A stretch of DNA of 40,239 nucleotides from Fidelibacterota bacterium. GTDB lineage: Bacteria; Pseudomonadota; Alphaproteobacteria; Rhodospirillales; Rhodospirillaceae. The notes under the pieces are model-generated. The model searched no databases. It was not told the DNA's origin and worked only from the letters and a program-made list of their open reading frames with translations. The stretch lies in the NCBI GenBank assembly GCA_945903705.1, contig CAMDOZ010000011.1, positions 1-40,239 of the forward strand, read 5' to 3'. The position numbers and the translations under genes are program-made. This document shows, in pieces, positions 1-40,239 of this stretch (within the stretch, counting starts at the first letter, position 1; every line of letters begins with the position of its first letter).

Positions 1-18
1 CAACTGACTGAGAAGTAA
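1..18 (+). CDS. possible last codons of the upstream gene (rnc expected)
   Basis: The first 18 bases read as five sense codons (QLTEK) followed by TAA, three bases before the era start. In alphaproteobacteria rnc (ribonuclease III) commonly lies directly upstream of era, so this may be its 3' tail. Only five residues are visible, and the other two frames also reach stops within nine bases, so identity and frame rest on synteny alone. Confidence 0.3.
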   Translation, partial: QLTEK

Positions 19-21
19 AAA

Positions 22-969
22 ATGACGGAAGAGTCCGAGCACCCACCCGAATCCCGCCCGCTTGAAGTTCCACGGTGCGGCTTCGTCGCGGTCGTCGGAG
101 CGCCGAACGCGGGCAAGTCGACGCTGGTGAATGCCCTGGTCGGCGCCAAGGTGAGCATTGTCTCGCCCCGGGTGCAGACCACGCGCACACTGGTCCGCGG
201 GATCGCCATGTACGGCGCGTCCCAGGTCGTGTTCGTCGACACACCCGGAATCTTCCAGCCGAAGAAGCGCTTCGAGCGCGCCATGGTCGCAGCCGCCTGG
301 GCAGGCGCGGCCGATGCGGAAATCATCCTCTTGGTGGTCGATGCCGTGAAGGCAAGCAAGCCAGGCGGGGAAGAGGACACCGACCGCATCGTCGCGGATC
401 TCAAGGCCACCAACCGCAAGGCGCTTCTGGCGCTCAACAAGGTCGATATCGCCGATAAGGGTAAGCTCCTCGAGTTGACCCAGCGTTTGAACGGTGCGGG
501 CGTGTTCACGGAGATTTACATGGTCTCGGCTCTTACCGGCGACGGCCTCGAGCGGATACGCGAGGTCCTGACGGGAATGGTCCCGCAAAGCCCGTGGCTC
601 TTTCCGGAGGACGAGGTGACGGACATGCCGTCCCGGATGCTGGCCTCGGAGGTCACCCGCGAGAAGCTGTTCCTCAACCTTAAGCAGGAGCTTCCATATT
701 CCTGCGCCGTAGAAACCGAGCGCTGGGAAGAGAAGCGCGACGGGAGCATTAGGGTCGAACAGGTGATCTATGTGACCCGCGAAAGTCACCGGCCTATCGT
801 GCTTGGTCAGGGGGGGCAGCGCATCAAGACCATCGGCGCCGCCGCGCGCAAGGAGCTGGAGGTGATGTTCGACCGGCGCGTTCACCTTTTCCTGCACGTG
901 AAAGTGAACGAGCGCTGGAGCGAGGATCGCGCCCTCTATGCCGCCTGGGGCCTCGACTTCAACGCGTAA
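22..969 (+). CDS. era: GTPase Era (16S rRNA-binding ribosome assembly factor)
   Basis: Era binds the 3' end of 16S rRNA and couples GTP hydrolysis to 30S subunit maturation in the cytoplasm or at the membrane. The 315-residue protein has the G-domain motifs in order: GAPNAGKS (residues 26-33), the switch I region with TTRT, DTPG (73-76), NKVD (139-142) and SAL in the G5 position. The C-terminal third is a type II KH domain with the RNA-binding segment VLGQGGQRIKTIG. The length is normal. The ATG at 22 follows the putative rnc stop by three bases, which suggests translational coupling. The downstream order, a small ORF then recO and parC, is the usual alphaproteobacterial one. Confidence 0.97.
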   Translation: MTEESEHPPESRPLEVPRCGFVAVVGAPNAGKSTLVNALVGAKVSIVSPRVQTTRTLVRGIAMYGASQVVFVDTPGIFQPKKRFERAMVAAAWAGAADAEIILLVVDAVKASKPGGEEDTDRIVADLKATNRKALLALNKVDIADKGKLLELTQRLNGAGVFTEIYMVSALTGDGLERIREVLTGMVPQSPWLFPEDEVTDMPSRMLASEVTREKLFLNLKQELPYSCAVETERWEEKRDGSIRVEQVIYVTRESHRPIVLGQGGQRIKTIGAAARKELEVMFDRRVHLFLHVKVNERWSEDRALYAAWGLDFNA

Positions 970-983
970 GTCCGCTTTGATAC

Positions 984-1187
984 ATGGCGCGGGAAGGGGC
1001 GCGGGGTGCACGGGCCGTGGCTGTTTTTGGGGTGACATCTTTTATTGTTGGGGTGATTGCCCTTGCGATGCTCGTGATCCGCCGCGGGCGGAAGCTACCC
1101 CAGCGTGGGCTCGATCATCTTCTCGTTTTCCTCGGCACCGCCGGCGTGATCGTCGGCATCGGCGTGATCTTCATGCGCTTCGGCTAG
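984..1187 (+). CDS. small two-helix membrane protein
   Basis: This 67-residue protein has a short basic N-terminus and two hydrophobic segments, roughly residues 12-32 and 46-66, separated by a basic loop (RRGRKLPQRG). That pattern predicts two membrane helices in a hairpin. I do not recognise a family. It starts 14 bases after the era stop, so it is probably co-transcribed with era. No good ribosome-binding site is visible upstream of the ATG, and a longer overlapping frame (938-1270) exists but lacks the hydrophobic pattern. The coding call rests on the membrane-helix pattern and the position. Confidence 0.55.
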   Translation: MAREGARGARAVAVFGVTSFIVGVIALAMLVIRRGRKLPQRGLDHLLVFLGTAGVIVGIGVIFMRFG

Positions 1188-1296
1188 GGCGCGACAGCAA
1201 AAGCGTGAAGCGGTTTTGCGTTGAATCGCGCCCTATTCATTTAAACTATCGCAAGGTGGGATCGGATTGATTAGATCCGATCCCATCTTGCGATAG
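1187..1296. repeat. composite double-hairpin intergenic repeat, copy 1
   Basis: Two consecutive inverted repeats fill the gap between the small membrane protein and recO. Hairpin A pairs gggcgcga (1187-1194) with tcgcgccc (1226-1233) and encloses an inner near-palindrome, gcaaaagcg/cggttttgc. Hairpin B pairs 1246-1267 with 1275-1296: a 22-bp stem with one G-T wobble and a 7-nt loop. The core (caaaagcgtgaagcggttttg) resembles copy 2 near 6680-6702 and, from general knowledge, short palindromic elements dispersed in Rhizobiales intergenic regions. There is no T-run, so it is not a classic terminator. Confidence 0.75.
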
Positions 1297-1338
1297 CTGA
1301 AGCTGGTGCGATAGGTGCGCCGGACTTAAACTCCTGAA

Positions 1339-2061
1339 ATGGCTATTAGCTGGGAAGACCACGGCATTGTGCTCACGGTTCGCCGCCTGGGCGAACATGA
1401 CACCATCGCCAGCCTTTTGACCGAAAATCAGGGGCGCCATGTTGGGGTCGTAAAGGGCGGCAGCGGTAAGCGCACGCGGGCGCTTCTCCAACCCGGTAAC
1501 GTCGTCAAGGCGGCCTGGCGCGGCCGCCTCGATGCTCATATCGGCACCTATGCGCTGGAGCCGGTCCACAACTTCGCCGCAGCCGCGCTCTCGGCCCCCG
1601 CGGCGCTCGCGGGCCTCAGTGCCCTATGCTCCATGATCGAAACCACTTTGCCGGAGCGAGAACCGCACGGCGCCGTATACCGCCATACGCTCGGTCTCCT
1701 GGAACACTTGGGCGCGCCCGGGTGGGAGGCCGAATACGTGCTGTGGGAAATGGAACTCCTACGCGATATGGGTTACGGCCTCGATCTTAGGACCTGCGCG
1801 GCGACCGGCACGACCGAGGACCTCGTCTACGTCTCGCCCCGCACCGGCCGGGCGGTATCGCGCGGCGCCGGCGCGCCCTATGTGGATAAACTTTTTGCAC
1901 TGCCGCCGTTCCTGTGCTCCGAGCAGGCTGAGATCGGCGCGGCGGACATCGTTCAGGGTCTTGCGCTGACGGGCCATTTCTTCGAGGCCCACGTCTTTGG
2001 TCCGCACCAACAGAAGATGCCTGCGTCGCGCACACGCTTCGCGGAACGGTTCAAGACCTGA
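1339..2061 (+). CDS. recO: DNA repair protein RecO
   Basis: RecO works in the RecFOR pathway. It removes SSB and loads RecA onto single-stranded gaps. The 240-residue protein begins with the family's N-terminal OB fold (SWEDHGIVLTVRRLGEHDTI), continues through the GxxGGSGKR basic stretch and ends in the helical C-terminal domain (ELLRDMGYGLDLRTCAATG). Length is typical. The cysteine-rich zinc motif seen in some RecO proteins is largely absent, with only Cys in DLRTCA and near the C-terminus, which is common in alphaproteobacteria. It lies 43 bp after the hairpin repeat and 42 bp before parC. Confidence 0.93.
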   Translation: MAISWEDHGIVLTVRRLGEHDTIASLLTENQGRHVGVVKGGSGKRTRALLQPGNVVKAAWRGRLDAHIGTYALEPVHNFAAAALSAPAALAGLSALCSMIETTLPEREPHGAVYRHTLGLLEHLGAPGWEAEYVLWEMELLRDMGYGLDLRTCAATGTTEDLVYVSPRTGRAVSRGAGAPYVDKLFALPPFLCSEQAEIGAADIVQGLALTGHFFEAHVFGPHQQKMPASRTRFAERFKT

Positions 2062-2103
2062 TCCGCTTGTCCTTTTGCTCGGGATCGCTATTCTCTCGCC
2101 CCC

Positions 2104-4398
2104 ATGGCCAAGACACCCGCCACACCCAAGCTGATCGTTGAAGATATCCGCCCGACGCCTCTGGCCGACGCGTTAGGCGAACGCTATCTCGCCTATGCGC
2201 TCTCGACGATCGTTTCGCGTTCGCTGCCTGACGTTCGGGACGGCCTCAAGCCGGTGCACCGGCGGGTACTCTATGCCATGCGCCAGCTGCGCCTTGATCC
2301 GGCGGGCGGCTTCAAGAAGTGCGCCCGCGTCGTCGGCGACGTCATCGGTAAGTATCACCCGCACGGGGATTCGTCGGTTTACGACGCGCTTGTCCGTCTC
2401 GCTCAGGAATTCGCCGTCCGCTACCCGCTGGTGGAGGGCCAAGGGAACTTCGGCAATATCGACGGCGATAACGCCGCGGCCATGCGCTACACCGAGGCGA
2501 AGCTGACGTCTTATGCCCAGGCGCTGATGGAAGGCCTGGACGAGGACGCCGTCGACCTCCGCGCCACCTACGACGGCGAGGAAAGCGAACCTGTCGTGAT
2601 GCCGGCGGCCGTGCCGAACTTGCTGGCCAACGGGTCATCGGGAATCGCGGTCGGGATGGCGACCAATATTCCGCCGCACAACCTGGGCGAGCTCTGCGAC
2701 GCCCTATTGCATCTCATCAAGACGCCGAAAGCGCAGATCGGCACGCTTGTCGATCTCATTCCCGGGCCCGACTTTCCCACCGGCGGCGTGCTTGTCGAAA
2801 ATCGGGAAACGATTGTCGAGGCCTATCGCACCGGCCGCGGGTCGCTGCGCCTGCGCGCCCGTTGGACGGAAGAGAAGCTCGACCGCGGCCAGTATCAAAT
2901 CGTCATTTCCGAAGTCCCCTATCAGGTCCAGAAGGCGAAGTTGATCGAGCGCGTCGCGGCTTTGATGGAGGAAAAGAAGCTTCCGTTCCTGGCCGATATC
3001 CGCGACGAGTCGACCGAAGAAGTCCGGATCGTGCTGGAGCCGAAGTCCCGCACGGTCGATGCCGAGCAGCTGATGGAACAGCTTTTCCGGCAAACCGATC
3101 TTGAGGTCCGTTTCGGTCTCAATATGAACGTGCTGGACGCCAACAGCATTCCGCGGGTCATGGACCTGCGCGAGGTGCTTCAAGCGTATCTGGATCACCG
3201 CCAGGTCGTTCTGGTGCGGCGCTCCAAGCACCGCCTGGGGGTCATCGAGCGGCGCATTGAGATTCTCGAAGGCTATCTCATCGCCTATTTGAATCTCGAT
3301 GCGGTGATCAAGATTATCCGCACTGAAGACGAACCGAAGCCCGTCCTGATGAAGCGATTCAAGCTTACGGACACGCAAGCCGAGGCGATCCTCAACATGC
3401 GCCTGCGTAGCTTGCGCAAGCTCGAGGAATTCGAGATCAAGACCGAGCACAAGAGCCTCTCGGAAGAGCTCAAGCAGATCAAGGCGCTGCTCAAGGACGA
3501 AAACAAGCAGTGGCAGACCATCGCTTGGCAGATCAAGGAAACCAAGAAACAGTTCGGGCAGGGAACACCGCTCGGCAAACGCCGTACCACGCTCTCCGAC
3601 GCGCCCACGGCGGTGGTGGTTCCCATCGAAGCACTGGTGGAGAAGGAGCCTGTCACGGTCGTGTTCTCGACCAAGGGCTGGATCCGGGCGATGAAAGGCC
3701 ACAAGGACGACGTGGTCAGCGGCGGCGGCGATGTGAAATTCAAGGAAGGCGATTCCTTCCAGGTCGCGGTGAAAGCGCAGTCGACCGACAAGATCCTTCT
3801 CTTCGGATCGGACGGCCGCTTCTATACGGTGGCTGCCGACCGGCTCCCCCAAGGCCGCGGCTTCGGCGAACCGATCCGTCTCCTGATCGACCTCCCCAAT
3901 GACGCCGATATCGTCACGGTGCGTGTCTATAACCGCGACGAAAAATTCCTGCTGGTGTCTTCGGAGGGCCGCGGTTTTATCGTGCCGGCCGAACAGGTCT
4001 TTGCGCAGACGAAGAACGGCAAGCAGGCGCTCAATCTTGCCGAGGGAGAGAAGGCGCGGGTGTGCGCCCCACTCCCCGGCACTTCCGGCGCCGGCGGCGA
4101 TCTTCTCGCCAAGCCTGCGGACTCCGTTGCGATCATCGGCGAGAACCGCAAGCTTCTGATCTTCCCCTTGAGCGAAGTGCCCGAGATGTCGCGCGGCCGC
4201 GGCGTCATCCTGCAACGCTACAAGGATGGTGGTTGCGCCGATGCGAAGGTCTTCAATTTCAAGGAAGGTCTTTCTTGGAAGTCGGGCGACCGCGAGCGCG
4301 TTGAAACCGACCTCAAGGACTGGCGCGGCGAGCGCGCACAGTCCGGTCGTCTGCCTCCCAAGGGATTTTCCCGCGAAGATCGGCCCTTCAGCGGCTAA
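2104..4398 (+). CDS. parC: DNA topoisomerase IV subunit A
   Basis: ParC is the DNA-breaking subunit of topoisomerase IV, which with ParE decatenates daughter chromosomes. The 764-residue protein shows the winged-helix breakage domain at the N-terminus, with the region [20 protein letters not shown], the quinolone-determining stretch [15 protein letters not shown] and the catalytic tyrosine in [10 protein letters not shown] (Tyr129). The residues matching E. coli ParC Ser80 and Glu84 are Ser90 and Asp94, so no textbook quinolone-resistance change is seen at Ser80. A central coiled coil (about residues 410-480) and a degenerate C-terminal beta-pinwheel follow. Genomic context (recO-parC) and the absence of a full six-blade GyrA tail with GyrA box favour ParC over GyrA. 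Confidence 0.94.
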
Positions 4399-4579
4399 TA
4401 CTCGCCAGTCGCGCGTGCGCGCCCCCGCTTCACTAAAAGTTCCCTCCTAGTTGCCAGCAGAGCGCGTATCGGCGCAGCAACTCTTTTCAGATTTGCGCGT
4501 TGCTCCAACACGCGGTGCCGTACGGCATCCTGGTCGTTGTATTAAACGGAGAGAGACGAGAGCGGCTCCAGCCGGTTTG

Positions 4580-4882
4580 TCACCCAACCGATTGTTCATT
4601 CACCCGGATGCGGCATTTCTGACAAACGATGCGCGGATCGTCCTTCGTGCCAGAGTCGATGCTCAGAAAGCCAGCCGACAAATCATGGAGCTTGCGGGAC
4701 ACGTTTGCGTTTCCGCGTGCCCAGGCCGCCGTACCTTCGCGGCGGCATCCCGGACAAGCCAACCTGACAAAACGATCTGCTGTACTCATACGTGAATCGG
4801 CACTCATCGCACGTAATTGGCGAGTGACATGTGCCGGTGCGGCCCCCGTCGCCAGATATACCATCCGTTCGAACTCGCTCAC
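4580..4882 (-). CDS. small zinc-ribbon protein, function unknown
   Basis: A 100-residue minus-strand frame carries two CxxC knuckles, LACPGC and IVCQKC, separated by about 45 residues with a conserved-looking centre (LHDLSAGFLSIDSG). The layout matches small zinc-ribbon hypothetical proteins I recall from Rhizobiales, in which a tryptophan lies between the first knuckle and a serine/aspartate-rich turn. The listed start is GTG at 4882. An internal ATG at 4864 (MVYLATG) would give 94 residues, and neither has a strong ribosome-binding site. It sits alone between parC and a Crp-type regulator, on the opposite strand to both. If it is not real, 4399-5011 is a 613-bp gap in which I see no other gene. 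Confidence 0.55.
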   Translation of the reverse strand: MSEFERMVYLATGAAPAHVTRQLRAMSADSRMSTADRFVRLACPGCRREGTAAWARGNANVSRKLHDLSAGFLSIDSGTKDDPRIVCQKCRIRVNEQSVG

Positions 4883-5011
4883 CTTAACCTACGACAATGT
4901 GGCCTCTTCGACCTTGGGTTAACTTCGGGCCTGGGGTGAGGGGAATTTGCTCAGACGTGCGGCGCCGCCTGCGCCGCGCCGTGTCCTATTCCCTTTGTTG
5001 ATAGGCACGTT

Positions 5012-5731
5012 ATGTCGAACGCATTTATCCGTAGACTCGATAGTGTAGAACGCCTCACGAAGGTGGAACGTCAGGCGATTGCCGAGGCCACCAAGAACGT
5101 CCAGAAAGTCGGGGCTCGCCGCGCAATCTTGCGCGAAGGGGACCGCAACGGTGGCGCGCACATCATTCTTTCAGGCCTGGCCTGCCGGTACCGCATCCTT
5201 GAAGACGGCAGTCGGCAGATCACCGACTTCCTCGTGCCCGGCGATCTTTGTGGATGCGACTATATCGCCGGCGCCGACACGGGCTACAGCCTCGCAGCGT
5301 TGTCGCCGTGCAGCTTCACGCACATCGATCACCAATCCTTGACCGTGCTCATGGACCGTCATCCGCGCATCGCCCGCGCGCTGTGGTCCCTCGCGCTCAT
5401 CAATGAAGGTGTTTTGCGCGAATGGCTGGCCAATGTCGGCCGCAGGCCCGCCGTGCGTCGCGTGGCTTACCTGATGTCGGAGCTCTGCTTCCGTCTGCTG
5501 GCCTCTGAATCGCCGCGACCGAGCAGTTGCGCTCTGCCGCTTACGCAAATCGACCTTGCGGATGCCACGGCGCTTTCACCCGTGCATATCAATCGCGTGC
5601 TCGGCCGCCTGCGCGAAAAACGCTTCGTCAGCTTGCAGCGGCGTTCCATCATCGTGAAAGACACCGAAGGCCTTATGTCCTTCGCCGAATTCTCTGGCAA
5701 CTACATCCAGCCCCGCGCGCACGACGCCTAG
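5012..5731 (+). CDS. Crp/Fnr-family transcriptional regulator
   Basis: The 239-residue protein has an N-terminal cyclic-nucleotide-binding-like beta barrel (residues about 25-125, with GDRNGGAHIILSG and DFLVPGDLCG), a long dimerisation helix, and a C-terminal winged helix-turn-helix (about 175-215, with recognition helix ALSPVHINRVLGRLREK). The N-terminal four-cysteine cluster of oxygen-sensing Fnr is missing, so an iron-sulphur sensor is unlikely. The effector is unknown, and the barrel lacks an obvious RxS cAMP-binding signature. It lies 228 bp upstream of the PEP-CTERM gene on the same strand and could regulate it or itself, but no FNR-like half-site pair (TTGAT-N4-ATCAA) is visible nearby. 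Confidence 0.85.
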   Translation: MSNAFIRRLDSVERLTKVERQAIAEATKNVQKVGARRAILREGDRNGGAHIILSGLACRYRILEDGSRQITDFLVPGDLCGCDYIAGADTGYSLAALSPCSFTHIDHQSLTVLMDRHPRIARALWSLALINEGVLREWLANVGRRPAVRRVAYLMSELCFRLLASESPRPSSCALPLTQIDLADATALSPVHINRVLGRLREKRFVSLQRRSIIVKDTEGLMSFAEFSGNYIQPRAHDA

Positions 5732-5875
5732 ACGTCGCGTCAAGCGTTCCACAACCGTTCATCGTACATGCGGATTGGCGCCTCGCGCCGAGGTTCGCGC
5801 GGCATTTTACAGCTGCCATTTTTTTGCCGCAGAACGTGCAGTCTAGCGCGTTGATTTCCCTCACTTCGGCGGCAG

Positions 5876-5891
5876 TGGCACGGCTGTTGCA
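5876..5891 (+). promoter_or_regulatory. sigma-54 (-24/-12) promoter of the PEP-CTERM gene
   Basis: The sequence TGGCACG-gctg-TTGCA matches the RpoN consensus TGGCACG-N4-TTGC(A/T) at every defined base. The GG of the -24 element is at 5877-5878 and the GC of the -12 element at 5889-5890. Transcription would start near 5902, leaving a leader of about 58 nt before the ATG at 5960. RpoN-dependent promoters in front of PEP-CTERM genes, activated by the PrsK/PrsR pair, are known from Zoogloea. No activator-binding dyad was identified upstream, so the activator is open. Confidence 0.8.
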
Positions 5892-5959
5892 CGCCTCATA
5901 GGCACTCGCTCAGAAAAACAACGGCCGGGAACGCGGCCATAACAATTGAGAGAGAACAG

Positions 5960-6628
5960 ATGATCGCGAAGATACTGCCCGCTACAACTCTGGCTATTGC
6001 GTTGCTGTTTGGCCTTTCGGCCGCGCCGGCGCAGGCCGCATTGATTCTTGGAAGTCACGTAGAGGGCTCGCTGTTCTTGGGCGCGATCGCGCCGAACACG
6101 GACGGTTGGAGCTACTTCGGCGAAGACCTTGGTCCGCCAAGTCCGTTCTGGGTCGGCGGCCGTCTCGAAGTGAAGCAGCGATCCTCGTCGTACCTGAACA
6201 CCTTCGGCATCTCGGACACGTCCCACACCAATCGCACGGAAATTTTTGGCGGATCGGCGGGTGCGGGTGCGGTCTTCAATCTCGCAGAAAGCGCCTCGGA
6301 GCGACTGTTCTATTTCTCGGCCAACGGCACGGACATCCTACTCGCCTCGGACGACAACCGTCAGTACACCGACGGCTTCTCGAGCGGCGGAACGCCCGGC
6401 AGGCTTCAGGGTGGAATGGACATTTTCTACCACGCAGATTCCAAGGCCTGGGCCTTCTTCTTCGATGATGACGGTGGCGGAATTCCTGTTCTTGGCGACG
6501 ACGACGATTACGACGATCTTATCGTGACGTTTCGTCAGAACCCGGTGCCGGAGCCCGGCGGCCTCGCGCTCCTCGGTGTCGCTCTCCTTGGCCTTGCAGG
6601 CATGATGCGGCGTAGGAAGTCCGCCTGA
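5960..6628 (+). CDS. PEP-CTERM sorting-domain protein, DUF4114-like
   Basis: This is a secreted protein of 222 residues. It has a Sec signal peptide (hydrophobic core LAIALLFGLS, cleavage likely after PAQA at residue 26) and a C-terminal sorting signal: VPEP (196-199), a hydrophobic helix (GLALLGVALLGLAGMM) and an RRRK tail. Such proteins are processed by an exosortase (XrtA type) and are often tied to exopolysaccharide or floc formation. The region before the sorting signal (FFFDDDGGG and DDDDYDDLIVTF) resembles the Asp-rich end of DUF4114 and could bind calcium. A clear ribosome-binding site (gagagaac) precedes the ATG. No exosortase gene lies in this window. Confidence 0.88.
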   Translation: MIAKILPATTLAIALLFGLSAAPAQAALILGSHVEGSLFLGAIAPNTDGWSYFGEDLGPPSPFWVGGRLEVKQRSSSYLNTFGISDTSHTNRTEIFGGSAGAGAVFNLAESASERLFYFSANGTDILLASDDNRQYTDGFSSGGTPGRLQGGMDIFYHADSKAWAFFFDDDGGGIPVLGDDDDYDDLIVTFRQNPVPEPGGLALLGVALLGLAGMMRRRKSA

Positions 6629-6645
6629 CCGCAGCAGGAGCGTGC

Positions 6646-6784
6646 GCAAATGAAAACGGCAGCCGGCGGGCCGTGATCAGCAAAAGTGGAAGCCGGTTTT
6701 GCGCCCGAGCGCGGCCCGATTCAATAAAAAGAGGGTTTGATCCGATAACGTCGGATCAAACCCTTGGCTGCCGTTTTCATTTGC
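6646..6784. repeat. composite double-hairpin intergenic repeat, copy 2, with 19-bp terminal inverted repeat
   Basis: The element lies between two convergent genes. Its ends form a perfect 19-bp inverted repeat, gcaaatgaaaacggcagcc at 6646-6664 and its complement at 6766-6784. Inside are hairpin A (gggccg 6668-6673 with cggccc 6712-6717, enclosing gcaaaa/ttttgc) and hairpin B, a perfect 14-bp stem (6732-6745 with 6751-6764) and a 5-nt loop. Hairpin A's core matches copy 1. The position between convergent genes would suit a bidirectional transcription stop, although T-runs are short. Confidence 0.8.
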
Positions 6785-6798
6785 CTGAGGTGCGAGAC

Positions 6799-7527
6799 TC
6801 AACCTGGAAAATCGAGGCGCTGCCAGCCGTCGGGGCCTAAGCACTCGAGCGGTTGGAACCGCGCCTTGTACGCCATCTTGGCGCTATTGGTGATCCAGTA
6901 GCCGAGGTACGCATAAGGAAGCTCCAACCTGCGGGCCTGTTCGATCAACCAAAGGACGACATAGTTGCCGAGTCCTTCGCGCATGCCGTTGGACTCGAAG
7001 AAACTGTAGACCGCGGATAGCCCGTCCGACGTGCGGTCTGTGAGACACACGGCGGTGAGCACGCTCGCGCGGTCGCGGAACTCCACCATGAATGTATCGA
7101 TGGGGCTGTCTTCAACCATCGCGCTATATTCGTAAAATCCCATGAGCGCCATATCGCTGCCGGGATGGCGCGACTGCTGATAGCGCGCGAACAGCTCGTA
7201 CTGTTCGGTGGTGGCCCGGGCCGGAACGCGGGTCGGAATCAGATCGGCATTCTCTCGCCACAGGCGTGAAAGGCTGCGGCGGCGCTCAAACTCTCTGACC
7301 ACCACACGTACCGGAACACAAGCCTTGCAGCCCGGGCAGGCCGGCGCGTAGGCGATCGAATGGCTGCGGCGGAAACCGGAGCGGGCAAGCGCTTCATGCA
7401 GGTTTTCGGCGCCTGGTCCTGACAGTTCGGTGACGAGCTTACGCTCCAACCGGTCGGGGAGGTACGGACACGGCAGGGGTGCCGTGGTGAAGAAAAATTG
7501 CGGCCGTTTTAGAGGTGTATGGTCCAT
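6799..7527 (-). CDS. bpt: aspartate/glutamate leucyltransferase (Bpt, N-degron pathway)
   Basis: Bpt transfers leucine from leucyl-tRNA to proteins with N-terminal Asp or Glu, marking them for ClpS/ClpAP degradation in the cytoplasm. The 242-residue protein shows the N-terminal cysteine region (FFFTTAPLPCPYL), the CPGCKACVPVRV block, and the acyltransferase core with SAVYSFF and LGYWITNSAKMAYKARFQP near the C-terminus, all typical of the ATE/Bpt family. The length fits Bpt, while eukaryote-type Ate1 arginyltransferases are longer. It stands 104 bp downstream of the motB-like gene on the same strand, and its stop faces the copy 2 repeat. Confidence 0.93.
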   Translation of the reverse strand: MDHTPLKRPQFFFTTAPLPCPYLPDRLERKLVTELSGPGAENLHEALARSGFRRSHSIAYAPACPGCKACVPVRVVVREFERRRSLSRLWRENADLIPTRVPARATTEQYELFARYQQSRHPGSDMALMGFYEYSAMVEDSPIDTFMVEFRDRASVLTAVCLTDRTSDGLSAVYSFFESNGMREGLGNYVVLWLIEQARRLELPYAYLGYWITNSAKMAYKARFQPLECLGPDGWQRLDFPG

Positions 7528-7630
7528 GACCTCGTACGCGCTCGAACCCTGATAGTTTGGAGGGCCGCATCAATCCTGGCAAGCGCGCTAACGCGCATGA
7601 AAACAATGATGTTCCGCAGCCGCAAGCAAT

Positions 7631-8644
7631 CTAATTCGGCGCGGCCGGCGCCAGCGTCTCGCCCGTCGCCGAATTGAGCGGGGCAGGTTGGGCGGCTTTC
7701 TCCAGGAAATTCGGAAGCCTATCGAACGCGTCGCCGCGGGTGCCCTCGGCCCGGAGGAGCACGATGGAAACGCGCCGGTTGCGCGGCGAGCGCAGCTGGC
7801 CTCCCTCTATGGGCTCACGGTCGGCAACGCCGACAACCTTGCCCAACTGGCGGTCGTCGAGGCCGCCTTCCAGAAGGGCGCGGCGCGTGGCGAGGGCGCG
7901 GTCGGAGGAAAGCTCCCAATTGGTATAACCCGAAGGATCGACGGCGGTCGAGGGATCGGTGTGCCCGGAAATACTGACCTTGTTCGGCATCTTACGGATC
8001 ACTTTCGCGACCTGCACCAGCAGCTCTTTCGAGCGCGGGAATAGATTGGCGCTCCCCGGAGCGAACATGTCGATCTTGTCCTGATCCATGATCTGGATTC
8101 GCACGCCTTCCGGCGTATTTTCGACCATCAGGCTGGAGGCGAGGGGGGCCAGATCGGGCACCCCGCTGATTTGCTGTTTCAAGTCAGCCGTAACCTGCTC
8201 GAATTCTTTCTGCTCTTTGGCTTCCTGTGCGGCGCGGATGGCCTCTTCATCCACGCGCGTATTCTCGGCGGGGTCCGTGAGGTCCGAGCCGCCCGAGCCG
8301 ATCGACGGCGGCGGCAACACGACCGCGGCGGTCGAACCCGTTTGGCTCTGGGAGGCTCCTTCGCCTATCGTCTGGCCGCCGAGCATGCCGCCGGCGCCGC
8401 TTTCGCGGGTCGAGGCGGCAATCGGGGTGAAGTAGTCGGCTACGCCGTTGAGCTGCTGCTCAGTCACAGCGTTCAAGAGCCAAAGCAGGAGAAAGAAGGC
8501 CATCATGGCCGTCACGAAGTCGGCGTAAGCGACCTTCCACGCGCCACCATGGTGGCCGTGTCCGCCTTTCTTGATGCGCTTGATGATGGTGACGCCGCCT
8601 TCTTTACCGCCGGCGCCGCCGCCAAAATCTGGCCGTTCAGCCAT
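7631..8644 (-). CDS. motB: MotB-like flagellar stator / OmpA-family protein
   Basis: MotB anchors the MotAB proton channel to peptidoglycan and supplies the proton-binding aspartate. The 337-residue protein has a basic, Gly/His-rich N-terminus, a single membrane helix with the signature WKVAYADFVTAMMAFFLLLW (the critical aspartate is Asp42), a linker that is probably partly disordered, and a C-terminal OmpA-like peptidoglycan-binding domain (VSISGHTDPSTA, NWELSSDRA, SPRNRRVSIVLL). The first 60 residues closely follow the MotB pattern. No motA lies next to it, so the partner must be elsewhere. This is a common arrangement in alphaproteobacteria. Confidence 0.92.
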   Translation of the reverse strand: MAERPDFGGGAGGKEGGVTIIKRIKKGGHGHHGGAWKVAYADFVTAMMAFFLLLWLLNAVTEQQLNGVADYFTPIAASTRESGAGGMLGGQTIGEGASQSQTGSTAAVVLPPPSIGSGGSDLTDPAENTRVDEEAIRAAQEAKEQKEFEQVTADLKQQISGVPDLAPLASSLMVENTPEGVRIQIMDQDKIDMFAPGSANLFPRSKELLVQVAKVIRKMPNKVSISGHTDPSTAVDPSGYTNWELSSDRALATRRALLEGGLDDRQLGKVVGVADREPIEGGQLRSPRNRRVSIVLLRAEGTRGDAFDRLPNFLEKAAQPAPLNSATGETLAPAAPN

Positions 8645-8699
8645 TCCCCAACCCGCTAATACACAAAGAGTGACAGGCTATTTCACGCCCCAAACCTTA

Positions 8700-8721
8700 A
8701 CGGACAATTTAGATTGTCCGT
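8700..8721. repeat. 9-bp perfect inverted repeat between two minus-strand genes
   Basis: acggacaat (8700-8708) and attgtccgt (8713-8721) form a perfect 9-bp stem with a 4-nt loop. It lies 53 bp downstream of the penicillin-acylase stop and 55 bp upstream of the motB-like start, reading the minus strand. With no T-run after it, it could be a weak terminator for the acylase or an operator for motB. The sequence alone does not decide. Confidence 0.5.
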
Positions 8722-8774
8722 GGCGTGTCCACAAGGCGCGGGAATGCCCGGCGCTAGGCCCTAACCCGTTGCCT

Positions 8775-11153
8775 TTATTGGGCCGGCTGGAGGGTGAGGC
8801 GGCGGACTCCGGCGGCCTCTGAGGGGGCGGTGAAATATCGCCCGTCGTTCCAGGGCTCCAAGAGCGAGCCATAGTCGTTCGACAGCAAGTGGCCGGATTG
8901 CCCGCCCGCCAAAGCGAAACGGGACTGGGAAAGATCATTGAGATCGTAGATCGCCCGCAAAGTCGCACCGTGGAAGTGGCGGAAGGGGCGCGCCGCGGTC
9001 GAGGCGGAGAAGCTGCCGCGATTTACCGTGAAGCCGTCGCCGCTTGTGGAGATCCGCAAGAGGCCGAGTTCGCCGATCACTGGGAAATTGCCGAAGAGAA
9101 GGTGGCCGAAGGTCGCCCGGTGATAGTCGCCCCAGCGGAGGGAAGCGGGCGGCGTACCCTGGCTCGAAAGCCAATCGACCGCCTGAGTCCAGGCCGCCGA
9201 AACCTGTGTCTCGCAGGATTCCGGTTCGGTTGTGGACAGGTCGTCACACCAGTGCTGATCCGTCGTTAGAATCGTGCGCAGTAATTCGGGCCGGACGCCG
9301 CCGAAGAAACGCATCATGTCGCCAAGATCATCGGCGAGGACTTGGGTCTTCAAGCGTTCGATCCAGACGGCGAACATCAGGGGTTCGAGGCGGCCTGCGT
9401 CCGTCGTGCCGTCCCATGACTTCAGGCGCTCAAGCAGTTCCGTCTCCTGCGGTGTCTTGGCGTTGGCGCGCGCCGCCATCAGCGGCAACATCTCGCGTGC
9501 CATGACCGAAACGATGTCGAGCTGAAGCGCGGCCGTTGAATCGAGCGTGACGATTTTTTCGGTGGCGAGAACGTCCGCGATGCGCATGGCGCGGAAGGAG
9601 TCGGGCCACTGCGCCGCGATGAGATGCGTGTAGGCGTCTCCAACCATCTTATTGTTCGCGTTGATAAGAACTTCGGCGGTGGGATCGACCACGCGCGGCA
9701 GCTCTTCAAACGGGATCCAACCCGTCCAGTCGTGGGAACCATCCCAACCCGGCGCGGGGACGAGGCCGTTACCGGCCTTGCGCGTCGGCACGCGGCCGGG
9801 CGCGTAATAACCAATCGCACCCGTCTTGTCTGCGAACATCATGTTTTGGTGCGGCGCGTGGAACTGGCGCACCGCGTCGATGAAGGCGGCCGAATCCTTG
9901 GCGTGGTTCATGAAATAGACCGCTTCGGCGGTTCCGTCTTCGGGTGCGAGCAGCGCTGCCGACAAGGCGAGGACGTAGGGTTCGGGAATCAGATCGTTCA
10001 TCCCGGGTGGGCGGCGCAGGACGTCGCTGACGACCGGGCCATGCCGCGTTTCGCGCACTGTAAGAGAGACGGGACTTCCAAAGCGCACATTGATTGTCTC
10101 GGTGCGCTCGATGAATTCGCGTGGGCCTTCGGGCGTTTCATATGTTTTCCCGTCGGGCCCCAGTTTCTCGATGAACAGGTCGGCAGTGTCACTGTGTGTG
10201 GTGGTAATGCCCCATGCGACATCGGCGTTCCGGGCGATCATATGCAGTGGCACGCCGGGAACCGTCGCGCCGAACAGCTCGAGACCGGGTGCCTTGAGAC
10301 CGGCGAAGTACCAGACGCTCGGCGCCTGAAAACCGAGATGGGGATCATTGGCGATGATCGGACTGCCGCTTTGCGTGCGGGCACCCGACACCGCCCAGAC
10401 ATTGGAGGCATCGGTCGGCTGGACGACGGCGGTCATCGCGGCGTGAAGGGCATTCACGGGCAGGTCGCGGAAGACCGGCGCAAGACGCGCCATCGTCACC
10501 GGATCCTCCGGCCTTACGCCGGGGGAAAGCGCCGCGGCCTTCTCAGGGCCGAGCTTGGCGACCAACGTCGCGTTGATGAGTTCGTCGTCCCAGTTCCCGG
10601 AAAGCGAAAGGCCCATCAGCTTCTGCCACACGAGCGAGTCCGCCGGCTTCCAGGGCTCCGGCTCGATCCACAGAAGCTTGTACTCGAGCGGCAGCGGATG
10701 ACCTTCGGCGATCCAGGCGTTCACGCCCGCTGCATAGCGTTCGAAGGCCGCGACCGTCGCCGGATCGAGCGCCTTCAAATCCTCTTCGGCCCGCCGGTAG
10801 ACCCCAAGAGTGCGCATCATCCGGTCGGGAGAAAGTCCGGCGCCGCCGATGAGCTCGGAAAGGCGGCCCTGGCCCTGGCGGCGCATGAGCTCCATCTGGA
10901 AGAGCCGGTCCTGCGCGTGGACGTAACCGAGGGCGAAATAGGCGTCGGCTTCCGCGGCGGCGGTGATCATGGGAATGCCGGCCGCATCGCGCACGATGGT
11001 CACCGGCGCCGAGACACCCTTCGCGACGATAAAGCCATCGTGCTCGGGCAGCGCGCGGTAGGCCGAGAGCCAGAGCCAGCCGACGAGAAGCACGACGGCG
11101 AGGGCGATCACGCCCGTTAGGTACATCAGCCCGCGCCCTAGCTTTCTAAGCAA
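8775..11153 (-). CDS. penicillin acylase family protein (Ntn hydrolase, S45)
   Basis: The 792-residue protein belongs to the penicillin/cephalosporin/AHL acylase family of N-terminal nucleophile amidohydrolases, exported and self-cleaved. It has an N-terminal membrane or signal segment (residues about 10-30), an alpha-subunit region (GIPMITAAAEADAYFALGYV, HAQDRLFQMELMRRQGQGRL), and the predicted cleavage point before Ser250 in DASNVWAVSGART, followed by the beta-subunit motif ANDPHL and later residues such as NANNKMVG. The usual residue before the nucleophile is Gly; here it is Ala. The listed start is TTG at 11153 with AGGTGA just upstream; ATG at 11126 (residue 10) is the alternative. Substrate (beta-lactam, acyl-homoserine lactone or other amide) cannot be told from sequence. 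Confidence 0.92.
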   Translation of the reverse strand: MLRKLGRGLMYLTGVIALAVVLLVGWLWLSAYRALPEHDGFIVAKGVSAPVTIVRDAAGIPMITAAAEADAYFALGYVHAQDRLFQMELMRRQGQGRLSELIGGAGLSPDRMMRTLGVYRRAEEDLKALDPATVAAFERYAAGVNAWIAEGHPLPLEYKLLWIEPEPWKPADSLVWQKLMGLSLSGNWDDELINATLVAKLGPEKAAALSPGVRPEDPVTMARLAPVFRDLPVNALHAAMTAVVQPTDASNVWAVSGARTQSGSPIIANDPHLGFQAPSVWYFAGLKAPGLELFGATVPGVPLHMIARNADVAWGITTTHSDTADLFIEKLGPDGKTYETPEGPREFIERTETINVRFGSPVSLTVRETRHGPVVSDVLRRPPGMNDLIPEPYVLALSAALLAPEDGTAEAVYFMNHAKDSAAFIDAVRQFHAPHQNMMFADKTGAIGYYAPGRVPTRKAGNGLVPAPGWDGSHDWTGWIPFEELPRVVDPTAEVLINANNKMVGDAYTHLIAAQWPDSFRAMRIADVLATEKIVTLDSTAALQLDIVSVMAREMLPLMAARANAKTPQETELLERLKSWDGTTDAGRLEPLMFAVWIERLKTQVLADDLGDMMRFFGGVRPELLRTILTTDQHWCDDLSTTEPESCETQVSAAWTQAVDWLSSQGTPPASLRWGDYHRATFGHLLFGNFPVIGELGLLRISTSGDGFTVNRGSFSASTAARPFRHFHGATLRAIYDLNDLSQSRFALAGGQSGHLLSNDYGSLLEPWNDGRYFTAPSEAAGVRRLTLQPAQ

Positions 11154-11213
11154 TCGTCACCTGTTCCGCTGTGGTAATATGGGCAGATTGAGTTCAACTG
11201 CGAGTGACTTCAA

Positions 11214-11453
11214 GTGAGCAGCGAACCATACGATCCGGAAGTGCCGGAGGTCTTGTTCGAGATTATTGCAATGGGCAACTCCGTGAAGGTGTCGGCCATC
11301 GATCCGCATTCGAACCTCGAGGTGTCCGTGATCGGCCCCCCCACGGTCAGCCCCTATACCCTCAAAATGAACGCCCTTCGGAAGCTGAAGGCGCGGCTGC
11401 GCAAACTGGCGGCCCAAGAGCCCGCTAAGCCATTGAAAGGAAAGCTGATATAA
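11214..11453 (+). CDS. small conserved protein, DUF6898-like
   Basis: This is a 79-residue cytoplasmic protein. The core (VLFEIIAMGNSVKVSAID and EVSVIGPPTVSPYTLKMNAL) matches my recollection of DUF6898, a short alphaproteobacterial family with this beta-strand pattern followed by a helix (ALRKLKARLRKLA). The start is GTG at 11214. An overlapping frame from 11204 lacks the pattern. It is divergent from the acylase (57 bp between starts is close enough for a shared promoter region) and lies upstream of the lectin-like gene. Its role is unknown. Confidence 0.7.
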   Translation: MSSEPYDPEVPEVLFEIIAMGNSVKVSAIDPHSNLEVSVIGPPTVSPYTLKMNALRKLKARLRKLAAQEPAKPLKGKLI

Positions 11454-11541
11454 CATCTTGTGTGTGATTGGCAGCACTCACCCAGATGTGGTATCCGTCC
11501 TCTGGAAGTTCCATAAGCTCAAAAACTCCAGGGAGGCCGAA

Positions 11542-12180
11542 ATGAACAAGGTGTTGGGCGTCGTTGCGTTCGCGGCTGTGGCGCTGATCTCGGGCGCGAC
11601 CAGCGCTCAAGACGCCAAGATGAGCTTCTTCATCACCAGCGTCGGCTCAGGTAAGGGCGCAGACCTCGGCGGCCTCGAAGGCGCCGACCGGCACTGCCAA
11701 GCGCTTGCGACTAAGGCCGGCAGTAAGAAGGAATGGCGCGCGTACCTCAGCGCGAACGGTGCAACGCCGACCCATGCGCGCGACCGCATCGGCAAAGGAC
11801 CCTGGTTCAACTTCAAGGGCGATCAGGTCGCGTCCAGCGTCGATGATCTGCACAGCGACAACAATAAGCTCTCGAAAGAAGCCTCGCTGACGGAAAAGGG
11901 CGCGGTCACGAACGGCCGTGGCGATACGCCGAACCGCCACGACATTCTCACAGGCAGTCAGGCCGACGGCCGCGCTTTTGCGGACGCTATGGACCACACC
12001 TGCAAGAACTGGACGAGTAGCGCCGCCGACGGCAGCGCGAGCGTCGGCCACCACGACCGCCAGGGCGGCGGTCCGGCCCCGACCTCGTGGAATGCCTCTC
12101 ATCCCTCGCGCGGGTGCAGCCAGGAGAATCTCCAGGCGAGCGGCGGCGACGGTCTGTTCTACTGCTTTGCCACCAATTGA
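11542..12180 (+). CDS. secreted lectin-like protein
   Basis: The mature start is chosen as ATG 11542 because it follows a strong ribosome-binding site (agggagg, 11530-11536) and opens with a clean signal peptide (VLGVVAFAAVALISGATSAQ). Upstream in-frame codons from 11458 have no such support. The 212-residue product contains MSFFITSVGSGKGADLGGL, GADRHCQALA, WRAYLS, ARDRIGKGPW and a cysteine-paired C-terminus (RGCSQENLQ, LFYCFATN). This resembles the periplasmic or extracellular 'lectin' family (C-type-lectin/endostatin-like fold) seen in Bradyrhizobium and relatives. Ligand is unknown. It precedes rpiB by 22 bp but is probably not functionally tied to it. Confidence 0.75.
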   Translation: MNKVLGVVAFAAVALISGATSAQDAKMSFFITSVGSGKGADLGGLEGADRHCQALATKAGSKKEWRAYLSANGATPTHARDRIGKGPWFNFKGDQVASSVDDLHSDNNKLSKEASLTEKGAVTNGRGDTPNRHDILTGSQADGRAFADAMDHTCKNWTSSAADGSASVGHHDRQGGGPAPTSWNASHPSRGCSQENLQASGGDGLFYCFATN

Positions 12181-12202
12181 TTGGGAGTTTGACACCATAC
12201 CA

Positions 12203-12658
12203 ATGGCCGATAACCGTATAGCTCAGCCCGGCGATACCATCGTCATTGCCAGCGACCATGCTGCGCTCGATCTGAAAACCGTGCTGGTGAATGACTTGGC
12301 CAGCATGGGTTTTAAGGTGAGGGATTTAGGCACAAACACCACGGACTCGGTGGACTATCCGGATTATGGACACCTCGTGGGCAAAGCTGTCGCCGCTCAT
12401 GAAGCCAAAGCCGGCGTTGTGGTTTGCGGCACCGGTATCGGCATTTCCATTGCTGCTAATCGACATCCCGGCGTGCGTGCGGGCGTGGTGCACGACGATT
12501 ACACCGCACGCATGGCGCGTGAACACAATAATGCCAACGTGCTTGCTATGGGCGCGCGCGTTCTTGCGCCCGAGGAAGCGCGCGCGCTCTTGAAAACCTT
12601 TTTCGAGACCCCCTTTGAAGGCGGGCGTCACGCCCGCCGCGTGGAGAAGTTGGGCTAA
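12203..12658 (+). CDS. rpiB: ribose-5-phosphate isomerase B
   Basis: RpiB interconverts ribose-5-phosphate and ribulose-5-phosphate in the pentose phosphate pathway. The 151-residue protein starts at ATG 12203 (an in-frame extension back to 11918 overlaps the lectin-like gene and is rejected). It carries the SDHAALDLK phosphate-binding start, the catalytic-cysteine segment VVCGTGIGISIAANR, and REHNNANVLAMGAR. Product ribulose-5-phosphate is the direct substrate of the RibB domain encoded 4 kb downstream in the same gene chain. It precedes glyA by 33 bp. Confidence 0.94.
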   Translation: MADNRIAQPGDTIVIASDHAALDLKTVLVNDLASMGFKVRDLGTNTTDSVDYPDYGHLVGKAVAAHEAKAGVVVCGTGIGISIAANRHPGVRAGVVHDDYTARMAREHNNANVLAMGARVLAPEEARALLKTFFETPFEGGRHARRVEKLG

Positions 12659-12691
12659 TCCAACCTCACGCCAACATCTGTAAGGACCGAT

Positions 12692-13975
12692 ATGGATCGC
12701 GCCGTTTCTCCTCACTTTTTCACTCGTGGCCTGGCTGAGGCCGACCCCGAGGTCATGAAGTCGCTGACTCTGGAACTCGAGCGTCAGCAATCCCAGATCG
12801 AACTGATCGCCTCAGAGAACATCGTCAGCCGCGCCGTGTTGGAAGCGGTCGGAAGCGTGCTCACCAACAAGTACGCTGAAGGATATCCCGGCAAGCGCTA
12901 CTACGGCGGCTGCGAATTCGTCGATATCGCCGAAAGCCTCGCCATCGAACGCGCCAAGAAGCTCTTCAACTGCTCCTATGCCAATGTTCAACCGCACGCG
13001 GGCGCGCAGGCCAACGAAGCGGTGTTCCTTGCCCTGATCAAGCCGGGCGACACCATCATGGGCATGAACCTCGCCTCGGGCGGTCATCTGACCCACGGCG
13101 CCCCGCCCAACATTTCCGGCAAGTGGTTCAATGCCGTCCAATATGGCGTGCGCCTTCAGGACGGCATCATCGATTTGGACCAGGTGGAAAGCCTGGCCAA
13201 AGAGCACAAGCCGAAACTCATTATCGCCGGCGGATCGGCCTATTCGCGCATCATCGACTTCAAGGCGTTCCGTCAGATCGCCGATAGCGTCGGTGCGCTG
13301 TTCATGGTGGACATGGCGCACTTCGCCGGACTGGTGGCTGCGGGAATTCATCCGAGCCCGCTGCCGATTGCGGACGTGGTCACGACGACGACTCACAAGA
13401 CTCTCCGCGGCCCTCGCGGCGGCATGATTCTCTCCAACAGCGAAGAGATCGGTAAAAAGATCAACTCGGCCATTTTCCCGGGTCTGCAGGGCGGGCCGCT
13501 CATGCATGTGATCGCGGGCAAGGCCGTGGCTTTTGGTGAAGCGCTGAAGCCGGAGTTCAAGGTCTACGCCCAGCGCGTGGTCGAGAACGCGAAGGTTCTC
13601 GCCGAGACCTTGCGCAAAGGTGGGCTCGAGATCGTCGCCGGCGGCACCGACACGCACTTGATGCTGGTGGACCTGCGGCCCAAGAAGCTGACGGGCAATG
13701 TGGTCGAGAAACTGCTCGAGCACGCGGGCATGACCTGCAACAAGAACGGCATCCCGTTCGATCCAGAAAAGCCGACGGTCACTTCCGGCGTCCGTCTGGG
13801 AACGCCGGCCGCCACCACCCGGGGCTTCGGAACGGCGGAATTCACCCAGATCGGCCAGTGGATTTGTGAGGTCTTGGACGCCCAGGCGGCCAATCCGGGC
13901 AATACGGCGGCCGTCGAGCAGTCGGTCCTCAAAAGAGTCCAGGATTTGTGTCGGCGCTTTCCGATTTATCAATAA
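12692..13975 (+). CDS. glyA: serine hydroxymethyltransferase
   Basis: GlyA converts serine and tetrahydrofolate to glycine and 5,10-methylene-tetrahydrofolate, the main one-carbon source. The 427-residue PLP enzyme has the [15 protein letters not shown] start, [22 protein letters not shown], the PLP-lysine motif [13 protein letters not shown] (Lys236) and the C-terminal [15 protein letters not shown]. All family landmarks are intact and length is normal. ATG 12692 follows taagga. It continues the rpiB gene chain, and nrdR follows after 77 bp. Confidence 0.98.
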
Positions 13976-14052
13976 TTAGCGTTAAGACTGGGGCTATAGT
14001 GTAGAGGTCCAGGCCGAAATGGCCGGACGCCAGGGGATAAGGGGTCGGGGAA

Positions 14053-14523
14053 ATGCGTTGTCCATACTGCGGGCATATGGATACCCAGGTGAAGGATTCA
14101 CGGCCGACGGAGGATAACTCCGCCATTCGTCGCCGCCGTTCATGTCCTGCCTGCGGTGCTCGTTTCACTACATTTGAGCGCATTCAGCTGCGCGAGTTGA
14201 CCGTCGTGAAGAAGGGCGGCCAGCGCATGCCGTTCGACCGTGACAAGATCGCGCGTTCGATCATCACCGCCTGCCGCAAGCGGCCGGTGGACGAGGAGCG
14301 GATCGAGCGCGTGGTGAATTCCATCCAGCGCCGTCTCGAGAGCATGGGCGAGTCCGACATCCCGTCGAACGTGATCGGCGAAATGGTAATGGAAGCACTG
14401 CAAGGCCTCGACAAGGTGGCCTATGTGCGTTTCGCCTCCGTCTACAAGAACTTCCGCGAAGTCAAAGATTTCGAGAACTTCGTTGAGACGCTGACGGAGC
14501 CGAGCGCGGCCGAACAGACCTGA
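14053..14523 (+). CDS. nrdR: transcriptional repressor NrdR
   Basis: NrdR is the nucleotide-sensing repressor of ribonucleotide reductase genes. The 156-residue protein has the N-terminal zinc ribbon ([17 protein letters not shown] with CPAC at 31-34) followed by the ATP-cone ([19 protein letters not shown] through [20 protein letters not shown]). Length and both domains are standard. Its stop overlaps the ribD start (ATGA), so the two are translationally coupled. No NrdR box was recognised in this window, so its targets lie elsewhere. Confidence 0.97.
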
Positions 14524-15650
14524 TGGCCCCCGGCGTTCAGGCGCCTAAGGTTCAAGGGGCCGATAAGGACTTCATGGACGTCGCGCTATCGCTCGCGGCG
14601 CGCAATCTCGGCGATACCTGGCCAAATCCTACGGTCGGCTGCGTGCTCGTCAAAGACGGGCATGTGATCGGCCGCGGCTGGACGGGGTCCGGCGGCCGTC
14701 CTCACGCGGAGACCGAAGCGCTCGGGCGGGCAGGGGCGGCGGCAAAAGGCGCCACGGCTTACGTCACGCTTGAACCTTGCAGTCATCATGGAAAGACGCC
14801 GCCCTGCGCCGATGCGCTGGTGGCCGCGGGCATTGCGCGCGCGGTCGTGGCGACCACCGATCCCGATCCGCGCGTCAACGGGCGAGGGATCGCAAGGCTG
14901 CGCGAGGCGGGCATTCAGGTCAGCGAGAGTGTCGGCAAGACCGCCGCGGACCGCCTCAACGCCGGCTTCTTCTTGAAGGTGCGAGAGGGACGTCCTTTCT
15001 TTGCCCTCAAGACGGCCACCAGTCTCGATGGGCGCATAGCGCTCGCCTCCGGAGAAAGCCGATGGATCACCGGGGAGCGCGCGCGGCGCGCGGTCCACGC
15101 GTTGCGGGCGCGCTTTGACGCCATCCTCGTCGGCTCGGAAACCGCACTCACCGACGACCCGCTGCTCACCTGCAGGCTCGACGGATACGCCGGCCGCGCC
15201 AAAGTCCGCATCGTTCTTGATCGCCGCCTGCGCCTTGCGCCGGGGTCCGAGCTGGTGAAGACAGCGCGCGAAATCCCGACCTGGGTCATGACGGCGGAGC
15301 AGGCAACACAGTCGCCGCGCTATGGCGAACTCGTGGCGGGCGGCGTCGATGTCATTCCGCTAAAGGATTCATCGGACCATGCCGGCTTTGCCTTCGCGGT
15401 CGGGAAGGCCTTGGCGGAGCGCGGCATCACCCGTGTCCTGATCGAGGGGGGCGGCCAAGTCGCGGCGGCCTTTCTGCGGGCAAACCTCATCGACGAAGTG
15501 GCCTGGTTCAGGGGCCCCAGTGTCATCGGCGGCGACGGACGAGCCTCGATCCACCCCATGGGCCTTATGAACTTGGCCGATATGCCCCGGTTTCACCCGC
15601 GCGAAAGCCTGAAATTCGGGGACGACACCCTGGATATCCTCGCCCGCTGA
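14523..15650 (+). CDS. ribD: bifunctional riboflavin deaminase/reductase RibD
   Basis: RibD catalyses the second and third steps of riboflavin synthesis: deamination of the diaminopyrimidine and NADPH-dependent reduction of the ribosyl group. The 375-residue protein has the N-terminal zinc cytidine-deaminase domain with HAE (His61, Glu63) and PCSHHGKTPPC (Cys86, Cys95), then the reductase domain from about residue 150 (FALKTATSLDGRIA, VLIEGGGQVAAAFL). Both halves look intact. The ATG overlaps the nrdR stop by one base. The ribE gene follows after 33 bp, too short for an FMN riboswitch. Confidence 0.96.
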   Translation: MAPGVQAPKVQGADKDFMDVALSLAARNLGDTWPNPTVGCVLVKDGHVIGRGWTGSGGRPHAETEALGRAGAAAKGATAYVTLEPCSHHGKTPPCADALVAAGIARAVVATTDPDPRVNGRGIARLREAGIQVSESVGKTAADRLNAGFFLKVREGRPFFALKTATSLDGRIALASGESRWITGERARRAVHALRARFDAILVGSETALTDDPLLTCRLDGYAGRAKVRIVLDRRLRLAPGSELVKTAREIPTWVMTAEQATQSPRYGELVAGGVDVIPLKDSSDHAGFAFAVGKALAERGITRVLIEGGGQVAAAFLRANLIDEVAWFRGPSVIGGDGRASIHPMGLMNLADMPRFHPRESLKFGDDTLDILAR

Positions 15651-15683
15651 CACCTATATACTTGCACCAAATACAGTTGGGCC

Positions 15684-16286
15684 ATGTTCACAGGAATCAT
15701 CACTGATCTCGGCACCGTCATGGATGCCGTCCAAGGCGGCGCGGCTGCCGCGCGCTTTCGGATCCGCACGGTCTACGACATGCAGACCGTCGCGATCGGC
15801 GCGTCGATCTCCTGTAACGGCTGTTGCCTGACCGTCGTGGAGAAGGGGCCCGACTGGTTCGCGGTCGATGCCTCGCGCGAGACACTCGACAAAACCACCC
15901 TCGGCACATGGACCGCCGGCATACGCATCAATCTAGAACGTGCGCTGAAAGCGGGCGATGAACTTGGCGGGCACTTGGTGTCCGGCCATGTCGACGGACT
16001 TGCCGTCGTCGACGACATTCGCGAAGAAGACGGCTCCAAGCGCTATACCATCGCGCCGCCGGCGGACCTCCTTAAATTCATCGCGCCGAAAGGCTCGGTG
16101 GCGTTGGATGGCGTATCGCTGACGGTGAATGAGGTGGCCGGGAATAGCTTTGGTGTGAATATCATTCCCCACACCCAAGCTGTGACCACATTCGGCGCCC
16201 TCCAGGTCGGCAGCCGTCTCAACATGGAAATAGATCAGTTGGCGCGCTATGTTGCGCGTCTGCTGGAGACTGCACCTAAGACTTAG
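15684..16286 (+). CDS. ribE: riboflavin synthase alpha chain
   Basis: This enzyme dismutates two lumazine molecules into riboflavin. The 200-residue protein contains the two lumazine-binding repeats characteristic of the trimeric enzyme: the first opens with [12 protein letters not shown], and the second follows [13 protein letters not shown] at about residue 96. The active-site N-terminal segment and the CNGCCLTV motif are present. Length is typical. Riboflavin synthase and lumazine synthase are both in this window, separated by the ribB-type gene. Confidence 0.96.
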
Positions 16287-16297
16287 AAAGCGATACC

Positions 16298-17431
16298 GTG
16301 GCCGACGCCCTCGAACAACTCTCCGTACACGCCGATTTTTTGTCTTCTATTGAGGAGATCCTCGAAGACGCGCGCAAAGGACGCATGGTCATCCTGGTCG
16401 ACGACGAGGGCCGGGAGAACGAGGGGGACCTCATCATTCCAGCACAAATGGCCACACCGGACGCGATCAACTTTATGGCCAAGTACGGACGCGGGCTCAT
16501 TTGTCTACCTATGACACGTCAGCGCTGCGAGGAGCTGCGGCTGCCGCTCATGCCGGCGCACAACCAAAGCCGCCTGGGAACGCCGTTCACCGTCAGTATC
16601 GAAGCGCGCGAGGGCGTGACGACCGGCATCTCGGCTGCCGACCGCGCGAGGACGATCGCTGTCGCGATCGACCCGCAGTCGGGGGCGGGCGACATCTCCA
16701 GCCCCGGGCATGTCTTCCCGTTGATGGCGAAGGACGGCGGCGTGTTGGTGCGTGCCGGCCACACCGAGGCGTCGGTGGACATCGCGCGGCTTGCCGGGCT
16801 CGCGCCGGCTGGGGTGCTCTGCGAAATCATGAATGACGACGGCTCCATGGCGCGCATGCCGGACCTCGTCAAATTCGCGCAACTCCATGGTCTCAAGATC
16901 GGGACCATCGCTGACCTGATCGCCTACCGCCGCAAGACGGAGCGTCTTGTAAATCTGCTTGCCGAATCTCCATTCCATTCAAAGATCGGTGGCGATTGGA
17001 CGCTGAAGATCTATGCGGACTCCGTCTCCGAGGCCGAACATCCCGTGCTCGTAAAAGGCAGCCTCGCCGGCAGCGCGCCGGTCATGGTGCGCATGCATCA
17101 TCTCAACCTTCTTCCCGACGTTCTTGGTGACGCCGACTCAGTTCGCACGGGCGAACTTCAGACCGCGATGCAGATGGTCGCCGATCACGGCCGCGGCGTC
17201 ATCGTGTTCTTCCGCGATCCGATTTCGGGTGGGCTCTCTGAACGGATCCGCGCCAAGGCGCGCGGTGAACAATCCACTAAGCGCCTGGTGGACTACGGCG
17301 TCGGCGCGCAGATTCTCACCGACCTTGGCGTTCGCGACATGATCCTGCTCACCAATACGTCAAAGATCGTGATTGGCCTCGAAGGGTATGGCCTGCGCAT
17401 TGTCGAGCAGCGCGGGATCAAGGTGAAATAA
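16298..17431 (+). CDS. ribB: 3,4-dihydroxy-2-butanone-4-phosphate synthase with a degenerate GTP cyclohydrolase II-like domain
   Basis: The N-terminal half (about 1-215) is an intact RibB domain that makes the four-carbon precursor of lumazine from ribulose-5-phosphate: [43 protein letters not shown]. The C-terminal half has the outline of GTP cyclohydrolase II but lacks its catalytic site. The normal zinc-cysteine stretch (C-x10-C-x-C) is replaced by [19 protein letters not shown] (residues 267-285), with no cysteine, and the QEGRGIGL-type arginine motif is missing. RibA function must therefore come from another gene. Similar RibB fusions are known in alphaproteobacteria. The start is GTG at 16298. 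It lies 11 bp after ribE and ends 2 bp before ribH. Confidence 0.93.
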
Positions 17432-17433
17432 CG

Positions 17434-17886
17434 ATGGCCGCGCCGCACATCCTCATCATCGAAGCGCGTTTCTACGACGAGAACGCGGACCTCCTGCTCG
17501 CCGGAACCAAGGCGGAGCTTGAAAAAGCCAAGGCAAAGATCGATGTGATCACCGTTCCTGGCATCCTCGAGTTACCGTCGGCGCTCGCTTATGCGTTTGG
17601 CAAAGCGAGAACCGGTTCCCGGCGGCCGCGTTACACGGGCGCCGTCATCCTTGGATGCGCCGTCAAAGGCGAGACGGATCACTATGAACACGTGTGCCGG
17701 GAAGCCATGAGCGGCATTCAGAGAATCGCGCTCGATCTCAAGATTCCTGTCGGCAACGGACTTCTGACATGTCCGACGTGGGAGCTTGCGCAAAACCGCG
17801 CCAACCCCGGCGAAGGCGACGCAGGAGGGCGCGCGGCGCGCGCTTGCCTACGCCTTGTTGAGCTAAAGCACCGCTTCGGGCTATAA
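17434..17886 (+). CDS. ribH: 6,7-dimethyl-8-ribityllumazine synthase
   Basis: RibH condenses the pyrimidine from RibD with the butanone phosphate from RibB to give lumazine. The 150-residue protein has the expected ARFYDEN start, VPGILELPSAL, the conserved CAVKGETDHYEHV with the catalytic histidine, and the GNGLLT segment. Two oddities: a basic stretch of about seven extra residues (KARTGSRRPRYTG) between GILELP and the GET motif, and CPTW where most homologues have VEN after GLLT. Neither removes a known catalytic residue. The ATG is 2 bp after the ribB stop, so coupling is likely. Confidence 0.94.
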   Translation: MAAPHILIIEARFYDENADLLLAGTKAELEKAKAKIDVITVPGILELPSALAYAFGKARTGSRRPRYTGAVILGCAVKGETDHYEHVCREAMSGIQRIALDLKIPVGNGLLTCPTWELAQNRANPGEGDAGGRAARACLRLVELKHRFGL

Positions 17887-17935
17887 GCGCACGCGCGAGA
17901 CCGCGTGCTCGCAACTTTCTCTACTGATTAAGGCA

Positions 17936-18481
17936 ATGAATTTGATGTCAGCGAACGCTGATACGCCGGAACGTGCTCCTTACGACCAGCAGGGCCGCAG
18001 TGCGGGCCGGCTGGCCGCCGTGCAGGCGTTGTATCAGATCGATGTGACGCAGGATCCGCCGGACCGGATCATCAAGGACTTTCTCATCGGCAAGGTCGGC
18101 GGCCTCGCGGTCGCCGAGAACAAGGAGACCGAGCAGGAGTCCATTGTCGCGCTCGCCGAGCTCGATAGCGAACTTTTCATCAATCTCGTGCGAGCGGTCG
18201 AGACCCGCGGAGCCGAGATCGACGACATGATCAAAGGATCCGTGTCGGCCGACTGGCCCTGGGACCGCCTCGAGATCACGTTGCGCGCAATCCTGAGGGC
18301 AGGGGTCGCGGAACTTCTGACACGCACCGACATCCCCGCGAACGCGACCATCGCCGAATTCGTCGACGTGGCGCAGGCGTTTTACGCTGGCCCGGAATCG
18401 GGTTTGACGAATGCCGTCCTCGACCGGATTGCTCGCGCGCTTGGCCGCACAAGCGGCGTGCGCGTCAGAGCCGGCAAGTAA
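17936..18481 (+). CDS. nusB: transcription antitermination protein NusB
   Basis: NusB with NusE (S10) binds boxA RNA and promotes rRNA antitermination. The 181-residue protein has the helical NusB core: SAGRLAAVQALYQID, a middle segment ending in DWPWDRLEITLRAILRAG, and a C-terminal AEFVDVAQAFYAGPESGLTNAVLDRIARAL. An N-terminal extension of about 20 residues is usual in alphaproteobacteria. The stop overlaps the thiL ATG by one base. The ribH-nusB-thiL order is widely conserved. Confidence 0.96.
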   Translation: MNLMSANADTPERAPYDQQGRSAGRLAAVQALYQIDVTQDPPDRIIKDFLIGKVGGLAVAENKETEQESIVALAELDSELFINLVRAVETRGAEIDDMIKGSVSADWPWDRLEITLRAILRAGVAELLTRTDIPANATIAEFVDVAQAFYAGPESGLTNAVLDRIARALGRTSGVRVRAGK

Positions 18482-19476
18482 TGGGCCCTCGCAGAAACGA
18501 ATTCGACATGATCGAGGCGCTGTTCGCGCCTCTCTCCAAAAATGCACCCGGCGCCTTCGGCCTGAAGGACGACGCGGCGCGGCTGATCTCGAGCCCAGGC
18601 CATGATGTGATCATGACCGTCGATACCGTTATCGCCGGCGTTCACTTTCGCACCGACGACCCGCCCGGCCTGGTCGCCAAGAAAGCGCTGCGGGTCAATC
18701 TTTCGGACCTGGCGGCCAAAGGCGCACGACCGCTCGGGTTCCTTCAAGCCCTCAGTCTCAACGATGCGATCACCGACGACTATCTGCGCGGCTACGCCGA
18801 GGGGCTTGGGGCCGACGTTACGACTTACGCGGCGCCGCTCTTCGGTGGAGATACGACCTCGGGTCCGGGCCCGCTCGCTATCAGCATTACCGCTTACGGC
18901 GAAGTGCCTCACGGCCAGATGATCCTGCGGAGCGGGGCTCGCGTGGGTGATGTCGTCTGCGTAACGGGCACCGTCGGCGACGGCGCCCTCGGGCTCATAG
19001 CGCTATTAGGCAGCTTGCGGCTTTCCGGCCCGCATATCGCGGCGCTCGTGGCGCGCTATCAGTTGCCCGAGCCGCGTCTTGTGGCGGGTCAAGCGCTGCG
19101 CGGACACGCAACGGCCTGTCTCGACATTTCCGACGGCCTGGTGGCGGATGTCGGCCACATCTGCAAGACATCCAAAGTGGCGGCCATTCTCGAACGGGAT
19201 TCGATCCCGCTGTCGGTGGCGGCGCGCGCTGCTGTTACGCAAGATCCCGGCTCATGGGCCGCGATTCTTGGCGGCGGGGACGATTACGAACTCGCCTTCA
19301 CGCTTCCGCAGAGTGAAGTCGCCACAATCGGCCGCCTTGCAGAAACCGCGGGGATTCCGCTCACAGTCATCGGTCGCATTGTCGGGCCCGAAAATGGTAA
19401 AGTGGGGACAGTGACTGTCCTAGACGGAAGCGGACAGCCGATCGCGGTGCCGGTGCCGGGCTATCAACATCGGTAA
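18481..19476 (+). CDS. thiL: thiamine-monophosphate kinase
   Basis: ThiL phosphorylates thiamine monophosphate to thiamine diphosphate with ATP, the last step of cofactor synthesis. The 331-residue protein shows the PurM/ThiL fold motifs: LKDDAARL near the start, the VDTVIAGVHF segment, NLSDLAAKGARPLGFLQAL, LFGGDTTSGPG with metal-binding aspartate, VTGTVGDGALGL, and CLDISDGLVADVGHI, GGGDDYELAFT in the C-terminal half. Length is normal. It is coupled to nusB by a one-base overlap. Confidence 0.96.
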   Translation: MGPRRNEFDMIEALFAPLSKNAPGAFGLKDDAARLISSPGHDVIMTVDTVIAGVHFRTDDPPGLVAKKALRVNLSDLAAKGARPLGFLQALSLNDAITDDYLRGYAEGLGADVTTYAAPLFGGDTTSGPGPLAISITAYGEVPHGQMILRSGARVGDVVCVTGTVGDGALGLIALLGSLRLSGPHIAALVARYQLPEPRLVAGQALRGHATACLDISDGLVADVGHICKTSKVAAILERDSIPLSVAARAAVTQDPGSWAAILGGGDDYELAFTLPQSEVATIGRLAETAGIPLTVIGRIVGPENGKVGTVTVLDGSGQPIAVPVPGYQHR

Positions 19477-19522
19477 CGCTTGTCCGGCAAAGGACATGCG
19501 CGATGAGGGGGCGGGATAATCG

Positions 19523-20032
19523 ATGAAGCGGGCTATCGTCATCATACTTGTGATCCTGCTGGTCGCCGGCGGCGGCGCGGGCGGACTTATGATGATGGGC
19601 GTCATCCCGAACCCCTTCAATCCGACGCCGGTGGGTCCGGCCCTGACCGGTGCTGAAAAAGCCGCCGCTGAACTGGCCGCACGGAAGTTCAAGCCGCCCG
19701 CGGCCGCCTTGGAGCTGATCAAGGTCGACGACATGATCGTTCCGGTGATCATGGAGGGCCGCGTGACGCGGCGGGTGTTCATCATTGCCCGCCTCCAGGT
19801 GAAGTCGGCGGTCGATGTTAAGGAGGTCGAGAGCAAGGTCCGCGTCTACCAGGATGCCGCCCTGAGCGACCTCGTTCCGTTTTTCCAGAAGTACTATGTG
19901 GACAACGCCTCGGTGGACGCCGAAATCGTGAAAACGCGGCTGACCGCCAGCGCCAAGAAGGTCTACGGCGACTTGGTCCTGGACGTCCTTTTGATCAATG
20001 TCTTCGAACAGGCCAGCCCGGGAAGCCGCTGA
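19523..20032 (+). CDS. single-pass membrane protein, FliL-like
   Basis: The 169-residue protein has one N-terminal membrane helix (AIVIILVILLVAGGGAGGLMMM) and a periplasmic domain. The pattern DDMIVPVIMEGRVTRRVFIIARLQV, then a helical segment, then YGDLVLDVLLINVFEQ resembles FliL, the flagellar basal-body protein that supports the stator. The match is by strand/helix pattern, not by a diagnostic motif. It is 46 bp downstream of thiL and could be the last gene of that operon. A MotB-like gene lies at 7631-8644, but no other flagellar gene is close. Confidence 0.6.
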   Translation: MKRAIVIILVILLVAGGGAGGLMMMGVIPNPFNPTPVGPALTGAEKAAAELAARKFKPPAAALELIKVDDMIVPVIMEGRVTRRVFIIARLQVKSAVDVKEVESKVRVYQDAALSDLVPFFQKYYVDNASVDAEIVKTRLTASAKKVYGDLVLDVLLINVFEQASPGSR

Positions 20033-20220
20033 CCCGGAACCGGGCGGATTTCATGCGAAAAAACCCGCCGCGCCAGCCTGTTGCGCCCGCCGGGGTGTTC
20101 TGGCACTCTCCCGCCGCGCGCTGGGGGGATGGGCGCCAAAAGTCATATAAGTAATTGAATACCCACGGATTTTAGGCCGCCGCGAGACGGCCCAATCAAG
20201 CGAATCAAGACGGAGTGAAC

Positions 20221-22314
20221 ATGACACCAGGCTCTTTGGAAATCCTCGTGATCGCATGCGGATTGCTGGCGGTGCTGTACGGCATCTTCGGCATCACGCG
20301 TGTGCTGGCGAAGCCCGCCGGAAACGAGACCATGCAGAAGATCGCAGCGGCCATCCAGGAAGGCGCCGCCGCCTATCTTAACCGCCAATACCTCACCATC
20401 GGCATCGTCGGCGTCATCGTCGCCATCGTGCTCGCGGTGACCCTCGGCACGATCGCGGCCGGCGGTTTTGTCCTCGGCGCGGTGCTTTCGGGTTTCGCGG
20501 GTTATGTGGGCATGAACGTCTCGGTGCGCGCGAACGTGCGCACGGCGGCGGCTGCCGCGGCCGGCGGCGGTCTAAAGGGCGCGCACGCGGTTGCGTTCCA
20601 AGCCGGTGCGATCACCGGACTTCTGGTGGTCGGTCTCGGCCTGCTCGGCGTCGCGGGCTACTACTTTGCCCTGTCGAGCCCGGAAGAAGGCGTCTCCCGT
20701 GAAGTGATCGAAGGCCTCGTCGCCCTCAGCTTCGGCGCGTCGCTCATCTCCATCTTCGCCCGTCTCGGCGGTGGCATCTTCACTAAGGGAGCCGACGTCG
20801 GCGCCGACCTCGTCGGCAAGGTCGAAGCCGGTATTCCCGAGGATGATCCCCGTAACCCGGCCGTGATCGCGGACAACGTCGGCGACAACGTCGGCGACTG
20901 CGCCGGTATGGCGGCGGACCTGTTCGAAACCTACGCGGTGACGATCGTCGCGACCATGCTGCTGGGCTCGATCTTCTTCACAGGCGACGACAGCGCCCGT
21001 GCGATGATGTACCCGCTGGTCGTTGGCGCTGTTTGCATTATCGCCTCCATCATCGGCACCTTCTTCTCGGGCATCGGCTCGAGCGGCAAGATCATGGCCG
21101 CCCTGTACCGAGGTTTCATCGTGACGGCGGTTATCTCCGCGATCCTGATCGTGGGCATCACTAACTATCTGTACGCCGATGGCCTCGCGACCTCGGCCGG
21201 CGTCTTGATCACGTCGCAAGACTTGATCACCTGCGCGTTCGTGGGTCTGGTGGTGACCGGTCTCATCATCTGGATCACCGAGTACTACACCGGCACAGGC
21301 TTCCGTCCGGTTCGCTCGGTTGCCGCGTCTTCGACCACTGGCCACGGTACCAACATCATCCAGGGCCTCGCCATCTCCATGGAAGCGACTGCGCTGCCGG
21401 TCCTCGTGATCTCCGCCGGCATCATCGTCGCGTTCATGACGGCGGGCCTGTTCGGCCTCGCGGTCGCGGCAACGACCATGCTCGCGCTCGCCGGCATTGT
21501 CGTGGCGCTCGACGCCTACGGCCCGGTGACCGACAACGCCGGCGGTATCGCCGAGATGTCGCACCTGCCGCCTGACGTTCGTAAGGTGACCGACGCACTC
21601 GACGCGGTCGGCAACACCACGAAGGCCGTAACCAAGGGCTATGCGATCGGCTCCGCTGGTCTCGCTTCTCTGGTGCTGTTCGCGGCTTACACCGAAGACC
21701 TCACGCACTACTTCCCGGAACTCAATGTCGAGTTCCGCCTGGAAGATCCGTTCGTGGTCATCGGCCTGTTCATCGGCGGTCTGCTGCCTTACCTCTTTGG
21801 AGCTATGGGCATGCAGGCGGTCGGTCGCGCGGCCGGCGCGGTGGTGAACGAAGTTCGCCGTCAGTTCAAGGAAATCCCGGGCATCATGCAAGGCACCGGC
21901 AAGCCGGACTACGGCCGCGCCGTGGACATGCTGACCAAGGCCGCGATCAAGGAAATGATCATTCCCTCGATGCTGCCGGTTCTGTCGCCGATCGTGCTCT
22001 ACTTCATCATCGACGCGGTTGCGGGCCAGGAAAAGGCCTTCACGTCGCTCGGTGCGATGCTGCTCGGCACCATCGTCACGGGCCTGTTCGTCGCCATCTC
22101 GATGACCTCGGGCGGCGGCGCATGGGACAACGCCAAGAAGTACATCGAAGACGGCCATCACGGCGGCAAGGGCTCCGACGCCCATAAGGCTGCTGTGACG
22201 GGCGATACCGTCGGCGATCCGTACAAGGACACGGCGGGCCCGGCGGTGAACCCGATGATCAAGATCATCAACATCGTCGCTCTGCTGATGCTCGCGGCGC
22301 TGTCCTCGAACTAA
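20221..22314 (+). CDS. hppA: K+-independent membrane-bound proton-pumping pyrophosphatase
   Basis: HppA couples pyrophosphate hydrolysis to proton export through about 16 membrane helices. The 697-residue protein carries the substrate-site motifs [20 protein letters not shown] and [21 protein letters not shown], and the matching C-terminal [19 protein letters not shown]. The cation-selectivity motif reads GNTTKA, with Lys468. In this family that lysine marks the K+-independent class, whereas K+-dependent enzymes have alanine. ATG 20221 is preferred because GGAG lies just upstream; GTG 20215 would add two residues. A strong terminator follows. The 188-bp gap before it probably holds its promoter, with an AT-rich patch near 20141-20160. 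Confidence 0.97.
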
Positions 22315-22331
22315 GCTGGAAGCATTCCAAG

Positions 22332-22366
22332 AAACGCCCGGGCCGCAACGCCCGGGCGTTTTTCTT
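22332..22366 (+). terminator. rho-independent terminator after hppA
   Basis: aaacgcccgggc (22332-22343) pairs perfectly with gcccgggcgttt (22350-22361) across a 6-nt loop, and a run of T follows to 22363. The stem starts 17 bp after the hppA stop and precedes the TonB receptor gene. Confidence 0.93.
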
Positions 22367-22507
22367 TGCGCGATAGGGGAGACGGGCGGCCTTGAACTGG
22401 TTGCGTACACGCGCAAGACTGTTGCCTGACGAGGGGGAGATCTAGGCGCGGAGCGGTCTGCGTTCCCGGGTCACTTTGACATTGTTGCAAAATTGGGGGG
22501 AATAAGT

Positions 22508-25372
22508 ATGCCTTACTTCTTCACTGCGCCTGCGTGCACGACGGTCTCTCGGGCGTCCACTAAACGCCGCGCACTTTCGACGGTCAGTATTGCGTCCGTA
22601 GCCCTGGCGACCTCGCTCGTCGGCACGCCAGGCGCTTTTGCGCAGGCGCAGCCGGCTCAGGCGCCCGCCATAGTCGATGAAATCGTCGTCACCGGTACGC
22701 GCGTCGTGCGCGACGGATACGAAGCTCCGACGCCGCTCACCGTCCTCAACGTCGACGACATCGAAGCGGTTGCCCCGGCGAATATCGCCGAGTTCGTCAA
22801 TCAGATCCCGTCGGTCGTGGAAAGCACGACCCCGGCGGGCGGCTTGTTCTCGCTGAGCTCCGGCCAGGCCGGCATCAGCAGCGTCAACTTGCGCGGGATC
22901 GGCAATAATCGGACCCTCGTGCTCCTGGACGGCCAGCGGTCAGTGCCCTCGATCCTGAACGGCACCGTCGACGTCAATAATTTCCCGCAAGGACTCGTCC
23001 AACGCGTCGAAGTCGTCACCGGCGGCGCATCCGCCGCTTACGGTTCCGACGCCGTGTCGGGTGTTGTGAACTTCATTCTCGACCGCGAATACACCGGCGT
23101 GAAGGGCGAAGTCTCCGGCGGCCTCACGACTTACGGCGACGACCCGAATTGGAAAGTCAATCTTACGGGAGGCTTCCCATTTGCAGGCGGGAAGGGGCAC
23201 GTGCTGCTGAGCGGCGAAGCCGCGATGCGCTACGGCATCGATGGCGTGCCGCGCGAGTGGAACAACAACGGCTGCTACCAGATCAACAATCCGAGCTACA
23301 CCGCCACAAACGGCGCGCCCGAACGCTTGATCACCTGCGGCGCCGGCCTCAGCAACGCGACTCCCGGAGGGATCATCGCCTCGACGGCCCTGCGCGGTAT
23401 CGCGTTCGGCCCCGGCGGAACGCCCTACAATTTCAACTACGGCCTCACCCTCGATCCTTGGATGATCGGCGGCGAATGGAAGTCTGTGCAGGCCAACGCA
23501 GGCCAGGCGCTGCAGCCCTCCGAAGAACGCCAGGTGGTGTTCACGCGTGTCAGCTATGAACTCACCGACACGGTCGAGATCTTCGGGCTGTTCTCCTGGA
23601 ACTACACGGATTCGGAAGGCGTACCCGGCATTCAGTTCAATCAAGGCAACGTGCTGATCCGCGCGGACAACGCCTTCCTGCCGGCGGAGATTCGGGCACG
23701 GGCGACCGCGCTCGGCATCAGCCAGTTCAACCTCGGCACCATGAACGAAGATCTGCCGGACCGGTTGACCGATAACGAACGCTTCGTGACCCGGTATGTC
23801 GGCGGTATCAACGGCGCATTCGATGCCATGGACACTACGTGGACTTGGGATGCCTACTTCCAGTACGGCCACTCGCGGGCCTCGGAAAACCTTCTGGACA
23901 TCACCAACAACGCGGCCCTGGCGGCAGCGCAGGACGCAGTGTTCCACCCGACGACCGGTCAGATCGTCTGTCGCACCTCGATCGCTGCGCCCAACAACGG
24001 CTGCATCCCCATCAATCGCATGGGTCTTGGCGTAAACTCGCAGGCCGCGATCAGGTCGATCATCGGCAACCCGCAGCGCAATCAGAAATTCGTACAGCAG
24101 GTTGGGGCAATCAATCTTGCCGGCTCGCCGTTCGAGATCTGGGCCGGACCGGTGTCGCTGGCGCTTGGCGCCGAACATCGTACCGAAGAGGTCTCGGGTT
24201 TTGTTGATCCTCTCTATCAAACCGGATGGTTCGTCGGGAACTTCCTGCCGAACTTCGGCAAGTACAATGTCACCGAAGGTTATGTGGAAACCGTCGTTCC
24301 GCTTATGACCGGGCTGGACTTGAACGCGGCGGTGCGTGCGACCGACTATTCCACGTCGGGCTTCGTCGCGACCTGGAAAGGCGGCGTGACCTACGCGCCC
24401 ATTCCGGACATTCGCTTCCGCCTGACGCGTTCCCGCGACATCCGCGCGCCGAACCTCCAGGAACTATTCGCGGCCGGCACGTCGAATACCAACAACGTCA
24501 TCGACCCGTTCCGCGGCAATCAAAGCACGCAGTATCGCGGTTTCAACACGGGCAACCCGAACTTGGTCCCGGAAAAGGCCGACACACTGGGCGTCGGCGT
24601 CGTCGTGCAACCCTCCTTCATCCCGGGCTTGAGCGCCGCCGTCGACTTCTACGATATCAAGATCAAGGATGCGATTGGCACTGTCGGCGCGCAGGTCATC
24701 GTCGACCGCTGCTTCGAAGGGAACCAACAGTTCTGTTCCGCCATCACCCGCGGCCTGGATCCATCCGGCGCCAACGTGATCGAACGCATCTCCATCAGCC
24801 CGTTCAACCTTGTGCAGTCGATCCATCGCGGGGTCGATTTCGAGGTCACGTATCAGATGGCGCTGGCGGACATCGCCGCGGATTGGGAGGGCGACCTGCG
24901 CTTCCGCGCCTTTGCCACGCACTACCTCAAAGACTTCCGCAACAACGGTATCGATCCGCCGACCGAAGAAGTCGGGCAGTCACCGCGCAAACTGCACTAT
25001 CGCGGCTCGATCACCTATTCCAATGATCCCATCACCTTCACTCTGAGCGGCCGCGGACTCACCGCGGGCGTCTACGACAACTCTTTCGTCGAATGTACAA
25101 CCGGATGTCCGCGGTCGACGGTGACTAACCGTACGATCAACACCAACCATACTCCGGCGGCGTTCTATGTCGATCTTTCGATGCAGTACGGCTTCAGCAT
25201 CGGCGAGACGGAGAACGAGGTGTTCCTGAACATCCGCAACGTCGCCAACAAGGATCCCGGCTTGTATGCGCAGGGACCGGGCGGCAGCGCCTACGGTCTG
25301 CCGCAAACCGATACCGGGCTCTACGATTATCTCGGCCGCGTGTTCCGCGCCGGGGTCCGCTTCAGAATGTAG
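22508..25372 (+). CDS. TonB-dependent outer-membrane receptor
   Basis: The 954-residue protein imports a substrate across the outer membrane using TonB energy. A signal peptide ends at about GAFAQA, then a TonB box-like stretch (DEIVVTGTRV), then the plug domain with NLRGIGNNRTLVLLDGQR, VEVVTGGASAAYGSDAVSG and GVVNFILDREYTG. The C-terminal two-thirds are the 22-strand barrel, ending in LGRVFRAGVRFRM. ATG 22508 is preferred: ggggggaa stands 6-7 bp upstream, while the in-frame TTG at 22493 has no such support. Substrate is unknown. It converges with the amidase gene and is separated from it by a shared terminator. Confidence 0.93.
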   Translation: MPYFFTAPACTTVSRASTKRRALSTVSIASVALATSLVGTPGAFAQAQPAQAPAIVDEIVVTGTRVVRDGYEAPTPLTVLNVDDIEAVAPANIAEFVNQIPSVVESTTPAGGLFSLSSGQAGISSVNLRGIGNNRTLVLLDGQRSVPSILNGTVDVNNFPQGLVQRVEVVTGGASAAYGSDAVSGVVNFILDREYTGVKGEVSGGLTTYGDDPNWKVNLTGGFPFAGGKGHVLLSGEAAMRYGIDGVPREWNNNGCYQINNPSYTATNGAPERLITCGAGLSNATPGGIIASTALRGIAFGPGGTPYNFNYGLTLDPWMIGGEWKSVQANAGQALQPSEERQVVFTRVSYELTDTVEIFGLFSWNYTDSEGVPGIQFNQGNVLIRADNAFLPAEIRARATALGISQFNLGTMNEDLPDRLTDNERFVTRYVGGINGAFDAMDTTWTWDAYFQYGHSRASENLLDITNNAALAAAQDAVFHPTTGQIVCRTSIAAPNNGCIPINRMGLGVNSQAAIRSIIGNPQRNQKFVQQVGAINLAGSPFEIWAGPVSLALGAEHRTEEVSGFVDPLYQTGWFVGNFLPNFGKYNVTEGYVETVVPLMTGLDLNAAVRATDYSTSGFVATWKGGVTYAPIPDIRFRLTRSRDIRAPNLQELFAAGTSNTNNVIDPFRGNQSTQYRGFNTGNPNLVPEKADTLGVGVVVQPSFIPGLSAAVDFYDIKIKDAIGTVGAQVIVDRCFEGNQQFCSAITRGLDPSGANVIERISISPFNLVQSIHRGVDFEVTYQMALADIAADWEGDLRFRAFATHYLKDFRNNGIDPPTEEVGQSPRKLHYRGSITYSNDPITFTLSGRGLTAGVYDNSFVECTTGCPRSTVTNRTINTNHTPAAFYVDLSMQYGFSIGETENEVFLNIRNVANKDPGLYAQGPGGSAYGLPQTDTGLYDYLGRVFRAGVRFRM

Positions 25373-25391
25373 GAATCCGAGGACGAGCGGG

Positions 25392-25421
25392 AAGGGGGAG
25401 CGGAAGCTCCCCCTTTTTTTT
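25392..25421 (+). terminator. rho-independent terminator after the TonB receptor
   Basis: aagggggagc (25392-25401) pairs perfectly with gctccccctt (25406-25415) over a 4-nt loop, followed by eight T (25414-25421). It lies 19 bp after the receptor stop and just beyond the stop of the convergent amidase. On the other strand it lacks a strong T-run. Confidence 0.93.
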
Positions 25422-25425
25422 GCGC

Positions 25426-27180
25426 TCAGGCCATCGGCGGGTGCTTGAGATGGTAGCCCGTGGCGTCCTGGAACGCCTTGCCGAGGGTCAGCAGCTCGGT
25501 TTCGCCGAACGGCCGGGCGAAGAAAACGATCGCCATCGGCGAACCGGCCTCGTTGAGTCCGAACGGCATGGCGAGTGCTGGGTAAGTCGCGAGGTTGGCC
25601 ATGGTGGAGTGCCGGCCGGACGCGCTGGGCGCTCCTCCGCCTCCAGCTCCACCACCTCCGCCCCCGCCACCACCCGTGTTCCCGGGGTTCGGCGGCGCAA
25701 ACCAGACATCCACATGCTCGGTTGCCTTGGCCAATTCCATCATCATCATCGTGCGGATGCGCTGCGAGCGCAGGTACTCGACGGCCGGCACGACGCGCGC
25801 CTGACGCAAGCGGTTGCGGCGCGCCTCGACCGCGAGGTCTTTCGACTTGCCCGCGCGGATAAGTCCGTCGAAGAAGGTCGCTGACTCGGGATCGATGGCG
25901 GAGACATCGCTCGTGAAGTCCGGGACTTTGACTTCGACCGGATCAACGCCAAGCCCACGGACCTGCTGCAGCAGAAGATCGTTCCGTTGACGCGCCGCGG
26001 GATCCTTCGCTTCGTCGAAGGCCTGTTTGATATAGCCGATGCGCAGCTTGCGCGCGTCGCGCCGGTTATCCCAATTGAACGGGACGTCGACGACGCTGAG
26101 ATCGCGACCGTCGGGACCGGCGATCGTGCTCATCACCATGGCGCAGTCCTCCACAGATCGGCAGAAGGGGCCCACCCGATCCTGAGACCAGGACAGCACC
26201 ATGCCGCCGTGGCGGCTGGATCGGCCGAAGGTGGGGCGCAACCCGGTCGTGCCGCAGCGTGAGGAGGGGCCGATGATCGATCCCGACGTTTCCGTTCCGA
26301 TACCGAACCCGACAAGGCCCGCTGTAGCGGCCGCAGCCGGCCCGCCGGACGAGCCGCTGGAGTCCTCTTTAAGATTCCAGGGATTCTTGGTCGTGCCGCG
26401 GTACCAGATCGCCCCTCCTGCCGCGAGTTCGGTGGTCGAGAGCTTGGCGATGAGGACGGCGCCCGCCTCGCGCAGACGTTCGATCAGGGTCGCGTCATAG
26501 TCGAAGACTTGATTCTTATAAAGCTCGCAGCCCCATGTGGTCGGATGACCTTTCAACGTGAACAGGTCTTTCACGCCCCATGGAATTCCATGAAGCAGTC
26601 CGCGATATTTTCCGGCCTTGATTTCTGCGTCCGCGCGGCGCGCCTCGGTGAGGCCGTGATCCTCAAGCAGCGTCACAAGGCAGTTTAGTTTTTCGGCGCG
26701 GCCCTGATCCTTGAGACGCGCGATGTACATCTGCGTCAGCTCGACGGAGCTCACCTGGCGGCTTCGGATGAGGTGTGCGAGGTCCAGAACCGTCCAATAG
26801 GCAACATCTTCCAGAATCTGCGGCCGTTTCACGCGAGATTGGCTGAAGCGTAAGGGCGCGCTTGTGCGGTTCACTTGCACGCCGGGCACCAGCGCATTGA
26901 AGTGCAGCGCCGGAGGCACGTCGTTTGGGATTTCGATCTTGCGGAGCGTGTCGTACCGCGTGAGGTTGTCGTTCACGCCGTCCATGATGATTTTCTGATC
27001 TTCTTCGCTGAGGTCGAGGCCGGCGACGGTGAGGGCGCCCTTCAGCATTTCCCTGGTCACCTGGGACGAGCCGCTTGCCTGGACCTGGGCCCACAACACG
27101 CCCGGCAGCAATGTCGCGCCCGCGCTTGTCCCCGCAAAATAGGTAAGGAACCGGCGCCGAATCATGACCATGTCATTCAT
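25426..27180 (-). CDS. amidase-signature hydrolase with Tat-type signal
   Basis: The 584-residue protein is an amidase-signature enzyme that hydrolyses an amide bond. Its N-terminus has a twin-arginine motif (RRRFLTYFAG, residues 8-17) and a hydrophobic stretch to about 32, so export of the folded protein is likely. Triad residues are visible: Lys204 (GIPWGVKDLF), the Ser277/278 pair (SSGSSGGP) and Ser301 (GTETSGSI). A 14-residue glycine-rich tract, nine glycines, Ala, four glycines, lies at residues 503-516 before the final core segment. The ATG follows aggggggc. It is divergent from the lyase-like propeller gene (126 bp apart). Substrate is not predictable. Confidence 0.92.
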   Translation of the reverse strand: MNDMVMIRRRFLTYFAGTSAGATLLPGVLWAQVQASGSSQVTREMLKGALTVAGLDLSEEDQKIIMDGVNDNLTRYDTLRKIEIPNDVPPALHFNALVPGVQVNRTSAPLRFSQSRVKRPQILEDVAYWTVLDLAHLIRSRQVSSVELTQMYIARLKDQGRAEKLNCLVTLLEDHGLTEARRADAEIKAGKYRGLLHGIPWGVKDLFTLKGHPTTWGCELYKNQVFDYDATLIERLREAGAVLIAKLSTTELAAGGAIWYRGTTKNPWNLKEDSSGSSGGPAAAATAGLVGFGIGTETSGSIIGPSSRCGTTGLRPTFGRSSRHGGMVLSWSQDRVGPFCRSVEDCAMVMSTIAGPDGRDLSVVDVPFNWDNRRDARKLRIGYIKQAFDEAKDPAARQRNDLLLQQVRGLGVDPVEVKVPDFTSDVSAIDPESATFFDGLIRAGKSKDLAVEARRNRLRQARVVPAVEYLRSQRIRTMMMMELAKATEHVDVWFAPPNPGNTGGGGGGGGGAGGGGAPSASGRHSTMANLATYPALAMPFGLNEAGSPMAIVFFARPFGETELLTLGKAFQDATGYHLKHPPMA

Positions 27181-27306
27181 GGAAGCCCCCCTGGAATAGA
27201 GCGTTTAGCTTGGGCCGCGCTCCCGATCTGGTCAAGCGAGGTCCTGGCTGTTTTCGGGCGCTCCGTATAGGCTGAACGACCGATACGCATACGCCGGGAG
27301 GGTTCG

Positions 27307-28500
27307 ATGCGTCTTGTCATCGTTGCGCTTGGTTGCATTCTCGCGAGCGCCGCAGTCGCGGCCGAGAAGCCGAAGATGGCGCCGATCTTCGAAGTCGATC
27401 CCTTCTGGCCGAAGCCGCTTCCCAATCATTGGGTCACCGGATCGACCATTGGCTTGTCCATCGACGCACAAGACAATGTCTGGACGCTGCATCGCCGCGA
27501 GTCGGTTCCCGATGACTTGCGCGCCGCCGATCTCACGGTGGCGCAGGCCGTTGACGACGAAGCGCTCCCCGGTGCGAAGGGTGCGGTGAACGGTAAGGAC
27601 CCCATCGGCGCTTGCTGCAAGGTCGCGCCGGAGGTGTTGGTCTACGACCAGAGCGGTGCGCTCGTGAAATCATGGGGAGGGAAAGGCGCAGGCTATGAAT
27701 GGCCTGAGCGCAATCACGGCCTGACCGTCGACCACAAGGGCAACATTTGGATAGGCGGCAACGGCGAAACGGATACGCACGTTCTGAAATTCGCGGCCGA
27801 CGGTAAGTTCCTGCTGCAGGCAGGGAAGCAGGGGGTCCATAACGGCAGCAACGATCTCGCGAACTTCTGGAAGCCGTCCAAGATCTATCCCGATCCGGCC
27901 GCGAATGAAGTCTATGTCTCCGACGGCTACGGCAACCGGCGCGTCGTCGTGCTCGATGCCGACACCGGAAAGTACAAACGGCACTGGGGCGCTTACGGCG
28001 CGAGGCCTGATGATGCACCGCTGCCGCCGTACAATCCGTCGTCGCCGCCGGCCAAGCAGTTCTCGACGGTGCATTGCGTGGTCGTCTCGAACGATGGGCT
28101 TGTCTATGTCTGCGACCGGGTGAACGATCGCATCCAAGTTTTCACCAAGAACGGAAAGTTCGTGAAGGAGGCCATGATCGATCCTAAGACCTATCGCTCG
28201 GGCTCGGTCTGGGACATCGCGTTCTCGCGTGATCCGCAGCAGGCGTATCTCTACGTGGCCAACGGCGTTGATGAGAAAATCAATGTAGTGTCGCGCGAAA
28301 CGCTCGAGGTCCTGACCTCATTCGGCGACGGCGGACGCCAGCCCGGCCAATTCTTCGGCGTCCACAATCTCGCAACGGACTCTAAAGGAAACCTCTACGC
28401 TACGGAGACGTACACGGGCGCCCGCATCCAACGCTTCCTGTTCAAGGGCGTGGGACCAGTGACAAAAAGAGATCAGGGAGTCGTGTGGCCGGCGAAGTGA
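27307..28500 (+). CDS. exported NHL-repeat propeller, peptidyl-alpha-hydroxyglycine lyase-like
   Basis: The 397-residue protein has a signal peptide (LVIVALGCILASAAVAA) and a six-bladed NHL-type beta propeller. Three blades start with histidine in a similar context: NHGLTVD (His137), VHCVVVS (His256), VHNLATD (His353). In the mammalian peptidylglycine alpha-amidating lyase (PAL) three histidines on inner strands bind zinc, and a DGY motif supplies the catalytic tyrosine; here VSDGYGNRRV gives Tyr207. The match is by motif and must be tested. PAL splits peptidyl-hydroxyglycine into an amidated peptide and glyoxylate. The start codon follows gggagg. It is divergent from the amidase and convergent with bamE. 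Confidence 0.75.
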   Translation: MRLVIVALGCILASAAVAAEKPKMAPIFEVDPFWPKPLPNHWVTGSTIGLSIDAQDNVWTLHRRESVPDDLRAADLTVAQAVDDEALPGAKGAVNGKDPIGACCKVAPEVLVYDQSGALVKSWGGKGAGYEWPERNHGLTVDHKGNIWIGGNGETDTHVLKFAADGKFLLQAGKQGVHNGSNDLANFWKPSKIYPDPAANEVYVSDGYGNRRVVVLDADTGKYKRHWGAYGARPDDAPLPPYNPSSPPAKQFSTVHCVVVSNDGLVYVCDRVNDRIQVFTKNGKFVKEAMIDPKTYRSGSVWDIAFSRDPQQAYLYVANGVDEKINVVSRETLEVLTSFGDGGRQPGQFFGVHNLATDSKGNLYATETYTGARIQRFLFKGVGPVTKRDQGVVWPAK

Positions 28501-28512
28501 AGTGAAGAGGCC

Positions 28513-28992
28513 TTAGCGCGGGCCGCCGCCGCCACCGCCGCCAGCACCGCCCGGGGCACCGGAGAAGCGGCCCAAGTTGCCGATCAACTGTTCGATCAGG
28601 CTGAACTCGCGGCCCTTCGTGGGCGTTTCGCGGCTTGCGATGTTCACGGTTTGCCCGTCTTCGATGCCGAGCTTGCGCACGTTCTTCAAGATGCCGCGGT
28701 CGTCGAAGCTGATCGCGTAGACCGTGCGGTCGAGCTCGTGATTGGGATAGAAGGCGTACTGCGTCGTGTGGGCACTGATGTAGTACCAGGTCTCATCGTC
28801 GAACACCGCCGTGGTGGCCGGTGTGCCGAGCAGGCCGCGGACGTCCTGGCGGGTCTGTTCGCCGACGGAGAGTTGGGCCAGCGCCTCCGGCGGCGGTAGG
28901 TTGCCCCGGGCATCGATATCCTTGGCGCAGCCGCCCAAAAGGGCGACGGCGAACGCGAGGGCGGCGGCGGAAGGCAGGTGTCTGGTATTCAT
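28513..28992 (-). CDS. bamE: outer-membrane assembly lipoprotein BamE (SmpA)
   Basis: BamE is a lipoprotein of the BAM complex that inserts outer-membrane beta barrels. The 159-residue protein has a signal peptide with a lipobox LLGGC (Cys22), then the SmpA/OmlA fold: LSVGEQTRQDVRGLLGTPA, DDETWYYISAHT, and YAISFDDRGIL. A C-terminal tail rich in glycine and proline (APGGAGGGGGGGPR) extends beyond the fold. The gene starts divergently from the CBP3-like gene with 109 bp between starts. Its stop faces the propeller gene stop. Confidence 0.92.
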   Translation of the reverse strand: MNTRHLPSAAALAFAVALLGGCAKDIDARGNLPPPEALAQLSVGEQTRQDVRGLLGTPATTAVFDDETWYYISAHTTQYAFYPNHELDRTVYAISFDDRGILKNVRKLGIEDGQTVNIASRETPTKGREFSLIEQLIGNLGRFSGAPGGAGGGGGGGPR

Positions 28993-29101
28993 GGCTTGCC
29001 GTATTATATCAGGCTCCGGCTTTAGCCTAGCCCCTTGTTGCCGCCCGCAAAATCATTACAACGACGCCTATTCACAATCTTAGCAAGAGCGCCCGCCTTT
29101 C

Positions 29102-29638
29102 ATGCCATTCGTCAGCTTCTTCAAGCGCAAGGACGCCCCGCCTGATCCGGTGATCGCGCTCTATGCCGCCCTGGTGGAGAAAGCGCGGGATCCGAAGTTC
29201 TATACGGCCTTCGGCGTGCCCGACACGGTGGACGGCCGTTTTGACATGGTCGTCATCCACGCCATGCTCGTGATGCGCCGCCTAAGGGAAGTACCGGACG
29301 AAGTGCATGCCACCGGTCAGCGCCTGTTCGATCTCATGTTCACCGACATGGACCGTTCACTCCGGGAGATGGGTGTCGGCGACATGAGCATCGGAAGGCA
29401 TGTGAAAAAAATGGCGAAGGCGTTCTACGGCCGCGCCGCTGCGTATGAAGCGGGTATGGACGCCGGCTCTGACGAGCTCGCAAAAGCCATCTGCGAGAAT
29501 CTCTATCGCCGCGGCCAACCGGCGCCCGACGCCATTGCCGGCATCGCCTCCTATTTGCACCGCGCGAGTGCGCATCTTGCGCATCAGCCTGTGGCCGACG
29601 TCGTCGCGGGCAAGATCGACTTTTCAGTTCCGGTGTGA
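29102..29638 (+). CDS. ubiquinol-cytochrome c chaperone (CBP3-like)
   Basis: The 178-residue protein matches the ubiquinol-cytochrome c chaperone family, whose yeast member CBP3 helps assemble cytochrome b in the bc1 complex. Visible family features are ALYAALVEKARDPKFYTAFGVPDTVDGRFDM at the N-terminus, the RLREVPDEVHATGQRLFDLMF segment, FTDMDRSLREMGVGDM and RHVKKMAKAFYGR. The divergent bamE and the following DUF177, rpmF and plsX genes form the usual alphaproteobacterial arrangement. The DUF177 gene follows 4 bp after its stop. Confidence 0.9.
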   Translation: MPFVSFFKRKDAPPDPVIALYAALVEKARDPKFYTAFGVPDTVDGRFDMVVIHAMLVMRRLREVPDEVHATGQRLFDLMFTDMDRSLREMGVGDMSIGRHVKKMAKAFYGRAAAYEAGMDAGSDELAKAICENLYRRGQPAPDAIAGIASYLHRASAHLAHQPVADVVAGKIDFSVPV

Positions 29639-29642
29639 AGCT

Positions 29643-30245
29643 GTGACGGCGCGGCCTCAACCGGAGTTTTCGTTTCCCGTCGATGCGACGAATGTGCCGC
29701 CGGCGGGACGTCGCTATGCGATCAAAGCCGACGCCGCTGAACGCGCGCGCGTCGCCGAACGCCTCGGCCTTCCAGACATCGCAACACTATCGGCGACCTT
29801 TGAGCTTTTTCCGGATGCCGGCGGGATCGTCAAAGTCACGGGCTCGGTCGAAGCGTCGCTGACGCAGACCTGCGTCGTCACCCTGAAGCCGGTTTCGGCC
29901 ACGGTGAAGGACGAGGTGGAAGCCCGTTTCGCGACGCACGGGCCGGCGAAAACGCCCTCCAAGGCGCTCCCGAAAGGGGCGGGGAAAAAGACCGAAGACG
30001 TGGTCGAGGAGCTTGTCGCCCTCGGAGAGGAGGAGCCGCCTGAGGAGGCCCTGGACGGGCATATCGATCTGGGCGAGCTGGCGGTGGTCCACCTAGCGCT
30101 GGGACTCGATCCTTACCCCCGGGCGCCCGGGGCGGCCTTCGAGGCCGGATCCTGGGTCAAAAAGGACGAAAAAAGCGAAGGGCAGAGCCCATTTGCCGTC
30201 CTTGCCCACTTCAAGCCCAAAAGCCCGCCCAAGGGGAGGCGTTAG
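29643..30245 (+). CDS. DUF177 (YceD-like) protein, probable 23S rRNA accumulation factor
   Basis: GTG 29643, 4 bp after the previous stop, gives a 200-residue protein; the same frame open from 29445 only overlaps the chaperone gene. It has the DUF177 landmarks: TFELFPDAGGIVKVTG, a cysteine in SLTQTCVVTLKPV, an acidic central stretch, IDLGELAVVHLALGLDPYPR and the short C-terminal motif SPFAVLAHFK. In bacteria and chloroplasts the family is linked to 23S rRNA accumulation. It is usually encoded next to rpmF, as here (111 bp upstream). The lysine/alanine insert around residues 100-117 looks like a flexible loop. Confidence 0.88.
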   Translation: MTARPQPEFSFPVDATNVPPAGRRYAIKADAAERARVAERLGLPDIATLSATFELFPDAGGIVKVTGSVEASLTQTCVVTLKPVSATVKDEVEARFATHGPAKTPSKALPKGAGKKTEDVVEELVALGEEEPPEEALDGHIDLGELAVVHLALGLDPYPRAPGAAFEAGSWVKKDEKSEGQSPFAVLAHFKPKSPPKGRR

Positions 30246-30356
30246 GGGTTTACGTGCTTGCGCCGTCGTGACTTTTTCGCTATTTAGGCGCGCTTTCGGG
30301 TACCCCGTCGATGGATTGACGGGACCCGATGCATTCACATCACGAAAGATTCGACC

Positions 30357-30545
30357 ATGGCGGTCCCTAAGAAGAAAGTATCCAAGTCTCGTCGCGACAT
30401 GCGCCGGTCTCATCACGCGCTCAAGTCCTCCTCCCGCCAGGAGTGTCCGAACTGCGGCGAATTGAAGCGCCCGCACCATATGTGCGTTTCTTGCGGCCAT
30501 TATGACGGCCGCGAAATCGCTTCGCAGTCCGAGACTGTCGCCTAA
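30357..30545 (+). CDS. rpmF: 50S ribosomal protein L32
   Basis: L32 is a small large-subunit protein. The 62-residue sequence opens with [20 protein letters not shown] and has a four-cysteine zinc ribbon ([18 protein letters not shown]), so it is the zinc-containing form. The length is typical. The upstream gap of 111 bp may hold its own promoter, and plsX follows after 104 bp. The DUF177-rpmF-plsX-fabH order is conserved widely and links ribosome production to lipid synthesis. Confidence 0.98.
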
Positions 30546-30649
30546 TCGGCGTCCTATAATCTCTCCCAGCCGCGGGGCGCCTTCGCAGTGCCTTATGCAG
30601 TGAACGGGGGGAGGCCCGACATCGTGATGCGACTCTCTCGGGGGGCTTG

Positions 30650-31699
30650 GTGAGCGCACCACTCGTCATATCGCTGGATGCCATGGGGGGCGACTATGCC
30701 CCCGAGATCGTGGTCAAGGGCGCGCGGCTTGCCCGCGTGCGCTACCCCGACGCGCGATTCCTATTCTTCGGCGATGAAGCCAAGATCGCGCCTTTCCTGA
30801 AGGCCGATAGCGCGCTCGCGTCGTGCTCGGTGATTCATCACACCGATCAAGTGGTCACGGGCGACGCGAAGCCTAGCCAGGTGATCCGCTCCGGCCGCCA
30901 GACCAGCATGTGGAAGGCGATCGAGGCGGTGAAGAACGGCGAAGCTTCGGGCGTCGTCTCCGCCGGCAACACCGGCGCGTTGATGGCGATGGCCAAGCTG
31001 ATCATGCGGCCGCTTGCCGGCATCGATCGCCCTGCGATCTGCGGGCTGTTTCCGACCAAACTCGGCGAGACCGTCATGCTCGACCTCGGCGCCAACACCC
31101 AGTGCGATGCGCGCAACCTCGCGGAGTTCGCCGTGATGGGCGAGTGCTTCGCCCGCGCCATCCTCGGCATGGATCGTCCCAGCGTCGGACTTCTCAATAT
31201 CGGTACGGAAGATGCGAAGGGCACCGATGTCCTGCGTCAGGCCAATCAGATTTTGCGCAGCTCGCACCTCGATATCGAATTCAAGGGCTTCATCGAAGGC
31301 GACGACATCGCCAAGGGGACCGTGGACGTTGTGGTGACGGATGGGTTCACCGGAAACGTCGCGGTGAAGACCGCCGAAGGCACCGCCAAGATGTTTGCCG
31401 GCTTCCTCAAGAATGCGATCAAGAGTTCGGTTCTGGCCCAGATTGGGATGCTTTTGGCCAAACCCGTCATTGCGCAAGTGGTGGCGCGCACCGATCCGCG
31501 CCGCTATAACGGTGCCCTGTTTGTGGGGTTGAACGGCGTGGTCGTCAAAAGTCATGGCGGAACTGACTCGGTAGGCTTCGCGAACGCCATCGGCGTCGCG
31601 GTCGACATGGTCGCACGCGACCTCAACGCCAAGATTGCGGAGCAGCTTGCGCATATCGCCGCGCAGGAAGCCGTCACGGCCGAGGCGGCGAACGAATGA
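30650..31699 (+). CDS. plsX: phosphate acyltransferase PlsX
   Basis: PlsX makes acyl-phosphate from acyl-ACP, feeding PlsY in phospholipid synthesis. The 349-residue protein has the N-terminal [13 protein letters not shown], the [17 protein letters not shown] core motif, and the [18 protein letters not shown] segment. GTG 30650 follows a run of G (30639-30645) at suitable spacing and is preferred to TTG 30647. The stop overlaps the fabH ATG (ATGA). Confidence 0.96.
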
Positions 31700-32670
31700 C
31701 GATCCGTTCTGTTTTTGCCGGCGTCGGTGCCTACCTTCCGGAAAAAGTCGTCACTAACGAGGAACTCGCAAAGCGCGTCGATACCACCGACGAATGGATC
31801 GTCGAGCGTTCCGGAATCAGAAAACGCCACATCGCCGCCGACGGCGAGAAGACCTCCGACCTCGCGATCGCGGCGACGCGGGCTGCGCTCGCAGCCGCCG
31901 GCCGCGAAGGCCACGAAGTTGATCTCTTTGTCGTCGCCACCGCGACGCCCGACCAGACGTTTCCCGCGACCGCGTCAAAAGTTCAAGCGGCGCTTGGTCG
32001 CCCGGGCGTGCCGGCCTTCGACATCCAAGCGGTTTGCTCCGGCTTCGTTTACGGCTTGGCCGTCGTCGACAACTTCATCCGCGCGGGACAGGCGAAATGC
32101 GCCGTCATCGTCGGCGCGGAAACCTTCTCGCGCATTCTCGACTGGAACGACCGTACCACTTGTGTCCTGTTCGGCGATGGCGCGGGCGCCGTCGTGCTGA
32201 CGGCACAGGACGGCAAGGGCACTATTGCCGACCGCGGTGTGCTCTCGACGCACCTGCATTCCGACGGACGGCACCACGACATGCTCTACGTCGATGGCGG
32301 ACCTTCATCGACCCAGACGACGGGTCACGTGGTGATGAAGGGCAAGGAAGTCTTCAAGCACGCCGTTGTCAATCTCACCGAAGCGGTGCGCGAAGCGCTC
32401 GCGGCCAATCAGCTCGGCATTGATCAGATCGACTGGCTGGTGCCGCACCAGGCCAACAAGCGGATCCTCGACAGCACCGCCCAGAAACTGGGTATGGATC
32501 CGGGCAAGGTCATCGTCACGGTGCAAGAGCACGCCAATACCTCCGCGGCGTCGATTCCGCTGGCGCTCCATGCCGGGGTGGCCGACGGGCGAATCAAGCC
32601 GGGCCATCTTGTGCTTCTGGAAGCCATGGGCGGCGGCTTTACATGGGGTTCGGCACTGGTCCGCATGTAA
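31696..32670 (+). CDS. fabH: beta-ketoacyl-ACP synthase III
   Basis: FabH condenses acetyl-CoA with malonyl-ACP to start fatty acid synthesis. The 324-residue protein has the active-site cysteine in DIQAVCSGF (Cys114), the histidine in VPHQANKRI and the asparagine in [14 protein letters not shown], so the Cys-His-Asn triad is complete. It also has [13 protein letters not shown] near the N-terminus and [13 protein letters not shown] at the end. It is coupled to plsX by a 4-base overlap. Confidence 0.97.
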
Positions 32671-32838
32671 TCCGGGGGTAAGTCCACCCCGATATTCAAC
32701 TGTTGGGCATGGTTTTGGGCAAAAAAGCTCATTCTCTAAGCTAAAGCCTTGTTCCACATAGAGAACCTGTATTGACGGAAACGAGGGTCTTCTTTAACCT
32801 CTTGTTTTCACGCCTTTCTTTTTAGGGGAGCGCGTTCG

Positions 32839-33177
32839 ATGGGCGAAAGCATTACCCGCGCACAGCTGAGCGAGGCGATCTACCAAGAGGTAGGGCTGTC
32901 GCGAAATGAGTCGGCCGACTTGCTCGAGTTGGTCTTGAATGAGATTACGCAGGCTCTCTTGCGTAACGAGACGGTGAAAATTTCCTCCTTCGGAAGTTTT
33001 TCCGTTCGTCAAAAGGGCCAGCGCATTGGTCGTAATCCGAAGACCGGCGAGGAAGTGCCTATTCTCCCGCGTAAGGTGCTTGTCTTTCGCCCGTCGCAGC
33101 TCTTGAAGGCGCGCATCCGCCAGGGGCATGTGGCGCAAGCGAAAGCCCAGGCGCCCGCGTCGTCGACCGGCACCTAA
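32839..33177 (+). CDS. ihfA: integration host factor subunit alpha
   Basis: IHF-alpha pairs with IHF-beta to bend DNA in recombination, replication and sigma-54 promoter activation. The 112-residue protein has the HU/IHF dimer helices ([21 protein letters not shown]), the [20 protein letters not shown] arm with the intercalating proline, and the [14 protein letters not shown] end. A C-terminal Ala/Gln tail ([13 protein letters not shown]) is slightly longer than in E. coli. Aggggagc stands upstream of the ATG. The 168 bp before it, after fabH, probably contain its promoter. Confidence 0.96.
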
Positions 33178-33195
33178 AGGCGCGTCAACCCTCTC

Positions 33196-33618
33196 GTGAC
33201 AAGCGAAGATTTCTCTTCATCTGAAGACTCTTCCGAAAGCGCCGGCGCTCGCGCCGGGAAGTCCGATGCGGCGTTTCGCACCATCAGCGAAGTGGCGGAC
33301 GATCTCGACGTTCCGCAGCATGTACTTCGCTTCTGGGAAACCAAATTCAGCCAGGTGAAGCCGCTGAAGCGCGGCGGCGGCCGGCGATATTACCGGCCCG
33401 AGGATGTCGTCCTCCTGAAACGCATCCGGGCGCTTCTCTACACCGACGGCATGACTATTCGCGGCGTGCAGAAGCTCTTACGCGAGACGGGAGCGAAGGT
33501 CGTATCCTCCGAACCCGTGCACCAAGCGCCGCCGCCCGCTCAGGACCGCGGCGACATGGTCCGTCTCCTCGGCGAGCTTTCGTCTCTCAGGGATGAACTG
33601 CGCGCCGCACTCCGCTGA
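33196..33618 (+). CDS. MerR-family transcriptional regulator
   Basis: The 140-residue protein has a MerR winged helix-turn-helix: [25 protein letters not shown] (residues about 31-55), [27 protein letters not shown], and a dimerisation helix near the end. The N-terminal 30 residues are acidic and serine-rich and look flexible. No effector-binding domain follows, as in the short MerR-like proteins that conventionally lie after ihfA in alphaproteobacteria. The start is GTG at 33196, 18 bp after ihfA. Its target is unknown. Confidence 0.88.
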
Positions 33619-33638
33619 TATTCCAGCGAGAACAGGCG

Positions 33639-33667
33639 TTGTTTTGCCGGGCGGTGCTGTCTATAGT
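33639..33667 (+). promoter_or_regulatory. possible sigma-70 promoter of tRNA-Pro
   Basis: TTGTTT (33639-33644) and TATAGT (33662-33667) are separated by 17 bp, the ideal spacing, and lie 51 bp upstream of the tRNA. The -10 box differs from TATAAT by one base; the -35 box differs from TTGACA at three. This is a prediction only. Confidence 0.4.
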
Positions 33668-33716
33668 CCCGCCCGCGCGCGAAAGCCCCCCAATTCTATA
33701 AGCTTTCGTAGCGGTG

Positions 33717-33794
<78 letters not shown>

Positions 33795-33892
33795 TTTTTC
33801 CTAAACAAATCAGCGTGCTGCCCGTAGCGCTGCGGTTGCGTTGTCGCGCGTGGTCCAATCCTTTATAAATCGTAAAGGAAGCCAGGGGACCG

Positions 33893-34357
33893 ATGTCGAT
33901 TACCGCCGACGTCTTTGTCGCGCCGCCGCAGCCGATCGTGGTTGCCGTACCGCCGCCGCAGCCGCGGACGGTGGTCGCGCCCGCGACCGAGCGCGAGAGC
34001 GCCAATAATCAGCGCCGCGACTCTTCGAAGAATCAGAACGGCCCGCTCTCGTTCCGCGCCGCGCTCAATGCGGCATCGTTTTCCGAAATAGCCGGCGCCA
34101 AGACCGCTTCCGAGACGTCCGTGTGGCTGGATGAAGACGATGTCCGCCCGCAACGCGAAACGCGTCTGCCGGATGTGGGCCCGATCGAACTCACGGGCGC
34201 GGAGGCGAGCGACCTTTTCACCCGTGCGGTCGCCAACAATGAACGTAAGGGCCGCGCGCCGGCTTTTGCCGCCGCCGCGTCCCACTACGCCACCAGTTTT
34301 TTCGCCGGCTCGTCGTTCTATGCGCGGCCGGGTCAAACGCTGGAGCTGACCGCTTAA
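33893..34357 (+). CDS. hypothetical protein, proline-rich N-terminus
   Basis: The 154-residue protein is not a family I recognise. The N-terminus is proline- and valine-rich (PPQPIVVAVPPPQPRTVV), the middle is polar, with SFRAALNAASF as one more ordered segment, and the C-terminus is hydrophobic and aromatic (SHYATSFFAGSSFYARPGQTLEL). A good ribosome-binding site (caggggaccg) precedes the ATG, which favours it over the 172-residue reading on the opposite strand. It stands between the tRNA and a convergent small gene. Confidence 0.6.
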   Translation: MSITADVFVAPPQPIVVAVPPPQPRTVVAPATERESANNQRRDSSKNQNGPLSFRAALNAASFSEIAGAKTASETSVWLDEDDVRPQRETRLPDVGPIELTGAEASDLFTRAVANNERKGRAPAFAAAASHYATSFFAGSSFYARPGQTLELTA

Positions 34358-34393
34358 AGCGGCCCGCGCGCAGCAAATCAAATCTATGCGGAG

Positions 34394-34639
34394 TTAAGCG
34401 CCGAGAACGGTGCGGCCGGTCTTGGTGAGTTTGCACACCATCCAGTCGAGTTTGAGCTGGTTGGCGAACCACGGCTCGGCCCAGCCTTCGTCGAGGCACT
34501 TCTTGACCACTTGCAGGTTCACTTTCCGGCCGTCCTCGTCGAAGAGGGGCAGTTTGCCGCCGGGCTGCGACAAGCCGCGCTCAAGCCACCTGCGCTGCGC
34601 CGGTGAAAGCCGGGAGAAGGATCGCTCGCCGCCGTCCAT
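34394..34639 (-). CDS. conserved small hypothetical protein
   Basis: The 81-residue protein (motifs LSPAQRRWLERGLSQPGGKL, LFDEDGRKVN, GWAEPWFANQLKLDWMVCKL, TKTGRTVLG) looks like a short alphaproteobacterial family I recall from Rhizobiales without an assigned role. The pattern of helices and a beta hairpin near the end may form a winged-helix-like fold. It starts at ATG 34639, divergent from cutA, and converges with the proline-rich hypothetical gene. No partner is obvious. Confidence 0.75.
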   Translation of the reverse strand: MDGGERSFSRLSPAQRRWLERGLSQPGGKLPLFDEDGRKVNLQVVKKCLDEGWAEPWFANQLKLDWMVCKLTKTGRTVLGA

Positions 34640-34767
34640 GATGGTCGTCCCACACTTAGTCGTGTCTCTGGCGCGTGTTGCCGCGCTTCGGAGTTAGGGC
34701 CTAATCTGCGGCCCAGAGGTGAATATTTCCTGAAGCAAAATCTAAGGATTCATGAGGATCGCGGCAA

Positions 34768-35103
34768 ATGCGAGAGCCCAAAGCAACCCATTGTATGGTG
34801 TACGTCACCGCAGCCTCTAAGGATGAGGCCTTGAAGATCGGCCGTGCTCTTGTGACCGAGAGACTCGCCGCCTGCGCCAACGTCCTTCCCGGCATGCATT
34901 CCGTTTACCGCTGGCAAGGCGCGGTCGAGGAGGCGGAGGAAGCGGTGCTGATCCTGAAGACCCGCAAGGAGCTTGCCGACAAAACGGTCGCACGCATCGC
35001 CGTGCTGCACAGCTACGACGTGCCGTGCGCCGTGGTCTACGACATGGCGAATGGCCTGCCCGCCTACTTGGATTGGATCGACATCTCGACCAGTCAGGTC
35101 TGA
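34768..35103 (+). CDS. cutA: divalent-cation tolerance protein CutA
   Basis: CutA1 forms a trimer that binds copper and other divalent ions; its role in tolerance is debated. The 111-residue protein has the ferredoxin-like core: CMVYVTAASKDEALKIG, LVTERLAACANVLPGM, SVYRWQGAVEEAEEAVLILKT and VPCAVVYDMANGLPAYLDWI. Length is normal. It appears to begin a short operon with the basic protein (65 bp later) and SemiSWEET. Confidence 0.95.
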   Translation: MREPKATHCMVYVTAASKDEALKIGRALVTERLAACANVLPGMHSVYRWQGAVEEAEEAVLILKTRKELADKTVARIAVLHSYDVPCAVVYDMANGLPAYLDWIDISTSQV

Positions 35104-35168
35104 CCGCTTCCGGAACCTTTGCGAGAACCAGGACGTTGAAGGTCGCGTCTTCAACGAGGTGGTGTGCC

Positions 35169-35483
35169 ATGGCTCAAGCAAAAGCAAAACGTAAGGCGAA
35201 GATCGTCAAGAAGGCAGTGAAAGCCAGCGCGCGCCGTGCCGGGAAGGCCGTGAAGAAAGCTGCGCCGCGCCGCTCCCGGCTTGCAAAGCCGTCTCTCGCC
35301 AAGGAACTCAGCGAGCTCGCCGAAAAGATTACGAGCATCGGCCGGACGGTCTTCGAACAAGGGAGCGAGCGTGCGGGCGAAGTCGCGCGCGCGGGGATCA
35401 CGGCTATCGGACAAGGCAGCGAAAAAATCGCGACCGAGATCACCGCGATCAAACGCGCCGCGCTCGCACGCGCAAAGCGGTAG
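35169..35483 (+). CDS. lysine-rich histone-H1-like basic protein
   Basis: The start is ATG 35169, as a longer frame from 35025 overlaps cutA. The 104-residue product has a strongly basic first 41 residues (17 Lys/Arg and no acids, in a KKAVKASARR-type pattern) followed by a predicted amphipathic helical region with two similar segments, EQGSERAGEVARAG and GQGSEKIATEITA. The tail resembles the histone H1-like tails of bacterial DNA-binding proteins such as AlgP or PhaF, but I do not recognise the C-terminal part. A gaggtgg sequence precedes the ATG. It may bind nucleic acid; this is inference. Confidence 0.7.
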   Translation: MAQAKAKRKAKIVKKAVKASARRAGKAVKKAAPRRSRLAKPSLAKELSELAEKITSIGRTVFEQGSERAGEVARAGITAIGQGSEKIATEITAIKRAALARAKR

Positions 35484-35486
35484 CCT

Positions 35487-35813
35487 TTGGACGCGGCCGC
35501 CTTTGTCGGCACGCTCGCGGCTCTGGCCTCGATCGCAAGCTTCACGCCGCAAGCCTGGAAGATCATCAAGTCGCGGCACACCGACGATCTCTCCGCCGGC
35601 GCGTATGTGCTCACCTGTAGCGGCTTTACGCTGTGGACGATCTATGGGTTTTACTTGGGGGCTTGGCCCGTGATCGTCACCAACGCCGTGTGCCTCGTGC
35701 TTGCGGGTTTCATTCTCACAATGAAACTTCTGCCGCAGCGGAAGAAGAATAAAGTCGCGGATGCGCTCGATCCGCACCCACAAAAAAAGCCCGCTGGGGG
35801 GCAGCGGGCTTAG
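35487..35813 (+). CDS. SemiSWEET-type sugar transporter (PQ-loop)
   Basis: The 108-residue protein is a three-helix half-transporter of the MtN3/SemiSWEET family, which dimerises to move sugars. Helix 1 contains the PQ motif (ASFTPQAWKIIKSRHTDDLS), and helices 2 and 3 are AYVLTCSGFTLWTIYGFYLG and VIVTNAVCLVLAGFILTM. It starts at TTG 35487, 3 bp after the preceding stop; no ATG is better placed. The C-terminal tail HPQKKPAGGQRA is encoded by DNA that also forms the terminator of the convergent ispDF gene. Confidence 0.88.
   Translation: MDAAAFVGTLAALASIASFTPQAWKIIKSRHTDDLSAGAYVLTCSGFTLWTIYGFYLGAWPVIVTNAVCLVLAGFILTMKLLPQRKKNKVADALDPHPQKKPAGGQRA
35782..35811 (-). terminator. terminator of ispDF, inside the SemiSWEET 3' end
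   Basis: aagcccgct (35787-35795) pairs perfectly with agcgggctt (35803-35811) around a 7-nt loop. Read on the minus strand, it is followed by seven T (complement of 35782-35788), the hallmark of intrinsic termination. On the plus strand there is no T-run. It lies 93 bp downstream of the ispDF stop. Confidence 0.85.
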
Positions 35814-35904
35814 CTTGCGAGTAGAAATAAGTAATAGGGGTATAGAGAAAGCACTCTAACGGCTGCGTGTTGCAATCACGTGACTCCGACGTGGCGTTTC
35901 AGAG

Positions 35905-37038
35905 TCAAACGCGGACGGTCGCCAGGGCCTGCGCGGCAATACCTTCCCGGCGGCCTGTAAAACCAAGTCCTTCCGTCGTGGTCGCCTTGACGCTGATCCG
36001 GTCCATCGCCACGCCCAGGATTTTCGCCATTTCGATCACCATGGCTTCGCGGTGCGGGCCGACTTTGGGCCGCTCGCAGATGATCGTGACATCGAGATGC
36101 ACGAGGGTTCCGCCGCGCGCGGTCAGAAGGCCATGCGCATGACGCAGAAACTGGTGCGAGGCGATACCCCGCCATTTCGGATCGCTCGGCGGAAAGTGAA
36201 GCCCAATGTCGCCGGCGCCGATCGCGCCGAGGATGGCGTCCGTCGCCGCATGCAGCGCAACGTCGGCGTCCGAGTGACCCTCGAGGCCGTGGCTGTGCGG
36301 CACGCGCACACCGCACAACATCACCGCGTCGCCGGGCCCGAACTTGTGAACGTCGAAGCCGCTGCCGGTCCGTGTTTCGCTGAGCATCGCAGTCACGCGC
36401 GCGAGATCGTCCATGGTTGTCACTTTGATGTTGGTTTCATCACCTGAAACAATGATGACTTTGTGGCCCGCGCGCTCCATCACGCTGGCGTCGTCGGTGA
36501 GCGCTTCGCCGGCATGAGCGCGGTGCGCGGCAAGGATTGCGGCGAAGCGAAAGCCCTGCGGCGTCTGCGCGCGCACAAGATTTTCCCGCGCGACGGTCGC
36601 AACAATGGCGGCGCCATCGACGCGCTTTAATGTGTCGATGACGGGCATTGCCGGAAGAACGCCTTCGGCGGTAGCGAGGCCGGCAAGCACACGGTCGATC
36701 AACCCGGCATCTACCATCGGGCGGGCGCCGTCATGGATCAGCACCAGGTCAGGCGCCCTGGCGGCTAACGCTTCGAGGCCCAGGCGCACCGACTCTTGCC
36801 GGGTCGCGCCCCCCGCGACGGATGTGATCCGAGAGAGACCAGAGGCGGCCGCCTGGAAGAGTCCCTGGTCGTCCGGGTGGATGGCCACGGCGATCTCGCC
36901 GATGCTGGCATGGTCCCTAAAGGCCCTGAGGGTGCGGCGGAGGAGGGGCTCGCCCTTGAGGGGAGCGTATTGCTTGGGCCCGCTGCCGCCAAAACGCTGG
37001 CCGCGGCCGGCAGCAACGATCAGGGCGGCGCAATTCAC
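35905..37038 (-). CDS. ispDF: bifunctional IspD/IspF (MEP pathway)
   Basis: The 377-residue protein joins two enzymes of isoprenoid precursor synthesis. The IspD half (about 1-220) has [16 protein letters not shown] and HDGARPMV and makes CDP-methylerythritol. The IspF half (from [11 protein letters not shown]) has the zinc ligands Asp229 and His231 with His263 in the [10 protein letters not shown] region, and cyclises the later intermediate. The D-to-H spacing of 34 residues matches E. coli IspF. IspDF fusions are typical of alphaproteobacteria. The missing middle enzyme, IspE, is not in this window. It is divergent from dusB (195 bp). Confidence 0.97.
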
Positions 37039-37114
37039 GGTGAGGGGGTCCTCGCTCGATAGCTAAGTCACGGACATTACAGTAAAATTTTCGCCATTCC
37101 AGGGGCAATTTGTC

Positions 37115-37168
37115 TTTTGGCCTGGAGTGTTGCTAACATGTGGTGCGAACCTGCAACACAGGCCAAAA
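37115..37168. promoter_or_regulatory. 16-bp inverted repeat upstream of dusB-ntrBC
   Basis: ttttggcctg-gag-tgttgc (37115-37133) and gcaacacaggccaaaa (37153-37168) are complementary over 16 bp, with a 3-nt bulge (gag) on the left and a 19-nt loop. It lies 66 bp before the dusB ATG and 77 bp from the ispDF start. It could be a regulator-binding dyad, or a leader RNA hairpin. Confidence 0.55.
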
Positions 37169-37233
37169 AACCTTGCTATTGAGCCACGTTCCTGGGCAAA
37201 TGCCTAACTTTTAACCAATCACCCCACAGCCTC

Positions 37234-38232
37234 ATGACAGTTGCGCAAATCCGCATCGGGAACGTGTTTTCGGCCGGGATCGTCTTCCTGGCTCCGATGT
37301 CGGGCGTGACCGACCGACCCTTCCGAAGGCTGGTGCGCCGGTTCGGCTGCGGGCTCGCCTACACCGAGATGATCGCCAGCCAGGAGATGATCAAAGCCCA
37401 CCGGCAATCGCCGCGGATGGGCGCCGACTGCCGGGACGAAACGCCCCTGGTGGTCCAACTGGCCGGCTGCGAGCCGGAGGTCATGGCGGAGGCCGCGCGC
37501 CTCAATGAGGATCGCGGGGCCTCCATCATCGACATCAACATGGGCTGCCCGGTGAAGAAGGTGGTGAACTCCTGGTCTGGGTCGGCGCTTATGCGCGACG
37601 AAGACGGGGCGGCGCGGATTGTCGAAGCGGTCGCGAAGGCCGTGAAGATTCCGGTGACCTTGAAGATGCGCATGGGCTGGGATCACGACAGCCTGAATGC
37701 GCCGTCGCTCGCCAAGCGCGCGGAGAACGCCGGAGCGCAGCTCATCACGGTGCACGGCCGCACGCGCCAACAACTCTACAACGGGACCGCCGATTGGGCC
37801 TTCATCCGCAAGGTCAAAGAGGCCGTTTCCGTCCCGGTGATCGGCAACGGCGACGTGAATACGCCGGCCGACGCCCGCGAACTTCTTCGCTTGTCGGGCG
37901 CCGACGGCGTGATGATCGGCCGCGGCGCTTTCGGAAAGCCTTGGATGCCGGCGCTTGTCGAACAGTTCCTTGCTACCGGCGAGGCGCCTGCCGAACCTTC
38001 CGTCGAACATCGCTGCGACATCGTCCTCGAACATTACGATGCGCTTCTGTCGCATTACGGCACAGACAAAGGCGTACGTATCGCGCGCAAACATCTCGCC
38101 TGGTCCGCAGCGGGTCTCAAGAACGCCAATGCATTCCGCGTGTCCGTCAATACCGAGACCGACCCGGGAAAGGTGCGAGGACTTATTCGCGGCCTCTTCA
38201 CAGCGGACGCTCCCCTTCAGGAGGCCGCATAG
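37234..38232 (+). CDS. dusB: tRNA-dihydrouridine synthase (NifR3/DusB family)
   Basis: Dus enzymes reduce uridine to dihydrouridine in tRNA using FMN and NADPH. The 332-residue protein has the TIM-barrel start [16 protein letters not shown], the catalytic cysteine in [10 protein letters not shown] (Cys105), [24 protein letters not shown] and [12 protein letters not shown] plus [13 protein letters not shown]. In alphaproteobacteria the copy upstream of ntrBC is historically called nifR3. The stop overlaps the ntrB GTG by one base. Confidence 0.97.
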
Positions 38233-39347
38233 TGCCCCAGTCACTCGCGTTCCTTCGCCGTGAAGCGGCGCGCAAGGGTGTTGGACTTAATGCCGAGGCG
38301 ATCCTTGGCGCGCTTCCGGCTGCAACCGTTGTGGTCGATGAAAGCACGACCATCCGCTACGCCAATGCCGCCGCCGAGCAGCTCTTCCAGGCCAGCGCCA
38401 GTATCCTGACGGGGGGAAACCTCGCGGACATCGTCCCGCCGAACGGACCTTTATCGGCACTCGTCGAGCAGTCGCGCGCCGCTGACGCTCCCATGTCGGC
38501 GCATGGTGTGATCCTCGACACGCCGAAAACCGGCATCCGCACCATGTCGGTGCATGTGGCGCCGATGGTGGACAGCCCCGGATGGCTGGTGATCTCGCTC
38601 CAGGAGCAGACGCGCGCCCTGAAGATCGGCCAGCAGCTCGAGCACCGGAGCGCCGCGCGCTCCATGACGGCCATGGCCAGCATGCTTGCGCACGAAGTCA
38701 AAAACCCGCTGTCGGGTATTCGCGGCGCCGCCCAGCTTCTGGGCCAGGGCGCCGGCGAAGAGGACCGCAAGCTGACCCAACTGATCTGCGACGAAGCGGA
38801 CCGCATCGTCGCCCTCGTGAACCGCATTGAAGTGTTCTCCGACGATCGCCCGCTCGAACGCGGCCCTGTCAACATTCACGTCGTTCTCGAGCGCGTGCGC
38901 CGTCTCGCCGAAAACGGCTTTGCGAAGTCGGTGAAGTTCGTCGAACGCTACGACCCTTCGCTGCCGTCCGTGGACGGCAATCAGGATCAGCTCGTGCAGG
39001 TGTTCTTGAATTTGATCAAGAACGCGGCCGAAGCGGTCTCGGGCAAGGAAGGGGGCGAGGTCGTGTTATCGACCGCCTACCGTCCGGGCGTTCGCATTTC
39101 CGTGAACAGCTCGTCCGAGCGCATCCATTTGCCGCTCGTCGTGACGGTCCAGGACAACGGGTCGGGGATTCCGGAGGACTTGCGTCCTTATTTGTTCGAT
39201 CCCTTCGTCACCACCAAGCCTAAGGGCAGCGGTCTCGGCCTCGCGCTGGTGGCCAAGATCATCAGCGATCACGGCGGCATCGTCGAGTTCGAGAGCGAGC
39301 GTGCGCGCACGGCGTTCCGGATCATGCTTCCGGTCGCCAGGGATTAG
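38232..39347 (+). CDS. ntrB: nitrogen regulation sensor kinase NtrB
   Basis: NtrB (GlnL) phosphorylates NtrC under nitrogen limitation, under PII control. GTG 38232, overlapping the dusB stop, gives 371 residues; an earlier in-frame stretch from 37794 lies inside dusB and is rejected. Visible parts are an N-terminal PAS domain (ILGALPAATVVVDESTTIRYAN), the phosphorylation histidine in LAHEVKNPLSGI, the N box LNLIKNAAEAV, and the G boxes DNGSGIPEDLR and GSGLGLALV. No membrane helix is present, as expected for the soluble kinase. It precedes ntrC by 15 bp. Confidence 0.96.
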   Translation: MPQSLAFLRREAARKGVGLNAEAILGALPAATVVVDESTTIRYANAAAEQLFQASASILTGGNLADIVPPNGPLSALVEQSRAADAPMSAHGVILDTPKTGIRTMSVHVAPMVDSPGWLVISLQEQTRALKIGQQLEHRSAARSMTAMASMLAHEVKNPLSGIRGAAQLLGQGAGEEDRKLTQLICDEADRIVALVNRIEVFSDDRPLERGPVNIHVVLERVRRLAENGFAKSVKFVERYDPSLPSVDGNQDQLVQVFLNLIKNAAEAVSGKEGGEVVLSTAYRPGVRISVNSSSERIHLPLVVTVQDNGSGIPEDLRPYLFDPFVTTKPKGSGLGLALVAKIISDHGGIVEFESERARTAFRIMLPVARD

Positions 39348-39362
39348 CGGGGAAATATTGGT

Positions 39363-40239
39363 ATGAACGCCGCGACAGTCTTAATCGCCGACGACGATCA
39401 CGGGATCCGCACGGTCCTCACGCAAGCCCTGGGGCGCGCGGGCTATGACGTGCGCACGACGGGCAATGCCGAGACCTTGTGGCGCTGGGTGTCCGACGGC
39501 GAAGGCGATCTCGTCATCACCGACGTCATCATGCCCGACGAGAACGGCCTCGACCTTATCCCGCGAATCAAGAAGGTGCGTCCGGACCTGCGCATCATCG
39601 TGATGAGCGCGCAGAACACGCTGTTGACGGCGGTGAAGGCGGCCGAACGCGGCGCGTTCGAATATTTGCCGAAGCCCTTCGACCTGGGCGAACTGGTCGC
39701 CGTGGTGAACCGCGCTCTCTCGATGAAGCCGCAGGCGCATACGCCGGCCAACGATACCGCCGAACGCCTGCCGATCGTGGGTCGCTCGGCGGCGATGCAG
39801 GACATCTACCGCGCCATCGCGCGTCTGATGAATACGGATCTGACCGTCATGATCACCGGCGAGTCCGGCACCGGCAAGGAACTGGTGGCCCGGGCGCTCC
39901 ATGAGTTCGGCCGCCGCCGCGCCGGCCCGTTCGTCGCTGTGAACATGGCGGCGATCCCGCGCGAACTGATCGAAAGCGAACTGTTCGGCCATGAAAAAGG
40001 TTCGTTCACCGGAGCCGTGAACCGCGTCACCGGCCGCTTCGAGCAGGCGGAAGGCGGAACCCTGTTCCTGGACGAAATCGGCGACATGCCGCCGGAAGCG
40101 CAGACGCGCCTCTTACGTGTTTTGCAGGATGGGCGCTATACGACCGTCGGTGGACGGACTCCCATCAAGGCCAACGTCCGCATCGTCGCGGCGACGCACC
40201 GTGATCTCACTCAGCTGATCAAGCTGGGCATGTTCCGCG
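39363..40239 (+). CDS. ntrC: nitrogen regulator NtrC, truncated by the window edge
   Basis: NtrC is the sigma-54 activator of nitrogen genes. The 292 codons in the window (no stop before the edge) encode the receiver domain with the DDD acidic start (residues 10-12), the phosphorylated Asp54 ([14 protein letters not shown]) and Lys104 (LPKPF), then most of the AAA+ domain: Walker A GESGTGKE (166-173), the sigma-54 contact loop GSFTGA (213-218; most NtrC have GAFTGA), and Walker [10 protein letters not shown]. The C-terminal Fis-type DNA-binding domain must lie outside. ATG 39363 is 15 bp after ntrB. Confidence 0.95.

Follow-up and report, generated by a model that had tools for sequence, protein, structure and literature searches.

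Sigma-54 promoter and candidate PrsR-type activator box upstream of a single PEP-CTERM gene in an alphaproteobacterial draft genome

Aquincola and Zoogloea are both Betaproteobacteria. For Aquincola tertiaricarbonis RN12, PMC9850573 describes RpoN1 dependence of pepA and a -24/-12 promoter, using RT-PCR, primer extension and an rpoN1 mutant. Control of PEP-CTERM genes by RpoN together with PrsK-PrsR in Zoogloea resiniphila, and the loss of flocs in prsK and prsR mutants, are recounted in PMC9012009. Haft et al. (2006; PMC1569441) reported that 99 of 167 proteobacterial PEP-CTERM genes are preceded by a sigma-54 box and an activator box. There, motif 1 comprises 17 bases ending in TTTACA and lies a mean of 62.8 nt (32–92) before motif 2, which itself precedes the start by a mean of 71 nt (SD 38.5, range 23–221). 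The same text lists the alphaproteobacterium R. rubrum with EpsH, PrsK, PrsR and PrsT.

We analyzed a window of 40,239 nucleotides, which is the entire contig C11 of a 3.41 Mb draft genome (240 contigs, 93% complete); its features are collected in the table. The order of a TTTACA box, a sigma-54 box and a single PEP-CTERM gene is the same as in the PrsK/PrsR system (TIGR02915/TIGR02916) described by Haft et al., and the spacings of 64 and 68 bp in the window fall inside the ranges of 32–92 and 23–221 given there (PMC1569441). Unlike that system, the draft has no PrsK, PrsR or exosortase that we could find, and its activator box is a weak match. Another alphaproteobacterial PEP-CTERM gene, Rru_A3095 of R. 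rubrum, has boxes as in the window, although R. rubrum differs from the window genome in that it has just one PEP-CTERM gene, with motif 1 repeated (PMC1569441). In the accounts of Aquincola and Zoogloea, a PEP-CTERM gene is under sigma-54, as we propose for the window, whose protein is not PepA. The region is a sound example of a control system described in 2006 and not a new system. An earlier note on this DNA had suggested a sigma-54-driven PEP-CTERM regulon; the substance of that suggestion holds, but the idea is not new, since the 2006 survey already includes R. rubrum (PMC1569441).

Features of the window discussed in the text, with the basis for each assignment
Feature	Position	Strand	Basis
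Crp/Fnr-family regulator gene, upstream neighbor	5012..5731	+	PF13545 and PF00027 over cut-off
Candidate activator (PrsR-type) site, Haft motif 1, TCGCGCGGCATTTTACA	5795..5811	+	ends TTTACA; motif score
Sigma-54 -24/-12 promoter, TGGCACGGCTGTTGCA	5876..5891	+	motif match, position, family enrichment
Predicted transcription start (+1)	5902	+	deduced from -12 GC at 5889-5890
PEP-CTERM protein gene, 222 aa	5960..6628	+	profile searches, homologues
Signal peptide, residues 1-26, MIAKILPATTLAIALLFGLSAAPAQA	5960..6037	+	peptide and cleavage site judged by eye
PEP-CTERM sorting tail, VPEPGGLALLGVALLGLAGMMRRRK	6545..6619	+	TIGR02595, 25.9 bits (cut-off 16)
ntrC-like sigma-54 activator gene, cut by contig end	39363..40239	+	partial PrsR-model match below cut-off; neighbors, by eye

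The consensus of sigma-54 -24/-12 promoters is TGGCACG-N4-TTGCW. On the + strand of the window, positions 5876-5891 read TGGCACGGCTGTTGCA (TGGCACG-GCTG-TTGCA), which agrees with this consensus at every specified position, as the earlier note had claimed. From the end of the site to the ATG at 5960 we counted 68 bp; the promoter is indeed upstream of the gene, at one base less than the 69 bp given previously. Placing -12 at the last C of TTGC gives the same start, about 5902, that the note had predicted. A genome-wide scan for TGGCACG-N4-TTGC, the pattern named in the note, returned seven exact copies in the 3.41 Mb assembly, against three for the backward pattern, and because this excess is only about twofold a lone perfect match is weak evidence. 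Two of the seven copies precede PEP-CTERM genes (C11, the window, at 68 bp; C4 at 62 bp), and a third is immediately upstream of an XrtA-linked femAB gene (C28). The remaining copies at C4:50254, C32 and C222 overlap coding-scoring frames, and the one on C124 does not. By simple arithmetic, using about eight 200-bp target windows and 6.8 Mb of strand, approximately 0.002 such coincidences would be expected. Unlike the match alone, the position of the motif is strong evidence. A related sequence, TGGCATG-N4-TTGCA, occurs at G000:C51:19880-19895 (L050), in front of a gene for a putative porin of the TorF family (TIGR02001).

Enrichment of the promoter at other PEP-CTERM genes was the test that the earlier note had named beforehand, and enrichment is what we found. 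A search for TIGR02595 tails in 73 family genomes (own genome included) yielded 83 places in 22 genomes. Start codons were placed by a simple rule, and upstream DNA was scored with an approximate sigma-54 weight matrix. Nineteen of the 83 places were dropped (no start, contig end, little upstream DNA, short, non-ATG or no hydrophobic leader). With a threshold that was set after the scores were seen, a score of at least 14.5 within 200 bp before the start, a sigma-54 site was present in 50 of the 64 testable PEP-CTERM genes (19 genomes) compared to 3 of 211 control genes from the same fetched regions, while shuffled regions reached the threshold in 8 of 3200 cases. The other 14 PEP-CTERM genes fell below it, two of them narrowly. 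One of the three passing controls, L147, is a listed PEP-CTERM gene that the filter had missed, and L156 and L162 have PEP-CTERM-like tails by eye; therefore, no clearly unrelated gene passed. L156 (from 1227, + strand) and L162 (from 1633, + strand) each have a strong sigma-54 site, end in tails beginning PVPGPDS and GEPPSA, respectively, and are absent from the TIGR02595 list. The distance between motif 2 and the ATG in the family averages 57 bp (SD 16).

We also searched 398 genomes drawn from the phylum for an exact two-box pattern with a gap of 36–66. This gave 20 matches in 18 genomes, with one for the backward control. Two of the 20 belong to our own genome, both at PEP-CTERM genes, and a further three, outside it, precede PEP-CTERM tails (gaps of 53, 62 and 62). 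The same test detected no PEP-CTERM tail downstream of the other 15.

Within our own genome, three of six testable PEP-CTERM genes (on C11, C4 and C126) passed the promoter threshold; the sites on C10 and C110 are marginal (11.8 and 11.7) and C57 has none (3.2). A PEP-CTERM gene on C92 that lacks its 5′ part was left out of the six. The C4 gene has both boxes upstream. On C126 no activator box is convincing (score -3.2), and the sole exact TTTACA is 118 bp away. The gene at C28:665-1696 encodes a FemAB family protein of the XrtA/PEP-CTERM system (TIGR03019, 314.2 bits, cut-off 260.35). Its activator box, TGTCAGAATTTTTTACA, is the strongest among the sites examined in this genome and is separated from the femAB promoter, TGGCACGGGCGTTGCA, by a gap of 76 bp. 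At G000:C28:665-1764 (L037), femAB adjoins a gene that looks groEL-like by eye.

The 17-base activator consensus derived from the PEP-CTERM sigma-54 sites of the family is TGTCGGAATTCTTTACA. Among the 6-mers that precede the 50 family sites, TTTACA is the most frequent, occurring within 130 bp in 37 of them. In the window, TTTACA is found at 5806-5811, 64 bp upstream of the sigma-54 site (published range 32–92). The box as a whole has a leave-one-genome-out score of 6.4, compared to 15–25 for strong boxes; among 20000 random stretches of 130 bases, drawn from the fetched DNA of the same genome, 1.5% reach this score. Judged from its sequence, the activator box of the window is weaker than most. 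It is overlapped by a weak terminator-like hairpin at 5799-5816, a 5-pair stem followed by a T run.

The distances between the two motifs are not spread evenly in the family. For this comparison we kept those best boxes whose leave-one-genome-out score is at least 1.4 (46 of 50), a cut chosen after the list was seen. Their distances are 40–41, 50–53 and 62–66, then 74, 83, 86, 94 and 101, and none of the 46 lies at 42–49 or 54–61. The classes near 40, 52, 64, 84 and 94 bp are about one helical turn apart, and the window, at 64 bp, falls in the commonest class. The four boxes left out are at 64, 55, 10 and 5, with exact TTTACA also at 15, 32 and 118. When each distance is counted once per genome, the 26 remaining values have a mean vector length of 0.72 at a period of 10.5 bp, which was set by DNA geometry, a length reached by 0 of 20000 smoothed resamples; fitted to the family set alone, the best period is 11.4–12 bp.

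An outside set of nine boxes consisted of our own femAB box, two Vibrio plasmid boxes and six hand-picked boxes (TGTC/CGTC-type) from the phylum draw, which gave only three PEP-CTERM cases outside our own genome for an independent test of the classes. These nine show the same phase (0.67, p ∼0.013). Those six of the nine that belong to PEP-CTERM genes, to femAB or, in one case, to an uncharacterized gene within the Vibrio XrtA locus give 0.62 (p ∼0.09), and two of the nine (43 and 43) are just off the family classes; all of these geometry statistics are limited by paralogous promoters and by hand picking. A plasmid stretch of Vibrio alfacsensis with a prsR-like gene has two clear boxes, with gaps of 72 and 92, and stretches with prsR-like genes from Nitratidesulfovibrio and from Photobacterium plasmids contain no box with motif 1. 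The spacing suggests that PrsR and the polymerase may need a fixed face of the DNA. Such classes go unmentioned in the available text of Haft et al. (2006; PMC1569441), which gives the mean and range, and a literature search on PrsR/PEP-CTERM spacing found no other paper naming PrsR. Distance classes separated by helical turns are possibly new.

The product of the window gene has the features of a PEP-CTERM substrate, with the C-terminal PEP triad, hydrophobic stretch and Arg cluster recognized by profile and the leader by eye. Its tail also exceeds the cut-off of a second model, PF07589 (22.2 bits, cut-off 20.7), and the description of the gene in the earlier note as encoding a PEP-CTERM secreted protein is borne out. 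Homologues in the same genus are 52% (G048) and 43% (G057) identical. Against the PepA model NF033554 the protein scores 31.3 bits, under the cut-off of 80, and therefore is not PepA. The standard model for the system comes from floc-forming bacteria, and by analogy with them the protein probably serves in the matrix or in aggregation. Between the stop of the crp-type gene and the ATG at 5960 there are 228 nt of non-coding DNA, where the published criterion is more than 200 nt.

Downstream of the PEP-CTERM gene is an arginyltransferase gene. By its identity, the nearest named relatives of the window are L218 (93%, ‘Candidatus Marinimicrobia’) and L219 (91%, ‘Rhodospirillaceae bacterium isolate SJ625’), both metagenome genomes; beyond these, many relatives are labeled Rhodospirillaceae. 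Only one of 80 fetched arginyltransferase-neighbor loci, L219, carries a PEP-CTERM tail. There, L219:3540-4231 is a syntenic remnant of the window gene that retains about the last 50 codons and has lost the signal peptide and the promoter. Because many of the 80 loci are incomplete, local conservation is unusable as evidence. A repeat element occupies 6629-6798, between the PEP-CTERM gene and the arginyltransferase gene. It contains nested perfect inverted repeats (6646-6664/6766-6784 and 6732-6745/6751-6764) and has a very stable predicted fold (z -8.7), and related pieces occur in three other fetched loci of the same genome (L029, L061 and L070).

The genome encodes sigma-54 itself, with rpoN matching TIGR02395 at 435.9 bits (cut-off 277.35). 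In profile searches of the 93% complete, 240-contig draft, neither PrsR nor PrsK was found over cut-off, and there was no PF09721 or TIGR04178 match for an exosortase. In the sister genome G048, a TIGR03013-prsK-prsR-prsT cluster, all four over cut-off, lies beside a PEP-CTERM gene, with exosortase pieces on other contigs than the prs genes. Thus, the search for prsK, prsR and xrtA homologues that the earlier note had proposed came out empty in the draft itself and positive for all three in the sister. Within the genus, PrsR is present in G057 as well as G048, and an exosortase in G058 as well as G048. Together, the family enrichment, the rpoN gene and the prsK-prsR-prsT cluster of the sister uphold the claim of sigma-54 control in this alphaproteobacterial lineage.

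The C92 gene bears on the absence of prsKR from the draft. From residue 43 on it is 82% identical to the prs-adjacent PEP-CTERM gene of G048, and the two share an IHF/HU-like neighbor (93%). Upstream of C92:11737 (L035) there is an opposite-strand open frame with no similarity to the G048 stretch and no Pfam match. Synteny breaks inside the PEP-CTERM gene, on the side of the prs operon in G048; we favor a chimeric join over a real rearrangement, though both would look alike. Because C92 breaks where the prs operon would follow, the absence of prsKR from the draft says little. We infer that PrsK/PrsR and an exosortase exist in the organism.

Of the 22 family genomes that carry PEP-CTERM tails, 14 have no match to the exosortase models PF09721 and TIGR04178. 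They include G057 (100% complete) and G043 (99%), each of which has PrsR, as well as G010 (99%, 11 tail matches). It is doubtful, if conceivable, that part of the family has a PrsR/sigma-54 PEP-CTERM regulon without a recognized exosortase, with another enzyme sorting the tails. For our own genome, assembly gaps are the simpler reading of the missing exosortase. Conversely, in ten family genomes PF09721 is matched but TIGR02595 detects no tail at the threshold applied.

We assign a probability of about 0.88 to the whole of our best explanation, that the window gene forms a transcription unit of one PEP-CTERM gene belonging to the known PrsR/sigma-54 regulon; counted against it were the weak window box overlapping a hairpin, the passing of only three of six own genes, the 14 of 64 family genes below the threshold, and the missing PrsR, PrsK and exosortase. 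In this model, sigma-54 RNA polymerase would wait at the promoter. PrsR, an NtrC-type protein phosphorylated under the control of the membrane kinase PrsK, would bind the TTTACA-ending box at approximately 5795-5811, reach the polymerase by looping of the DNA and open the promoter using ATP, and the transcript would begin near the predicted +1. The protein would then be secreted via its signal peptide, with the C-terminal tail anchoring it in the membrane. According to the standard model, an exosortase would process it for the extracellular polysaccharide layer. Both the binding of the boxes and a role in aggregation or matrix are presumed here.

One challenge to this model concerns the TTTACA at 5806-5811, which might be merely part of a terminator of the crp-type gene, with the promoter regulated otherwise or from elsewhere. 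The stem and T run at 5799-5816 suit such a role, as does the poor fit of the remainder of the 17-base box. However, TTTACA sits at the commonest family distance, a score as high as that of the box has only a ∼1.5% chance in random DNA of the genome, and terminator and activator-box roles can coexist, so we regard this reading as unlikely. That the -24/-12 motif is a chance look-alike, and the gene transcribed from a sigma-70-type promoter, is highly improbable. Exact copies are only about twice as frequent as the backward control, and three of seven overlap coding-scoring frames, but position, spacing, the paired activator box and the enrichment at PEP-CTERM genes all argue against coincidence. 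A simple scan of 5600-6850 for sigma-70-like promoters found none, which says little because shuffles average only 0.2.

A genuine sigma-54 promoter could also be driven by NtrC, NtrX, FlbD or a DctD-like regulator, in a regulon that this species has rewired away from PrsR. These four, named by their neighbors and by eye, are the proteins of the assembly with long matches to the PrsR model, none of them over the PrsR cut-off (NtrX is split over two contigs), and the weakness of the window's activator box would fit such a change. Against it, the activator box of the femAB gene in the same genome is still almost perfect, although one would expect such a box to erode once its activator was gone; PrsR is present in the same-genus G048 and G057; and a gap is the simple reading of C92 leaving the G048 synteny where the prs operon would follow. 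We consider rewiring quite improbable and retain control by PrsR. The ntrC-like gene at the contig end represents another sigma-54 input in the genome and is not expected to activate the promoter at 5876-5891; it is preceded by a dus-like gene and an ntrB-like kinase gene (names by eye). A pair on C49 had the best PrsR score of the genome, 364.5 bits, under the cut-off of 502.6. By eye it looks like DctB/DctD and was rejected as PrsK/PrsR.

Other inputs in the gap between the crp-type gene and the PEP-CTERM gene were also considered. One FNR-type palindrome with up to two mismatches occurs there (5851-5864), and was rejected with 13 such sites in the window against 7.4 expected. An IHF site at 5844-5856 (one mismatch) is of a kind that is too common, with 30 in the window against 17.5 expected. 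The Crp/Fnr neighbor is kept at 84% identity in L219/G048, beside the PEP-CTERM remnant that has no promoter. The suggestion in the earlier note that this regulator may add a second input gained no positive evidence, because the gap contains no conspicuous binding site.

Taken together, these findings indicate that in this uncultured lineage the PEP-CTERM regulon has the same wiring as that of floc-forming bacteria; the XrtA-linked femAB gene is an added member of that regulon in this genome. If the distance classes are true, they would provide a simple handle on how PrsR touches the polymerase.
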